Origin: Bacteroidales bacterium
GTDB lineage: Bacteria > Bacteroidota > Bacteroidia > Bacteroidales > F082
DNA length: 64,000 nt
Direction: 5' to 3'
Assembly: GCA_024400305.1 (NCBI GenBank)
Contig: JAKSMX010000011.1
Coordinates: forward strand, 1-64,000
Position numbers and translations under genes: made by a program. Within the stretch, counting starts at the first letter, position 1; the number at the start of each line of letters is the position of its first letter. Under the pieces are notes generated by a model. The model worked only from the letters and a program-made list of their open reading frames with translations. It searched no databases and was not told the origin of the DNA. Shown here piece by piece: positions 1-64,000 of the stretch.

Positions 1-412
1 GCAGCTCGTCTATCCACATCTCGCCGCGGATGACAGGCATGAGGTTCTGGCGGATGAAATCCGCATATTCTGCCGGCGAATAATCCCTGCCCTTCACCAT
101 CGGACTGTTGAAAACAGCGAAGTAGTCATTTATATAAATTATTTTATGTTTTCTTCCGAAAAGTCCCCATTTCCCATTGCTTATAGAAACAAGACATTTG
201 TAATCTAATGATCCGAAATCTCCACCTCCAATATCGACACTCTGCTTGGTCCAATAATGTCTAAAACTAAGTGAAGGATAATGCATGCCTCCAACGGACA
301 ATCTTTCGATATCATATCCTTCATATTTTAGGAAATAGAAATTTTTCAACAACTCACATACCATTTCTGAATTAGATATGGCGGCACCTGTGTAATAATC
401 ATCTGTATTCAT
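1..412 (-). CDS. Candidate RHS immunity protein, partial (3' end off window)
   Basis: Open frame read from an ATG at 412 down to base 1 without a stop, 137 codons visible. The protein begins MNTDDYYTGAAISNSEM and has no signal peptide or membrane segment; it is rich in aromatic and charged residues. I do not recognise the family. It starts only 6 bases after the stop of the RHS tip gene, the same tight tip-then-small-gene spacing seen for the second tip. By the known organisation of RHS toxin/immunity modules it is inferred to be the cognate immunity protein. Lack of a signal peptide would place it in the cytoplasm. The C-terminus lies outside the window. Confidence 0.6.
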   Translation of the reverse strand, partial: MNTDDYYTGAAISNSEMVCELLKNFYFLKYEGYDIERLSVGGMHYPSLSFRHYWTKQSVDIGGGDFGSLDYKCLVSISNGKWGLFGRKHKIIYINDYFAVFNSPMVKGRDYSPAEYADFIRQNLMPVIRGEMWIDEL

Positions 413-418
413 AATATT

Positions 419-1417
419 TTAATGTACAAAATATATTCTTAAAGTTTGCTGCTTATTATAGTAGTAATTCACATGGTAAAGATTCTTATAACCTTGGATG
501 TAACTGGTTTCCATTTTATAGTATGGGCTATTACCATGAACTGGCCCTCTGTCATAAATCAATGTGTTTTTTTCAAATTGACGTTGTATCCACGCCGTGT
601 TTTCTTGCATTAATTCTGGAGAAGGTTTTTTTATTACAGGGTCAAAACATTGGCTATCCAAGTCATCGGCTATTTTTCTAACTCCAAACCATCCATATTT
701 TACGTCAGAATCCATACCTTCACCAATGGTGACACTGTTCTTAACCTTTCCTGTCCACGGGTTAATTCCTTCTCCTTTTGCGGCCACATATCCGCCTATG
801 CCTCCGGATATGCCGCCTATGACAGCACCCTGCCACATGCTGTTCAAACCAGCACTACGCGCTTCATCCAGATCACCCGTCATGATGTATCCACCAACGA
901 AGGCTCCGGCATAGCCGCCAGCCGCGCCGCCGATGGCACCGCCTATCATGCCCTTCGCGACCGGACTTGTTATGTTGAATCCGTCTGCCGCTGCAATACC
1001 AGCTCCAGCCACGAAGCCCATACCTCCAGTCGCTGCAATGGCCGCACCGACTCCTGCACCAGCTCCAAATGCCGCGGCATATTCCCAGAAGCCACTGCAA
1101 TTATCCCAGTTGGCTACTAAATTGGCCGTTCCACCAATCAGAGCACCTATCACGATATGCCAACAAAATTCCCCGCTCGGGTCGGTGTATCTCAACGGAT
1201 TGTTCAGGCAATACGCATACCTGTTGAAGTTCTGCGGGTTGTCGGGGCACTGCACGTAGTTGTCTGGCGAGAGGAACGATGACATCAGCGGGTCATAGAC
1301 GCGTCCGTTCATGTTTATGAGACCGAAATTATAGAGGTGCTCGTGGCCCGTGAAGCCGCGGTCGAACAGGGGTTCGTCGGTGCAATCTGTGTCGTATATG
1401 AACATCTCTTCAGGCAT
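419..1417 (-). CDS. Orphan RHS C-terminal tip (core end plus toxin domain)
   Basis: The first ~70 residues are the end of an RHS core (GHEHLYNFGLINMNGRVYDP, then FLSPDNY, RYAYCLNNPLRYTDPSGE). A glycine/alanine-rich hydrophobic stretch of about 130 residues follows, then NPWTGKVKNSVTIGEGM and a ~100-residue C-terminal domain ending YYYNKQQTLRIYFVH, which I cannot assign. A complete RHS protein would have over a thousand residues of repeats before this core; here nothing precedes it, so it is an orphan tip. An in-frame TTG at 1456 would add 13 residues, but that frame runs through a -7 promoter-like TAACTTTG, so the ATG at 1417 (MPEEMFIYD) is preferred; the second tip starts at the same residue. 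The downstream gene is its likely immunity partner. Confidence 0.75.
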   Translation of the reverse strand: MPEEMFIYDTDCTDEPLFDRGFTGHEHLYNFGLINMNGRVYDPLMSSFLSPDNYVQCPDNPQNFNRYAYCLNNPLRYTDPSGEFCWHIVIGALIGGTANLVANWDNCSGFWEYAAAFGAGAGVGAAIAATGGMGFVAGAGIAAADGFNITSPVAKGMIGGAIGGAAGGYAGAFVGGYIMTGDLDEARSAGLNSMWQGAVIGGISGGIGGYVAAKGEGINPWTGKVKNSVTIGEGMDSDVKYGWFGVRKIADDLDSQCFDPVIKKPSPELMQENTAWIQRQFEKNTLIYDRGPVHGNSPYYKMETSYIQGYKNLYHVNYYYNKQQTLRIYFVH

Positions 1418-1468
1418 CTTTCCGGTCTTTTCCTTTTGCGGTGCAAAGTTAAGCAAAATTATCGTATG
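1171..1468. repeat. RHS core direct repeat, copy 1
   Basis: About 300 bp closely similar to 3244-3544. It covers the RHS core coding part (SPDNY, NPQNFNRYAYCLNNPLRYTDPSGE), the first codons and the upstream promoter-like leader. Similarity stops just before the DPSGE end of the core on one side and at ATTATCGTATG on the other. This is the segment through which tips could be exchanged by homologous recombination. Confidence 0.85.
1444..1451 (-). promoter_or_regulatory. Possible -7 element for RHS tip 1
   Basis: On the minus strand this reads TAACTTTG, matching the Bacteroidota -7 consensus TANNTTTG, 27 bases before the ATG at 1417. No clear TTTG is found at the -33 distance, so the call is weak. 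The same element precedes tip 2. Confidence 0.4.
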
Positions 1469-1529
1469 AACAGAAACGGTGACGAGATTTTTTTGGGAAA
1501 ATGCTCTTCATGCAGAAACGAACATAAAG

Positions 1530-1563
1530 ACTTCCCCGAAGACACTACGGCTTTCGGGGAAGT
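1530..1563 (-). terminator. Hairpin after immunity gene 2
   Basis: Perfect inverted repeat ACTTCCCCGAA / TTCGGGGAAGT with a 12-base loop, lying just after the stop of the 1575-2285 gene on the minus strand. There is no strong U-run in this copy. A related hairpin lies after the 3663-4163 gene, suggesting each cassette ends with its own stem. Confidence 0.55.
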
Positions 1564-1574
1564 TGAGGTTTGCA

Positions 1575-2285
1575 TCATTCAGAGTTCAGTCTGTACTCCT
1601 GCTCCTTCCTCTTCCTGACCTCGTCGTACAGCGTTCCATCACGATAGGAATCCAAGTGATTGTTTATGATATCTTCTAACGTGAACATTTCTGCGCCCCA
1701 ACGAGTATCAACTACCAGATATATCTTGTTTTCCCTCAAGTTGATACCAAACCAATAATAGCCATTGTTCCTTCTCCATATTTCAAATAGAATATCAAGT
1801 TTCTTTTCAAACATGTAACGGGTTGGATCAATGCACAAAAAAACAAGGTTCTCACGGTATGGCACAATTTTAAATCCATCAAACAAATCAGGACCCATTC
1901 CAAGCATTACACCTTTTTTATCAACAACACTATACCAACCAATATCCAACTTCAAATTCTCTTTTTGCTCTTCTGACATGCCAGATATATCTTTGTATCC
2001 TTTTTTTGGATTGTCACTGGTCCATGTAAGATAGAGAGAGTTGAGGAAAGAACCGTCAAGGTAATCTTCTTTGCTGTGAATCACGGTGTCCTCAAAATGG
2101 AAGCAAAAAAATATTTTTATTGTATCTTCAACATCAATTCCCCATTCTTTTAATTTATTCTCCTTGATATATGACACCAAAGAAGCTGTATCAATTGAGT
2201 ATCGCTCTATCAAATCTAAAGGATTCTGGGCTTTTGTAACAGTTACCATACCCATCAATAAAAAAATAACTACAATTCTTTTCAT
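1575..2285 (-). CDS. Secreted candidate immunity protein of RHS tip 2
   Basis: A 236-residue protein with a clear N-terminal signal peptide (MKRIVVIFLLMGMVTVTKAQ, probable cleavage after AQ). The mature part is acidic and aromatic (GIDVEDTIKIFFCFHFEDT, WYSVVDKKGVMLGMGP, WFGINLRENKIYLVVDTRWG). I do not recognise the family. It begins 9 bases after the stop of the RHS tip 2 gene, so translation is probably coupled. An exported immunity protein would fit a toxin that acts in the periplasm; this is inference from position and signal peptide. A hairpin at 1530-1563 follows it. Confidence 0.65.
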   Translation of the reverse strand: MKRIVVIFLLMGMVTVTKAQNPLDLIERYSIDTASLVSYIKENKLKEWGIDVEDTIKIFFCFHFEDTVIHSKEDYLDGSFLNSLYLTWTSDNPKKGYKDISGMSEEQKENLKLDIGWYSVVDKKGVMLGMGPDLFDGFKIVPYRENLVFLCIDPTRYMFEKKLDILFEIWRRNNGYYWFGINLRENKIYLVVDTRWGAEMFTLEDIINNHLDSYRDGTLYDEVRKRKEQEYRLNSE

Positions 2286-2294
2286 AGCATCGCG

Positions 2295-3494
2295 TCAATA
2301 ATACAGTAAACAAATCTTTTTCACTAATGAGAAATCGAAAATATTTGAATTCACATAACCAGTAGCCGGATCTTGTATCCAAGACCTGTAAAAAGTAATA
2401 TCATGCGCTCCATTGCCCCATGTACGATGTATCCTACATTCCATTTTCCTCAAAATTACATTATGATAGCCATCTTTGCCTGGAATATCAAATGCAATAT
2501 CTGCATTACAATTATTAAAATAATCAAAGACATTCTCTTCTGTGAAATTTGATTCCCAGTATTCAAAATCAACTCTTTCTGATACCGATAAATTCATATA
2601 AAATTCATCTGAAACCACCCCAGATCCCATTGGATCACTCCCTTTAATCCAATATGTATCTCTCATATACCGTGCAGTTTTATCTCCACTATGATAGTTG
2701 TTGATAACTTTCGCATTTGTCGGAACACAATCAAAACTGTTTTCTGGCTGCATATAGTCAGAACCAACCGGATACTTTCTTTCTGCAACTATTACTTTGT
2801 CCCCATTCCAAAAGTTTCTTCCATCTTTCACAGCACTTATGCCGCCAGCAACGCCACCCACCAAGCCTCCTGTGAGACCACCAACAAGCCCGCTTTTCAA
2901 ACCTGATACAAGATCGTCGCCGAAACTTGCTCCATTTATCCATGCGTTCCCGCAACCAGTGATAAACCCTCCTGAAAATCCGGCGCCTGCTCTGATAGCA
3001 GCCCCAGACGCAAAACTTGTGGTGGCTGTACTGCCGGCACCTATCAATCCGCAGCCAAATCCCGTCCCCGCTATCGCTGAACTTATTCCAGAGCCTATCG
3101 CGCCTCCAACCAATCCGGCCAACGCTCCTACTCCCATAGCGGCGACAAAATCACCGACATCGGTGATTTTCCCTGCCAGCCCCTGGACCGAAAGATTCAC
3201 CGCCGCACCTATCGCCGCACCTATCAAAAGTTCTGTGAACACCTCCCCGCTCGGGTCGGTGTATCTCAGCGGGTTGTTCAGACAATACGCGTACCTGTTG
3301 AAGTTCTGCGGGTTGTCGGGGGCTTGTATGTAGTTGTCGGGCGACAGGAAAGTTGACATATATGGGTCGTACATGCGGCCGTTCATGTTTATGAGGCCGA
3401 AGGCGTAGAGATGCTCGTGGCCGGTGAAGCCGCGGTCGAACATGGGCGTGTCGGTGCAATCAGTGTCGTATATAATAAACATCTCTTCAGGCAT
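2295..3494 (-). CDS. Orphan RHS tip with papain/C39-like peptidase toxin domain
   Basis: 399 residues. Residues 1-83 are the RHS core end (GHEHLYAFGLINMNGRMYDP, SPDNYIQAPD, RYAYCLNNPLRYTDPSGE). Residues 85-220 are a Gly/Ala-rich hydrophobic linker. The C-terminal ~160 residues contain NSFDCVPTNA (Cys256), GYHNVILRKM (His344) and SWIQDPATGY (Asp375); this Cys...His...Asp-Pro order resembles papain-fold C39-type peptidases. The family assignment is by pattern only. No RHS body precedes the gene. The following gene encodes a secreted protein that is the probable immunity factor. Confidence 0.75.
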   Translation of the reverse strand: MPEEMFIIYDTDCTDTPMFDRGFTGHEHLYAFGLINMNGRMYDPYMSTFLSPDNYIQAPDNPQNFNRYAYCLNNPLRYTDPSGEVFTELLIGAAIGAAVNLSVQGLAGKITDVGDFVAAMGVGALAGLVGGAIGSGISSAIAGTGFGCGLIGAGSTATTSFASGAAIRAGAGFSGGFITGCGNAWINGASFGDDLVSGLKSGLVGGLTGGLVGGVAGGISAVKDGRNFWNGDKVIVAERKYPVGSDYMQPENSFDCVPTNAKVINNYHSGDKTARYMRDTYWIKGSDPMGSGVVSDEFYMNLSVSERVDFEYWESNFTEENVFDYFNNCNADIAFDIPGKDGYHNVILRKMECRIHRTWGNGAHDITFYRSWIQDPATGYVNSNIFDFSLVKKICLLYY

Positions 3495-3544
3495 CTTTCC
3501 GGTCTTTTCCTTTTGCGGTGCAAAGTTAGCAAAATTATCGTATG
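3244..3544. repeat. RHS core direct repeat, copy 2
   Basis: Partner of the repeat at 1171-1468. It differs by scattered substitutions, a 3-base insertion giving FIIYD in place of FIYD, and one missing base upstream of the start. The conserved upstream part (CGGTGCAAAGTTA...GCAAAATTATCGTATG) shows that the leader was duplicated together with the core. Confidence 0.85.
3521..3528 (-). promoter_or_regulatory. Possible -7 element for RHS tip 2
   Basis: Minus-strand TAACTTTG, matching TANNTTTG, 27 bases before the tip 2 ATG at 3494. A second overlapping candidate TAATTTTG lies at 3530-3537. No convincing -33 TTTG is present. Confidence 0.4.
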
Positions 3545-3600
3545 TGCGGAGGTGGTGACAGATTTTTTCCGAAAAAATATTTTTCTTACAGGAACGACAA

Positions 3601-3640
3601 AAGACTTCCCCGAAAGCCGTAATGGATTCAGGGAAGTCTT
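3601..3640 (-). terminator. Hairpin after the 3663-4163 gene
   Basis: Inverted repeat AAGACTTCCC...GGGAAGTCTT with near-complete pairing (CGAA against TTCA) inside the stem. On the minus strand the stem is followed by a short T-run (CTTTTG). It lies between the secreted small protein gene and RHS tip 2 and is related in sequence to the hairpin at 1530-1563. Confidence 0.6.
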
Positions 3641-3662
3641 GAAATGAATAAATGGAATTCTC

Positions 3663-4163
3663 CTATCTGCGCTCCTTTTCGACAATTATCCTGTCTTTTC
3701 GGAAAAAGCGGCGTTCCCTGCGGAAATACAGTTTGTCTCCGTTCAGGTATTCCGCCGGTATTGTGTCCTGATAATTGTACTCGACACCATCAATGAGAAT
3801 TGGGATGCTCAACTTTGCATGCAGATTAATCACAACAATGCTGTCAAACACATAATCTTCTGTACAATAATTACTATCAACCACAAAATCTCTTTTGCGT
3901 AATTTTAAATGCCTGTAATCATTTTCTGAAATTGGAATTTCATCAATAAGAAAAGTGCGTTCTGCTTTCTTTCCTTCATTGTGAATTTTATGAGTATAAA
4001 ATTCATTTGCAAGCTCCCAATAATTCATTGTACTTGACTTTAGTTCAAACTTTATTCCCTCATAAAAATAACAAGTTGAAACATAGCGGCCACAAACAAA
4101 ATCTTGTCCGTCGACTACGAATGATGTCATTAATAAGCAAATCAGAAATAATATCTTATTCAT
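3663..4163 (-). CDS. Secreted hypothetical protein, possible orphan immunity protein
   Basis: 166 residues with a signal peptide (MNKILFLICLLMTSFVVDGQ). The mature protein is charged (KKAERTFLIDEIPISENDYRHLKLRKRDFVVD) and ends in a strongly basic tail (RRERRFFRKDRIIVEKERR). No family recognised. It is the first gene of the RHS-tip array on this strand, of similar size and export status to the candidate immunity gene at 1575-2285, and followed by the same type of hairpin. It may therefore be an immunity gene whose toxin tip was lost, but nothing in its own sequence proves this. The 139 bases upstream show no clear promoter. Confidence 0.6.
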   Translation of the reverse strand: MNKILFLICLLMTSFVVDGQDFVCGRYVSTCYFYEGIKFELKSSTMNYWELANEFYTHKIHNEGKKAERTFLIDEIPISENDYRHLKLRKRDFVVDSNYCTEDYVFDSIVVINLHAKLSIPILIDGVEYNYQDTIPAEYLNGDKLYFRRERRFFRKDRIIVEKERR

Positions 4164-4302
4164 ATTTTAATATTTAATTGAAAACAAAAAACCGAAATTA
4201 TATCTCTACACGGGAGGATTAATTTTTGTGAGTCAACTTTTTTCAGGGTAAGACATCCAAATTGTATTCGGTTAAAAGTCATCAACTTTCAGAGTTTCAT
4301 TT

Positions 4303-5682
4303 TCATTCTCTTCTCATCATCTCCACTATGGCGTTGATGTCGTTCAGCCTTGCCGGAATGTCGATGTGCTGCGGACAATGCGACACGCACTGACGGCATC
4401 CGATGCAGTGCTCTGTCTGACGGTCGGCTTCGAGCTGTCTGTTGTATTCTATCAGGAAACGACGGCGTGACTTCCTGTATTCGGCCGACTGCTTGTCTTC
4501 AACGATAGTGCCTTCGTTCACGCATTTGTTATAGAAACTGAAATTCGTCGGGATGTCGATGCCGTAAGGGCAGGGCATGCAATACTGGCAGCTGGTGCAC
4601 GGGACGATAGGGTATTTCAGGTACATGTCGGCGATGTTCATAAGCATGTCGATTTCCTTGTCGGAACATGGTTGCAGCGGACAGTAGGTCCTCAGGTTGT
4701 CCTGAAGATGCTCCATGTAAGTCATTCCGCTCAGAACCGTCATGATGTTCGGATATGTTCCGGCGAAACGGAACGCCCACGATGCCACGCTGCGTTCAGG
4801 TGTCCGCTGCTTCAATATGTTTGCGAGAACGTCAGGTAAATCGGCGAGACGTCCGCCGAGCAACGGCTCCATGATGACAACGGGGATGTTGAGGTCGGTG
4901 AGGCGTTGGTACAGATAATCGGCGTTGATGTTGTCGGTGTCAATGGCGTGGGCGTGTTTCCAATCGACGTAATTCATCTGGATTTGCACGAAGTCCCAAT
5001 GGTATTTCCCCTGATTGTCAAGCAGAAACTCGATGACTTGCTGGTCGCCGTGGAATGAGAATCCCAGGTTGCGGATGCGTCCGGCCTTGCGTTCCTCCAT
5101 CAGGAAGTCGAGCATTCCGTTCTCTATGTAGCGCAGGTTGAACGTCTCCCAGCCGCTTAGGTTGCGGCTTCCGTTGCCCACAGAATGAAGCAGGTAATAG
5201 TCGATGTAATCTGTTTTCAAGTTTTCAAATGAGTTTTTGTAAATCTGCATCGACGCCTCGCGGCTCCATGTGCTTTCGGCGAAGTTCGACAGTTTCGTGG
5301 CGATGAAATATTTGTCGCGCGGGTAACGGCTCAAAGCGATGCCCATCGCTTCTTCCGACTTGCCTTTGCAGTAAACCGGTGCGGTGTCGTAATAATTCAC
5401 GCCGTGTTCCATCGCGAAGTCGGTAAGCCTGTTGACCATCTCCTGGTCGATGGCGTTATCTTTATGAGGAAGCCTCATGCAGCCGTAGCCGAGGATTGAG
5501 ACGCTGTCGCCGTTGTTACGATTCGTGCGGTAAGTCATCTTATCTTTCGGGATGTCGCCTTCGGCATACGTTGTCGCTTGTTCCGAAGTCTCTGATTTGC
5601 AGCCTGATAACGCTATCGTCGTGACAGCCGCCGTCGCTCCCAATGTCTTGAGGAAATCTTTTCTCGTTATATTCTGTTTCAT
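4303..5682 (-). CDS. Aldo/keto reductase lipoprotein with C-terminal 4Fe-4S domain
   Basis: 459 residues. The N-terminus resembles a Tat-type leader (TRKDFLKTLGATAAV) with a lipobox ending at Cys28 (ALSGC), so the enzyme is probably exported and membrane-anchored. Residues ~60-350 form an aldo/keto reductase barrel with the catalytic set Asp99, Tyr104, Lys130 and His166 (YYDTAPVY, IATK, YYLLHS). The C-terminus carries two cysteine clusters, CTSCQYCMPCP near 362 and CIGCRQCVSHCP near 426, suited to two 4Fe-4S clusters. It follows the polyferredoxin gene by 55 bases, and the two likely form a redox pair. The physiological substrate is unknown. Confidence 0.88.
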   Translation of the reverse strand: MKQNITRKDFLKTLGATAAVTTIALSGCKSETSEQATTYAEGDIPKDKMTYRTNRNNGDSVSILGYGCMRLPHKDNAIDQEMVNRLTDFAMEHGVNYYDTAPVYCKGKSEEAMGIALSRYPRDKYFIATKLSNFAESTWSREASMQIYKNSFENLKTDYIDYYLLHSVGNGSRNLSGWETFNLRYIENGMLDFLMEERKAGRIRNLGFSFHGDQQVIEFLLDNQGKYHWDFVQIQMNYVDWKHAHAIDTDNINADYLYQRLTDLNIPVVIMEPLLGGRLADLPDVLANILKQRTPERSVASWAFRFAGTYPNIMTVLSGMTYMEHLQDNLRTYCPLQPCSDKEIDMLMNIADMYLKYPIVPCTSCQYCMPCPYGIDIPTNFSFYNKCVNEGTIVEDKQSAEYRKSRRRFLIEYNRQLEADRQTEHCIGCRQCVSHCPQHIDIPARLNDINAIVEMMRRE

Positions 5683-5737
5683 TTTTCTCTAACTTTAAAA
5701 CCTTTATACCTAATAACCTAAATACCTAAAATACCTG

Positions 5738-7243
5738 TCAAATCATTCTGTGAACCTCGTTGCCTTCGACGTAAATCGCGCTGAACGGTCGGGCGGGGCA
5801 GACGTGTTCGCAGGCTCCGCAGCCTATGCAGCGTTCCTGATTCACAATCGGGACCATCGGTGACGATTCGTCGTCGGGGTCGCTGTGCATCATGGTGATT
5901 GCGCCTGAAGGACAACGTCTTGCGCAGTTGCCGCACTCGGCTTCACCGTTGAAAGAAACGCAATTCTTTGCAATGAATACGGCGTGTCCGATTTGAATTG
6001 ATGATTTCTCTTCTCTTGATACTTTTCTTATGGCGCCGGCGGGGCACACTTCCGAACAGGCGGTGCATTCCGGACGGCAGTAGCCTCGTTCGTATGACAT
6101 CTCCGGCTGCATGAGGTTTTCGAGTTTCGTTGACGGCCTCAACACCTGATTTTCACACGACTGCACACACAACTGGCAGCCTGTGCAACTTGATGTGAAA
6201 TTCTTAAGACTTTGAGAACCAGCAGGTTTTAATGAAACATTTCTTTTCGGTGCTTTCTTGTCTTCGATAATCGCAAGTCCGCCGTCAACGATTTTCTCCT
6301 GCGCTTTGACTGCGGAAACAGTAGCGAGTCCGGCTATCGTGGCGAGAAACATTTTCCTCGATGTCGCCGGATTTTTTTCCTGCGATTCGGCACCTTTAAC
6401 TCCACTCTCCACTCTCAAAACATCACTCTTAACTCTCCCATAGCTTATCGCGCCGCGGTTGCATTTCCCGATGCAGTTGAAGCATGTCACGCATTTGGAA
6501 TAGTCGATTGCCTTTGATTCTGAATCAATTGCGCTGCATCTACAGTTCTTTTCGCAAAGTCCGCATGACTTGCATTTTTCGGTGTCGATGTGTGGTTTCA
6601 ACAATGAATATTTTGCGAAAATACCCAAAACCGTTCCGACAGGGCAGATGTTGTTGCAATAGCCGCGGCCGAAAAACATTCCCGAAAGGGTGATTCCGAT
6701 GAAGTAAACCAACGAGATGATGAAAATCGGCAGGCTTTTGATGTAAACGTCAACGTGATAAAAGGCGTAGCTGCCCCATCTTTCCGCGAAGTAGGCGAAA
6801 AGATTGTTAATTGATTGATAGACAGGCGCAAAGATGTTCGAGGCGATTCTTCCGTAGATGCTGTAAGGCGCGATGAGAATTGCGATCCAGTTCAGTCCGA
6901 GGAAAAGCAACGCAGCGAAAACGATTGCTATTGAATATCTTAACCATTTACGGTTTTTCCTGTAACGGAAATGATTCTTGCGGATTTTTTCGCCGAGCCA
7001 CGATGTGCCGTCTTGATAAACTCCGAGCGGGCAAATGACTGAACAATAAATCCTTCCGAAGATTAATGTTATCACTACAATCGCCGCGACAACGATGAAG
7101 TTGGAAGCGAGAAATGCCGGCAGGAACTGAAGTCTCGCCATCCAGCCGAACCAGGCATGTAGAGTGCCTGTGAAATCAAGGAAAAGCAGCGTTATCAGAA
7201 GTGAGAAGATAACAGCCAAAGTGATTCTGAGTTTTTTTAACAT
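5738..7243 (-). CDS. Membrane polyferredoxin (NapH/CcoG-like 4Fe-4S protein)
   Basis: 501 residues. Four or so membrane segments lie in the first 190 residues (about 5-25, 45-65, 100-125, 172-190). Two loop motifs, RIYCSVICPLG at 65-74 and RGYCNNICPVG at 193-203, are typical of NapH-type proteins. The rest is a string of ferredoxin-like clusters: CKSCGLCEKNCRC (224-236), CVTCFNCIGKC (251-261), CTGCQLCVQSC, CTACSEVCP, CGNCARRCP and CIGCGACEHVCP. A run starting SRKMFLATIAGLATVSAVKAQ near residue 300 looks like a second, internal leader-like segment. It probably moves electrons across or along the inner membrane, perhaps to the neighbouring Fe-S reductase. Partner and substrate are unknown. Confidence 0.85.
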   Translation of the reverse strand: MLKKLRITLAVIFSLLITLLFLDFTGTLHAWFGWMARLQFLPAFLASNFIVVAAIVVITLIFGRIYCSVICPLGVYQDGTSWLGEKIRKNHFRYRKNRKWLRYSIAIVFAALLFLGLNWIAILIAPYSIYGRIASNIFAPVYQSINNLFAYFAERWGSYAFYHVDVYIKSLPIFIISLVYFIGITLSGMFFGRGYCNNICPVGTVLGIFAKYSLLKPHIDTEKCKSCGLCEKNCRCSAIDSESKAIDYSKCVTCFNCIGKCNRGAISYGRVKSDVLRVESGVKGAESQEKNPATSRKMFLATIAGLATVSAVKAQEKIVDGGLAIIEDKKAPKRNVSLKPAGSQSLKNFTSSCTGCQLCVQSCENQVLRPSTKLENLMQPEMSYERGYCRPECTACSEVCPAGAIRKVSREEKSSIQIGHAVFIAKNCVSFNGEAECGNCARRCPSGAITMMHSDPDDESSPMVPIVNQERCIGCGACEHVCPARPFSAIYVEGNEVHRMI

Positions 7244-7270
7244 ACTATTTCAATTTTCTTTTGTAAAATT

Positions 7271-8191
7271 CTAATCGTACAGGTCGGTTTTCTTTGAAAT
7301 GTCAGATTTGACTTTCGGAGCGTTTTTTATATAATTGACTTTTTCATCAATTTGTAAATCAGCTTGTTGCTCAACGTAATTGTCATAAAACCAGAGGATT
7401 TCATCAATGTTTTCATTGAAAAAGCCGGCAACGGCGTGAGCGTAGTTTTCGTATCTTCTGATGAAATACGGATAGTCGTGTTTCTCAAATTGCCTGACAA
7501 TCTTGTCGGAGCCGATGAATCCGATGTTGAAAAATCTTATTTGCTTGTACGGGACGAGGTTGTCTTTCATGCCGTGGAAGAACATTGTCGGGGCGGGGGA
7601 GTGCTTTTTGTATTTCACCGCCCCTTTTGTTGAAAATATCGCGCCTGAAAATGGAATGACACCGGCGATATGGAAGTCTTCGGGCAGAATGCCGGCGTTC
7701 CCGAATCCGTTGCATATAAAATAATCGGTCTGCAATGATGTTATCGCCCCTGCGCTTGAACCGCTTAAAATAATTTTTTTAGTATTGATTTTCAATTCTT
7801 TAGAATGGTCAAGTACAAAAGCGATTGCGGAAATGGCATCTTCGGCGGCCATGTTAATGGCGTTTTTCACAGGCTTCGTATTAAAAACGCCGATGTTTTT
7901 CGCGCCTTTTAATCCAAGCCGATAATCGGCGGCGATGGTAACGAAACCGTGTTTGTAAGCCATTGTCTCACAGAATTTTACGACTGTCGAATCAGTGCGG
8001 GATCCGGTTATGAAACCGCCTCCGAAATAAAACATTATGCACGGATGTTGCGCCATGCCGTCATCAGGAAAATAAACGTCAAGACGAAGGACCTGTCCGT
8101 CTTTTTCAATGAAATCATACGTCTTGGAGTGTTGCGCGAAACATATATTCGCAACCAACATGCAGATAATCAATGTAATGTGTTTCTTCAT
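7271..8191 (-). CDS. Secreted alpha/beta-hydrolase (carboxylesterase-like)
   Basis: 306 residues with a signal peptide (MKKHITLIICMLVANICFAQ). It has the hydrolase nucleophile elbow GSSAG with Ser146, an oxyanion-type loop FYFGGGF near 54-60, an acid candidate in FFHGMKDNLVPYK and a histidine in NYAHAVAGF. The substrate cannot be read from sequence; small carboxylesters or acetylated glycans are possible. It lies 26 bases after ligA and 27 before the polyferredoxin gene, so it is probably in the same transcript. Confidence 0.82.
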   Translation of the reverse strand: MKKHITLIICMLVANICFAQHSKTYDFIEKDGQVLRLDVYFPDDGMAQHPCIMFYFGGGFITGSRTDSTVVKFCETMAYKHGFVTIAADYRLGLKGAKNIGVFNTKPVKNAINMAAEDAISAIAFVLDHSKELKINTKKIILSGSSAGAITSLQTDYFICNGFGNAGILPEDFHIAGVIPFSGAIFSTKGAVKYKKHSPAPTMFFHGMKDNLVPYKQIRFFNIGFIGSDKIVRQFEKHDYPYFIRRYENYAHAVAGFFNENIDEILWFYDNYVEQQADLQIDEKVNYIKNAPKVKSDISKKTDLYD

Positions 8192-8217
8192 AATTTTAAA
8201 ACTTTGTTATTTGTGTC

Positions 8218-11821
<3,604 letters not shown>

Positions 11822-11824
11822 CGT

Positions 11825-12049
11825 CTATTTTTTTTCGTACTTGCACTTGATGATGTGACCATCCGGATTGAAGTGTGGATCGGTTTTGTAGATTTCTTCC
11901 CAGTCTTTGCAGTCACTTTGGGAATAGGCGTTGTACATGATTCCGCTTGTGCCTGTTGTGAGGTTGTAGCATACACATTGTTTTTCACATGATGTGGTGA
12001 AAATTCCCAATAATATTATGATTGTCAATAATATAAGCGTTTTCTTCAT
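11825..12049 (-). CDS. Small lipoprotein
   Basis: 74 residues. A hydrophobic leader MKKTLILLTIIILLGIFTTSC ends in a lipobox with Cys21. The short mature part has four more cysteines (KQCVCYNLTTG, SQSDCKDW, IIKCKYEKK) that could form disulfides. No family recognised. It is the first gene of the minus-strand run ending with the aldo/keto reductase; a -7-like element lies about 28 bases upstream of its start. Confidence 0.75.
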   Translation of the reverse strand: MKKTLILLTIIILLGIFTTSCEKQCVCYNLTTGTSGIMYNAYSQSDCKDWEEIYKTDPHFNPDGHIIKCKYEKK

Positions 12050-12076
12050 AAAATTTCTGTTGCAAATTCAAATCGC

Positions 12077-12084
12077 AAAGATAC
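12077..12084 (-). promoter_or_regulatory. -7 element for the lipoprotein-GT-ligA operon
   Basis: Minus-strand TATCTTTG, a good match to TANNTTTG, placed 28 bases before the lipoprotein ATG at 12049. The -33 region lacks an exact TTTG. Confidence 0.5.
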
Positions 12085-12153
12085 GGTTTTTATTTCATTT
12101 TGATATTAAAAAATAAAAATATGTCAAAAATTCAAATATTTAAAAATTATCTT

Positions 12154-12161
12154 TATCTTCG
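12154..12161 (+). promoter_or_regulatory. Possible -7 element for the beta-galactosidase gene
   Basis: Plus-strand TATCTTCG, one base from TANNTTTG, 36 bases before the ATG at 12197. The -33 element is not evident. Together with 12077-12084 it gives the divergent intergenic region a promoter in each direction. Confidence 0.35.
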
Positions 12162-12178
12162 CAGACTTATATTTTTGA

Positions 12179-16135
<3,957 letters not shown>

Positions 16136-16159
16136 TGAAATTACTTAAAATTTTAAAAT

Positions 16160-17842
16160 ATGTTTAAAGGTCATCCTAAAGGTCTGTATGCCTTGGCGTT
16201 AGCGAACACAGGCGAACGCTTCGGCTACTACACAATGCTTGCGATTTTCGTGTTGTTCCTGCAAGCGAAATTCGGTCTGGCGGCGGAGTCTGCCGGACAA
16301 CTGTACGGCGGTTTTCTCGCTGCCGTTTATTTCATGCCAATTGTCGGCGGTTTCATCGCCGATAAGTTCTGGGGTTACGGCAAGACTGTCGTCACCGGTA
16401 TCATCGTGATGTTTGTCGGCTACCTGCTTCTTCTTTTGCAGAAAGACGCTGTCGGCGGAATGGCGTTGACGATGATGATTGTCGCCTTGGTCTGCATCGC
16501 TGTCGGCACAGGACTTTTCAAAGGCAATCTTCAGGTCATGGTCGGAAATCTGTACGATGACCCGAAGTACGCAGCCAAGCGCGACGGCGGTTTCAGCCTG
16601 TTCTACATGGCAATCAACATCGGCTCGATGTTCGCGCCTACAACTGCCACTGCTGTCACAAATTCATTCCTCAGCAAGAGCGGTTTCACCTACGACGCCA
16701 ACATCCCGTCGCTGGCTCACCAGTTCCTTGACGGAACAATCACCGTTGACGGCATGACACGTCTTGAGACACTCGCAGCAAGCCAAAGCAGTTTCACAGG
16801 TGACATTACAACGTTCTGCAACAGTTATATCGATTCATTGTCAGTGGCTTACAGCTACGGATTCGGTGTTGCATGTCTGTCATTGATTTTGTCTATTGGC
16901 ATCTATTTCGGTTTCCGTCGCTTGTTCAAACATGTTGATGTCCGCAAAGATGCCAAAGCAGCGGCCGAGGAAAATGTCGTTGAACTCACACCGAAACAGA
17001 CGAAAGAACGCGTCGTGGCTCTCTGTCTCGTTTTCGCAGTCGTGATATTCTTCTGGATGGCGTTCCAGCAAGCCGGTCTTACATTGACATATTTCGCCCG
17101 CGACTACACCGCGTCAACCGCAACCGGCTGGACCAGAATCGGCTTCGATGTCTTCACACTCGCAATCATTGCGGTCGGCGTCTATGCGTTGTTCGGTTTA
17201 TTCCAAAGTGAAAATGGAAAAGGAAAGATTGTTTCAGCATTGATTCTCGCGCTGTGCGTGGCGGGTGTCTGGTACAAAGCCGCAAATGTTGAAGATACCG
17301 TCAACCTTCTCCCGCAGATTTTCCAGCATTTCAACCCGTTCTTTGTCGTTGCTTTGACGCCGGTCTCGATTGCGCTTTTCGGCGCATTAGCGAAGAAAGG
17401 CAAGGAGCCGTCGGCACCACGGAAAATCGCGTTGGGAATGTTGGTCGCGGCACTCGGTTACTGCGTGATGGCAGCCGCTTCGTTCGGGCTTCCTTCACCA
17501 AAGGAACTCGAAGTGACAGGCGGCGTGAGTAACATACTCGTGTCACCGAACTGGCTGATTTCCACGTATTTAGTTCTCACATTCGGCGAGCTTCTCCTCA
17601 GTCCGATGGGAATATCATTTGTGTCGAAAGTCGCACCTCCGAAACTCAAAGGCCTTATGATGGGCTTATGGTTCGGCGCCACGGCAATAGGCAACTACCT
17701 CACGTCGGTCATCAGTTCGATATGGAACACAGGACTCTCGCTCGTGATGATCTGGGGCGTGCTTATCATTCTCTGCGTGATTTCCGCGATATTCATGTTC
17801 GCAATGATGAAACGTCTCGAAAATGCAACGTCAGAATGCTGA
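16160..17842 (+). CDS. POT-family proton-coupled transporter (MFS)
   Basis: 560 residues with about twelve to fourteen membrane segments. The start MFKGHPKGLYALALANTGERFGYYTM is the POT signature region, followed by GGFIADKFWGYGKTV and FSLFYMAINIGSMFAPTTA. The canonical ExxER motif of helix 1 here reads NTGER, so the first acidic residue is Asn, while the second Glu and Arg are kept. POT proteins import di- and tripeptides with protons; the altered motif may mean different coupling or substrate. The gene follows the beta-galactosidase and its last 20 bases overlap the mazG-like gene. Confidence 0.88.
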   Translation: MFKGHPKGLYALALANTGERFGYYTMLAIFVLFLQAKFGLAAESAGQLYGGFLAAVYFMPIVGGFIADKFWGYGKTVVTGIIVMFVGYLLLLLQKDAVGGMALTMMIVALVCIAVGTGLFKGNLQVMVGNLYDDPKYAAKRDGGFSLFYMAINIGSMFAPTTATAVTNSFLSKSGFTYDANIPSLAHQFLDGTITVDGMTRLETLAASQSSFTGDITTFCNSYIDSLSVAYSYGFGVACLSLILSIGIYFGFRRLFKHVDVRKDAKAAAEENVVELTPKQTKERVVALCLVFAVVIFFWMAFQQAGLTLTYFARDYTASTATGWTRIGFDVFTLAIIAVGVYALFGLFQSENGKGKIVSALILALCVAGVWYKAANVEDTVNLLPQIFQHFNPFFVVALTPVSIALFGALAKKGKEPSAPRKIALGMLVAALGYCVMAAASFGLPSPKELEVTGGVSNILVSPNWLISTYLVLTFGELLLSPMGISFVSKVAPPKLKGLMMGLWFGATAIGNYLTSVISSIWNTGLSLVMIWGVLIILCVISAIFMFAMMKRLENATSEC

Positions 17843-18188
17843 AATAACGATTAAGGAAGCTCAAGAAATAGTGGATAACTGGATTAAGACAATCGGTGTC
17901 CGCTATTTCAATGAGCTTACAAATATGGCGATTCTCACCGAGGAAGTGGGGGAGGTGGCACGTATTATCGCTCGGACGTACGGCGAGCAGTCGTTCAAGG
18001 ATTCCGACAAAAGCCACGACCTCGGCGATGAGATGGCCGACGTGCTTTGGGTTTTGATTTGCTTGGCGAACCAGACCGGCGTTGACCTTACCGAGGCGTT
18101 TAGGAAAAACATAGAGAAAAAAACGTCGCGTGACGGCGAACGGCACAAAAACAACGAAAAATTGAAAACAGATTCAATTTCTGACTGA
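17823..18188 (+). CDS. MazG-like nucleotide pyrophosphohydrolase
   Basis: 121 residues, single-domain MazG fold. The metal-binding pattern is visible: Glu40, Glu41 and Glu44 in TEEVGEV, and Glu70 and Asp73 in GDEMADVLW. Family members hydrolyse NTPs to NMP and pyrophosphate, often as house-cleaning enzymes. The start overlaps the end of the POT gene by 20 bases, so translation is coupled. The hydrophilic C-terminal tail (RDGERHKNNEKLKTDSISD) is short. It is the last gene of this plus-strand run before the restriction-modification locus. Confidence 0.88.
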   Translation: MQRQNAEITIKEAQEIVDNWIKTIGVRYFNELTNMAILTEEVGEVARIIARTYGEQSFKDSDKSHDLGDEMADVLWVLICLANQTGVDLTEAFRKNIEKKTSRDGERHKNNEKLKTDSISD

Positions 18189-18195
18189 AAATAAT

Positions 18196-18203
18196 TATCT
18201 TTG
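18196..18203 (+). promoter_or_regulatory. -7 element before the DUF1016 / restriction locus
   Basis: TATCTTTG, an exact TANNTTTG match, only 8 bases after the mazG-like stop. It would give a leader of roughly 85 bases before the DUF1016 gene, containing the first 31 bp repeat. The -33 element is unclear. Confidence 0.5.
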
Positions 18204-18266
18204 CATCGAATTAAATAAATAAAAAATATTCATTAAATCGTTAAATATCAAATAATTAAATTTTTC

Positions 18267-18297
18267 AAACTAACATATTTTAAATCATAGCGTTTGC
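18267..18297. repeat. 31 bp direct repeat, left copy
   Basis: 31 bases ending in TAAATCATAGCGTTTGC, matching 19362-19392 at 29 of 31 positions. It ends immediately before the ATG of the DUF1016 gene. The two copies exactly bracket that gene. Confidence 0.9.
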
Positions 18298-19350
18298 ATG
18301 AGATTTGAAATGAAAGAAATAAACAACATAGTACAAAGCACGATTGACGCATCTTTTCTTGCCGAAGTGAAACACATCGTTGAACAAGGACGCCAACAAG
18401 CCTACACTTCTGTAAGTCGGCTGATGATAGAAACCTATTGGAAAATAGGCGAACGTATTGTGTTGCAAGAGCAAAAAGGAGCAAACCGTGCCGAATATGG
18501 AACTCAACTTATTTCGCAGCTTTCTGAAGAATTGACGCAAGCATACGGCAAGGGATTTAGTAAAAGAAACTTGCAGTATTTCCGTTCTTTTTACTTGACA
18601 TTCAGTGATTTGGAAATTGTGCAATCGCGATTGCACAATTTAACGTGGACTCATATTATTAAAACTTTACGAGTTGAGGATCCAACAGCCGTACGCTGGT
18701 ATCTATCAGCCGCTTCGCAAGAAATGTGGAGCGTTCGTACACTTGACAGAAACATCTCCACGCAATATTACGAGCGACATTTCAAGCAACCGAAATTGTT
18801 GGAAAACGAAACTAAGGATTCCATCCCCGATAAACTGGAACTTTTGAAAAGTCCCATCGTGGCAGAATTTCTTGGATTCAAGAAAGACGATTCCTATAGT
18901 GAAACAGAATTGGAAAGTGCCGTGATAAACCACTTGCAGGATTTCATCATGGAACTTGGTCGTGGTTTCGCTTTTATGGGACGTCAGGAATTGATAAGAA
19001 CAGCAAACAATGACTACTTTATAGATTTGGTGTTCTATAATGTAGTATTGAAATGTTATGTGCTTATAGATTTGAAAATAGGTAAAATAACACATCAGGA
19101 CGTTGGACAGATGGATATGTATGTTCGGATGTACGATGAACTGAAGTGTACGGAAGGCGACAATCCGACCATTGGCATTGTGTTGTGCAGTGAAACGGAT
19201 GCGGACATTGCAAAATATTCCATTCTGAAAGGCAATGAACAACTGTTCGCTTCAAAATATAAACTATATCTGCCTTCGGAAGAAGAACTCCGCAGGGAGA
19301 TAGAAGCACAAAAAGAATTGTTTAATTTACAAAATGATAAAATAAAGTAA
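18298..19350 (+). CDS. DUF1016/YhcG-family PDDEXK nuclease
   Basis: 350 residues. The N-terminal half is the helical DUF1016 domain (SRLMIETYWKIGERIVLQEQKG, YGKGFSKRNLQYFRSFYLTF, HIIKTLRVEDPTAVRWYL). The C-terminal half is a PDDEXK nuclease-type fold with Asp243 in FIDLVFYN and Asp258/Lys260 in LIDLKIGK, so catalytic residues appear intact. The ATG at 18298 directly follows the 31 bp repeat; a second ATG at 18310 is possible. Such proteins are often found inside restriction-modification loci, as here just before type III mod and res. A role in DNA defence is inferred from context. The flanking direct repeats suggest it entered the locus as a unit. Confidence 0.88.
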   Translation: MRFEMKEINNIVQSTIDASFLAEVKHIVEQGRQQAYTSVSRLMIETYWKIGERIVLQEQKGANRAEYGTQLISQLSEELTQAYGKGFSKRNLQYFRSFYLTFSDLEIVQSRLHNLTWTHIIKTLRVEDPTAVRWYLSAASQEMWSVRTLDRNISTQYYERHFKQPKLLENETKDSIPDKLELLKSPIVAEFLGFKKDDSYSETELESAVINHLQDFIMELGRGFAFMGRQELIRTANNDYFIDLVFYNVVLKCYVLIDLKIGKITHQDVGQMDMYVRMYDELKCTEGDNPTIGIVLCSETDADIAKYSILKGNEQLFASKYKLYLPSEEELRREIEAQKELFNLQNDKIK

Positions 19351-19361
19351 GAAAGAATTAT

Positions 19362-19392
19362 AAACTGACATATTATAAATCATAGCGTTTGC
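19362..19392. repeat. 31 bp direct repeat, right copy
   Basis: Right-hand partner of 18267-18297, starting 11 bases after the DUF1016 stop codon. It leads directly into the structured element that begins at 19414. Confidence 0.9.
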
Positions 19393-19413
19393 TATTTATT
19401 CGAGATGCCCTAA

Positions 19414-19547
19414 AAATTTGCCGATTCGAAAAGCATCACATTGAATAAGTTCAGTAAACGTTCGCGCTTAGCGTGGACGGAACTTATTGTGATGCGGGTT
19501 ACGGCAAATTTCCCAGGGCTCATAAGGAAAGTCCCGCTTTTTTTATG
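19414..19547 (+). ncRNA. Structured RNA element / attenuator-like leader of mod
   Basis: The transcript can fold into a long segmented hairpin: AAATTTGCCG (19414-19423) with CGGCAAATTT (19502-19511), GCATCAC (19433) with GTGATGC (19489-19495), AATAAGTTC (19444-19452) with GAACTTATT (19480-19488), and an inner stem CGTTCGCGC-TTA-GCGTGGACG. Directly after it a short stem GGGCT/AGTCCC and a run of seven T (to about 19547) look like an intrinsic terminator. A third arm at 19555-19587 can replace the 5' strand (see findings). No protein-coding signal is convincing across it. It may be a small RNA or an attenuator controlling mod and res. Confidence 0.6.
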
Positions 19548-19598
19548 TCCAAAGAAATTTGCCACCCGCATTCTCGTAATAAGTTGCAAAGGCTGAAA

Positions 19599-21671
19599 AT
19601 GCAAATGCCGATGAAACTATACGAAACATTATGCACCCAGCTCAAAAAGGAAAACAACTTTGTGAGCGACAATGGCGAATTGAAAAAATGGGTTGTGGCC
19701 GACAAGGCTCGCAACTACGATGCCGGACTTCTTGCTCTTCTTCTTGAAAACGAAGACCTGAAAAATATTTTTTTCAAAGACATTAACGGCACATTGGTTT
19801 TTCTTCTTGAGCAATTTCTGCTTTTCATAGAACAGAAAAACTATCTGAACGACAGCTATACAAGCTATCGCAACAAAATCGGACTGGCCATTGGCGGAAA
19901 GTTCCTCAACCAACGCAATGAGGTGGAACTTGTTTGGCCTTACAAGGATTGCATTCTCGAAGGCGGACAAACCAAGGAAGACCAGAAACGCCCCGAAATT
20001 TTCTTTAACCAGACTTTGGCACAGGATGAAATCACGCAACTGCTCGACCCCAAGGTGCTGACCAATGCGAAACGATATGGTACAGACGGTGCGCATATCG
20101 TCTCTGCATTCACCCGCGACGCAGAATTGAACCGTAAACGCGGACTGCCCGAAAACACCATTACCGACAATCTGATTATCAAAGGCAACAACCTTTTGGC
20201 ACTTCATTCTCTCAAAAAGGAATTTGCCGGCAAAGTGAAACTGATTTACATTGACCCGCCGTACAATACGGGTAACGATTCTTTTGGATATAACGATAGT
20301 TTCAATCATTCCACTTGGCTGACTTTTATGAAAAATCGGCTGGAAGTGGCAAGAACACTGCTTAAAGATGATGGGGCTATTTTTGTGCAAATTGATCACC
20401 ATGAACTTGCATATATTATGGTTCTTTTGGATGAAATTTATGGTATTCACAACAAAGTACAAGTAATTGCGGTAAAGACGGCTTCTGTTTCGGGTTTTAA
20501 AGCTGTCAATCCAGGTCCAATTGATGTGACTGAATATATTTTGTTTTACACTAAAGACAAAACAAAATTTAATTTTAGGAAAAATTATGTTCCAATGGGA
20601 TACAATAAAAATTACAACAAGTATCTTGAGAAACATAATTCAGAAAATCCTGATAAATGGGAATTTATACCAATAAAAGACAAACTCCTTATGTCTTTAG
20701 GAAAAACAGAAAAAGAATTGAAAGTACAATTTGGATTAGTTTATAATGTGGCAATAGATTCAATGATTGCACAATATGCATATGAAAATGCAGATAAGAT
20801 AATAAGTGTTAGAGATTTGCATAAACCAACCGATAAGATAAAAGAACTACAAAGATTATCGAAAATAAATCGTGACAAAATTTACACATACGAAAAAGTC
20901 GATGGCGGAAAAACATACATAATAAATGGTGGAGCTATTGCATTTTATAGTAGCAAACTTCAAATTATTGATGGAGAAAAATGTGTTACCGAATTATTGT
21001 CTGATTTTTGGAATCATGTCTCATGGGCAGGAATTGCTGGAGAAGGCCAAATCACTTTCAAAAATGCCAAGAAACCAGAGAAGTTAATCAAACAAATATT
21101 TGAAATTGCTTCCTCAGATTCCGACATCGTTCTCGATTTCTTTGGCGGCTCAGGCACAACAGCTGCGGTTGCTCACAAAATGAATCGTCAATATATCAGT
21201 TGCGAGCAGATTGACAGTCAAATGGATTTGATAACAAATCGTCTTCAAAACGTCATCAACGGCGACCAATCGGGCATCAGCAAATCCGTTTCTTGGAACC
21301 CGCAAAATCCGTCATTGGAAGACAGTGCAAACGGTCGTTACGAACGCAACAACTTTATCTATTTAGAACTCAAGAAATACAATCAGGCATTTATTGAAAA
21401 AATTGAAGAGGCAGACTCTTCGGAAAAACTTCTGGAAATCTGGGAACTGATGAAGGAAAAATCTTTCCTCAACTACAATGTGGACATCAAAACGCAGGAA
21501 GCGAACATCGAAGAGTTCAAGCAATTGGAGTTGGAGCAGCAAAAGCAGGTGCTTTGCGAATTGTTGGACAAAAACCAACTCTATGTGAATGTGAGCGATA
21601 TGAACGACGGGCGTTTTGCCACAACTGAAGAAGAAAAGAATGTGACCCAAGCGTTTTATTCTAATTTGTAA
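19599..21671 (+). CDS. mod: Type III restriction-modification DNA methyltransferase (Mod)
   Basis: 690 residues from the ATG at 19599 (MQMPMKLYETLC; ATGs at 19605 and 19611 are equally possible). The frame stays open upstream to 19473, but that part is the structured element and is not expected to be coding. Motif IV DPPYNTG begins at Asp219 and motif I DFFGGSG begins at Asp513; this order is that of beta-class N6-adenine methyltransferases, as in type III Mod subunits. The region between motifs (~250-500) is AT-rich and would hold the target-recognition domain. Mod alone methylates one strand and is required by Res for restriction. The res gene starts 6 bases downstream. Confidence 0.93.
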   Translation: MQMPMKLYETLCTQLKKENNFVSDNGELKKWVVADKARNYDAGLLALLLENEDLKNIFFKDINGTLVFLLEQFLLFIEQKNYLNDSYTSYRNKIGLAIGGKFLNQRNEVELVWPYKDCILEGGQTKEDQKRPEIFFNQTLAQDEITQLLDPKVLTNAKRYGTDGAHIVSAFTRDAELNRKRGLPENTITDNLIIKGNNLLALHSLKKEFAGKVKLIYIDPPYNTGNDSFGYNDSFNHSTWLTFMKNRLEVARTLLKDDGAIFVQIDHHELAYIMVLLDEIYGIHNKVQVIAVKTASVSGFKAVNPGPIDVTEYILFYTKDKTKFNFRKNYVPMGYNKNYNKYLEKHNSENPDKWEFIPIKDKLLMSLGKTEKELKVQFGLVYNVAIDSMIAQYAYENADKIISVRDLHKPTDKIKELQRLSKINRDKIYTYEKVDGGKTYIINGGAIAFYSSKLQIIDGEKCVTELLSDFWNHVSWAGIAGEGQITFKNAKKPEKLIKQIFEIASSDSDIVLDFFGGSGTTAAVAHKMNRQYISCEQIDSQMDLITNRLQNVINGDQSGISKSVSWNPQNPSLEDSANGRYERNNFIYLELKKYNQAFIEKIEEADSSEKLLEIWELMKEKSFLNYNVDIKTQEANIEEFKQLELEQQKQVLCELLDKNQLYVNVSDMNDGRFATTEEEKNVTQAFYSNL

Positions 21672-21677
21672 CAAACT

Positions 21678-24251
21678 ATGCCACAGCAATTTCTATACGA
21701 ACAATTCAATGTGCTCTCGCAATTCGGAGCAATCAGTCACGAGTTGCCAAACTGCATAAAAAGCAATATTAAACCACAATTTGAGTTGCGCCCATATCAG
21801 ACGGAAGCATTCTGCCGTATGATTTATTTTCTGAAAAACGATTTCGACGGCAAACAAAACCGTCCGTATCATTTGCTTTTCAATATGGCCACAGGCAGCG
21901 GCAAGACCATGATAATGGCTGGTGCCATGCTTTATTTGTACGAGCAAGGCTACCGCAATTTCCTGTTTTTCGTCAACTCAAACAACATCATCCAGAAAAC
22001 AAAAGACAATTTTCTGAATGCCAACACGGGCAAATATCTTTTTGCGGAGAAAATTATTTTTGGAGGAAACGAAATCGCTGTGCACGAAGTGGAAACATTC
22101 GACGAGTCGGATGATAAAAACATCAACATCAAGTTCACCACCATTCAGCAATTGCATATTGATTTGAACAGCACTAAAGAAAATGCGCTCACATACGAAG
22201 ACTTTCAAAACAAGAAAATCGTGCTGATTGCCGACGAAGCCCATCATCTGAATGCAGGAACAAGACAAGGCGAAATGTTCGGAACATTTGAAGATACTGT
22301 ACAGAAAATCCACGAACAGAATTACGACAACATTTTGCTTGAGTTCACCGCAACAGCGGACTATGAGGACTCGAACATCAAAACCAAATACCTGAACAAA
22401 GTGCTGTTCCGCTACGATTTGGCGGAGTTTCGCAAGGACGGATATTCAAAGGAAATCAATCTTCTCCGTTCGCAATTCGATGAAAAGAACCGCATCATTC
22501 AGGCATTGATTTTAAATCTTTACCGTCAGGAGTTGGCGACATCGCACAATATAAACTTAAAACCTGTTATTCTTTTCAAGGCAAAAAAGACCATTGCAGA
22601 AAACAATCGCAACAAAGAGAATTTTCACGAACTGATAGAAGGTCTTACTGCAACAGAAATAGACGAAGTTCGCAACAATCAACAAATAAAGATTCTGAAC
22701 AAAGCGTTTTCGTTTTTTGATGCAAAAGGCGTTGACAGCAACGAAATTGTAAAACGGTTGCAATCAAATTTCAAACCCGAAAATTGTCTCAGTGCTAACG
22801 ATAACGAACTGGAAAAGAATCAGATATTGCTCAACACGCTTGAAGACGAAAATAATCCTATACGTGCCATTTTTGCAGTGCAGAAACTCAATGAAGGCTG
22901 GGACGTGCTGAATCTTTTCGACATTGTGCGTATGTACGAAGGTCAGAATACCGGCGGAAGCAATAAAGGAAAGATTGGGACAACAACAATTTCAGAAGCG
23001 CAACTTATCGGTCGTGGCGCAAGATACTATCCGTTTGCGTTGGAAAAAGGGCAGAACAAATTCACCCGCAAATTTGACAGCGACATCGACAACGACATGA
23101 AAGTTTTGGAAGAACTTTACTATCACACAAAAGAAGACAGCCGTTACATTTCAGAACTCAAGAAAGCACTTGTGGAGACTGGTATATATGAAGATGAAGA
23201 CGATTTTGTGGAAAAAGAATTGAAATTGAAAGAGTCGTTCAAACAAACGGATTTTTACAAGAATGCCAAAGTTTTTTACAATCTAAAAATTGAAAAATCC
23301 CATGATAAAGTAAAATCACTCAAAGACTTGAATGTAAGGAAAACAAATATTGAATTTACGCTATCATCGGGAAAAGGCGCAGTGACCAATGTTTGGGATG
23401 ATACGGAAACAACATCATCAGAAACTTCATTGAACGAACGTAAAAGCATCACAATTTCGCAAATGCCTTACCATGTCGTGCGTTATGCACTGACAACCAA
23501 CCCTTTTTTCTATTTCAACAACCTGCAAAAGTATTGTCCGAAAATAAAATCCTCAGATGATTTCATTTCTGAAGAAGACTATTTGGGAGGATTTGGTGTT
23601 ACTTTTATTGGAGACAAACAGCATATCGAAAAAATCACAAATGCCGATTATTTGCAAGCCTTGAAAATCCTTTTGAAAAGCATTGAAACGGAGATTAAGC
23701 AAAATGATGCTGAATATGAAGGATCGGATTTCACCTACGGAAAACTGTACGAAAAATTCACCGACAAGAAACTGCATATCAACAAGAAAGTGAACGAAGA
23801 ACGCACTAAAGGACAAGAAGATTTCTTAGCAGACAAAGACTGGTACGCCTATAATGCGAACTATGGCACAAGCGAAGAAAAGAAGTTCGTGGAAATGTTC
23901 GCTGGGCGTTTTAGTAATTTGCAGGAAAATTTCAGTGACATTTACCTGATTCGTAACGAACAAGTGTTAAAGATATATGATGAGATAGGACGTGCTTTCG
24001 AGCCGGATTTTGTTCTTTTCTGCAAAAGAAAAACAGGCGAAGAACAGGTTTTGCAGGTTTTCATTGAACCGAAAGGCGGACATTTGGAAAGCAAGGACAA
24101 GTGGAAAGAAGAATTTCTCAACAAAATTCGAGAAAAGAAATTGACATTTGAATCGAACCATTATCGGATTACAGGCGTACCATTTTATAATTACGCTAAT
24201 GAAAATAATTTTGTCAATGAATTAAATTCCGTTTTGGATGTTTGTAATTAG
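21678..24251 (+). CDS. res: Type III restriction endonuclease helicase/nuclease subunit (Res)
   Basis: 857 residues. SF2 helicase motifs: Walker A ATGSGKT at 71-77, DEAH at 186-189, TATADY, and motif VI LIGRGARYYPF. The C-terminal nuclease has the type III Res pattern: Asp777 in FEPDFVLF, then Glu797 and Lys799 in IEPKGG. All catalytic positions look intact, so the enzyme is probably active. With Mod it forms an ATP-dependent complex that cleaves DNA near paired unmethylated sites. It starts 6 bases after mod. The gene ends before a stem that also serves the convergent arginine deiminase gene. Confidence 0.93.
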   Translation: MPQQFLYEQFNVLSQFGAISHELPNCIKSNIKPQFELRPYQTEAFCRMIYFLKNDFDGKQNRPYHLLFNMATGSGKTMIMAGAMLYLYEQGYRNFLFFVNSNNIIQKTKDNFLNANTGKYLFAEKIIFGGNEIAVHEVETFDESDDKNINIKFTTIQQLHIDLNSTKENALTYEDFQNKKIVLIADEAHHLNAGTRQGEMFGTFEDTVQKIHEQNYDNILLEFTATADYEDSNIKTKYLNKVLFRYDLAEFRKDGYSKEINLLRSQFDEKNRIIQALILNLYRQELATSHNINLKPVILFKAKKTIAENNRNKENFHELIEGLTATEIDEVRNNQQIKILNKAFSFFDAKGVDSNEIVKRLQSNFKPENCLSANDNELEKNQILLNTLEDENNPIRAIFAVQKLNEGWDVLNLFDIVRMYEGQNTGGSNKGKIGTTTISEAQLIGRGARYYPFALEKGQNKFTRKFDSDIDNDMKVLEELYYHTKEDSRYISELKKALVETGIYEDEDDFVEKELKLKESFKQTDFYKNAKVFYNLKIEKSHDKVKSLKDLNVRKTNIEFTLSSGKGAVTNVWDDTETTSSETSLNERKSITISQMPYHVVRYALTTNPFFYFNNLQKYCPKIKSSDDFISEEDYLGGFGVTFIGDKQHIEKITNADYLQALKILLKSIETEIKQNDAEYEGSDFTYGKLYEKFTDKKLHINKKVNEERTKGQEDFLADKDWYAYNANYGTSEEKKFVEMFAGRFSNLQENFSDIYLIRNEQVLKIYDEIGRAFEPDFVLFCKRKTGEEQVLQVFIEPKGGHLESKDKWKEEFLNKIREKKLTFESNHYRITGVPFYNYANENNFVNELNSVLDVCN

Positions 24252-24296
24252 TGAAGAAAATAAAGTGATATCGACAAATGCAATTTAAATCAAAAC

Positions 24297-24327
24297 CCAG
24301 GGCTGATTTTCAATAATCCGTCCTGGG
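24297..24327. terminator. Possible bidirectional terminator between res and arcA
   Basis: CCCAGG at 24297-24302 pairs with CCTGGG at 24322-24327 in the short gap between two convergent genes. The T-run on the plus side is weak (CTTGTTACTT), so this may be only a transcription-slowing stem. Confidence 0.45.
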
Positions 24328-24356
24328 CTTGTTACTTAATTTGAAAAAATAATCCT

Positions 24357-25598
24357 TTACCAACTGACTTCCTGACGTTTCAGCGGCATTGTCATGCATC
24401 TCGCGCCGCCGCCGCCGCGCGACAACTCGTTGCCTTGGAATGCCACGACGCAACGCTGGTAGTCGTCAACGTTCTTCTTCCCGGAAGCGACATCGGCTGC
24501 ATCGAGGATAGTGAAGCCGTTCTGACCTAACGCATTGATGGTGTTGTAGTTGCGTGCGTAACCCAACACTTTGCCAGGTGCGAAGGCGAAGAAGTTGGCT
24601 CCGCTGTGCCACTGCTCGCGTGCTCCGGCGTATTCGTTGTCGCCGCCGCAGAAGACCGGCTCGAGGTTCATGCCCAGTTTGCGCAGTGCCTCTATGAGAT
24701 TCGTCTCTTCGGTAATCTTCGTGTAATCGTGATCTTTGACTTCGATATGAACGGTCTTGAATTTGTCATTCATAATCACTGGCTTGAATGCCATGCAACG
24801 GTCTTTGTCAAGCAAGGTGAATACCATGTCAAGATGTATGAATGAATCCGGAGTGAGCGGGAGCTGTTGCATGATAAGGTGACGGACACCGCCGAGGCAT
24901 CTGAGATGCTCGACCATCGCATCAATGCCTTCGCTGCTTGTTCTTGCGCCGCATCCGCTCAAGATGATGTCGTGACGTGCTATTTCAACATCGCCGCCTT
25001 CAACGGAACCAAGCCCGTTCATGCTGTAATGCTCGATTGGATGGACTGCCTTCGTATCAATAATGGTTGAATTGTTGAAGATGGCATCGAGAATCAAAGT
25101 CTCGCGGTCGCGTACTGTCGTCGCCATCTTGCTGATCATCACGTTGTTGTACATCGTGAACGATGCATCCCTCATGAAAAACAGATTCGGAATAGGAGGG
25201 AAGAGGAAACGCTCTGAGAAATTGCTGTTGTCGTACCCTTCAATGAGTACGCGAGCCAGCTCCTCGGCACTGAACTCGTTGAACAGCTCTATGAAATACT
25301 GAAGGTTCTCCCTCTCGCAAATCTTTTGGATAAGGTCTTTCCTGATTTCAGGTTTGTTGAGTATGTCAATGAGTAAGTCTTTGAAATACAAAACATTCGT
25401 CACCTTCTTCAAGGTCCCTTCAAAGTTTTTGTAGTTTTCCTGAGCTTCCTGATAATTTAATATGTCGCTGAAAAGGAATTTGTGGGCGTTTTCTGGTGTC
25501 ATATTTTCTATTTCACGACCTGGAGCGTGCAATATGACATGTTCAAGTTTTCCAATCTCTGATTCAACACAAGGTTTAATACATCGGAAATAATCCAT
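24357..25598 (-). CDS. arcA: Arginine deiminase
   Basis: 413 residues, usual family length. Signature regions are present: LEHVILHAPGRE near 18-29, NLFFMRDASFTMY near 138-150, His255 in SFIHLDMVFTLLD, and the nucleophile Cys401 in GGGGARCMTMPL. It hydrolyses arginine to citrulline and ammonia, the first step of the arginine deiminase pathway, giving energy (with downstream carbamate kinase) and acid resistance. No arcB or arcC lies next to it; the neighbour is a ProX-like deacylase. A minus-strand TAATTTTG at about 25654-25661 could be its -7 element. It is convergent with res. Confidence 0.94.
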   Translation of the reverse strand: MDYFRCIKPCVESEIGKLEHVILHAPGREIENMTPENAHKFLFSDILNYQEAQENYKNFEGTLKKVTNVLYFKDLLIDILNKPEIRKDLIQKICERENLQYFIELFNEFSAEELARVLIEGYDNSNFSERFLFPPIPNLFFMRDASFTMYNNVMISKMATTVRDRETLILDAIFNNSTIIDTKAVHPIEHYSMNGLGSVEGGDVEIARHDIILSGCGARTSSEGIDAMVEHLRCLGGVRHLIMQQLPLTPDSFIHLDMVFTLLDKDRCMAFKPVIMNDKFKTVHIEVKDHDYTKITEETNLIEALRKLGMNLEPVFCGGDNEYAGAREQWHSGANFFAFAPGKVLGYARNYNTINALGQNGFTILDAADVASGKKNVDDYQRCVVAFQGNELSRGGGGARCMTMPLKRQEVSW

Positions 25599-25718
25599 AA
25601 AGTTATTTTTCGTTCAACAATAAGGGCTTTTACACCCCGTAATTTTCAATCAGCAAAATTACAAAAAATATCCATTCAAAAAGACATTTTCAATAATTTT
25701 TATTTAAACGTTTGATTT

Positions 25719-26234
25719 TTAATAAAGATCAATGAACTCATATCCATTTCCCATAGCATCGAGGAATTTTATGAAATCACCTTTCTTTATGACACATGTC
25801 GCGGTGTTGTCATTCGGGTGGAAACTCAGGCGTTCGGCATTGAGCAGGTTCTTGTCAATGTACAGATACACATGATGTTCCACGTCGTTGATGATTCCGA
25901 AAGGTGAGACGCTGCCCGGCTTCAGACCGAGGTATTTGTCCATCCTCGCCTCCGATGCGAAACTCAGTTTTCCCTGATGAAGCCGGTGCTCCAAGTCGTG
26001 AATCGCCATCTGCTGCATGCATTCAAAAATCACGAGATAATGGCGGTCGCCTTTGTGATTTCGAAAAAAAAGGTTCTTGCAATGTGTCGAATCGAATTCC
26101 TTCCAGTAATTTATCGCTTCTTCTATGGTCGGAATAGGCGGATGAAAATGAATGTCAAAAGGAATGTTTAACTCATTAAGTTTGTCAACGACTTTTCGCT
26201 GACGTTCTGATAATTCGTGGTTTACAGTTGTCAT
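25719..26234 (-). CDS. ProX/YbaK-family trans-editing aminoacyl-tRNA deacylase
   Basis: 171 residues. The whole length matches the YbaK/ProX fold: HFHPPIPTIEEA, HCKNLFFRNHKGDRHYLVIFE, LGLKPGSVSPFGIINDVEHHVYLYIDKNLL. ProX-type proteins hydrolyse Ala-tRNA(Pro) made in error by prolyl-tRNA synthetase. It stands alone between arcA and the SPFH/NfeD pair on the same strand. A bent-stem terminator of the upstream SPFH gene lies just before its start. Confidence 0.88.
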   Translation of the reverse strand: MTTVNHELSERQRKVVDKLNELNIPFDIHFHPPIPTIEEAINYWKEFDSTHCKNLFFRNHKGDRHYLVIFECMQQMAIHDLEHRLHQGKLSFASEARMDKYLGLKPGSVSPFGIINDVEHHVYLYIDKNLLNAERLSFHPNDNTATCVIKKGDFIKFLDAMGNGYEFIDLY

Positions 26235-26251
26235 AGTGAATGTTAAAAGGC

Positions 26252-26285
26252 AGACGACCCACCCAAATCAATGGATGAGTCGTCT
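26252..26285 (-). terminator. Terminator after the NfeD-SPFH operon
   Basis: Inverted repeat AGACGAC / GTCGTCT extended by near-complementary CACCC/GGATG, giving a long stem. On the minus strand it is followed by CCTTTTAAC. It begins 17 bases after the SPFH stop. Confidence 0.65.
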
Positions 26286-26301
26286 TGGTGTGAAAAAGGA
26301 A

Positions 26302-27270
26302 TTATTTGAAAATTTCTTTGATTCCGCCTATCGAACCGAGAAGGTTGGTGGCTTCGTATGGCAGGTAAACAGTCTTGTTGTCCTTGCCGCTTGTCATCTC
26401 CTTCAATGTCTCGATGTATTTTGTGGCGAGGAGGTACGATGCCGGGTCGGTCTTTGTGGCTTTGATGGCTTCCGCCACGAGGCTGATCGCCTGTGCTTCG
26501 GCTTCGGCCTGCATGATTTTCGCCTTTGCAACACCTTCCGCCCTCAGCAATGTTGACTGTTTTTCGGCTTCGGCTTTGTTGATCGCCGATGTCTTTTCAC
26601 CTTCTGAATTAAGGATCGCTGATGCTTTCTCACCTTCGGCTTTCAGGATCTCGGCACGGCGGTTACGTTCCGCCTGCATCTGTTTCTCCATTGCCTGACG
26701 GACTGTTTCCGGAGGTGTAATATCCTGAAGCTCAACACGATTGACTTTTACCCCCCATTTGTTTGTCGCATCGTCAAGAACAGCGCGTAGCTTTGCGTTG
26801 ATGGTGTCGCGTGATGTCAAAGTCTCATCAAGTTCAAGCTCTCCGATGACGTTACGCAAAGTCGTCTGAGTCAGTTTCTCAATTGCATTCGGCAGATTAT
26901 CAATCTCATAAACCGATTTGATCGGGTCGATGATCTGGAAATAAAGCAGGGCGTTGATTTCTGTCGTCACGTTATCTTTGGTGATTACGTTCTGTTTAGG
27001 GAAGTCATAAACCTGTTCGCGGAGGTCGATTTTCGCTGTCTCGCTCATTCTGACGACCTGACGGCCTTGATAACCAGTCTCAACTCTTCTTGTAGTGATG
27101 ATTTTCGGGCGGTCGATGATCGGCCAGATGATGTTCAAGCCTGCCGGAAGTACCTTGTGGAATTTGCCGAGGCGTTCTATGACTCTTGTTTCAGATTGCG
27201 GGACAACTTTCAGTCCGGCGAGCGCGAAAATGACAACTATCGCGGCGATTACTGCTACTACTGCTAACAT
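26302..27270 (-). CDS. SPFH/band 7 membrane protein (QmcA/paraslipin-like)
   Basis: 322 residues. A single N-terminal membrane anchor (MLAVVAVIAAIVVIFALAGL) is followed by the SPFH domain (VVPQSETRVIERLGKFHKVLPAGLN) and a long Glu/Ala-rich coiled-coil stretch (about 190-270, with repeats such as AEGEKASAILNSEGEKTSA). Such proteins oligomerise on the membrane and may organise microdomains or quality control. Its start overlaps the NfeD gene end by 7 bases; SPFH and NfeD proteins are a known functional pair. Confidence 0.92.
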   Translation of the reverse strand: MLAVVAVIAAIVVIFALAGLKVVPQSETRVIERLGKFHKVLPAGLNIIWPIIDRPKIITTRRVETGYQGRQVVRMSETAKIDLREQVYDFPKQNVITKDNVTTEINALLYFQIIDPIKSVYEIDNLPNAIEKLTQTTLRNVIGELELDETLTSRDTINAKLRAVLDDATNKWGVKVNRVELQDITPPETVRQAMEKQMQAERNRRAEILKAEGEKASAILNSEGEKTSAINKAEAEKQSTLLRAEGVAKAKIMQAEAEAQAISLVAEAIKATKTDPASYLLATKYIETLKEMTSGKDNKTVYLPYEATNLLGSIGGIKEIFK

Positions 27271-27728
27271 AATTTATTTTTTAATTTGTTATCTGTTTTT
27301 TTTACTGTCAAGATGATGCTTTCGTAAGTGACAACTTTTAGTTTCTCGCCGATTTCGGCTGAACTTTCGTCCTCCATCTTGGCTTTCCAGTCGTCGCCGT
27401 CAATCTTGACGCGTCCGAAACCGTCTTCTTCAATTCGTTCAGTTACAACGGCGGTTCTGCCTATGATGCTGTCCATGTTCGTTTTGACATTATTGCCATT
27501 TGTTTTTTTGTCAAGACATTTCAGGACAAAAGGACGAATCAAGACAAAAGCCAGAAACGTTCCGACGGCAAAACCCAAAAACTGCCACGTCATTGAAAGG
27601 TCTAATGCTGCGAGAACTGAACCGAATATGCAACCGACTGAAAAACAAGCGACTGCAAAACCACTTGTGAATATTTCAATAATTACGAAAACCAATGCTA
27701 CTAATAGCCAAATTTGCCATATTGTCAT
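27264..27728 (-). CDS. NfeD-family membrane protein
   Basis: 154 residues from the ATG at 27728 (MTIWQIWLLVALVFVIIEIF). An upstream in-frame start at 27755 overlaps a -7-like TAAATTTG (27753-27760, minus strand), so the internal ATG is preferred. Two to three hydrophobic segments fill the first ~80 residues (GFAVACFSVGCIFGSVLAALDL), and the C-terminus is an OB-fold-like domain (IGRTAVVTERIEEDGFGRVKIDGDDWKAK). It is translationally coupled to the SPFH gene. Confidence 0.88.
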   Translation of the reverse strand: MTIWQIWLLVALVFVIIEIFTSGFAVACFSVGCIFGSVLAALDLSMTWQFLGFAVGTFLAFVLIRPFVLKCLDKKTNGNNVKTNMDSIIGRTAVVTERIEEDGFGRVKIDGDDWKAKMEDESSAEIGEKLKVVTYESIILTVKKTDNKLKNKLC

Positions 27729-27792
27729 AATTTTTACATATTTAAATTTCGGCAAATTTAATGAAAAATTTTTATTTGTTCATTTATTTTTT

Positions 27793-27821
27793 CAAAAAAA
27801 ATTGCATTGGTTTTCGCAATT
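27793..27821 (-). terminator. Intrinsic terminator of hcp
   Basis: On the minus strand, stem AATTGC-(10-base loop)-GCAATT followed by a run of T. It lies about 12 bases after the hcp stop codon. Confidence 0.65.
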
Positions 27822-27832
27822 AAACTCATTGC

Positions 27833-29482
27833 TCAGGAAATGAGATTTTTGACATCTTCATCTGCCGTCGTGATGCCTGAAAGATGAAATTTCTCAATCA
27901 GGACATCTCTGACATTCGGTGAAAGGAACGCAGGGAGAGTAGGGCCGAGGTGAATGTTTTTTATGCCTAAAGAAAGCAGAGCCAGCAACACGATCACGGC
28001 TTTTTGCTCGTACCAGGCGATGTTATATACAATCGGAAGGTCGTTGACATTATCGAGTTTTAGTTCCTGCTTCAACCATAAAGCACTCATTATCAATGAA
28101 TATGTATCATTGCACTGCCCGGCATCGATGACGCGTGGAATATTCCCGATCATTCCGAGGTTGAGTTTGTTGTAACGATATTTTGCGCATCCGGCGGTCA
28201 GGATTACGACATCATTGGGCAGTCCTTTCGCGAATTTCGTGTAATATTCGCGTTCTTTCATCCTGCCGTCGCAGCCGCCCATGACGACGAATTTCCTGAT
28301 TCTGCCATTTCGCATTGCGTTCAAGATATACCTCCCAAGCCTTATTACCTGATCGTGTGCGAAGCCTGTGATAACGGTTCCTTTTTCGATTTGTTCAGGC
28401 GGCTCGCTGACGAATGCCATACGGATAAGATCTGAAAAATCCTTGTGACCGTTCTCGTCAGCCGGAATGTGTTTGCAGCCGGGATAACCTGCTGAATTTG
28501 TGGTGAACATTCTTTTGATGTAGTTGGCATTCGGAAGCGGCGGCACTATGCAATTGGTAGTCATCAGGATAGGCCCGTTGAATTTCTCGAATTCCTCTCT
28601 TTGTTTCCACCACGCATTGCCGTAGTTTCCGACAAGATGTGTGTATTTCTTAAATTCCGGATAGGCATTTGCGGGAAGCATCTCGCCATGGGTGTAAATG
28701 TCGATTCCTGTGCCTCGTGTCTGTTCGAGCAACATTTCAAGGTCTTTCAAATCATGGCCGGAGACGAGGATTCCGGGTCTTTTTTGCACGCCGATGTTGA
28801 CATGGGAGATCACAGGCTTGCCGAATGAATTTGTATTTGCTTCGTCTAACAATGCCATGGCCTTGAATCCGTAGCTTCCGGTTTCCAAGACGAGCATGGT
28901 GAGCTGGGTCTCGTCAAGGTCTTTCAGTGTGATGTCCGAAATCGCCCTTTGAATGAATTTGAAACATTCCTGACTCTTGAAACCAAGATTGTAAGCGTGT
29001 TCGAGATAAGCCGCCATTCCTTTCAAACCATAGAGTATCAACTCTTTAAGTGAACGGATGTCTTCGCGTTCCTCTCTCAAGACCCCGATGTTTTTCGCTT
29101 TCTCGTAGTAGTCATCGGGTTTTCCTGAATACATGGTTTCGTCAGTTCCCGGAATCTTGATGCCGTTTTTTGTGGCTTCCTTAATCATGGAGTCACGGAG
29201 TTTGAAGCCATTTTCAACTTTTCGCTGAATGGTCTTCTCGTCGAAGTTCGCGTTTGTGATTGTGGTGAAAAGTGCGTCTAAAACAAATCTGTCAACTTTT
29301 TCAGGGATGCTGACATTTTTTTTGTGTAATAAGTTCGTGACGATGCAAAGTCCTCTCACTGAGAACAATAGCATGTCCATCATCGCAGAGGTTGTCGCCT
29401 CCTTGCCGCAAACGCCTCTGAGCGTGCAGCCTGTGCCTTTGGCTGTTTCCTGACATTGGAAACAAAACATTTTTTCGTTCAT
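27833..29482 (-). CDS. hcp: Hybrid-cluster protein (hydroxylamine/NO reductase type)
   Basis: 549 residues. The N-terminus has Cys7-x2-Cys10-x8-Cys19-x5-Cys25 (FCFQCQETAKGTGC...GVCGK), the arrangement of the class that binds a cubane 4Fe-4S cluster. Hybrid-cluster ligand regions follow (GHDLKDLEML, YTHGEMLPANAYP, TTNCIVPPLPN, VILTAGCAKYRYN, DAGQCNDTYS). Hcp proteins reduce NO or hydroxylamine and protect against nitrosative stress in anaerobes. No hcr-type reductase is adjacent; the upstream gene is a Na/Pi cotransporter with a short gap and no clear promoter between, so read-through is possible. Confidence 0.95.
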   Translation of the reverse strand: MNEKMFCFQCQETAKGTGCTLRGVCGKEATTSAMMDMLLFSVRGLCIVTNLLHKKNVSIPEKVDRFVLDALFTTITNANFDEKTIQRKVENGFKLRDSMIKEATKNGIKIPGTDETMYSGKPDDYYEKAKNIGVLREEREDIRSLKELILYGLKGMAAYLEHAYNLGFKSQECFKFIQRAISDITLKDLDETQLTMLVLETGSYGFKAMALLDEANTNSFGKPVISHVNIGVQKRPGILVSGHDLKDLEMLLEQTRGTGIDIYTHGEMLPANAYPEFKKYTHLVGNYGNAWWKQREEFEKFNGPILMTTNCIVPPLPNANYIKRMFTTNSAGYPGCKHIPADENGHKDFSDLIRMAFVSEPPEQIEKGTVITGFAHDQVIRLGRYILNAMRNGRIRKFVVMGGCDGRMKEREYYTKFAKGLPNDVVILTAGCAKYRYNKLNLGMIGNIPRVIDAGQCNDTYSLIMSALWLKQELKLDNVNDLPIVYNIAWYEQKAVIVLLALLSLGIKNIHLGPTLPAFLSPNVRDVLIEKFHLSGITTADEDVKNLIS

Positions 29483-29537
29483 ATTGTGTATTGTTGGTTG
29501 TTTTCAAGCAAAACACAACATGAACGAAAATGTTCTT

Positions 29538-31259
29538 TTAGTTGGTGAATTTTTTATGTGCGTGTGCTTCGACGACGTTGATTACGTAGTCGCCGAGTTT
29601 CTCGCATTCGCTGATGATGTCCATGTATTGAACACCGGCCTGGTAGTTGTAAAGATGCTCGTTGATATCGTTGATATTGGCATCTTTAAGTTGTGCGCGG
29701 TAGTTATCGATTTCGTTTTCAATGTTCAGCGACTCGTTGGTATCGACTTTGTTAAGGTCGTCGTCAAGGACTTTCTGCATGTGAACCAATGCTTTGTCGC
29801 AAAGTTCAAACATGTGTCTGATGTGCACTTTCTGCTGGTCTGTAAAATGCTCTTTTGCGATATGTTTCCGTTTGATGGTGCGCGCGAGGTTGAAACAGCT
29901 GTCACCGATGCTTTCAAGTTCACCGACTTCTCGGAGCATATATCTGATTTCTGTCTTGCTCTCGGCACTCAAACGTCCTTCAGTCACTTTGTTCAGATAA
30001 TTGGCTATTTCAATTTCCATGTTGTCGGAAATGCCTTCGTATTTTTCTATTCTTGTGTAAAGTTTGCTGAAATCCTCTTCATTTTTTGCCTCAAAGAGGA
30101 GTGTGGGAACAAAACTGAACATTTTCTGTGTACGTATTCCAAACAGACTGATTTCTTTCTGGGCCTCAAGAATTGAAAGTTCGGCTGTTGACATGATGCC
30201 GCCGGAGATGAATTTGAGACGCGAATCCTCGTCTTCTTCCTTCTGCTTGATGAATTTGCAGACGAGTTTTTCAATTGGTTTGATGAACCATATAAGAATC
30301 AGTACGTTGCAGACGTTGAATGCCGTGTGGAACGCCGACAATGCGTATGTGACAGTGACTTGTCGTTCGGCGATTTCGGCATCTGACTGCGGGACATAAT
30401 TAGGGTTCGGGTCAAATCCGACAAATCCGCAAACCATGTTGACAAACGGTTTGAAGACAATCAGAACCCAGATGACACCGAACACGTTGAAAACCATGTG
30501 CGCCAAAGCCGCTCTTCTTGCGTTTGTCGAAGCGCTCAACGCGGCGATGTTTGAAGTGACCGTCGTTCCGATATTTTCACCCATGACAAGCGCAATGCCT
30601 TGATAAATAGGGAGAACGCCGCTTGAACACAAGATGAGTGTAATGGCCATGATTGCTGCTGACGACTGCACGCACATCGTAAGGATGCTTCCTACAAGCA
30701 GGTAGAGCAGGGTGGAACCAAATCCCCATTGACCTGTCTTCTCGAAGAAATTGATGACCGCCTCATTGCCGGGAATGTTCATCGCTATGGCGTTCTCGCG
30801 CAAGGTGCAAAGCCCCAAGAACATAAATGAAAAGCCGAAAATGAATTCACCTAACGACTTGCCGGTAGGCTTTTTCTGGAAAATCAAAACTATCGCCAAG
30901 GCGAACAATGGGAAAACTACGTTGCTCATGTCCATCTGGAAACCAAACACTGACATGATCCACGCTGTCACTGTCGTTCCGATATTTGCACCCATGATTA
31001 CTGAAATCGCCTGAGCCAAAGTGAGAAGCCCTGCATTTACGAAACTGACGGTCATGACTGTCGTCGCCGTTGACGACTGAACCGATGCCGTCACGAAAAC
31101 GCCGGTCAGAAGTCCGGTGACGCGGTTCTTTGTCATTGTACCCATGATGTTGCGGAGATGGCTTCCGCTGAGTTTCTGCAGGCCTTCGCTCATGGCCTTC
31201 ATTCCGTACATGAGCAATGCAAGGCAACCTAAAAGCTTTAAAAAAAGGTATATTGTCAT
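29538..31259 (-). CDS. Na+/phosphate cotransporter (NptA/PNaS family)
   Basis: 573 residues. The membrane half (1-340) has the two inverted QSS repeats of the family: SVQSSTATTVMTVSFVNAGLL and CVQSSAAIMAITLIL, each followed by an MGANIGTT or MGENIGTT motif. The C-terminal 220 residues are helical and PhoU-like (LLFEAKNEEDFSKLYTRIEKYEGIS, LESIGDSCFNLARTIKRKHI). It likely imports phosphate with sodium, with the PhoU-like part in regulation. A strong promoter lies at 31352-31382. Confidence 0.92.
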   Translation of the reverse strand: MTIYLFLKLLGCLALLMYGMKAMSEGLQKLSGSHLRNIMGTMTKNRVTGLLTGVFVTASVQSSTATTVMTVSFVNAGLLTLAQAISVIMGANIGTTVTAWIMSVFGFQMDMSNVVFPLFALAIVLIFQKKPTGKSLGEFIFGFSFMFLGLCTLRENAIAMNIPGNEAVINFFEKTGQWGFGSTLLYLLVGSILTMCVQSSAAIMAITLILCSSGVLPIYQGIALVMGENIGTTVTSNIAALSASTNARRAALAHMVFNVFGVIWVLIVFKPFVNMVCGFVGFDPNPNYVPQSDAEIAERQVTVTYALSAFHTAFNVCNVLILIWFIKPIEKLVCKFIKQKEEDEDSRLKFISGGIMSTAELSILEAQKEISLFGIRTQKMFSFVPTLLFEAKNEEDFSKLYTRIEKYEGISDNMEIEIANYLNKVTEGRLSAESKTEIRYMLREVGELESIGDSCFNLARTIKRKHIAKEHFTDQQKVHIRHMFELCDKALVHMQKVLDDDLNKVDTNESLNIENEIDNYRAQLKDANINDINEHLYNYQAGVQYMDIISECEKLGDYVINVVEAHAHKKFTN

Positions 31260-31351
31260 ATCTGAAAAATGATAGTTGTCTTGTTACAATTCTGATTTTT
31301 AGTGAGTTACTGCCTTTTTAAACAAAATTCCAACTGTAAAATTTCAAGTTG

Positions 31352-31382
31352 CAAAATTAAATAAATTATTAAAAATCCCAAA
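31352..31382 (-). promoter_or_regulatory. Promoter of the Na/Pi cotransporter gene
   Basis: On the minus strand: TTTG (31379-31382), 19 bases, TAATTTTG (31352-31359). This is an exact Bacteroidota sigma-type promoter with correct spacing. It predicts a leader of about 85 bases before the ATG at 31259. Confidence 0.7.
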
Positions 31383-31393
31383 CTTTTTTCTGC

Positions 31394-31762
31394 TCATTTG
31401 GTTTTTCTGTTGCGCCAATGACTTAATTCGGGATTGTTGTCGTGCGACCTCGGACTTTCCGGCGTTTTAACCAACGTTTCAAAGTCGTCGAGATGCTTGG
31501 ATACAATTTCAATTGCTTCAAGTGTCAGTTTCCTGTTAATTTTCACCAAATCATATATGCTGTCTGCAATCCAGAATTTAACCAATTCGTTTTCATCTAA
31601 TTGCAATATTTTCGCAATCTTTATGACATCATCTTTGCTGAATTTCACATGACCGTTCTCCATCTTGCAATATCGGCTGTTGGTGACACCGACCATTTTC
31701 GACATGTCCTGCTGTTTGATGCCGGAATACAAGCGGGTTTCCCTTATTTTTTGTCTTAACAT
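31394..31762 (-). CDS. XRE-family helix-turn-helix regulator
   Basis: 122 residues from the ATG at 31762 (MLRQKIRETRLYSGIKQQDMSKMVGVTNSRYCKMENG); a frame start 42 bases earlier is possible. The N-terminal ~65 residues are a Cro/CI-type HTH. The C-terminal part (VKFWIADSIYDLVKINRKLTLEAIEIVSKHLDDF) is helical, and the tail is basic (HWRNRKTK). Targets are unknown. It sits between rho and the Na/Pi cotransporter on the same strand. Confidence 0.8.
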   Translation of the reverse strand: MLRQKIRETRLYSGIKQQDMSKMVGVTNSRYCKMENGHVKFSKDDVIKIAKILQLDENELVKFWIADSIYDLVKINRKLTLEAIEIVSKHLDDFETLVKTPESPRSHDNNPELSHWRNRKTK

Positions 31763-31875
31763 GTTGCTTTTGTTAATGTTGATATTCAATTCCGATGCCA
31801 ACAATGTTTGTCACATATATTACCTTTGTAAAATTGCCCGCTTTAGTTTTGGTTGTTTCAATTTTATTTTGAAAA

Positions 31876-33750
31876 TCACTTGTCAATTGTTGCCAGAAAC
31901 TCTTCGTTTGAGATTGTCTTTGAAATTTTGTCTTTCAGAAATTCCATTGCTTCGACAGGTGTCATGTCGGCGAAGTGATTGCGCAATGCCCAGACGCGTG
32001 CCAAGGTGCGTTCATCAACGAGCAGGTCGTCGCGACGTGTGCCTGATGCCACGATGTCGATTGCCGGATAGATTCGTTTGTTCGACAGACGGCGGTCGAG
32101 CTGCAGCTCCATGTTGCCGGTTCCCTTGAATTCCTCGAAGATGACCTCGTCCATTTTAGAACCGGTGTCGATGAGGGCGGTGGCCAAAATGGTAAGTGAC
32201 CCTCCGTTCTCGATGTTACGTGCAGCTCCGAAGAAACGTTTCGGCTTCTGCAATGCGTTGGCCTCGACACCACCCGAAAGGACTTTCCCGGATGCAGGTG
32301 AAACGGTGTTGTATGCACGCGCCAATCTTGTGATTGAGTCGAGCAGGATCACAACGTCGTGTCCGCATTCGGTCAGACGTTTCGCTTTTTCGAGCACGAT
32401 GTTCGCAATCTTCACGTGCTTTTCGGCCGGCTCGTCGAATGTGCTTGAAACGACTTCCGCCTTAACGCTGCGTGCCATGTCGGTGACCTCTTCCGGACGT
32501 TCGTCTATCAATAATATAATAAGGTAAACTTCCGGGTGGTTTGCTGCGATTGCATTGGCGACCTCCTTGAGCAAAACAGTCTTACCAGTCTTCGGCTGTG
32601 CAACGATAAGTCCGCGCTGACCCTTGCCGATAGGTGCGAATAAATCCATGATTCTCGTTGATACAGTGCCGCCTTTGTGACCCGTGAGCTTGAATTTTTC
32701 GTCAGGGAACAAAGGTGTCAGGAAATCGAATGGGATACGGTCTCTCACTTCCTCCGGGGAACGTCCGTTGATTCGGTCAACTTTCACCAATGGGAAATAT
32801 TTCTCGCCGTTCTTTGGCGGACGAATGACACCGAGCACTGTGTCTCCGGTCTTCAGTCCGAAGAGTTTTATCTGTGATTGTGAGACATATATGTCGTCAG
32901 GGGAGTTGAGATAGTTGTAGTCGGCGGAACGCAGGAACCCGTATCCATCGGTCATTATCTCGAGGACGCCTTCCGCTTGTACAACGCCGTCAAATTCAGA
33001 GATCAATTCGTCACGTTTCTGAAATACAGGCTGGCTTCCTTCTTCCTGAATCTGATTCGGTTGCTGCTCGTTTTGATTCTTCTGGGCTGTATGCTGGCTC
33101 GCATTATCATCAAACGTCCTTTTGGGGTATTTCTGTTCAATGGCTGGCTGATCTTCAATGATTGCGGTGTCGATCTCTTCGGTAAAGATGTTCTCGATGA
33201 CATCTTCTTCAATATCATCGTTTTCCTCGTTAAGTTTCTCGCTTGTTGTGTCAACGACAGTTTGAACTTTAGGCTTTGGATATGAAACATGCTGACGTGG
33301 TTTTTCGTCACTGTTATTTTCAAATGTCGTCTTGATGGCATCAACGCGTTTGCCTATTCTCGGGCGTTTGCCTCGTTTTGAGCTGTCAGCCGTGACTGAT
33401 GTCACACTTGCGGGTTCTTTCCTGACAATCTCTTCAACAGCCTCTTTGCTGTCATTATCATTTTGATTATCAGTGTTTTCAATGTCAGATGTTGCAATTT
33501 TTTTCTTGCGTCCCGGTCTGCCTTTGGTTTTTTCTGTTTGTTCTGTCACGACAGATAATTCTGTACTGACACCATTATCGTTTGTTTCGCTATTCATTTT
33601 TGTGATAATATCAGGGTGTGATTGTTGCCTTTCTGCTATCTCATAAACTAATTCCTCTTTTGGGAGATTATAATTTTCAATGCCAAGATTGATGGCAATG
33701 TCTTTTAATTCGACTAAAGATTTTTCATTTAGTTCAAAAATATCGTACAT
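31876..33750 (-). CDS. rho: Transcription termination factor Rho
   Basis: 624 residues. Residues 1-45 form the Rho N-terminal helical domain ([18 protein letters not shown]). Residues ~45-250 are a low-complexity Asn/Glu/Lys-rich insertion, typical of Bacteroidota Rho. The RNA-binding cold-shock-like domain follows ([31 protein letters not shown] is split here only for description; residues 261-290), then the ATPase with Walker A at 384-391 (AQPKTGKT) and the Q/R-loop regions ([27 protein letters not shown]). The ring helicase ends untranslated transcripts. A -7 element lies at 33875-33882, leaving a leader near 120 bases. Confidence 0.97.
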
Positions 33751-33874
33751 ATAATTTAATTTTCCTTTTTAGATTTGTTTGTGTTAGGAATAATCTTGAA
33801 ATTTTTTTGTGGAACAGAACTGCCGCCACACGCTCGAGAACAACCACATAACTGTCTTTGTTCGTTTGACGGTG

Positions 33875-33882
33875 CAAAAATA
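33875..33882 (-). promoter_or_regulatory. -7 element for rho
   Basis: Minus-strand TATTTTTG, exact TANNTTTG, about 125 bases before the rho ATG at 33750. The long leader would leave room for autoregulation, but no specific structure was identified. Confidence 0.45.
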
Positions 33883-33914
33883 CAAATTTTTTCAATCGTA
33901 AATAAAAAAAGTTT

Positions 33915-33922
33915 TATTTTTG
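33915..33922 (+). promoter_or_regulatory. -7 element for the DUF4293 gene
   Basis: Plus-strand TATTTTTG ending 37 bases before the ATG at 33959. It argues against the in-frame upstream start at 33920, which would lie inside the promoter. Confidence 0.5.
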
Positions 33923-33958
33923 CAAAAATTTTATCAAACAACTTTAAATTCAAAAAAA

Positions 33959-34426
33959 ATGATTCAGAGAATCCAGACAGTTTTCATGTTTTTGTCCGCA
34001 ATTTTGGGCGGTCTTCTTTTTGCATTCAATCTTGCATCTTTTGATTACGGTGATGTGATGATGAATTTGTCGGTTTTTGGCGTTGACAATCAAGTCGATG
34101 CAACATATTTTGGTGGTGCCTACACATGGCCGCTGCTTTCGTTGGCTGTTTTGATGACAATTCTTCCTGTTGTCACGTCTTTCCTTTATAAGAAACGCGA
34201 GGTTCAGGTGAAACTGTGCCAGCTTGAGATGCTTTTCAACGTAATTTTCGTGGTTTTGGTATTTTTATATTACGTGTCAAACGTTCAGGAAACCATTAAT
34301 GCAGAAATCATAATCTATAGAATTGGAATTTATTTCCCGCTTGCAAGTATGATTTTCAGCTTGTTGGCAATCAGGGGAATAAAGAAAGACATTGAACTTT
34401 TGAAATCAGTTGACAGAATCAGATAG
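33959..34426 (+). CDS. DUF4293-family membrane protein
   Basis: 155 residues from the ATG at 33959 (MIQRIQTVFMFLSAILGGLLFAFNL). Four membrane segments are visible, with the conserved MIQRIQT(V/I) opening and a short external loop after the first helix. Function is unknown; the family is restricted to Bacteroidota. It is divergent from rho and convergent with the metallophosphoesterase gene, with only 17 bases between the stops. Confidence 0.82.
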   Translation: MIQRIQTVFMFLSAILGGLLFAFNLASFDYGDVMMNLSVFGVDNQVDATYFGGAYTWPLLSLAVLMTILPVVTSFLYKKREVQVKLCQLEMLFNVIFVVLVFLYYVSNVQETINAEIIIYRIGIYFPLASMIFSLLAIRGIKKDIELLKSVDRIR

Positions 34427-34443
34427 ATTTCATCCTTAAGGAA

Positions 34444-34968
34444 TCAATATGGCATCAAATGGTCGTTTGGTGCCATTTTTCTGTCCATTTCGTAAACTTC
34501 CATATTGGAAATTTCCTTTCCTTCAATCTGAAATCTGACCATTGTTATGACTTTGTGAAATCCGGAGTTGCCGGCCGCACCGGGGTTTATATGTAAAAGA
34601 CCCAGTTTCGTGTCGCGCATCACCTTTAATATATGGGAGTGACCGCTGATGAAAACATCAGGTTTCTCGTTGGTTAGCAGCAGTGTCATGCCGGTTTCGT
34701 AACGTCCTGGATAACCGCCGATATGGGTCATGACGACTTTCACATCTTCAACCTTAAAAATTTGGATTCTCGGAAACATCAGTCTCAATTCCTGACCGTC
34801 AACGTTACCGTAAACCGCACGTAATGTCTTGAAGGCCGAGAGCTTGTCGGCGACTTCGGTGCTACCGATGTCGCCGGCATGCCATATCTCGTCACAATCC
34901 TTGAAAAAATCGAGGATCTTCGGATTGAACCATCCGTGTGTGTCGGACAATAGTCCTATTTTCTTCAT
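34444..34968 (-). CDS. Calcineurin-like metallophosphoesterase (YfcE/MJ0936 type)
   Basis: 174 residues. All metal motifs are present in order: GLLSDTHGWF (7-16), WHAGDIG, AVYGNVDGQ, MTHIGGYPG, and ISGHSH. These bind two divalent metals. Family members hydrolyse phosphodiesters; the natural substrate here is unknown. It starts 5 bases after the stop of the DUF3078 gene and is likely co-transcribed with it. Confidence 0.9.
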   Translation of the reverse strand: MKKIGLLSDTHGWFNPKILDFFKDCDEIWHAGDIGSTEVADKLSAFKTLRAVYGNVDGQELRLMFPRIQIFKVEDVKVVMTHIGGYPGRYETGMTLLLTNEKPDVFISGHSHILKVMRDTKLGLLHINPGAAGNSGFHKVITMVRFQIEGKEISNMEVYEMDRKMAPNDHLMPY

Positions 34969-34973
34969 CTGAT

Positions 34974-35936
34974 TTAGTGGATTGTATATGAAAGTCCCAA
35001 GCTGAACACTTCCTTGAACTGAAGGATGTCGTCGGCGTGTTTGTTGTCGGTTTCATTCCACGGGAATGCGTCTTCGTCATAGACAAGCCTCGCGGAAATA
35101 TTGCAGTTGAGCCAGTTGTTTACCTTGAGTGTCAACAGGTTGTCCCAGTCGAAATCAAAAGGACACGAGTAATTTCTGTCGAGTTCGTTGATATAATCGA
35201 CGAAGATGTCCAACTTCGAGGTGAAAAACACGTTTTTGAACACTTCCGTATTGAACTTTGCCGTGACTTTCGCACCGAGTTCCCAATGTGTCTTGTCGCC
35301 GTGTTTTATAAGTTCACCTGTAACCTCATCGTATTCAGCGGCTTTGACACCGTAGCGGCCTTCATCGGCGAAGTCCTGATTGTTCACGATGGTCAGGCGT
35401 CCTGTGAGCGGTGCAATATTCATTGAAAATTTCACGCGTGCATCTGCTTTGGTCGGGGTCCAGTCAACACCAAGACCGAGTGTGATGTAACCTGGCGACA
35501 TGAACTCTGACACTTGGGCGGTGTCGACCGACTTATAGTCGTAACCGGAGGCGAACTGTGTCTGGAAAGTGAAGTTCGCTGAGGCGTAGAGCTTGTCTTT
35601 CACAACATTGTAACCGTACAGTGACCCGATGAACAAACGGTCGTCAGTCTTGATAGGTCTTTTCTTTACGTCAAAATAGTTATAACCGAGCTGGAAATCG
35701 AAGTCGTTTTCCCATTTGTGCTTGTCCTTGTTGTAGTCGAGGTTGTAAACGGCTGTTCCGAGCAAGTTGATGTTGTCCTGCCCGCCGGCTGCCCAGTTGT
35801 CAAAATGGCTTTGGGCAAAATTGAGTCCGAGCATTCCGCCGTGTGTCCACGGTGATTCATTTTTCTCCGCATCCTGTGCGAAAGCAATCTGCGCTGTCAT
35901 AAGAAGCGCAATCAAAGGTAAAAATACTTTTTTCAT
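34974..35936 (-). CDS. DUF3078-family outer-membrane protein
   Basis: 320 residues with a signal peptide (MKKVFLPLIALLMTAQIAFAQ). The mature protein is full of alternating aromatic strands (WTHGGMLGLNFAQSHFDNWAAGG, FDFQLGYNYFDVKK, TWTPTKADARVKFSMNIAPL), as expected of a beta-barrel, and ends in a beta-strand (LGLSYTIH). Function unknown. The metallophosphoesterase follows after 5 bases. Confidence 0.83.
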   Translation of the reverse strand: MKKVFLPLIALLMTAQIAFAQDAEKNESPWTHGGMLGLNFAQSHFDNWAAGGQDNINLLGTAVYNLDYNKDKHKWENDFDFQLGYNYFDVKKRPIKTDDRLFIGSLYGYNVVKDKLYASANFTFQTQFASGYDYKSVDTAQVSEFMSPGYITLGLGVDWTPTKADARVKFSMNIAPLTGRLTIVNNQDFADEGRYGVKAAEYDEVTGELIKHGDKTHWELGAKVTAKFNTEVFKNVFFTSKLDIFVDYINELDRNYSCPFDFDWDNLLTLKVNNWLNCNISARLVYDEDAFPWNETDNKHADDILQFKEVFSLGLSYTIH

Positions 35937-35991
35937 TTTTTTATATAATTTAAAAATTTTCTCTTAAACTTTTAGTTTTGTAATATTTTAA

Positions 35992-36028
35992 CACAAGTTA
36001 CACAAGATGTTTTCACAAGTTACACAAG
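35992..36028. repeat. Short direct repeat CACAAGTTACACAAG x2
   Basis: The 15-mer occurs at 35992-36006 and 36014-36028. It lies in the intergenic region upstream of the DUF3078 gene, just before a longer tandem tract. It could be a regulator site pair or simply a repeat. Confidence 0.7.
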
Positions 36029-36047
36029 TTTTTCATGTCGTCGAAAC

Positions 36048-36170
36048 CTTTCAACTTTATACTTTATAACTTTATAACTTTCAACTTTATAACTTTCAAC
36101 TTTATACTTTATAACTTTATAACTTTCAACTTTATAACTTTATAACTTTCAACTTTATAACTTTATACTT
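36048..36170. repeat. AT-rich tandem tract of TTTATAAC/TTTCAAC/TTTATAC units
   Basis: About 16 units of 7 or 8 bases in mixed order (TTTCAAC, TTTATAC, TTTATAAC) fill ~120 bp between the TonB-like gene stop and the DUF3078 region. The tract abuts the TonB-like stop codon. The mixed unit lengths suggest slippage-driven growth. No coding function is seen. Confidence 0.85.
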
Positions 36171-36963
36171 AATAGGCGTTTCCGTCGTAATAGTTCCTTT
36201 CACCGATCTTGAATGTGATTTCCTGTGATGTCCTTGTCCTTACGAGACTGTCATTTTTGACACCCGGAGTCCACATCAGATTTTGCAGGAGTCTGATTGC
36301 CTCGTTGTCGCAGCCTCCGCCTACGCTGTTTTCAATCACGATGTTCGACGCCCTGCCGTCAGTCTCAATGATGAAATTCATCTTTACGGTTCCTTGAATC
36401 TCGAATTGTTTCGCCTGTTCGGGATATTGAAGCTCGTTGCGCAGATAGCCTCCGATTGTGGCCTGTGGATTTGAAAAATAAAAACGCGGTGAAACGTGCA
36501 AATCATTCATCTCGTAAACCTTGTTGCTTTTTTGTGCTGGATAATTCTGTGCCGGCAACATGGTGCGCGGGTTTTTAGCTTCAGCTTTGGCATACGACTT
36601 AGGGGAAAAATCGACAGTGTAATCCATCTGATATTCAATTGGTTCAGAGTCTTTACTCGCCGGATTCCATTCAATCATCCTCACCAGACGGATGGCTTCT
36701 TCCGAGCATTCTTCATCAAAACTTCCAGTTACTTTGAAGTCTTTTCCGATTCCGTTTTTGTCAACGGTAAATGAAACAGCAACTTTTCCGCCGAGTTTCT
36801 GCTCAAGTGCTTTCTGCGGATATATCATGTGGCTTTTTAATATTTTGCCTGTCAAAGTCTTGCCTGATACAGGTTCCGGCGTTATTGTCTGCGATTTGAC
36901 ATTCATGCATAACAACATGGTTGTCAGTAAAATCATGAAAGTACGTGCTTTATATTTTCTCAT
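36169..36963 (-). CDS. Secreted TonB C-terminal domain protein (two domains)
   Basis: 264 residues from the ATG at 36963 (MRKYKARTFMILLTTMLLCMNVKSQ), a signal peptide; an upstream in-frame start would destroy it. Two TonB-C-like domains are visible: residues ~30-115 (YPQKALEQKLGGKVAVSFTVDKNG, EAIRLVRMIEWNPA) and ~165-255 (LQYPEQAKQFEIQGTVKMNFIIETDG, AIRLLQNLMWTPG). There is no proline-rich periplasm-spanning region, so a classical energy transducer role is uncertain. A -7 element at 36990-36997 supports the start. Confidence 0.85.
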   Translation of the reverse strand: MRKYKARTFMILLTTMLLCMNVKSQTITPEPVSGKTLTGKILKSHMIYPQKALEQKLGGKVAVSFTVDKNGIGKDFKVTGSFDEECSEEAIRLVRMIEWNPASKDSEPIEYQMDYTVDFSPKSYAKAEAKNPRTMLPAQNYPAQKSNKVYEMNDLHVSPRFYFSNPQATIGGYLRNELQYPEQAKQFEIQGTVKMNFIIETDGRASNIVIENSVGGGCDNEAIRLLQNLMWTPGVKNDSLVRTRTSQEITFKIGERNYYDGNAY

Positions 36964-36989
36964 ATAGTTTTGTTTATTTTTAATTCTCG

Positions 36990-36997
36990 CAAATATA
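36990..36997 (-). promoter_or_regulatory. -7 element for the TonB-like gene
   Basis: Minus-strand TATATTTG, exact TANNTTTG, 27 bases before the ATG at 36963. Confidence 0.5.
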
Positions 36998-37033
36998 GTA
37001 CAAATTTTCAATGCGATGTTACAAAAAAAATAA

Positions 37034-37041
37034 TATTTTTG
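37034..37041 (+). promoter_or_regulatory. -7 element for rlmB
   Basis: Plus-strand TATTTTTG, 19 bases before the ATG at 37061. It forms a divergent promoter region with the TonB-like gene. Confidence 0.5.
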
Positions 37042-37060
37042 TGTTTTAATTTTTTGAACG

Positions 37061-37816
37061 ATGGAATACAGAAACAAAAAGGAAGATTCAAGCATGATTT
37101 TCGGAGTTCATCCGATTGAAGAAGTGATAAAGTCCGGCAAGGAATTTGAGAAGATTTTTGTGCAGAACGGCTTGCGGTCGCCGCAGATTTCGGCAATTTG
37201 CGGATATGCGAAGGAACATGGAGTTCCGGTTCAATTTGTGCCGATTGAGAAACTGAACCGGCTGACGCGGAAAAATCATCAAGGCATTGTGGCGTTTGTC
37301 TGTCCGATTTCCTACCAAAATATTGAAAACGTGATCCCCATGGTTTATGAAGAGGGGAGAACCCCGTTTGTCGTGATTCTTGACCGCGTCACCGATGTCC
37401 GTAATTTCGGAGCTATCGCCAGGACTTGTTATGCCGCAGGTGTCGATGCCATTGTGATACCTTCCCGCGGCTCGGCATTAATTAATGGTGACGCAATGAA
37501 GACATCCGCCGGAGCTCTCTCATTAATTAATGTATGCCGTGTCGAAAACGTCAAAGACACGATAGATTTCCTGAAGGCGAGCGGATTGAAGGTCATCGCG
37601 TTTTCTGAAAAAGGGAGACAGACCATCTGGCAGGCCGACCTTACCGGTCCGATTGCAATCATGATGGGGTCGGAGGAAGACGGCATCAGCGAGGCATATC
37701 TGAAACGCATTGATAACCATCTAGTTATACCGATGCCAGGCGACATCGATTCGCTGAATGTAAGCGTTGCTACAGGAATCGTTGCGTTTGAGGTGGTCCG
37801 CCAAAGAATCGGATGA
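37061..37816 (+). CDS. rlmB: 23S rRNA 2'-O-methyltransferase, TrmH/SpoU family (RlmB-like)
   Basis: 251 residues. N-terminal substrate-binding domain (MIFGVHPIEEVIKSGKEFEKIFVQNGL) and SPOUT knot domain with the three SpoU motifs: LDRVTDVRNFGAIARTC, IMMGSEEDGIS, and IPMPGDIDSLNVSVATGI. The match is to group 3 enzymes (RlmB, Gm2251 of 23S rRNA). An internal ATG at 37094 is a possible alternative start. The gene ends at a strong bidirectional terminator shared with rplS. Confidence 0.92.
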   Translation: MEYRNKKEDSSMIFGVHPIEEVIKSGKEFEKIFVQNGLRSPQISAICGYAKEHGVPVQFVPIEKLNRLTRKNHQGIVAFVCPISYQNIENVIPMVYEEGRTPFVVILDRVTDVRNFGAIARTCYAAGVDAIVIPSRGSALINGDAMKTSAGALSLINVCRVENVKDTIDFLKASGLKVIAFSEKGRQTIWQADLTGPIAIMMGSEEDGISEAYLKRIDNHLVIPMPGDIDSLNVSVATGIVAFEVVRQRIG

Positions 37817-37835
37817 TTCAATTTCAGTCAACAAT

Positions 37836-37863
37836 AAAAAAAGCGCCTTATGGCGCTTTTTTT
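37836..37863. terminator. Bidirectional intrinsic terminator between rlmB and rplS
   Basis: GCGCC-TTAT-GGCGC stem flanked by A7 on the left and T7 on the right, so it can end both convergent transcripts. Its right edge overlaps the rplS stop codon. Confidence 0.9.
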
Positions 37864-38224
37864 AATTTTCTTTCTTTTTGATAACTTCTTTGATTCTCGC
37901 TTTCTTGCCGCGGAGACCTCTGAGGTAGAAGATCCTGGCTCTGCGCACTGAACCGATCTTGTTGACTTCGATGCTCTCAATCATTGGGTCAGCGATAGGG
38001 AAAATTCTTTCAACACCGATGTTGTTAGAGATCTTCCTCACTGTGAATGTCGCAAGCTTGCCTTCACCTGAACGCTGGAGAACTACACCCTGGAATTTCT
38101 GCAAACGTTCCTTATTTCCTTCGATAATTTTGTAAGTCACTGTGATGGTGTCACCTGACTTGAACTGTGGAAAATCTTTTACTTCCACTTGATTTTCAAC
38201 AAATTGAATTAACGGACTCTTCAT
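37862..38224 (-). CDS. rplS: 50S ribosomal protein L19
   Basis: 120 residues, full length. Typical L19 features: FKSGDTITVTYKIIEGNKERLQKFQGVV, SNNIGVERIFPIADPMIESIEV, and RRARIFYLRGLRGKKARIKE. The protein sits at the 30S-50S interface. In many bacteria rplS and trmD share an operon; here trmD lies immediately upstream on the same strand with an 83-base gap that contains its own -7 element. Confidence 0.97.
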   Translation of the reverse strand: MKSPLIQFVENQVEVKDFPQFKSGDTITVTYKIIEGNKERLQKFQGVVLQRSGEGKLATFTVRKISNNIGVERIFPIADPMIESIEVNKIGSVRRARIFYLRGLRGKKARIKEVIKKKEN

Positions 38225-38271
38225 TGTATATATGTTTATTTGTTTAATTTCTTGACTTTTAAAAAAACGTG

Positions 38272-38279
38272 CAAATATA
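38272..38279 (-). promoter_or_regulatory. -7 element for rplS
   Basis: Minus-strand TATATTTG, exact TANNTTTG, 48 bases before the rplS ATG at 38224, giving a leader near 40 bases. Confidence 0.5.
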
Positions 38280-38307
38280 TGAAATTTTTAAACACGTACA
38301 ACATTTA

Positions 38308-38997
38308 TTAATTTTTTTTCAAAATTTCATACATTTCAGGTCTGCGGGCCTTCGTTCTTTCTAATGCCTGCTGGTATTTCCATTCATTTATCACCGAATC
38401 GTTGCCTGAAAGCAGAACTTCGGGAACCGCCCATCCTTTGTATTCACGTGGCCGTGTGTAAACCGGCGGTGAGACCATCCCGTCTTGAAATGAGTCGGAT
38501 AAGGCGGATGTCTCGTCGGAAAGCGCGCCGGGAATCAGGCGGACGAGGCTGTCGGTAAGCACTGCGGCCGCAAGCTCGCCACCGGACAGAACATAGTTCC
38601 CGATGGAAATCTCCATCGTCACGAGATGTTCGCGGATGCGTTCGTCGATGCCTTTGTAATGACCGCATAACATTATCAGATTCTGATTCATTGAAAGCTG
38701 ATTTACAACAGGTTGCGTGAGAAGTATTCCATCAGGACTCATATAAATCACCTCATCGTAATTGCGTTCCGATTTGAGTTTAGTGATGCAGTTGTCAACA
38801 GGCTCAATCATCATCACCATGCCTGCTCCGGCTGAAAATGGATAGTCATCGACACGTCTGTGCTTGTCGGTGCTGTAATCGCGGAGGTTGTGAAGATGAA
38901 TGTCAACGAGGCCTTTGTTGATTGCTCTTTTCACGATGGATTCAGTCAACGGGCCGTTGAACATCTCAGGAAATATGGTGATAATGTCGATGCGCAT
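38308..38997 (-). CDS. trmD: tRNA (guanine-37-N1)-methyltransferase TrmD
   Basis: 229 residues. Standard TrmD opening ([26 protein letters not shown]), [18 protein letters not shown], the knot region [40 protein letters not shown], and [24 protein letters not shown]. It makes m1G37 in tRNAs, preventing frameshifts. It is upstream of rplS and divergent from the S8 protease gene across a palindromic promoter region. Confidence 0.97.
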
Positions 38998-39023
38998 GAT
39001 GCTTGATTATATTAAATTTTTCC

Positions 39024-39071
39024 GGCTGCAAAAATAGTGATTTTTTCCGAAAAATGTGTATTTTTGCAGCC
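39024..39071. promoter_or_regulatory. Palindromic divergent promoter region (trmD / S8 protease)
   Basis: A perfect 13 bp inverted repeat, GGCTGCAAAAATA (39024-39036) and TATTTTTGCAGCC (39059-39071), contains a TATTTTTG -7 element on each strand, reading outward. The 22-base spacer holds ATTTTT/AAAAAT as well. The two promoters are thus mirror images. A shared operator or coincident promoter symmetry are both possible. Confidence 0.6.
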
Positions 39072-39092
39072 ATATTAATAAATGTACCGAAA

Positions 39093-40739
39093 GTGAAGAA
39101 ATTTTTATCTTTGTTTGCGCTTCTGACCATGTTTTCAGGACTTTTCGCGCAGGTCGCACCAGGCAGATACTGGGTGCAGTTTTCCGACAAAAACAACTCA
39201 CCTTATTCTATTAATCGTCCTGGGGAGTTTCTCAGCCAGCGGGCTTTGGACCGCCGTGCGAAATTCAACATCGCCATTGATGAGCTTGACATCCCAGTCA
39301 ATCAGGCGTATATCGATGCCGTTGCAGGATGCGGAGCCGAAATTCTGAATCCGTCAAAATGGTTGAATGGCGTCACCGTCAGGGCGGTTGACCCTGCTGT
39401 CGTTGATGCCATCAAAGGGCTTGATTTCGTCGTGGAGGTGCGCGGCTGCTACGACAATTCCATAAAACAGGAATTAAAAGATAAGTTTTGTTTTGAAAAA
39501 ATTTCGAGGGATGAATTCGAGATTAATGCAGACTCCGGATATTACGGTCTGGCTTTCGAACAGATCAATCAGCTCAACGGCGTTGCCATTCACGATGCAG
39601 GATACACGGGCGAAGGCGTTTTGATAGGTATATGTGACGGCGGCTTTGCCGGAGCCGACAACATCTCGCTGTTCGCCGCGGCCCGCGAGGAAGGCCGTCT
39701 CCTCGGCACCCGCGACTTCGTCCACGGCGGCACCGACGTTTTCAATGAAAGTGCGCACGGCACGGCGGTCTGGGGACTGATGGGCGGAAAGATTGGGAAC
39801 ACATACGTCGGCACGGCTCCGGATGCGATGTTCTTCCTGTGCCGCACAGAGGACGTGGGGACAGAAAACGTAATCGAGGAATACAACTGGGTCTCCGGCG
39901 TGGAACTTTTAGACAGTCTAGGCGCTGACATCATGAATTCGTCGTTAGGTTATGTAACTTTTGACAACCCGCTGATGAATCACACCTATAATGAAATGGA
40001 CGGACAGACGGCAGTGATCACCCGCGGAGCCGAAATAGCATGTTCCCGCGGACTTCTCGTCGTCAATTCAGCCGGCAATGAAGGCGGGGAAAACAACGAG
40101 TGGCGTTGGATTGGCGCGCCGGCGGATGCCGAACACGTCTTTACAATCGGCGCGGTTGGCATTGACGGGATCAGAGCACCGTTCAGCTCCATCGGGCCGA
40201 CTTACGACAACAGGATAAAACCTGACGTGATGGGACACGGATATAACGTTTATATCGCAGGAAGCATGGACGGCTGGTTCGGAAGGAGCAGCGGCACTTC
40301 GTATTCTTCACCGGTCATCTGCGGCATGACGGCTTGCCTCTTGCAGGCAAAACCAGAAAAAAAACCTCAGGAAATTATGGACTGCCTGAGAAAATCAGGA
40401 AATTTTTCCGAAAATCCTGATGGATTCTATGGTTTCGGCATTCCCGACTACGTAAACGCACTGAATTTTTTGGACGTGAAAGAGGTTGAAAACGATGTCT
40501 CAAAATTCATAAATATCTATCCAAATCCGTCAAATGGCGTAATTTTTGTCGAATTTGGCGTGGAAGGCGAGAAAAACATTCAAGTGTTCAATCAACTTGG
40601 TCAGATGATTTATAATATTGATATTCAGAATGATAACTCTGAAATTGAGGGCTTTTTGACAAAACTTTCATCTGGAGTGTATGTTATAAAAATGGCCTCT
40701 GATGAAAAAAATATTTCAACAAAACTTATTAAAAATTAA
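39093..40739 (+). CDS. Secreted S8 (subtilisin-type) protease with type IX sorting domain
   Basis: 548 residues from a GTG at 39093, giving a signal peptide (KKFLSLFALLTMFSGLFAQ). The in-frame ATG at 39003 lies upstream of the -7 element and is rejected. The catalytic triad is Asp182 (GICDGGFAG), His222 (ESAHGTAVWG) and Ser403 (GTSYSSPVICG). The C-terminal ~80 residues (INIYPNPSNGVIFVEF...GVYVIKMASDEKNISTKLIKN) form a type IX secretion signal, so the enzyme is exported to the cell surface or medium. Its substrate is unknown. Confidence 0.92.
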   Translation: MKKFLSLFALLTMFSGLFAQVAPGRYWVQFSDKNNSPYSINRPGEFLSQRALDRRAKFNIAIDELDIPVNQAYIDAVAGCGAEILNPSKWLNGVTVRAVDPAVVDAIKGLDFVVEVRGCYDNSIKQELKDKFCFEKISRDEFEINADSGYYGLAFEQINQLNGVAIHDAGYTGEGVLIGICDGGFAGADNISLFAAAREEGRLLGTRDFVHGGTDVFNESAHGTAVWGLMGGKIGNTYVGTAPDAMFFLCRTEDVGTENVIEEYNWVSGVELLDSLGADIMNSSLGYVTFDNPLMNHTYNEMDGQTAVITRGAEIACSRGLLVVNSAGNEGGENNEWRWIGAPADAEHVFTIGAVGIDGIRAPFSSIGPTYDNRIKPDVMGHGYNVYIAGSMDGWFGRSSGTSYSSPVICGMTACLLQAKPEKKPQEIMDCLRKSGNFSENPDGFYGFGIPDYVNALNFLDVKEVENDVSKFINIYPNPSNGVIFVEFGVEGEKNIQVFNQLGQMIYNIDIQNDNSEIEGFLTKLSSGVYVIKMASDEKNISTKLIKN

Positions 40740-40788
40740 AGAGTTATAAAAAATTTGAAAATATTTTGAAAAAAAATGCTGCAAAGTG

Positions 40789-40818
40789 TTGCGCATATTG
40801 AAAATATGTGTACCTTTG
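40789..40818 (+). promoter_or_regulatory. Promoter of the tRNA-Leu pair
   Basis: TTG at 40789-40791, 19 bases, then TACCTTTG at 40811-40818, a good Bacteroidota promoter. Transcription would start near 40825, about 60 bases before the first tRNA. Confidence 0.65.
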
Positions 40819-40885
40819 CAGCGTCTTTTGAAAGGGAGTTAAACGCAGACGGTTCTTTGAAAAACTTCCTGACAAAGATGGTGAA

Positions 40886-40972
40886 GCCCAGGTGGTGAAA
40901 TTGGTAGACACGCTACTTTGAGGGGGTAGTGACGAATGCGTCATGCAAGTTCGACTCTTGTCCTGGGCACCA
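40886..40972 (+). tRNA. tRNA-Leu (anticodon GAG)
   Basis: 87 bases. Acceptor stem GCCCAGG/CCTGGGC, D-arm with AATTGGTAGACACGC, anticodon arm CTACT-TTGAGGG-GGTAG giving GAG, a class II variable arm (TGACGAATGCGTCA), T-arm CAAGTTCGACTCTTG, and an encoded CCA end. It reads CUU/CUC leucine codons. Confidence 0.95.
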
Positions 40973-40997
40973 AACGAAATCCAAGAATTTCGACATC

Positions 40998-41081
40998 GCC
41001 CATGTGGTGAAATTGGTAAACACGCTACATTCAGGGTGTAGTGAGCGGACGCTCTTGGAAGTTCGAGTCTTCTCATGGGCA
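40998..41081 (+). tRNA. tRNA-Leu (anticodon CAG)
   Basis: 84 bases to the discriminator A. Acceptor stem GCCCATG/CATGGGC, anticodon arm CTACA-TTCAGGG-TGTAG giving CAG, variable arm GAGCGGACGCTC, T-arm GAAGTTCGAGTCTTC. Unlike its neighbour, the CCA end is not encoded (the sequence reads ACAAAG). It reads CUG leucine codons and shares the transcript of the GAG tRNA. Confidence 0.95.
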
Positions 41082-41090
41082 CAAAGAAAT

Positions 41091-41116
41091 AAATCGACGA
41101 TTGTCGATTTTTTTTT
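41091..41116 (+). terminator. Terminator of the tRNA-Leu transcript
   Basis: AAATCGAC-GATT-GTCGATTT stem followed by a run of T, 10 bases after the second tRNA. The rest of the gap to about 41350 is AT-rich and shows no gene. Confidence 0.85.
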
Positions 41117-41350
41117 GTTCGTGGTTTTTGTATTGAATTTCCATGTCGGTTTCTGACGATATTTTCTTTCAAAACAAGATGAAATTTTAGTCGTTTTTTA
41201 CAAATTTTTTCTTTTTTTCGCATGAGGTTTTCTGTTTTTATGCGTGCAGTTTTTTTGAAAAGATGTTTGAGGGTGTAAACATATTTTCAGGAGACGGAAA
41301 AAGTTTCGTATATTTTTTTTATAAAATTAAATTTGAAAGGAATTATTCCG

Positions 41351-41358
41351 TATTTTTG
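41351..41358 (+). promoter_or_regulatory. -7 element at the head of the polysaccharide locus
   Basis: TATTTTTG, exact TANNTTTG, 38 bases before the ATG at 41396. A TTTG at 41332-41335 is too close (15 bases) to be an ideal -33 element. This supports the downstream ATG as the true start of the first locus gene. Confidence 0.5.
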
Positions 41359-41395
41359 CAGGGTTTCTAACTTAACGAATAATTGGATTAGGTTT

Positions 41396-42376
41396 ATGTT
41401 TAATTTTGCGTTGATAGGTGCGGCTGGATATATTGCACCAAGACATTTGAAAGCAATTGCAGACACAGGCAACAAGCTCGTGGCGGCGTACGACAAATTT
41501 GACAGTGTCGGCCGCCTTGACAGTTTTTTCCCGGATTGCGTTTTTTTCACTGAACATGAGCTGTTTGACAGATATTGCAGCAAGGTGAAAGGTACCGAAG
41601 GCAACATTGATTGGGTTTCGGTCTGCACGCCGAACTACACACACGATGCGTTTATCCGTTACGGTCTCCGTCTCGGAGCGAATGTGATATGTGAGAAACC
41701 TGTCGTTCTGAATCCGTGGAACATTGACGCACTTATGAAAGTCGAAGAAGAGACCGGGTGCAAGGCATATAACATTCTGCAGCTCAGGCTTCACGACAGC
41801 ATAGTTGCCCTTAAGAAAAAAGTCGAGGAGGGTCCGAAAGACAAAATATATAATATTGACCTTACGTATATCACGTCACGAGGAAATTGGTACTACTCTT
41901 CATGGAAGGGCGACAACCACAAGAGCGGCGGCGTGGCCACAAACATCGGCGTTCATTTCTACGACATGCTCCAGTGGATATTCGGACCTGTGCAGGAGAA
42001 TATCGTTCACGTGATGAGTTTCGACCGAGTTGCAGGTTATCTCGGCCTCAAGAACGCCAGAGTGCGTTACTTTTTGAGTATCAATGCCGAATGCCTTCCG
42101 GAAAACGCAGTCAATGGCGAGAAGAAAACCTACAGGACCTTGAACATCGACGGCGATGAGTTTGAGTTCAGCGAAGGCTTCACCGAACTTCACACAAAGA
42201 GCTATCAGAACATCCTGGCCGGGAACGGATTCCGCATCTCGGAAGCGAGACCATGCATACAAATTGTCCACGACATCAGAAACGCCAAGCCTGTCGGATT
42301 GGTCGGCGACTACCACCCGCTGGCGAAAATGCCTTTGGCAAAGCATCCGTTCGGATGGGATGACGTCAAATATTAA
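41396..42376 (+). CDS. Gfo/Idh/MocA oxidoreductase, WlbA/WbpB-like
   Basis: 326 residues from the ATG at 41396 (MFNFALIGAAGYIAPRHLKAIADTG). The Rossmann nucleotide-binding loop GAAGYIAPRHL, then SVCTPNYTHDAFIRYGLRLGANVICEKP with the EKP active-site motif, GNWYYSSWKGDNHKSGG and IGVHFYDMLQWIFGP all match WlbA/WbpB. Those enzymes oxidise C3 of UDP-GlcNAc uronic acid with NAD+, the first step to 2,3-diamino sugar acids. The partner aminotransferase could be the DegT-type gene at 62966, but this is not shown. First gene of the surface-polysaccharide locus. Confidence 0.87.
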   Translation: MFNFALIGAAGYIAPRHLKAIADTGNKLVAAYDKFDSVGRLDSFFPDCVFFTEHELFDRYCSKVKGTEGNIDWVSVCTPNYTHDAFIRYGLRLGANVICEKPVVLNPWNIDALMKVEEETGCKAYNILQLRLHDSIVALKKKVEEGPKDKIYNIDLTYITSRGNWYYSSWKGDNHKSGGVATNIGVHFYDMLQWIFGPVQENIVHVMSFDRVAGYLGLKNARVRYFLSINAECLPENAVNGEKKTYRTLNIDGDEFEFSEGFTELHTKSYQNILAGNGFRISEARPCIQIVHDIRNAKPVGLVGDYHPLAKMPLAKHPFGWDDVKY

Positions 42377-42398
42377 ATTTTAATGTTTTTGGAAAGAG

Positions 42399-43520
42399 TT
42401 GGTTTCGGAAGAGAAAATACCGGTTTTCAATGATGTTCGCAAGGATGAAGTTTTGGAGGCGAACAAGAATGTTGTCGCCGGCAACACTTTCGACCTGTCA
42501 ACATTCGGTGACGAGGAGCTTGAAAAGGTCTTCAAGGTCTTGTTCCAGCCGATAACCAAAGAGACTCTGGATTGGCTGGACGATTACTCCAAGAAAAGCG
42601 TTGCGGTTGAAGACGGGACTGGACATGTGGTTCTTGGGGAGTGGTTCCTCAACAATCAGCGTTATCTCAACCGGTATATCATCAAAGTGAACGAGAAACT
42701 CGAAACCGGCGGCTATTTCATAGGCTGTTTTGTCACGGCGAAGAAGCGTCACGACAAATATTACACTAAAGGCTATCCGAAATGGGTCGCCCGCATCCGT
42801 TTCTCGTTCGATTTCCTGTGGCATCGTATTTGTCCTAAATTGATGCTCACCAAGAAGTTCTATTTTTTCGTAAACAGAAGCGTCAAACGTGCGCTTCCGC
42901 GGATGGAGGTATTGGGGCGACTTTATTACTGCGGCTTTGAGCTGTACCGGGAGTTGTATGTAGGCGAAAATTATTTCTTCGTCGCAAGAAAAGTAAAAGA
43001 GCCGTGTAATGACCAGCACCCGTCATACGGCCCGCTTATAAAGCTCAACAGGGTGGGGAAGGACGGCAAATTGATACAGGTTTATAAGTTCCGTACCATG
43101 TATGCCTATTCGGAATATCTTCAGAAAGAGATGTACGACTCCAACAAACTCGACGATGGCGGGAAAATCAACGATGACTTCAGGATATCAGGTTGGGGCG
43201 CGTTCCTGCGGAGATACTGGCTCGATGAATTGCCGATGTTCATCAATGTGCTGAAAGGTGAAATGTGCCTCGTCGGTGTCAGGCCGTTGAGTCCGCACTA
43301 TTACAGTCTGTATTCCAAAGAACTGCAGGACTTCAGAATAAAATTCAAGCCTGGCATGCTGCCTCCGTTTTATGCTGACAACCCTGTCACCTTGGATGAT
43401 ATTCAGGAAAGCGAGATGCGTTATCTGAAGGCATACGAGCAACATAAATTCCGAACAAAATGGGTCTATTTCTGGAAGATAATGAATAATATCCTGTTTA
43501 AAAACAGACGTTCAAAATAG
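42399..43520 (+). CDS. Bacterial sugar transferase domain protein fused to a methyltransferase-like region
   Basis: 373 residues from a TTG at 42399, preceded by GGAAAGAG; no in-frame ATG is suitably placed. The C-terminal ~165 residues match the phosphoglycosyl transferase domain: GPLIKLNRVGKDGKLIQVYKFRTM (split at 230-234 for KFRTM), catalytic Asp276-Glu277 in LDELPMF, and LKGEMCLVGVRPL. The usual membrane helix before the domain is absent. Instead residues ~70-200 (RYLNRYIIKVNEKLETGGYF, MEVLGRLYYCGFELYREL, ENYFFVARK) resemble the end of a class I methyltransferase. It would start glycan synthesis on undecaprenyl phosphate, but how it meets the membrane is unclear. Confidence 0.75.
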   Translation: MVSEEKIPVFNDVRKDEVLEANKNVVAGNTFDLSTFGDEELEKVFKVLFQPITKETLDWLDDYSKKSVAVEDGTGHVVLGEWFLNNQRYLNRYIIKVNEKLETGGYFIGCFVTAKKRHDKYYTKGYPKWVARIRFSFDFLWHRICPKLMLTKKFYFFVNRSVKRALPRMEVLGRLYYCGFELYRELYVGENYFFVARKVKEPCNDQHPSYGPLIKLNRVGKDGKLIQVYKFRTMYAYSEYLQKEMYDSNKLDDGGKINDDFRISGWGAFLRRYWLDELPMFINVLKGEMCLVGVRPLSPHYYSLYSKELQDFRIKFKPGMLPPFYADNPVTLDDIQESEMRYLKAYEQHKFRTKWVYFWKIMNNILFKNRRSK

Positions 43521-43573
43521 TAGTTTCAAAAATATAGGAGGATGCCAAGTCCTCTTTTTATTTATTTATTACA

Positions 43574-43603
43574 TTGGTGTTATCAAAAAAAACATTATCT
43601 TTG
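43574..43603 (+). promoter_or_regulatory. Promoter upstream of the ABC exporter genes
   Basis: TTG at 43574-43576, 19 bases, TATCTTTG at 43596-43603. Transcription would start near 43610, leaving a leader of about 150 bases before the first permease gene. This suggests the exporter and downstream genes have their own promoter. Confidence 0.65.
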
Positions 43604-43688
43604 CAAATTAAAAATTTAAATGATGAAAATCAAGACGAAATTTTCAATAATTTTGTAATATCTTGATTTTTATTTAATTATAAGTGAA

Positions 43689-43717
43689 GCCACTTTGGTT
43701 TATGTGACCCAAGTGGC
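43689..43717 (+). promoter_or_regulatory. Leader hairpin before the ABC exporter
   Basis: GCCACTTTGG (43689-43698) pairs with CCCAAGTGGC (43708-43717) with one mismatch and a 9-base loop. It has no T-run and lies 46 bases before the permease start. It could be an RNA control element in the leader. Confidence 0.5.
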
Positions 43718-43762
43718 GAAGCTGTGTAATAAAAAAGTGCAGTTTTCACGGTTGAATTTGCG

Positions 43763-44611
43763 ATGAAAGAAGATAACTGGGACATTGAAATCAGGCCGAA
43801 AGACAGGATGCTATCCGTTGATTTCAAGGAGATGTGGCGTTATCGCGACCTTTACTGGCTTTTTGTGCGGCGTGACATCACGACCATGTACAAGCAGACG
43901 GTGCTCGGACCGCTCTGGTTCATCATTAACCCGATAATGGGGATGATAGTGATGGTGGTTGTCTTCGGCGGCGTTGTCGGCATCCCTACCGACGGCGTCC
44001 CAGCGACTTTGTTTTATCTGCTCGGCCCCGCAATCTGGGGGTATTTCTCAAGCTGCCTGACATCAACGTCAAATTCATTCGTCACGAATTCCGGCATCTT
44101 CGGGAAGGTTTATTTCCCGAGGATGATAATGCCCGTTGTGGCAGTCACGACAAACCTTGTCAGTTTCGGGGTCAACATCCTGCTGTTCACTTGTTTTTAT
44201 GTTTACTACGTGGCCACTGGCACTCCGATAGCACCGAACTGGATGGCGTTGCTGTTCCCTGTCTTGATTGTGATGCTCGCGTTGCTGGCGATGGGCTTCG
44301 GTATGTTAATCTCTTCTGTCTCAACGAAATACAGAGACGTTCAGATGTTTTTCGAATATATCGTCTCGCTGTGGATGTATGTCACGCCGGTCATCTATCC
44401 GTTGAGTCTTGTCACAAATCCGAAGTTGCATTTCGTCATGTCGTTGAATCCTGTCACGCCGATAATGGAGGCGGTGAAATACGGGCTTTTAGGTTCGGGC
44501 AGTTTCAGCTGGCTATGGCTCGGCTACAGTTTTGTTTTCATGACAATCTTGCTCGCAATAGGGATTGTCGTTTTCAACAGGACACAGAAATCGTTCATGG
44601 ACACGGTTTAG
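43763..44611 (+). CDS. ABC-2 polysaccharide export permease 1 (Wzm-like)
   Basis: 282 residues, about six membrane segments. N-terminal cytosolic stretch (FKEMWRYRDLYWLFVRRDITTMYKQTVLGPLWFIINP) is the hallmark of Wzm/TagG permeases, as are NSGIFGKVYFPRMIMPV, STKYRDVQMFFEYIVSLWMYVTPVIYP and SLNPVTPIMEAVKYGLLG. With an ATPase partner it exports lipid-linked polysaccharide across the inner membrane. The next gene is a close paralogue starting 2 bases after this stop. The single ATPase candidate lies at 54519. Confidence 0.92.
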   Translation: MKEDNWDIEIRPKDRMLSVDFKEMWRYRDLYWLFVRRDITTMYKQTVLGPLWFIINPIMGMIVMVVVFGGVVGIPTDGVPATLFYLLGPAIWGYFSSCLTSTSNSFVTNSGIFGKVYFPRMIMPVVAVTTNLVSFGVNILLFTCFYVYYVATGTPIAPNWMALLFPVLIVMLALLAMGFGMLISSVSTKYRDVQMFFEYIVSLWMYVTPVIYPLSLVTNPKLHFVMSLNPVTPIMEAVKYGLLGSGSFSWLWLGYSFVFMTILLAIGIVVFNRTQKSFMDTV

Positions 44612-44613
44612 TT

Positions 44614-45456
44614 ATGGAAAAATTCACGACAGAAATAAAGCCGAAAGATAAGTTGTTCGACCTAGAATTGAAGCAGGTATGGGAGAAACGCTATCTTTTG
44701 TGGCTGTTCATCAAGAGGGATCTGACCGTCAAGTTCAAGCAGACCATCTTCGGTTTCGCTTGGTATTTCATCTCGCCGCTGATTTCAACATTCATCTACA
44801 TCATCGTTTTCAGCCGCGTCGCGGGCATTCCCACCGACGGCATCCCGCAGCCGCTTTTCTATCTGTCGGGCACCTGCCTGTGGAACTATTTTTCGCAGTG
44901 TATCGGCAAGACGTCAACCACGTTCCAGGAAAATTCCGGGCTGTTCGGAAAGGTGTATTTCCCGAGGCTTATCTCTCCGATATCGGAGGTCGTGTCACAT
45001 CTGTTCAGGTTTTTCATTCAACTTTCACTTTTCGTGATCGTATATTTGATTTTCGTGATCAAAGGCGCTGATGTCCATCCGAACTGGTATCTTCTGCTTT
45101 TCCCGGTGCTCGTCGTGATGCTCGGAGGCATCGCCCTCGGACTCGGCCTGATTGTCACTTCGCTTACGACAAAATACCGCGACCTGAAGAACTTTTTCAG
45201 CGTTTTCGTCTCTCTGTGGATGTACGCCACGCCTATAGTTTATCCTTTGAGCGTCATTGAAAATCAGAAGCTTAAGACGATAATGACGTTGAATCCGCTG
45301 ACGCCAATCACGGAGGCGTTCAAATACGGCTCGATGGGGGCCGGTGAGTTCAGCTGGGGCTGGCTCGCCTACAGTTTCGCTGTGATGTTGGTGCTTCTTG
45401 TCGTCGGGATGCTGATGTTCAACAGGAAACAGAAAATGTTTATCGATACGATTTGA
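44614..45456 (+). CDS. ABC-2 polysaccharide export permease 2 (Wzm-like)
   Basis: 280 residues from the ATG at 44614 (MEKFTTEIKPKDKLFDLELKQVWEKRYLLWLFIKRDLTVKFKQ, shown in parts across residues 1-43). A much longer upstream frame overlaps permease 1 and is not coding. Same family features as permease 1: NSGLFGKVYFPRLISPI, TTKYRDLKNFFSVFVSLWMYATPIVYP and TLNPLTPITEAFKYG. The two permeases are clearly paralogous and may form a heterodimer. The next gene starts 2 bases downstream. Confidence 0.9.
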   Translation: MEKFTTEIKPKDKLFDLELKQVWEKRYLLWLFIKRDLTVKFKQTIFGFAWYFISPLISTFIYIIVFSRVAGIPTDGIPQPLFYLSGTCLWNYFSQCIGKTSTTFQENSGLFGKVYFPRLISPISEVVSHLFRFFIQLSLFVIVYLIFVIKGADVHPNWYLLLFPVLVVMLGGIALGLGLIVTSLTTKYRDLKNFFSVFVSLWMYATPIVYPLSVIENQKLKTIMTLNPLTPITEAFKYGSMGAGEFSWGWLAYSFAVMLVLLVVGMLMFNRKQKMFIDTI

Positions 45457-45458
45457 TA

Positions 45459-46598
45459 ATGGAAACAGGAAACATAAATCAGGAAACCGTTGCCGTAGTG
45501 GGTGCGAGTTACCTTCAGCGGCCGTTGGTCGGGAAGGCGAAGGAGATGGGGCTTCGCGTCTTATGTTTCGCATGGGCTGAAGGCGCCGTGTGCAAAGATA
45601 TTTGCGACATGTTCTATCCGATCTCCATCGTCGATAAAGATGAGATTCTTGATGTTTGCAGAAAAGAAGACATCGACGGCGTCTGCACAATAGCATCTGA
45701 CGTGGCTGCACCTACGGTGGCGTATGTTGCCGAAAAGATGGGCTTGAAGGGAAACAGCTATGACTCGGCGTTGAAGGCACACGACAAGATGGACATGCGA
45801 GTCGCATTTTCAGAACACGGCGTTCCATGCCCGAAATTCTGGCAGGTGCAGTCCATCGATGACATCAGAAAAGAAGAATTGGTGTTTCCTTTGATTGTGA
45901 AGCCCGTTGACCGTTCAGGAAGCCTCGGCGTCACAAAAGTTGAAAGCGTTGAAAATCTCAACGCCGCGATCAAATGCGCATGTGAGAATTCGTTCAGAAA
46001 GGCAGCCATTGTCGAGCAGTTTGTCTATGGCAGGGAGGTGAGTGTCGAGTTTATCAGCTACGACGGAATTCATTATCCTTTGGCGATAACGGACAAGGTG
46101 ACGACCGGAGCGCCTCATTTTGTGGAGATTGCGCATCATCAGCCGTCAACGTTGCCGTCCGAAACGAAGGAAAGACTGTATTCAATTACAAAAAACGCAC
46201 TCGACGCACTCGGTGTCACCAACGGAGCGTCGCATTCCGAATATAAGATAACCGAAGATGGTGAGATATTCATCATAGAGACCGGCGCGCGCATGGGCGG
46301 CGACTTCATCGGTTCCGATCTGGTGCGCCTTTCAACAGGTTATGACTTCGTGAAAGGCGTTATAGAAGTGGCACTTGGAACATTTGAAAAACCGGTTTTG
46401 AATGAAAACAACTGCTCCGGAGTTTATTTCTTATGCAGCGAGACTCCTGCAGTTCTGGAATATATAAAAAACCGGGAGAAATATCCGCAGATTGTCGCCG
46501 CCGAACTGACTGACAAAGAACTGAAAAAGGTGACATGCAGCGCAGAGAGGAGCGGGTATTTCATTTATAATGGCAGAGAAAGATTTTCTTTTAAATAA
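45459..46598 (+). CDS. ATP-grasp ligase 1
   Basis: 379 residues from the ATG at 45459. The N-terminal pre-ATP-grasp domain (VAVVGASYLQRPLVGKAKEMGLRVLCFAW) leads into the ATP-grasp fold: FPLIVKPVDRSGSLGV (lysine and glycine loop), AIVEQFVYGREVSVEF, and the metal site IFIIETGARMGGDFIGS. Enzymes of this type join a carboxylate to an amine with ATP. Given the sugar aminotransferase in the same locus, aminoacylation of an amino sugar is plausible but inferred. A paralogue lies at 47580-48686, on the other side of a GT2 gene. Confidence 0.85.
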   Translation: METGNINQETVAVVGASYLQRPLVGKAKEMGLRVLCFAWAEGAVCKDICDMFYPISIVDKDEILDVCRKEDIDGVCTIASDVAAPTVAYVAEKMGLKGNSYDSALKAHDKMDMRVAFSEHGVPCPKFWQVQSIDDIRKEELVFPLIVKPVDRSGSLGVTKVESVENLNAAIKCACENSFRKAAIVEQFVYGREVSVEFISYDGIHYPLAITDKVTTGAPHFVEIAHHQPSTLPSETKERLYSITKNALDALGVTNGASHSEYKITEDGEIFIIETGARMGGDFIGSDLVRLSTGYDFVKGVIEVALGTFEKPVLNENNCSGVYFLCSETPAVLEYIKNREKYPQIVAAELTDKELKKVTCSAERSGYFIYNGRERFSFK

Positions 46599-46610
46599 AT
46601 CAACACTTAT

Positions 46611-47537
46611 ATGAAAATATCAATTGTCTCTCCAATTTACAAAGGAGAAAAAATGCTTCACCATCTTGTGAATCGTTGCGAGGCTGCCATGTCAACTATT
46701 ACCGATGATTATGAACTTGTCCTTGTCAATGATTGTTCTCCAGATAATTCATGGGAAGTGCTTAAAGAAATTTGTGCAAAAGACAAGAATGTAAAAGCTA
46801 TTGATCACAGTCGCAACTTTGGTCAGCATCCGGCTATCTCCACAGGGCTTCGATATGCCACGGGTGATTGGGTGGTGGTCATGGACTGCGATTTGCAAGA
46901 TCGTCCTGAAGACATTCCTGCGTTGTATGCAAAGGCGCAGGAAGGCTGGGATGTAGTTTTTGCTCGTAGAGGCGAACGCCACGATGGCTTCTTCAAACAA
47001 TTGGGAGGGAAGATTTTCCATTTGTTCTTCCGTTGGCTGACTGGCATAAAAACCGATAAAAACATTGGTAATTTCAGTATTTTCAGAAAATCGTGCGCGG
47101 AAGAGATTGTAAAGATTCCAGATCTGTCACGCTCATTTGGAACTTTGATAAGGCACGTTGGAGGCAGAACAACTTTTATTGACGTTGACAGACCGCAACG
47201 TGAAGAAGGCACTACGGGTTATACCTTATCTCGTCTTATGAAACTTGCCTTTGAAAATAGCATTTCAAACAGCAACAAACCATTGCGATTAGTAGCGTTT
47301 TTGGGATTTATAATGTCTGTTGTATCCGGGCTGTTGGCACTATATCAAATTATTGCAAAACTTGCAGGACTGATTACGGTATCGGGATATACCTCGACAA
47401 TAGCATCTATATGGTTTGTCGGAGGGCTGATTCTTTTTGTTCTTGGTACGATTGGACTTTATGTCGGTAAGATTTATGATCAGGTTAAGGGGCGACCTTA
47501 TTCTGTAGTACGTGAAACAATAAATATCAGTGAATGA
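46611..47537 (+). CDS. Undecaprenyl-phosphate glycosyltransferase (GT2, ArnC/GtrB-like)
   Basis: 308 residues. The GT2 domain has VSPIYKGEKML, VLVNDCSPDNSW and the DxD-region MDCDLQDRPEDIP. Two membrane segments lie in the last ~90 residues, ending YVGKIYDQVKGRPYSVV, characteristic of the DPM1/GtrB/ArnC group. These enzymes transfer a sugar from a nucleotide to polyprenyl phosphate on the cytosolic face. The EmrE-like pair downstream would be the matching flippase, and the membrane protein at 51556 the transferase. Twelve bases separate it from ATP-grasp 1. Confidence 0.9.
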   Translation: MKISIVSPIYKGEKMLHHLVNRCEAAMSTITDDYELVLVNDCSPDNSWEVLKEICAKDKNVKAIDHSRNFGQHPAISTGLRYATGDWVVVMDCDLQDRPEDIPALYAKAQEGWDVVFARRGERHDGFFKQLGGKIFHLFFRWLTGIKTDKNIGNFSIFRKSCAEEIVKIPDLSRSFGTLIRHVGGRTTFIDVDRPQREEGTTGYTLSRLMKLAFENSISNSNKPLRLVAFLGFIMSVVSGLLALYQIIAKLAGLITVSGYTSTIASIWFVGGLILFVLGTIGLYVGKIYDQVKGRPYSVVRETINISE

Positions 47538-47579
47538 GAGGATGTTTTTACTGGTTAAATGTGTGAAACTGGGGGAAAA

Positions 47580-48686
47580 ATGAAACTGGCGATAATGGGA
47601 GCCGGCAGGTGGCAGCTGCCTCTTTATCTGAAAGCTATGGAAATGGGGCTGGAAACTTATGGCTTTGCATACGAACAAGGAGCCTTGGCGAAAAATCACG
47701 CTGATTTTTTCTATCCTATTTCTTTGGCTGACAAAGAGTTGATTGCCGAAAAATGCAGGCAAATTGGTGTTGACGGCGTAATAACGTGTGCGTCAGATTT
47801 TGCCACTGAAGTGTCATGTTGGGTCGCAGAACAACTTGGACTCAACACGAATCCTTGTCAGACGGTTCTTAATATTCACGATAAGGCTTGGGTTCGCGAA
47901 AAGACCAAACATCTTTCATCAATTCGGCAACCGCTATCATGTACAGGCAGTCTGGATTCGATATCTCTTCCTTTTTACCCATGCATTGTCAAACCAGTTC
48001 GCGGCTATGGAAAACGAGGCGTTTGGTTGGTGAACACCCCGGAGGAATTTGAAAAAATCAAGGCATATTCCGGTTTCAATGACAATGAGGACGCTTTGGC
48101 TGAACAATTTATTGCCGGAAAAGAATATTCTGTTGAATCACTTTCGTATCATTCAAAACATTATGTTGTGCAAGTTACCGAGAAGGTGTCAGGCGGGGCT
48201 CCTCATTTTGTGGAATTGGGACATCATCAGCCGGCTGACATTTCTGACGCCTGCAGGGAAAAGCTGTCTGATGCGGTGAGTACTATTTTGACGGCTGTCG
48301 GCTATACCAACGGGGCTTCGCATGTCGAGCTGAAAGTGACAGAAAATCAAGAGGTTTATCTTATCGACCTTAATCCGCGAGGCGGCGGCGATTATATATC
48401 AACGCATCTTATTCAGTTGTCCACTGATTGCGACTATATCAAGGAGATCATAAACATCTCTCTTGATAAATTTGATGAAAACGCTTATCCTTATAAAAAC
48501 GTTGGGTGTTCAGGTGTGTATTTTCTGACTAAGCAGACGGAGTTTTTGCTGCCATATTTCAAACAAGATCTTACTTGTGTTGTTCAGAAGGAGTATGACA
48601 GTAACAACATATCTGAATCTGTCAACAATAATGATAGAAGCGGATATATGATTTACAAGGACACAAAAAAATTATTACTATACTAA
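47580..48686 (+). CDS. ATP-grasp ligase 2
   Basis: 368 residues from the ATG at 47580, which follows a GGGGGAAAA purine run; a start 21 bases earlier is possible. The layout equals ATP-grasp 1: pre-ATP domain (LAIMGAGRWQLPLYLKAMEMGLETYGFAY), FYPCIVKPVRGYGKRGVWL, ALAEQFIAGKEYSVESLSYH, and a metal site VYLIDLNPRGGGDYIST that keeps the N of the D/E-x-N-x-R motif (paralogue 1 has Gly there). Both share the motif GGAPHFVE or TGAPHFVE followed by LGHHQP or IAHHQP. Substrate unknown. It is followed by an SDR gene after 9 bases. Confidence 0.85.
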   Translation: MKLAIMGAGRWQLPLYLKAMEMGLETYGFAYEQGALAKNHADFFYPISLADKELIAEKCRQIGVDGVITCASDFATEVSCWVAEQLGLNTNPCQTVLNIHDKAWVREKTKHLSSIRQPLSCTGSLDSISLPFYPCIVKPVRGYGKRGVWLVNTPEEFEKIKAYSGFNDNEDALAEQFIAGKEYSVESLSYHSKHYVVQVTEKVSGGAPHFVELGHHQPADISDACREKLSDAVSTILTAVGYTNGASHVELKVTENQEVYLIDLNPRGGGDYISTHLIQLSTDCDYIKEIINISLDKFDENAYPYKNVGCSGVYFLTKQTEFLLPYFKQDLTCVVQKEYDSNNISESVNNNDRSGYMIYKDTKKLLLY

Positions 48687-48695
48687 TTTATCATT

Positions 48696-49694
48696 ATGAA
48701 ATCAATATTGGTCATCGGCGCCACAGGTAATCTCGGCGCATACGTCGCACTTCATTTTCACAAATTGGGATGGAATGTTTATGCGGCAAGTCGTCGAAAA
48801 AATGACAATGGATTCTTTGCGGATTACGGTATTCCATATTATTCCATGGATCTGACCGAAAAAGAAAGTTTTGACAAATTGCCTGCGGATGTTGATGTCG
48901 TCGCGGACTTTGCCGGTGATCTCCCTGCTTCGATGGAAGGTTATGATGCAGAGAAATACATTCAAACGATAGTTAATGGGACATTCAATGTCTTGGAATG
49001 GATCCGCAGGAATCATATTCCCCGCATAATTTTCCCTCAAACTTTATTTGACGTTCATTATTTATTCGGAACAAAAGAACCTATAAGTGCGGATGCTGAG
49101 AGACGTGTTCCTTTGGTCGGTGACCATCAAATGTATGTAATCGCAAAGATGGCAGCCGTAGAGATGATTGAAATGTATCACCGCGAGTTCGGATTGGAGC
49201 GTTTTATTGTCAGGCTGTCAAAGGTGTATCAGTATCATCCAAACCATTACACGTTTACCGATGGTAAAAAAACACTTATTAATGACTGGTTCTTCATCTC
49301 GAAGGCGGAAAAGGGTGAACCCATTGAAATATGGGGGGATCCGACTCGTGTATTGGAAACTTGTCATGTTGAGGATTTCCTGCAAATCATAGAGAAATGT
49401 GCTACGGTTAATCATGATGGCGGTATATATAATATTGGATCTGGTGGTTCCAGTTTGGAGGAACGCATTCGCGCCATAATCGAAGTGTTTGCAAAAGATG
49501 GAAATAAGTCGGAAGTATCTTATGCCCCTGAAAAGCCACTGTGTTCTCAATACATTTTGGATATCTCAAAAACAAAAAAAGAACTTGGATATGAACCCAA
49601 ATATAATTGGCATGATTACTGTGTTTGGTTGAAAAATGAACGCAAAGCACAAAGATTTGTTAAGATTTGGGGTTCGGAGTTGGATTACGAATAA
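48696..49694 (+). CDS. NAD-dependent epimerase/dehydratase (extended SDR)
   Basis: 332 residues. N-terminal Rossmann motif GATGNLGAY (8-16), and the catalytic pair Tyr147/Lys151 in MYVIAKMAAVEM. RFIVRLSKVYQYHP and ETCHVEDFLQIIEKC are typical of nucleotide-sugar epimerases. The usual catalytic Ser/Thr region reads IIFPQTLFDVHY, slightly atypical. The exact sugar is unknown; it probably modifies the nucleotide sugar used by the ArnC-like enzyme. Confidence 0.87.
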   Translation: MKSILVIGATGNLGAYVALHFHKLGWNVYAASRRKNDNGFFADYGIPYYSMDLTEKESFDKLPADVDVVADFAGDLPASMEGYDAEKYIQTIVNGTFNVLEWIRRNHIPRIIFPQTLFDVHYLFGTKEPISADAERRVPLVGDHQMYVIAKMAAVEMIEMYHREFGLERFIVRLSKVYQYHPNHYTFTDGKKTLINDWFFISKAEKGEPIEIWGDPTRVLETCHVEDFLQIIEKCATVNHDGGIYNIGSGGSSLEERIRAIIEVFAKDGNKSEVSYAPEKPLCSQYILDISKTKKELGYEPKYNWHDYCVWLKNERKAQRFVKIWGSELDYE

Positions 49695-49702
49695 TTGACC
49701 TT

Positions 49703-50053
49703 ATGAAATCATCATCCAATCTCACCGTGTGCTCTGTGGTAATTCTTCTGTTGGTCTATCTTTTCTATTCCACAGTGTCCATAGCCACCAAGTTCACGTC
49801 GCTCCAGGAATTCCTCAGCCTGAGGTATTTTCTCGGGCTTTCAGTCGTGGTTGCCATGCTCGGTGTTTACGCCGTCATCTGGCAGCAGGTCCTCAAACGT
49901 ATCGAACTCACGACAGCCTATATGTTCAAAGGCATTAGCCTGATCTTTGTGCTGATGTTTTCCGCATTGATTTTCAATGAGACGATAACGGTTTGGAACA
50001 TTGCCGGCGCAAGCCTGATAGTGGGCGGAATCGTCTTGTTCGCCAAATCTTAG
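49703..50053 (+). CDS. EmrE/ArnE-like small membrane protein (half-flippase 1)
   Basis: 116 residues from the ATG at 49703 (MKSSSNLTVCSVVILLLVYLFY); an upstream frame start overlaps the SDR gene. Four membrane segments, with the helix 4 motif ITVWNIAGASLIVGGIVLF typical of small multidrug resistance-like proteins. Together with the next gene it resembles the ArnE/ArnF heterodimer that flips undecaprenyl-phosphate sugars. Four bases separate the two genes. Confidence 0.82.
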   Translation: MKSSSNLTVCSVVILLLVYLFYSTVSIATKFTSLQEFLSLRYFLGLSVVVAMLGVYAVIWQQVLKRIELTTAYMFKGISLIFVLMFSALIFNETITVWNIAGASLIVGGIVLFAKS

Positions 50054-50057
50054 CAAG

Positions 50058-50390
50058 ATGTATTATATTGTAGTCATAACGAGTGTGTTCATTGCGGCTC
50101 TATCGCAATTGCTTTTGAAAAGCAGTTCGAGGGACAGACATGCGAACGTCATCCGCGAATATCTCAACTGGAAAGTGATGTGCGGTTACGGCATGATGGG
50201 AGTTTCGTTGCTCATGAACATTTTCGCCATGAGCAAGGGAATACAAGTGAAGGAAGTGTCTATCATGGAATCATTGAGTTATCTGTTCGTGCCGTTTTTG
50301 TCGTTCCTCGTTTTCAAGGAGAAGTTGAGCTGGCGTAAGATTGGGGCGATAGCGATGATAATGATAGGAGTAATTGTGTTTTTTCAATAA
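50058..50390 (+). CDS. EmrE/ArnF-like small membrane protein (half-flippase 2)
   Basis: 110 residues, four membrane segments: VVITSVFIAALSQLLLKSSS, MMGVSLLMNIFAMSKGI, SIMESLSYLFVPFLSFLVF and KIGAIAMIMIGVIVFF. The loop FKEKLSWRKIGAI is typical of the DMT/EmrE fold. As an adjacent non-identical pair with the preceding gene it suggests a heterodimeric lipid-sugar flippase. Confidence 0.83.
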   Translation: MYYIVVITSVFIAALSQLLLKSSSRDRHANVIREYLNWKVMCGYGMMGVSLLMNIFAMSKGIQVKEVSIMESLSYLFVPFLSFLVFKEKLSWRKIGAIAMIMIGVIVFFQ

Positions 50391-50409
50391 GACTGTATAA
50401 AAACGTTAC

Positions 50410-51546
50410 ATGCATATTATTTTTAACAAGCCATATCTCACCGGCAAGGAGTCTCATTACATGTATCAGGCGGTATATGCAGGGAAAATCTCCGGCAACG
50501 GTGAGTTTACAAAAAAATGCCAGGAATATTTCGAGCGGCGTTACGGTTTCAGGAAATGCCTGCTGACGACGAGCTGCACCGACGCTCTCGAAATGGCGGC
50601 TATGCTTTGTGATGTGAGACCCGGCGACGAAGTCATTGTGCCGAGTTATACTTTTGTCTCATCGGCTTTGGCTTTCGTGAGGGCGGGGGCGAAAATCGTG
50701 TTTGCCGACAGCTGCGCCGAGAATCCAGACATCGATGCCGACAGGATTGAGGAATTGGTAACACCGAGAACGAAGGTCATCGTTCCGGTTCATTACGCAG
50801 GTGTGGCCTGCGACATGGACAAGATAATGGAAATCGCCAATCGTCACAACATTCTCGTTGTTGAAGACGCTGCTCAAGCCGTTGATTCATATTATGTTTC
50901 ACCGAGGACAGGCGGGAAGAAAGCACTCGGGAGCATCGGACATTTTGGCTGCTTCTCGTTTCATGAGACAAAAAACATCATTTCGGGTGAAGGCGGGATG
51001 CTCACGATCAACGACGAGCGTTTCATCCGCCGCGCCGAGATAATCTGGGAGAAAGGCACGAACCGCGCCGAGTTCTTCCGCGGCGAGGTGAACAAATACG
51101 GCTGGGTTGACATTGGAAGTTCTTTCTTGCCGAGTGAGGTGGTGGCCGCTTTCCTTTGGGCTCAGATTGAGCATCTTGATATTATTCAGGAAAAACGTAA
51201 GATGTTGTGGAACAGGTATTACGGACTCCTTGCACCGGCAGCGGCGAAGGGAATGTTCCGGCTGCCGGATGTCCCGGTTTACGCCACAAACAACGCTCAT
51301 ATATTCTACTTGGTCTGCAACAGCCTTGAAGAACGCACCGCATTGATAAACAAACTGAAAACCAACGATATCGAATCGGTGTTCCATTATCTCTGCCTCC
51401 ACAGCAGCCCATATTATCACGACAAGCACGACGGACGCGAGTTGCCGAACTGCGACCGTTTCGCCGACTGCTTGGTGCGTATGCCGATGTTCTACGAACT
51501 TGGCGAGGACGATGTGGAGAGAATTTGCGGGGTGATAATGAACTGA
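50410..51546 (+). CDS. Sugar aminotransferase, DegT/DnrJ family (RffA/WecE-like)
   Basis: 378 residues. PLP-fold features: TTSCTDALEMAAMLCDVRPGDEVIVPSYTFVSSALAFVRAGA (here cited as residues 56-97), the aspartate in VVEDAAQAVDS, and the Schiff-base lysine near 188 in SFHETKNIISGEGG. The opening IIFNKPYLTGKE and the FHETKNI motif match WecE/RffA, which makes dTDP-4-amino-4,6-dideoxygalactose. No acetyltransferase partner is present nearby; the ATP-grasp proteins may acylate the amino group instead (inference). Ten bases separate it from the downstream membrane protein gene. Confidence 0.88.
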   Translation: MHIIFNKPYLTGKESHYMYQAVYAGKISGNGEFTKKCQEYFERRYGFRKCLLTTSCTDALEMAAMLCDVRPGDEVIVPSYTFVSSALAFVRAGAKIVFADSCAENPDIDADRIEELVTPRTKVIVPVHYAGVACDMDKIMEIANRHNILVVEDAAQAVDSYYVSPRTGGKKALGSIGHFGCFSFHETKNIISGEGGMLTINDERFIRRAEIIWEKGTNRAEFFRGEVNKYGWVDIGSSFLPSEVVAAFLWAQIEHLDIIQEKRKMLWNRYYGLLAPAAAKGMFRLPDVPVYATNNAHIFYLVCNSLEERTALINKLKTNDIESVFHYLCLHSSPYYHDKHDGRELPNCDRFADCLVRMPMFYELGEDDVERICGVIMN

Positions 51547-51555
51547 ACAAAGATC

Positions 51556-53151
51556 ATGAAGAAACTATTGGAAAATAAATACTTGTTTCCTGTTTCGGTC
51601 CTCTTTGCCGATATATTGTTTTTTATATTGGTATCGCTTTGTCTTCCAATTCGTTATGGCGAGTGTGACGATGTGATAATGTGCATGATCGCGTCAGGCT
51701 TGTACACCGGCGTTCCCGACTGTCACCTTGTCTTTGTCAATGCGATATATGGCTGGCTGATATCTTCAATGTATAAACTGACAACAGCGGTTGAGTGGTA
51801 TTCTGTTTCGTTTGCAATTCTGCATGTCGTTTCAATGACAGTTGTCACTTGCTGTACATTGAAGGATAAAACTATAACAAAAATCCACAAGGCAGTCTTT
51901 CTTGTCTTTTTCTATGTGCTGTGGACGAGAATCATTCTGTCGTTCCAGTTTACGACAACAGCCGGTCTGACGTGTTTTGCCGGATTGTTGATGTTGCGAA
52001 AGGCTGATGCGCCGCCGTTCTCAAAATGTTCAGACATAATTATCGGAGCGGCATTGATCATCATTTCGTCACTGATAAGATTTTCGTCAATGGGGATGAT
52101 TGTTCTGCTGTTTATCCCGCTCATATTATTTGACAACGGCCTGCACTTAAAAAAATACGTTCCATATATCATTATCTTCTTTTCTGTCATATCACTGAAT
52201 TTTGTTGACAAATTTTTTTACAACACTCCGGAATGGAAATATTATCTTGAATATAATTCGGTAAGATCAAAAATACAGGACAATCCGAATACTTATCGGT
52301 TGGACATCAAATTGCCGGAAAACGTGTCATATTACGACTTTTGCATGTTCCGGGGTTTTGAAGGAGATCCGAATGTCATGACCTTGGATGTGATAAAAGA
52401 CTTGTATGATTCAAATTATAATGTCGGGGTAATCGACAAGCTTGGCAATTTGGGCACATTGAACAATTATCGTCTGGTTACGGCGATGATGGCTGCGTTG
52501 TACATTGTTCTTATTATTTCCATTAAAAACAGAAAATTCAAGTTGGTGTTATCGGCGACATTGTTTGTTTTATTGTTTGTCCTGATATTTTTATGCTTGG
52601 ATCATTATGTGAAAAACAGGGTTTTTGTATGTTGTCTGTTCCCTGTGATATATGTTGCGATGGTATCGATGCCATATTTTTTTAAGAAAAAAATACTGTA
52701 CGTGTTTTCAGTAATTATTATGCTGTTGATTTCGGCGAAATATGTCAAACAGACTTCCGTCGCTGTCAGTAATTATGAAGACACCGAAAAATTATTTTCA
52801 AATAACATGAAATGTCTGGAAATGTATGGTGAAACGAAAAACATTATCATGGGATTAAATACGGAAAGCCTGAATCCGTACAAAATCCATGATGAATTGT
52901 CCGGATACAATATAAAATATAATAGCTGGCTGTCGGGCTGCCCATTGAACAGAGGTTTTTTTGAATCATATTTGGATTATATTGACAATGAAATATTGCT
53001 GCTGAATGTTGATACTGACGTAATAAGTGATTGTATAAGTGATAATTACGGGGTGGAAGCTGAAGCTGTAGTGGTCGCGGAATATGGTGAATGTAAATTG
53101 GAGAAGTTAGTTCGTGCCAGTTCGGCAAATTATAATGATACCGTTCGATAA
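51556..53151 (+). CDS. Polytopic membrane protein, probable GT-C glycosyltransferase
   Basis: 531 residues. About ten membrane segments lie in residues 12-400, followed by a ~130-residue hydrophilic C-terminal domain. The first loop after helix 1 reads RYGECDDVIMCMIASGLYTG, an acidic cluster where GT-C enzymes hold their catalytic Asp. I cannot name the family with certainty. Placed after the ArnC-like, ArnE/F-like and aminotransferase genes, it would be the periplasmic transferase that takes the sugar from undecaprenyl phosphate. O-antigen polymerase is an alternative. The gene is AT-rich relative to its neighbours. Confidence 0.6.
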   Translation: MKKLLENKYLFPVSVLFADILFFILVSLCLPIRYGECDDVIMCMIASGLYTGVPDCHLVFVNAIYGWLISSMYKLTTAVEWYSVSFAILHVVSMTVVTCCTLKDKTITKIHKAVFLVFFYVLWTRIILSFQFTTTAGLTCFAGLLMLRKADAPPFSKCSDIIIGAALIIISSLIRFSSMGMIVLLFIPLILFDNGLHLKKYVPYIIIFFSVISLNFVDKFFYNTPEWKYYLEYNSVRSKIQDNPNTYRLDIKLPENVSYYDFCMFRGFEGDPNVMTLDVIKDLYDSNYNVGVIDKLGNLGTLNNYRLVTAMMAALYIVLIISIKNRKFKLVLSATLFVLLFVLIFLCLDHYVKNRVFVCCLFPVIYVAMVSMPYFFKKKILYVFSVIIMLLISAKYVKQTSVAVSNYEDTEKLFSNNMKCLEMYGETKNIIMGLNTESLNPYKIHDELSGYNIKYNSWLSGCPLNRGFFESYLDYIDNEILLLNVDTDVISDCISDNYGVEAEAVVVAEYGECKLEKLVRASSANYNDTVR

Positions 53152-53201
53152 TTGTTTGAATTTGATGAATTACAAAAAAATATTTGTTGAAATATTAAAA
53201 C

Positions 53202-53357
53202 ATGACCGCAATAGAATTTGAAAACATATCAAAGCAGTACCGTTTGGGATTGGTGAGCACGAAAACACTAAGCCACGACATCCGCAGGTTCTGGATAACC
53301 AATGTCAACCTTCACGGGAACGGTTTGAATTACGCCTCGGAGCGTAACTCCAAATAG
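53202..53357 (+). pseudogene. Truncated 5' copy of the Wzt-like ATPase gene
   Basis: The first 105 bases (35 codons, ending WITNV) equal the start of the 54519 gene except one base, ATA against ATC, both Ile. With five upstream bases the repeat is 53197-53306 versus 54514-54623. After the break the frame continues 16 foreign codons (NLHGNGLNYASERNSK) to a TAG. A small TTACGC/GCGTAA hairpin lies at 53330-53347. The AAA ATPase gene begins 8 bases later, so that gene lies exactly between the truncated and full copies. Confidence 0.92.
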
Positions 53358-53364
53358 TGTAACA

Positions 53365-54474
53365 ATGAATCCTTTTAATTACATATCAATAGCTCGCGGG
53401 GATGGCTTTTACGACCGTGCCGAAGAAACGGAGCGGTTGGTGAAGACTTTGTCGGGCGGCAACAACATCGTTTTGCTTGCGCCTCGCCGTTACGGAAAGA
53501 CATCGCTTGTCTTCAAGGTGATGGAGGAGTTGGAGAAACAAGGTGTTGACTGTGTGTATTTCGACATGATGCCGGTCTATTCATTGGAGTCGTTTGTCGA
53601 ATTGTTCACCTCTGCGTTGTACCGGAAGCAGACCGCGAAGGAGAAGTTCTTGAGCATCGTCTCAAAATTGAAGAATATCAGGCCGAAGCTCACTTTCGAT
53701 CCGGCAGGAAACGCCGATTTCAGCATTGACTTTAACGAGCCTCGTGTTTCGGTCTCCACTGTCGCCGACGTTCTCGACCTGCCTGAAAAGATGTCACAGG
53801 ACGGGCGGAAGATAGTCGTGGTTTTTGATGAATTTCAGGAGATACGCAGGTTCGGTAAGTTCGGCTTGGAAAGTCTGATGCGCAGCAAGATACAGTTGCA
53901 TCATGCCGCCAACTATCTTTTCCTTGGCAGCAAGACACATCTGATGCAGGACATGTTCATGGCGAAGAACCGCCCGTTTTACAATTCGGCAATGGTGATG
54001 CAGCTGTCGGTGTTACCAGAAGCTGACACATGCCGCTTCCTTCAAAACAGGTTCGCTGCGTCAGACATCAGGATTGACGAAACTATGTGCCGTCATCTTA
54101 TTTCACGTGCCGACAATATACCTTATTATATACAATTGATCGCAGCGGAAGTCTGGCAATACATGACTCCTGATCTGCATGATGTAACAAAAGACATTGT
54201 TGACGAGTGCTTCGCAAGGGTGATAGAACTTAAACATGATTATTATTTTGAGTTGTTTGACCGGTTTTCTCCGGCACAGAAACGTCTCTTGCAATCCATA
54301 GCACGGTCGGGAGAGAATATTTTCTCCTCGGAGTATATTGCAAACAACCGTTTGGTCGGAGCCTCATCCATACAGAAATCGCTTGCGGTGCTGATAGAAT
54401 CCGGCTTGGTTGAACGCTCCGATTCGACATATTTCATCGGAGACCCGTTCTTCAGACGTTTCTTGCTACAGTGA
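53365..54474 (+). CDS. AAA-type ATPase, archaeal-ATPase-like (copy 1)
   Basis: 369 residues. NPFNYISIARGDGFYDRAEE opening, Walker A PRRYGKT at 40-46, Walker B VVVFDEFQEIRRF near 150, sensor region LFLGSKTHLMQDMFMAKNRPFYNS, and a C-terminal winged-helix part (LLQSIARSGENIFSSEYIANNRLVGASSIQKSLAVL, about residues 310-350). This family is highly multicopy in Bacteroidota, with unknown cellular role. The gene breaks the polysaccharide locus and is bracketed by a truncated and a full wzt copy. No promoter of its own was seen. A paralogue lies at 57733. Confidence 0.87.
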   Translation: MNPFNYISIARGDGFYDRAEETERLVKTLSGGNNIVLLAPRRYGKTSLVFKVMEELEKQGVDCVYFDMMPVYSLESFVELFTSALYRKQTAKEKFLSIVSKLKNIRPKLTFDPAGNADFSIDFNEPRVSVSTVADVLDLPEKMSQDGRKIVVVFDEFQEIRRFGKFGLESLMRSKIQLHHAANYLFLGSKTHLMQDMFMAKNRPFYNSAMVMQLSVLPEADTCRFLQNRFAASDIRIDETMCRHLISRADNIPYYIQLIAAEVWQYMTPDLHDVTKDIVDECFARVIELKHDYYFELFDRFSPAQKRLLQSIARSGENIFSSEYIANNRLVGASSIQKSLAVLIESGLVERSDSTYFIGDPFFRRFLLQ

Positions 54475-54518
54475 AAACGGATTTTAAAATTGAGAGAATT
54501 AACAGGTAACTGAAAAAC

Positions 54519-55802
54519 ATGACCGCAATAGAATTTGAAAACATATCAAAGCAGTACCGTTTGGGATTGGTGAGCACGAAAACACTAAGCCACGACATCC
54601 GCAGGTTCTGGATCACCAATGTCCTGGGGAAGGAAGACCCCTATTTGAAAATCGGCGAGACCAACGACCGCTCGACGAAAGGCAGTTCCGAATATGTCTG
54701 GGCTTTGAAAGATATCAATTTCAAGGTTGAGCAGGGCGACGTCCTCGGCATCATCGGCAAGAACGGTGCCGGAAAGAGCACGCTGCTGAAGCTTTTGTCG
54801 AAAGTCACAGGCCCTACGACGGGTGTAATCCGTGCGAAAGGCCGCATCGGCTCCCTGCTCGAAGTGGGAACAGGTTTCCATCAGGAGATGACCGGCCGCG
54901 AGAACATTTATCTCAACGGGGCCATTCTCGGAATGACAAAACATGAAATCTCAAAAAAACTCGATGAGATCATTGATTTCTCCGGCTGCGAGCGTTACAT
55001 CGACACGCCGGTGAAACGTTATTCTTCGGGCATGATGGTTCGTCTCGGCTTCGCAGTCGCCGCCCACCTCGACCCGGAGATTCTCGTGGTTGACGAGGTG
55101 CTGGCAGTGGGCGACGCCGAGTTCCAGAAGAAGGCCATCGGCAAGATGCAGGAGGTTTCGAGCGGCGAAGGCAGGACGGTGCTGTTCGTGAGCCACAATA
55201 TGGCTTCGGTCAGGAAATTGTGCAAGACGGGCGTCGTGCTTAAAAACGGAAGCGTTGATTTCACAGGGACTGCTGATGATGCCGTAGAACATTACATGAC
55301 ACTTGATGTTTTCCGGGAAGAATATTTCAAGGACATCACCGAAAAAATGCGTAATCCCAATATGCTGAAATATGTCTATTTTGAGAGAATTGCCTTTGCT
55401 TCCCAAAAAAACAAGTTCGCGTCAAAAGAGCCGATCGAGATGGAGCTTGATGTGTGTGCAACGCGAGATGTGCCTGAGGCAAGGATAAATTTCACGATCT
55501 TCGGACTTGATGACATTCCTGTCGGAGGAGTCTCCAATGTGCAGACGTTTTCAATTAAAGCAGGCGAACATAAAAAGATCGGTCTGACAATTAAAAACCA
55601 TAATTTGGCGTACGGTGACTACAAGATGTCGTTCTCAACAGGGATCGGAAACTATACAACCGGCCAGAAAGATTACGATATTGTTTGTAATATTTTGAAA
55701 TTCAGAATTGAAAGGACGGATGTGTCCCAAAATGAGAATTTTGTCCAGTGGAATCCTTGTTGGGGAAGGATAATGTTTGATTCAGAAACGGTCGTTCTAT
55801 GA
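54519..55802 (+). CDS. ABC exporter ATPase with C-terminal substrate domain (Wzt-like)
   Basis: 427 residues. Walker A GKNGAGKST at 80-88, signature YSSGMMVRLGFAVAAH, Walker B ILVVDEVLAVGD and H-loop FVSHNM. Residues ~260-427 form an extra beta-rich domain (EPIEMELDVCATRDVPEARINFTIFGLDD, TYSF-like strands; FSTGIGNYTTGQKDYDIV), as in Wzt proteins that recognise a capped O-antigen before export. It should serve the two Wzm-like permeases ~9 kb upstream. Its 5' end is duplicated at 53202. The next GT2 gene overlaps the stop by 4 bases (ATGA). Confidence 0.92.
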   Translation: MTAIEFENISKQYRLGLVSTKTLSHDIRRFWITNVLGKEDPYLKIGETNDRSTKGSSEYVWALKDINFKVEQGDVLGIIGKNGAGKSTLLKLLSKVTGPTTGVIRAKGRIGSLLEVGTGFHQEMTGRENIYLNGAILGMTKHEISKKLDEIIDFSGCERYIDTPVKRYSSGMMVRLGFAVAAHLDPEILVVDEVLAVGDAEFQKKAIGKMQEVSSGEGRTVLFVSHNMASVRKLCKTGVVLKNGSVDFTGTADDAVEHYMTLDVFREEYFKDITEKMRNPNMLKYVYFERIAFASQKNKFASKEPIEMELDVCATRDVPEARINFTIFGLDDIPVGGVSNVQTFSIKAGEHKKIGLTIKNHNLAYGDYKMSFSTGIGNYTTGQKDYDIVCNILKFRIERTDVSQNENFVQWNPCWGRIMFDSETVVL

Positions 55803-56692
55803 AAATCTTCTCGGTAATCGTCACCTACAACGGACGGAAATGGTACGACAAATGTATCGGAAGCCTGCTGGAATCGTCGGTTCCGGTTACTCCGATTGTT
55901 GTTGACAATGCGTCTTCCGACGGTGCGGTTGATTATATAAGGTCCAGATTCCCGTCGGCGATTGTAATTCCTTCCAATGAAAATCTCGGTTTCGCCAAAG
56001 CCAACAACATCGGGATACGCTACGCCATTAACCACGGTGCTGACTATGTGTTTCTTTTGAATCAGGATGCCTGGGTTGAGAAGGATACGGTTGAGAAATT
56101 GGTCGGATCTTTTGAAAAACACGAAAACATCGGCATCGCATGTCCGATAAACCTTAATGCCGCGAAAACCGCAATGGATTACAAATCAGTCACTGACATG
56201 CCTGGCGACTATGTGTCGGATCTGTATTTCGGCAATGTGAAGGATGTCTATGACGTGAGGTTTTTCTGCGCGGCGTCGTGGATGATAAGCGCGGATTGCA
56301 TCAGGAAAGTCGGCGGGTTCGACACAAATCTTTTCAAACATTACGGTGAGGACAACAACTACTGCCAGAGAGTGAAATATCATGGAATGAGGATCGTCGT
56401 CAACACCCAGTGTACAATGTGCCATGACAGGGAGTTCAGGAAAATTTATGAAGGCGAATACAGAAACAGGAATTTCAAGCAGAACGACACTTCGCGCAGG
56501 ATAGAATTCGGCGATATCACTTCGGATATTGATATCGACTCCTTTATCAATTCCCTGAAAAAAAGCATCAGAAAATCATATACGAGATTCAGATTCTCGA
56601 AGATTGAGCTTTATAAAAACGAACTTGCATTTTTCGAAATGGTGAAAAAATCGAGAGATGCTAACTCCCAAGGCGGGATGGTCTGGCTTTAG
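55799..56692 (+). CDS. GT2 glycosyltransferase (rhamnosyltransferase-like)
   Basis: 297 residues. GT-A fold: SVIVTYNGRKWYDKCIGSLL, PIVVDNASSDGAVDYI, LGFAKANNIGIRYAI, and the metal-site region FLLNQDAWVEKDTVE. The acceptor region FFCAASWMISADCIRKVGGFDTNLFKHYGEDNNYCQRV is typical of rhamnosyltransferase-type GT2. No membrane segment. It overlaps the ATPase gene by 4 bases and so is translationally coupled to it. Donor sugar not determinable. Confidence 0.88.
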   Translation: MKIFSVIVTYNGRKWYDKCIGSLLESSVPVTPIVVDNASSDGAVDYIRSRFPSAIVIPSNENLGFAKANNIGIRYAINHGADYVFLLNQDAWVEKDTVEKLVGSFEKHENIGIACPINLNAAKTAMDYKSVTDMPGDYVSDLYFGNVKDVYDVRFFCAASWMISADCIRKVGGFDTNLFKHYGEDNNYCQRVKYHGMRIVVNTQCTMCHDREFRKIYEGEYRNRNFKQNDTSRRIEFGDITSDIDIDSFINSLKKSIRKSYTRFRFSKIELYKNELAFFEMVKKSRDANSQGGMVWL

Positions 56693-56714
56693 TCTGTGAA
56701 TCAATCAGTTGGAA

Positions 56715-57584
56715 ATGCTGCTATATTGTAAACATTCAGGCCAGTTGTGCAATCGACTTTGGTCATTGGTCCCGGCAGTGGCTTTCGCTTTGAAACACAA
56801 GGCGACGTTGCATGTGTTATTTGCCAATGAAGATTATTTGCGAAATTTTGGTGAAATAAAGAAAAACAAACATGTCAAATTTTGGCTGACAAATAAAAAA
56901 TGGCATAAGAAAAGGCTGATGCAATGGTTTGAGAATTTCTCTGAACGGAAAGGCCGGGAAATTCATGGAGAACTTGACCTGATAAAAAAAACAGGATTCG
57001 GTTTCAGGTTTATCAATGGTTGGGAACACCGTAATGATGTTTCGTATATACCGGAATATAAAAATCAAATAAGGGAATTGTTCGCTTTTGACCCGGCTGT
57101 CAGGAAAAAAGTTGATGATTTTCTGGAGGATTTTGATGGAGTGACAATTGGTGTCCATGTGCGTCGCGGCGATTACAGGCAATGGCGTGACGGCAAGTAT
57201 TATTTTGATGATGAAACTTATGCAAGAATCATGTTGTCATTAAAAAGTCAGGTTGCTGAAAAATTGCAGAAACGGTGTAGATTCATAGTCTGCACAAACG
57301 GGACGTATAATCATTCCAATTCTGCATTGGACATCATGCAAATGCCTGGAACAGATGCGATTACCGAAATATGTGCTTTAAGCAGGTGTGACTATATCGT
57401 CGGCCCGCCAAGTACATACAGCCAGTGGGCTTCGTTCATGGGTGACACGCCTCTCAATTTCATTTTAAATGCCGATGAGATGCCAAGAATTGAAGATTTC
57501 AGTCCGATAGTGCTTATGAACACTTTTGGAAACGGACGGAAGTTGATTGACATCGTTGATGAAAAGAGTTTCATCGTCGCATGA
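56715..57584 (+). CDS. Fucosyltransferase-like enzyme (HVRRGD motif)
   Basis: 289 residues from the ATG at 56715 (MLLYCKHSGQLCNRLWSLVPAVAFALKH). The mid-protein motif TIGVHVRRGDYRQWRDG, and the later PSTYSQWASFMGD, match the GDP-fucose site of the alpha-1,2/alpha-1,6/O-fucosyltransferase group. The N-terminal SGQLCNRLW corresponds to the GxxGNQL region. It probably adds fucose or a related deoxyhexose to the repeat unit. It is AT-rich. The locus has three enzymes of this type. Confidence 0.75.
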   Translation: MLLYCKHSGQLCNRLWSLVPAVAFALKHKATLHVLFANEDYLRNFGEIKKNKHVKFWLTNKKWHKKRLMQWFENFSERKGREIHGELDLIKKTGFGFRFINGWEHRNDVSYIPEYKNQIRELFAFDPAVRKKVDDFLEDFDGVTIGVHVRRGDYRQWRDGKYYFDDETYARIMLSLKSQVAEKLQKRCRFIVCTNGTYNHSNSALDIMQMPGTDAITEICALSRCDYIVGPPSTYSQWASFMGDTPLNFILNADEMPRIEDFSPIVLMNTFGNGRKLIDIVDEKSFIVA

Positions 57585-57677
57585 TTGCATACCGTGATCA
57601 AAATTTTTTAAAAACATTGTTTCAACCCATTATTATCTTTTTTGGATAATCTTTTTTAGATAAAAACCATGGTTTTA

Positions 57678-57709
57678 TTTGATGGAATTGAAAATAATGT
57701 TTACTTTTG
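57678..57709 (+). promoter_or_regulatory. Promoter of AAA ATPase copy 2
   Basis: TTTG at 57678-57681, 20 bases, TACTTTTG at 57702-57709: an exact match to the Bacteroidota consensus. The gene starts 23 bases later, giving a very short leader. This ATPase thus has its own promoter within the polysaccharide locus. Confidence 0.8.
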
Positions 57710-57732
57710 CGGCGTAAAAAAAAGATGAAGCC

Positions 57733-58866
57733 ATGACGATAAAGATAAATCCCTTCGTTACATACGGATATGAGTCGGCGGAGTATTTCTGCGACCGAAA
57801 GAAAGAATGTGAGCAGCTGACCCGATTGCTGACCAACGGCAACAACGTGGCTCTGATTTCGCCGAGGAGAATGGGGAAGACGGGGCTGTTGCACCACTGC
57901 TTCAATCAGGAAGCTGTAAGTAAAAACTACAACACGTTTCTTGTTGACATATACGCGACGAAAAACATGTCTGACATGGTTTACCAGATGGGGCAGGTCA
58001 TAGTTCGCGGACTCAGGCCGTGGGGGCAGAAGGCCATTGACAAGTTTCTGAACATCGTGACGTCATTGCGCACGGGAATATCGCTCGACGGCATGGGGAA
58101 TGCGAGCTGGAACCTGGAGATAGGCGAAATCAAGCGGCCGGTTTTTACGTTGGAGGAGATATTCTCGTATCTGCGGCAGGCTGAAAGGCCGTGCATCGTG
58201 GCGATTGACGAGTTCCAGGCTATATCCAGCTACCCCGAAGCGAATGCAGAGGCAATGTTGAGGGGGCTTGTGCAGGAATGCAGGAATGCGGTCTTTGTGT
58301 TCTCAGGGTCGCAGCGGCATATCATGAACGAGATGTTCTCGTCGCCGGCGCGTCCCTTCTATCAGAGCGTCTCGGTGATGAACCTGCCGCCTATCGCATT
58401 GGATGAATATGTGAAATTCGCGAGACACCATTTCGAGGCGAACGGCAAAAAGATTGATGACGGGGTGGTTGAAATGATTTACGACAGGTTCGACGCCACA
58501 ACGTGGTATGTCCAGAAGATGCTGAATGAACTGTATTCACTGACACCTGAAGGAAGTCAGTGCCAGCTTGAGATGGTTGACATGGCATTGGAGCAGATAC
58601 TTGGATCATATACGCAGACATATCAGGACATGCTGATACAGATGTCGGTCAAGCAGGCGTCGCTGTTAAGGGCCATAGGCCAGGAAGGCAAAGCGAGCCA
58701 GATAACCGGCAGCAAGTTCATCAAAGCGCATCATCTTGATTCGGCAAGCAGCGTGCAAAAGGTGAGCAAGGTGCTGTTAGACAAGCAGATAATCACTCAA
58801 AACGGAGGAGTGTATGAAATATACGACAAATTCATGTCCTTGTGGCTGAAAAAACAGGCTTTATAG
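57733..58866 (+). CDS. AAA-type ATPase, archaeal-ATPase-like (copy 2)
   Basis: 377 residues. NPFVTYGYESAEYFCDRKKE opening, Walker A PRRMGKT at 44-50, VAIDEFQAISSYPE, FSGSQRHIMNEMFSSPARPFYQS, and a C-terminal winged helix (KASQITGSKFIKAHHLDSASSVQK). It is a distant paralogue of the 53365 gene, sharing PRR(Y/M)GKT, DEFQ and RPFYxS motifs. A perfect promoter and a terminator-like stem at 58870-58902 make it an independent transcription unit. Function unknown. Confidence 0.87.
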   Translation: MTIKINPFVTYGYESAEYFCDRKKECEQLTRLLTNGNNVALISPRRMGKTGLLHHCFNQEAVSKNYNTFLVDIYATKNMSDMVYQMGQVIVRGLRPWGQKAIDKFLNIVTSLRTGISLDGMGNASWNLEIGEIKRPVFTLEEIFSYLRQAERPCIVAIDEFQAISSYPEANAEAMLRGLVQECRNAVFVFSGSQRHIMNEMFSSPARPFYQSVSVMNLPPIALDEYVKFARHHFEANGKKIDDGVVEMIYDRFDATTWYVQKMLNELYSLTPEGSQCQLEMVDMALEQILGSYTQTYQDMLIQMSVKQASLLRAIGQEGKASQITGSKFIKAHHLDSASSVQKVSKVLLDKQIITQNGGVYEIYDKFMSLWLKKQAL

Positions 58867-58869
58867 GAT

Positions 58870-58902
58870 TTGACCTGCGCAGATTGTCTGATAACAGGTC
58901 AA
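58870..58902 (+). terminator. Stem after AAA ATPase copy 2
   Basis: Perfect inverted repeat TTGACCTG (58870-58877) / CAGGTCAA (58895-58902), 3 bases after the stop. The T-run (GATTTTTAT) is about 10 bases further, so termination efficiency is uncertain. Confidence 0.55.
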
Positions 58903-58943
58903 TGCCGTACTGATTTTTATACTAATTTTAAATGACTTTTTAA

Positions 58944-59012
58944 ATGATTAACTATTCCATAATAATCCCCCACAAAAACACACCGGACCTGCTCCGCAAG
59001 TGTCTGGATTAA
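58944..59012 (+). pseudogene. Truncated 5' copy of the GT2 gene at 60040
   Basis: 22 codons (MINYSIIIPHKNTPDLLRKCLD) then TAA. The 66 bases match 60040-60105 with three differences, AAC/AAT, CCC/CCT and ACA/ACG, all synonymous. With the leader TTTAA the repeat is 58939-59009 versus 60035-60105. The inserted gene 59040-60047 fills the space between the two copies. Confidence 0.92.
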
Positions 59013-59039
59013 CATTTAGTGCTTCATAAGATTATTAAT

Positions 59040-60047
59040 ATGACAAAAGAATGGTATTTTGACTATAACAGTAGATTAAATCGTAAATTGGTTTATCATC
59101 TTGGATATGATGCAGGATTCTTTTCCGAGTATAATAATATGTTGTTTGCGATGATGTATTGTTTGACCCATAAGATACATTTTAGTATTTATTGCGATGA
59201 TGCTAATTTTGGATTTGAAAAAGGATGGCAAGATTATTTTGAGCCATTTTTTGAAGAGGTTCATGATGATTTTCATCATGTTAATAATTATAGGTGTTTT
59301 GAAAGGCCTATAACATCTGATTTTGTTGTTTTTTTGAAAAGGGTGTTTAAAGCAGCCTTGAAAATGAATAAAAAATATTACAGACCATATTATAAATTTG
59401 AGGAAACGGAAATTGTAAAGAAACATAAAAAGGAAACCAAAATTGATTTATATACTCAAGATATATGGAATGATTTGATACAATATCCCACAAGAAGAGT
59501 TATTACAAACCCATACGATAATTCCAGTGTTTGTGAATTTGATTTTTTGAATATGTTAGATGCGATGGCGTGGAAATTCAGTGAAAAAACAAAATGTGCC
59601 ATTGACAATATTCTCGGAGCATTAGAAGTGCCAAAGGATTATGTTGGGATACATGTCAGAAGAGGTGATAAAATAAAAGAAGCATCTTTCGTGTCAGTTG
59701 ATAATTATATGTCAATTCTAAAAGATAAAAGTGAAATAAAGAATGTATATGTTGCAACAGATGACTATGGTACAATAAAGTTGTTGCGTGCCAATTATCC
59801 TGAATATAGGTTTTATTCACTTACAAAAGAAGTTAGTGCTGGTTACGATCAGACAGCTTTTGATAATCTGGAAAAAGGGAAAAAACAAACCCACATGATT
59901 TCGCTTTTTGCTGATATTGAGATGTTGGCAAGTGCAAAGTGTTTTGTTGGAAGTTATTCTTCAAATGTTGGTTTGTATATTGCAATTAGACGTAATAGAG
60001 AAAATTGCTTTTATGTTGATTACAAATCCGAATATTTAAATGATTAA
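59040..60047 (+). CDS. Fucosyltransferase-like enzyme (NodZ/GT23-type features)
   Basis: 335 residues from the ATG at 59040 (MTKEWYFDYNSRLNRKLVYHLGYDAGFFSEYNNMLF, residues 1-36); a GTG at 59019 is a weaker start. The motif YVGIHVRRGDKIKEASFV and the C-terminal LFADIEMLASAKCFVGSYSSNVG are typical of the alpha-1,6-fucosyltransferase (NodZ/FUT8) group. It is strikingly AT-rich compared with flanking genes, which suggests separate acquisition. Its stop overlaps the next GT2 start by 8 bases (ATGATTAA). It lies between a truncated and a full copy of that GT2 gene. Confidence 0.8.
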   Translation: MTKEWYFDYNSRLNRKLVYHLGYDAGFFSEYNNMLFAMMYCLTHKIHFSIYCDDANFGFEKGWQDYFEPFFEEVHDDFHHVNNYRCFERPITSDFVVFLKRVFKAALKMNKKYYRPYYKFEETEIVKKHKKETKIDLYTQDIWNDLIQYPTRRVITNPYDNSSVCEFDFLNMLDAMAWKFSEKTKCAIDNILGALEVPKDYVGIHVRRGDKIKEASFVSVDNYMSILKDKSEIKNVYVATDDYGTIKLLRANYPEYRFYSLTKEVSAGYDQTAFDNLEKGKKQTHMISLFADIEMLASAKCFVGSYSSNVGLYIAIRRNRENCFYVDYKSEYLND

Positions 60048-60942
60048 TTATTCCATAATAATCCCTCACAAAAACACGCCGGACCTGCTCCGCAAGTGTC
60101 TGGATTCAGTTCCGCGGCGCGACGACATCCAAATCATTGTCGTTGACGACAATTCTGATGCCGGCAAGGTCGATTTCGGGCATTTCCCCGGGATGGGCGA
60201 GCCGCATACCGAAGTCTATCTCACAAAAGAAGGCAGAGGCGCGGGCTATGCCCGGAATGTCGGGTTGGAACACGCAAAAGGGAAGTGGATTCTGTTCTTG
60301 GATTCAGACGACTTCTTCCATGAATGCGTCTCTGAACTGATGGACAGATGCGTTGACAAAGATGCAGACGTGATCTTCTTCAAGGCTGATAGCATTAATC
60401 TTATTGACGGAACTGATGGGCACCGAGGGGATGAATATACGGAAAGAGTTGACATTGCAATAAAGAATAAAAATTATCAATCAGTCTTGATGTACTCTTG
60501 TCCCTGGGGGAAAATATTCAGTTTTGAATTTTTAAAAAAACACGGGATAAAATTCAATGAGGTAAGATATAGCAATGACGTTGTTTTCATGGCTAAAGTG
60601 GCGTTTTATTCGGGAAAATATGATGCAGTGGATTTGACGGCGTATTGTATTTCTGTGTCAAAAGGTACTTTAACAGGAATTGCAAAGCCGGAGTCATGCT
60701 TGATTAGGTTAAAACAGGATCTGGAAGGAATTAGGCTGTTGAAGAAAAAATTCATGTTGTCTCGATACGATAAGTACTGGTATTTTTGTACATGGAAAGG
60801 TGTTTATGATACAAAGCTAATTAACGGATTATTATATTATCCACAAATGTTATGTTTGTTGGGTTCGGATTTTTTACTTGATTCGTTTAGGTTTTTTAAT
60901 AAGAGACTAAAAAAAAATATTAGACATTTTATTAATAAATGA
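60040..60942 (+). CDS. GT2 glycosyltransferase
   Basis: 300 residues. GT-A features: YSIIIPHKNTPDLLRKCLDSV, IIVVDDNSDAGKVDFG, GYARNVGLEHAKGKWILFLDSDDFFHE (here residues 71-97) with the DSDD metal site. The C-terminal half (FEFLKKHGIKFNEVRYSNDVVFMAKVAFY) is typical of WcaA/EpsE-like GT2. Base composition changes within the gene: the first half is GC-richer, the second AT-rich. It overlaps the next gene by 4 bases. Its 5' end is duplicated at 58944. Confidence 0.88.
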   Translation: MINYSIIIPHKNTPDLLRKCLDSVPRRDDIQIIVVDDNSDAGKVDFGHFPGMGEPHTEVYLTKEGRGAGYARNVGLEHAKGKWILFLDSDDFFHECVSELMDRCVDKDADVIFFKADSINLIDGTDGHRGDEYTERVDIAIKNKNYQSVLMYSCPWGKIFSFEFLKKHGIKFNEVRYSNDVVFMAKVAFYSGKYDAVDLTAYCISVSKGTLTGIAKPESCLIRLKQDLEGIRLLKKKFMLSRYDKYWYFCTWKGVYDTKLINGLLYYPQMLCLLGSDFLLDSFRFFNKRLKKNIRHFINK

Positions 60943-61928
60943 AAATTTTAATATCAAAGAACAGGTTTATGGACTATTGGTGTCGCCTGAATGGAAAACT
61001 TTTAGGCACGGTGTTCTATTATTATCTGTACCCGTCATATTGGCATTATCTGTTTCATTTTGTGAAGAAACATAATTCCGAGAACTATTTTTCGGCGGTT
61101 CCGAACAGAGGTGCCGGAATTGGCCATCAGATGTCAAATTGGAATTCAGGTCTGTGGTTCTCAAAGCAGTTTAATTTGCATTATGCACATACTACTTTTG
61201 CGCAGGATGTTTGGGAAAAATTCTTGGGTTTTGGAGAGAATGTGCCTCATGTAAAATATTTACAGCAAAATGGTTATAAAAAGGTTCGTCTGCCTCTGTT
61301 TGATGAAAGAAAACCGCAGGAAGTTGAACTGACTCGCCGTATAATCGATTCGTATGGTAAGAAGAAAGTGGTTTTTGTCGCCGAACAAGACCAACGATAC
61401 AACGACCAATATGGAATCGCAGACGACATCAGAAGATTTTTCTATATGGCAAAAGCCAGAGAAAATGACGTGGATATTTATGACCACAATAATTACAACA
61501 TCGCGATTCACGCACGCAGGGGAGATATTGTTATTGGCCAGACCAACAATGACCCTAATCTGACAATGAGATGGTCGTCAAATTCATATTTCGTGAACGT
61601 ATTGAAGAAAGCTTTGGATGGAATCGTTAAAACAGACAAGCCGATTCATATTTATCTGTTCTCTCAAGGAAAAGAATCCGATTTTCCTGAATTTGAGCAA
61701 TTCGCCAATGTGCATTATTGTTTGGATATGAATCCGCAGCAGACTTTTCTTGGTTTCATCAATGCTGATTTATTGATTACGAGCAAAAGTTCATTCTCAT
61801 ATAAACCTGCATTGATCAGTGACAATTTGAAAATTTGTCCGGCAAATTTCTGGCACAGCTATCCTGAAGATAGCTCGTGGATTTTGGCGGATGATGATGG
61901 AAATATTATTAGAGGAATAAAAGACTGA
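60939..61928 (+). CDS. Fucosyltransferase-like enzyme (HARRGD motif)
   Basis: 329 residues. N-terminal GAGIGHQMSNWNSGLWFSKQF corresponds to the GxGxGNQ donor loop, and NIAIHARRGDIVIGQTNN is the arginine-containing GDP-sugar motif. LLITSKSSFSYKPALIS matches the C-terminal SS(F/S)S region of the same superfamily. It probably transfers fucose or a similar sugar. It overlaps the preceding GT2 gene by 4 bases. Confidence 0.75.
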   Translation: MKILISKNRFMDYWCRLNGKLLGTVFYYYLYPSYWHYLFHFVKKHNSENYFSAVPNRGAGIGHQMSNWNSGLWFSKQFNLHYAHTTFAQDVWEKFLGFGENVPHVKYLQQNGYKKVRLPLFDERKPQEVELTRRIIDSYGKKKVVFVAEQDQRYNDQYGIADDIRRFFYMAKARENDVDIYDHNNYNIAIHARRGDIVIGQTNNDPNLTMRWSSNSYFVNVLKKALDGIVKTDKPIHIYLFSQGKESDFPEFEQFANVHYCLDMNPQQTFLGFINADLLITSKSSFSYKPALISDNLKICPANFWHSYPEDSSWILADDDGNIIRGIKD

Positions 61929-61934
61929 AACATT

Positions 61935-62954
61935 ATGCAATCACCGCTTCTTTCCGTCATCATCATCTCCCATAACCAACGCTCCGAGCTGCGGCGTTGC
62001 GTTGACAGCGTGCTTGCCCAGGACATTCCGTTTGAATACGAAATCATCTTGAGCGACGACCGCTCAACCGACGGCACTTTCGAGCTGGCGCAGGAATATG
62101 CCGCGAAGTATCCTTTCATAACGGCTTCGCAGTGCAACTCCGATGAGTGCGACCCGGCCAACAACTCGCAGCGCAGCGGCTGGAACAGATGCAACGGCTA
62201 CAAATTGGCGAAAGGCAAATACATCGCCCATGTCGATGCCGACGATTATTTCCGTAAGGGTTCAAAAGTCTATGAGAAACAGGTGATGATGCTCGAAAAG
62301 CATCCGAAATGCAGCCTGTGCATGGAGAACGTCTGCGAACTTGTGGAAGGCGCACCGGAAGACAGCGGGACTCCCTGGTACAAACAGAAATTTGAAGATG
62401 GCCGGATATTGACAAAAGAAGAATACATCGGGAAGGAATTGTTCATTCTGAATCAGGCATTTATACAGAGACGTAATCCCGATGCGAACCCGGTCGAATT
62501 GTACGGAAAGCGTTATGTCGATTCAGTGATTACATATCATCACCTTCAGTTCGGAAACATAGTGTGCGTCGGCGACTGCGACTATATGTACATGAAACAT
62601 CCCGGTGCTGTCACGACCACGATGAAATCAGCAGACCAGGCGATTCTATGGAATATTGCGGTTTATATCTCCGCTTTGATACCGTCTTTAGCGGACAAAT
62701 TTATAAAACTCAACGGCTCTGAATATCTCCGCATGATTAATCTCGTGCGGCACGGTCACAGGATAAGCGATTCGGCGAAACAGTCGATTTCGGATTTGGA
62801 TGTGTTTGTTTATGAATGCATTAACAAAACAAGGTTGTCTTTTTTTGAAAAATTGAGGCTGAATATTGCAAGAGCGATTTTGGTTGCGCAGCAGAGATGG
62901 AATGTGACCTCAAAACTGAGCAGGAAAATAATATCCAGACTTGTGATAAAATAG
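61935..62954 (+). CDS. GT2 glycosyltransferase
   Basis: 339 residues. SVIIISHNQRSELRRCVDSVLAQ, EIILSDDRSTDGTFELAQEY, and the metal site AHVDADDYFRKG. The middle part (CSLCMENVCELVEGAPEDSGT) is cysteine-containing and less typical. The C-terminus is helical with no clear membrane segment. It starts 6 bases after the preceding gene. Donor and acceptor are unknown. Confidence 0.87.
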   Translation: MQSPLLSVIIISHNQRSELRRCVDSVLAQDIPFEYEIILSDDRSTDGTFELAQEYAAKYPFITASQCNSDECDPANNSQRSGWNRCNGYKLAKGKYIAHVDADDYFRKGSKVYEKQVMMLEKHPKCSLCMENVCELVEGAPEDSGTPWYKQKFEDGRILTKEEYIGKELFILNQAFIQRRNPDANPVELYGKRYVDSVITYHHLQFGNIVCVGDCDYMYMKHPGAVTTTMKSADQAILWNIAVYISALIPSLADKFIKLNGSEYLRMINLVRHGHRISDSAKQSISDLDVFVYECINKTRLSFFEKLRLNIARAILVAQQRWNVTSKLSRKIISRLVIK

Positions 62955-62965
62955 ATTTTGAATTT

Positions 62966-64000
62966 ATGGATGATTCCAAACAAATAACCGTCACGTCGCC
63001 GCTTCTGCCGCCTCTTGAAGAGTTCATCCCGTATCTTCGGGAAATCTGGGACAGCAAGTGGATCACCAACGGCGGGCAGATGCACCAGCGTCTCGAAAAG
63101 GAACTCGCCGAATATCTCGGCGTTGAATATATTTCGCTTTTCACAAACGGCACGTTGCCGCTCATGACGGCTTTGCAGGCTCTGAGGATAACGGGCGAGG
63201 TGATAACGACTCCGTACAGCTTCGTCGCCACGTCGCACGCAATCTGGTGGAACGGACTTCAGCCCGTCTTCGTTGACGTTGACCCGAAAACAGGAAACAT
63301 CGACCCCGACAAGATTGAGGCGGCGATCACTCCGCGGACATCGGCCATAATGCCGGTTCACGTCTATGGAAACCCATGTGATGTGGAACGCATCGATGAG
63401 ATCGCGAACCGTTACAACCTTAAAGTGATATATGACGCGGCGCATGCTTTCGGCGTGAAAATCAATGGGAAAAGCATTCTCGAATACGGCGACATCAGTA
63501 CTTTGAGTTTCCATGCGACAAAGACCTACACGACAGTCGAAGGCGGCGCTTTGGTTTGCCGTTCGGCGGAGATGAAACAGAAAATCGACTATCTCAAGAA
63601 TTTCGGCTTTGAAGACGAGACGGTGGTCGTCGCCCCCGGCATCAACAGCAAGATGGACGAGGTGAGGGCCGCGTTCGGACTCGTGAACCTCAAGCACGTT
63701 GACGAGGCGATTGAAAAACGTCGTAAAGTGGTTGAGAAATATCGCAAGACCCTTAAAGACATCGACGGGATATGTTTTTTCGGGGAATTCCCGAATGTCG
63801 TCTATAATTACAGTTATTTCCCAATCTTTGTCGATTCGAAAAGATACGGCATGACACGCGATGAATTATATGGTAAAATGCGGGAGAACAACGTCTTGGG
63901 CAGAAGATATTTCTATCCGTTGATTAGTTCGTTCTCGCCATACAGAAGCTACAAATCAGCTGCCATTGAAAATCTGCCTGTCGCTAACAAACTGGCCGAC
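62966..64000 (+). CDS. DegT/DnrJ/EryC1-family sugar aminotransferase, partial
   Basis: 345 codons visible, open at the window end. PLP-fold features: LFTNGTLPLMTALQAL, GEVITTPYSFVATSHAIWWNG, DAAHAFGVKI, and the Schiff-base lysine near 186 in SFHATKTYTTVEGG. It resembles VioA-like 4-amino-sugar transaminases; it could also supply the C3 amino group for the WlbA product. It is a different subgroup from the RffA-like enzyme at 50410. The start ATGGATGAT lies 11 bases after the GT2 stop. Confidence 0.88.
   Translation, partial: MDDSKQITVTSPLLPPLEEFIPYLREIWDSKWITNGGQMHQRLEKELAEYLGVEYISLFTNGTLPLMTALQALRITGEVITTPYSFVATSHAIWWNGLQPVFVDVDPKTGNIDPDKIEAAITPRTSAIMPVHVYGNPCDVERIDEIANRYNLKVIYDAAHAFGVKINGKSILEYGDISTLSFHATKTYTTVEGGALVCRSAEMKQKIDYLKNFGFEDETVVVAPGINSKMDEVRAAFGLVNLKHVDEAIEKRRKVVEKYRKTLKDIDGICFFGEFPNVVYNYSYFPIFVDSKRYGMTRDELYGKMRENNVLGRRYFYPLISSFSPYRSYKSAAIENLPVANKLAD

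Follow-up and report, generated by a model that had tools for sequence, protein, structure and literature searches.

A conserved multi-copy leader RNA with coevolving, mutually exclusive helices, a probable regulator of restriction-modification genes in Bacteroidales

We describe a conserved, multi-copy leader RNA whose mutually exclusive helices coevolve and which, in the loci collected by a 22-base motif of its 5' hairpin, lies mainly ahead of restriction-modification (R-M) genes. It probably acts in cis, controlling the downstream R-M operon through transcription termination, followed by another step of refolding in the mRNA that is read through. The copy from which the analysis started is found in a stretch of 64,000 nucleotides of a Bacteroidales genome (hereafter the window), flanked by a DUF1016/YhcG nuclease gene (18298-19350) and a type III mod-res operon.

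The leader in the window

The element spans 19381-19594 on the forward strand, based on a match of 200 bits (E 2.6e-44) to the covariance model R1, which was built from 12 aligned leaders with the window copy among them. A preliminary description of this DNA had proposed three arms, and all of the blocks named there are in place: AAATTTGCCG (19414-19423), GCATCAC (19433-19439) and AATAAGTTC (19444-19452) in the upstream arm; GAACTTATT (19480-19488), GTGATGCGGGT (19489-19499) and GGCAAATTT (19503-19511) in the 3' strand of the first hairpin; AAATTTGCC (19555-19563), ACCCGCAT (19564-19571) and AATAAGTT (19578-19585) in the downstream arm. The arms are thus real, but the true element is larger than had been described, with a hairpin at its 5' end. 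A promoter motif for the leader was not recognised. The parts of the window copy and of the operon behind it are as follows (all on the + strand; the evidence is given in brackets):

19381..19594, whole leader RNA (covariance-model match)
19382..19395, 5' hairpin H1, ATAGC-GTTT-GCTAT (sequence; the 22-mer around H1 is present in 117 genome stretches)
Strand of H1, alternative pairing P1 with the stretch ahead of the start codon (P1 enriched in members with a strong arm 3)
19406..19422, arm 1, partner of arm 2 (fold energy, compensatory changes, own-versus-mixed pair test)
19444..19467, strand a, 5' side of the central hairpin P2 (fold energy; RNAalifold)
19471..19488, strand b, 3' side of P2, partner of a (putative antiterminator) or of c (putative terminator)
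19489..19520, variable strand and arm 2, partner of arm 1 or arm 3 (folds; own-versus-mixed pair test)
19521..19544, strand c and T7, 3' half of a putative intrinsic terminator (b:c duplex; family test)
19555..19585, arm 3, predicted to pair with arm 2 and lower b after read-through (folds; own-versus-mixed pair test)
19611..21671, type III mod (ORF; Pfam N6_N4_Mtase, TypeIII_RM_meth)
21678..24251, type III res (ORF; Pfam ResIII)

The two exclusive folds that had been proposed are both borne out: the arm1:arm2 fold (19405-19515) has an energy of -41.8 kcal/mol (z -5.6) and that of arm2:arm3 (19475-19610) one of -52.1 kcal/mol (z -5.3), none of 200 dinucleotide shuffles was as good in either case, and both pairings coevolve in the family. 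At full length the 1:2 and 2:3 states of the window copy are nearly equal (-89.8 vs -90.1 kcal/mol). In the 1:2 centroid fold the stretch GGGTTA (19496-19501) stays unpaired; in the 2:3 fold its GGGT is joined to arm 3. Concerning the terminator-like stem with T7, the T7 is present at 19538-19544, but a consensus scan of 18200-20200 contained no canonical terminator and the local hairpin of the window copy takes the U-run itself into pairing.

The ORF that contains mod opens with GTG at 19473 and crosses the leader, and its frame also holds ATG codons at 19599, 19605 and 19611. Because the same leader precedes unrelated genes, the extension from GTG 19473 most likely reads through non-coding leader, and for the same reason a mod protein extended through 19473-19598 was rejected. 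The start at 19611 is preferred, with 19599 and 19605 also in frame. In line with the earlier warning that a gene caller could wrongly extend mod, the leader illustrates the risk of a gene being extended into non-coding sequence.

Distribution of the leader family

A plain DNA search gave matches in 22 of the 173 genomes of the family; the window's own genome is counted here, and so are some short matches (L015-L023), which were left out of later work. With R1, matches are found in 83 of these 173 genomes (E <= 0.01) and in 89 out of a sample of 393 from the order, the own genome being included in both counts. Across a sample of the phylum, eight of 296 genomes were matched at E <= 0.001; these are the window's own and seven of the same class, not of the same order. 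The window's genome contains seven copies (C3, which is the window copy, C1, C45, C9, C56, C14 and C23).

The loci collected by the 22-mer were analysed in the 80 listed (L142-L221) of the 117 stretches. All 80 are from Bacteroidota, including Porphyromonas, Prevotella, Alloprevotella and Parabacteroides, and an R1 element lies at the motif in every one of them, three being cut by the end of the stretch and one being weak (22 bits). The exact 22-mer was found in 0 viral contigs, and distant searches of plasmids (two members as query) and phages (one member) gave no match; on these grounds a phage or plasmid element was rejected.

For the family tests, 206 aligned R1 matches were reduced to 195 of at least 190 nt and then to 122 by dropping similar sequences. 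The next ORF, defined as the first with 100 aa or more that is reached within 500 nt when both strands are considered, is on the same strand as the leader in 115/122 members and on the opposite strand in one (L127), while in six none fits in the remaining DNA. The distance is also regular: 100 of 116 same-strand ORFs begin -40 to +60 nt from the model end.

A comparison of the window (16160-24251) with genome G086 (L002) shows a transporter gene that is 96% identical and a leader that is 95% identical, followed by different genes. Beside the transporter the window carries MazG, the DUF1016/YhcG nuclease, the leader and the type III system; G086 carries the leader and then a methyltransferase-type gene. 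Defence genes appear to have been swapped here behind a kept leader.

Genes behind the leader

Looking at the first genes of at least 150 aa in the 22-mer loci (80 listed of 117), the methyltransferase motif [NDS]PP[YFW] is present in 42/73, against 1/205 upstream or other-strand genes of the same loci (Fisher p 1e-28; counts and p not de-duplicated). Two elements among those counted (L158:3340-3554 and L213:2020-2239) do not lie at the 22-mer, and both are without the motif. After de-duplication to 53 protein clusters the motif remains in 28 representatives, and the Pfam domains of the 53 are, in overlapping counts, N6_N4_Mtase (11), N6_Mtase (8), HSDR_N_2 (6), EcoRI_methylase (5), Eco57I (4), DNA_methylase (3), MethyltransfD12 (3) and ResIII (2). 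Ten of the 25 motif-negative representatives, picked by eye as likely defence genes, were scanned singly. Models of restriction, methyltransferase or DISARM type are matched by seven of them (L185, L206, L149, L189, L213, L162 and L155) and not by the other three (L205, L221 and L147). Both the model and the 22-mer derive from R-M-preceding members, so the share of R-M genes in the family as a whole may be overstated.

The best relatives from the plain DNA search have the same leader ahead of unrelated genes, which by eye are methyltransferases of several types. By reading, four of the seven copies in the window's genome have as their first genes the type III mod, an adenine-type methyltransferase, a C5 methylase and a zinc-ribbon gene with a GmrSD-like gene behind it. 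The first genes of the other three copies (G000:C14:17396-17613, G000:C23:52725-52926 and G000:C56:54414-54627) code for small proteins of 78-106 aa that read like HTH regulators; such genes are a second recurrent class behind the leader. Genes other than those of defence are found as well, namely for secreted, surface and small HTH or regulatory proteins, so that the leader is not confined to R-M systems. Outside the order, three relatives (L263, L265 and L271) have SusC/TonB-receptor-like ORFs, by reading, that start 184-445 nt past the element.

Coevolution of the pairings

The preliminary description had called for a covariation check of the arms in homologues, and compensatory changes are present in both folds. 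In each test on the 122 members, the duplex formed by a member's own strands was compared with duplexes of strands mixed between members. For arm1 x arm2 the own pairs have a mean of -39.3 kcal/mol and the mixed ones -18.6; for arm2 x arm3 the means are -30.4 and -21.2; permutations reached the own value in 0/10000 cases for either. The own arm 1 ranks in the best 1% for 118/122 members, the own arm 3 in the best 5% for only 54/122, because some of the family lack arm 3 or have only a weak one.

A third pairing, missing from the preliminary description, joins the 3' strand of the central hairpin (b) to the stretch before the U-run (c). Here too the own duplexes are stronger than the mixed ones (-20.7 against -16.0 kcal/mol; permutations 0/10000), the result is also 0/10000 within each of the strong, middle and weak arm 3 groups defined below, and the own c is in the best 5% for 46/122 members. 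Negative controls (arm2 x 60 nt upstream, arm2 x ORF and b x ORF) gave no own-pair effect in a comparison of 98 of the 122 members, in which arm2 x arm3 reaches z -19 and b x c z -17.

RNAalifold on the twelve leaders recovers the pairing of arm 1 with arm 2, including pairs in which both sides have changed. In the arm2-arm3 alignments such pairs occur in both subfamilies, with a short consensus (11 and 17 pairs) from variable stems that MAFFT aligned only roughly. On the leader strand the cells of consensus pairs hold 389 G-U and 94 A-C combinations, an excess as expected of an RNA from that strand, although the count rests on a structure inferred on the same strand and leans towards it.

Terminator and antiterminator states

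In bacterial transcription attenuators and transcriptional riboswitches, an antiterminator and a terminator with its U-run exclude each other upstream of a gene. The leader has the same layout: two mutually exclusive helices, a:b and b:c, of which the second is directly ahead of a U-run and the first is part of the coevolving arm1:arm2 hairpin, in the 5' leader of the next gene. A run of T4 or longer follows c in 105/122 members, the other 17 having no T4 run. Strand c folded alone reaches a mean of only -3.0 to -4.8 kcal/mol by group, and for this reason and because of the empty consensus scan a local hairpin was rejected as the main terminator.

Based on a rough sum of constrained folds, the a:b state is favoured over the b:c state by a mean of 2.7 kcal/mol (sd 5.8) among the 122 members; the two are within 5 kcal/mol in 66/122 and the terminator state is the lower one in 38/122. 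For the window copy, the b:c duplex (-16.4 kcal/mol) is weaker than the family average and the antiterminator state leads by 9.8 kcal/mol, a result that speaks against a balanced attenuator at this locus, barring a factor that blocks arm 1 or a; all energies given here leave out pseudoknots and co-transcriptional kinetics. Closed ATG-started frames of at least 8 codons are rarer in the leaders (42/122) than in their shuffles (86/122; one shuffle each), so attenuation by a trp-type leader peptide is unlikely and was rejected.

The third arm

The preliminary description had seen the exchange among arms 1, 2 and 3 as the switch, with the terminator in the loop of the second fold. Arm 3 is made only after the U-run, so it cannot decide termination and can act only on the mRNA that is read through; this part of the proposal has to be given up. 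Members without arm 3 keep a, b, c and the U-run.

The arm2 x arm3 duplexes vary in energy between -50 and -7 kcal/mol. Among the members with an ORF, arm 3 was called strong at <= -32 kcal/mol (59 members), weak above -22 (33) and middle in the other 24. The methyltransferase motif is found downstream in 30/59 members of the strong group vs 2/33 of the weak one (Fisher p 8e-6). The strong group contains N6_N4_Mtase (14), EcoRI_methylase (7), N6_Mtase (7) and MethyltransfD12 (6), the weak group N6_N4_Mtase, EcoRI_methylase and DNA_methylase (one each) and GmrSD_N (two); the middle group is methyltransferase-rich as well. Arm 3 is thus a mark of the restriction-modification members.

Over the 116 members compared by group, 2:3 is the stabler of the two folds in 54/59 strong members (median -9.3 kcal/mol) and in 4/33 weak ones; the groups were set by the members' own arm2 x arm3 energy, so these differences in energy are partly circular, and the association with genes is not. 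The pairing P1, between the 5' strand and the 55 nt that lead up to the start codon, is stronger than in shuffles by a margin above 3 kcal/mol in 46/57 strong, 17/23 middle and 7/30 weak members (110 in this part). When the 5' strand and the start region are included, the 2:3 state is lower in 43 of the 51 strong members (out of the 59 with an ORF) that entered this test. The mean unpaired probability of the start region in these 51 is 0.48 in the 1:2 state and 0.44 in the 2:3 state (p 0.03), and the region from -35 to -18 is more closed in 2:3 (0.26 vs 0.36, p 1e-4). These values lend weak support to a translational role of arm 3; sequestration of the start codon as a clean difference between the folds was rejected, the effect being small.

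Proposed mechanism and alternatives

The earlier reading as a riboregulator or attenuator of a restriction system agrees well with the compensatory changes in both folds and with the place of the leader before several R-M types, the regulation itself being deduced from these. Going by the coevolving pairings, in the nascent RNA b would pair with a in the central hairpin, backed by arm1:arm2, and the polymerase would pass; alternatively b would pair with c just ahead of the U-run, which would lead to termination. In the window copy, termination would need a factor that blocks arm 1 or a. In the members that precede R-M genes, a polymerase beyond the U-run would make arm 3, which may then take arm 2 from arm 1 and so lock or silence the read-through message. 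The third fold would be fixed in the mRNA leader near the start codon, where translation or mRNA decay could be set separately.

A different order of importance is given by a hok-like refolding timer, in which the nascent 1:2 fold gives a pulse of translation or protects the message, the later and stabler 2:3 fold silences it, and termination is minor. It agrees with the greater stability of 2:3 in strong members (54/59, and 43/51 with the start region), with arm 3 being the last part to be transcribed and with the lead of 9.8 kcal/mol that the window copy already gives to the antiterminator state. Against it, the start region is about equally open in both states, the full-length states of the window copy are almost equal in energy, and arm 3 does not belong to the core of the family, its absence leaving a, b, c and the U-run in place; we consider this timer unlikely as the main function.

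Two further explanations would separate the element from the control of its neighbour. A free-standing small RNA with its own terminator, acting in trans and encoded before these genes by chance, fits the U-run after c (105/122) and the several copies per genome (seven in that of the window). Such an RNA had been offered in the preliminary description as an option, and it has become quite improbable, as leader and next ORF share a strand in 115/122 members, arm 3 coevolves with arm 2 although it lies 3' of the U-run, and the stems vary between copies, so that a common trans target is not obvious. An element acting as DNA, with inverted repeats for recombination or protein binding that travel with defence cassettes swapped at shared loci, would explain the near-identical leaders before different genes beside the shared transporter gene of the window and G086, but not the excess of G-U over A-C in the stems, the U-run, the fixed orientation towards the gene or the coevolving b:c pairing; we regard it as very improbable. 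The preferred reading is that of a cis-acting leader in which b:c would terminate, a:b would prevent termination and arm 3 would act on the read-through mRNA.

A wider proposal, which is tentative and which we hold to be possible rather than probable, is that of a new Bacteroidales-centred class of signal-sensing leaders, mainly for R-M and related defence genes of several types, that would tie expression to a common cellular or infection signal, with the arm 3 step being specific to these potentially self-toxic operons. R-M operons need a safe switch-on in a new host, and the leader looks like a hitherto unrecognised RNA control that is shared among bacterial systems of defence against foreign DNA. 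If true, type I, II and III systems and other defence genes would have a common, portable control layer in the immunity of gut and rumen Bacteroidales, and the exclusive helices, with compensatory mutants, offer a direct handle on the signal.

Comparison with known systems

By kind, the leader appears to be attenuator-like; as a family it appears new, with arm 3 as an unusual addition. It shares with attenuators and riboswitches the choice between a:b and b:c with a U-run ahead of the gene, at energies that are close on the family average. It differs from them in that one leader architecture is found ahead of many unrelated gene families, and in the extra arm beyond the U-run, mostly in R-M-preceding members. 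Known controls of R-M systems also include C proteins and promoter methylation.

In Rfam 15 at the gathering score, the whole window gave only two tRNAs and none over the element (the two tRNA genes lie at 40886-41081, about 30 nt apart), 37 other distinct loci gave nothing over the core, and a permissive scan (E up to 1) of eight loci gave three weak matches, none on the core. The nearest entries are DUF805 (RF03081) and DUF805b (RF02914), which Rfam types as Cis-reg, a point in common with the role proposed for the leader; the DUF805 RNA reportedly comes from a 2017 study. Three members whose third arm is weak carry a DUF805b match at their 3' end (L051 1486-1521, L071 1605-1641 and L084 1398-1433), but the matches to these entries cover 35-68 positions, all of them where the core ends on its 3' side or beyond, and window positions 19300-19700 have no match to any Rfam family, these two included, even at E up to 5. 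In L071, DUF805 is also found 3' of DUF805b, inside the ORF assigned as its gene, and that ORF is doubtful.

FopS of Bacteroides thetaiotaomicron, in the part of its description consulted, has a single-stranded 5' stretch and a terminator and acts in trans on SusC mRNAs (PMC11697453). Like the leader it is a multi-copy Bacteroidota RNA, with an intrinsic terminator where ours is putative; the leader is set apart from that description by its strongly folded 5' part and by preceding its gene (PMC11697453). EcoRI and Eco29kI are controlled by reverse promoters and antisense RNAs which, like the leader in our proposal, govern the expression of a potentially toxic restriction system (PMC3874152). 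In the accessible portion of that review of R-M control the term 'riboswitch' is absent and 'attenuat' occurs once (PMC3874152), and the portions seen of PMC9723704, PMC8040213 (a large motif survey) and PMC2864571 name no such element. Among the open literature, screened by title and start of abstract, nothing was recognised as this leader; subscription papers and the supplements of surveys could mention it.

Sequences next to the start codon

In five members with no third arm (L076, L081, L072, L270 and L273), a GGGACU-like stretch before the gene complements, by eye, the AGUCCC-like sequence of c; in L273 the two are AAACCC and GGGUUU, an apparent covariation by eye in this pairing. In L108 and L114, a short hairpin (AATACGC...GCGTAT, by eye) runs into the start codon of an EcoRI-type methyltransferase, and a tail hairpin adjoining the start codon may be a common feature.
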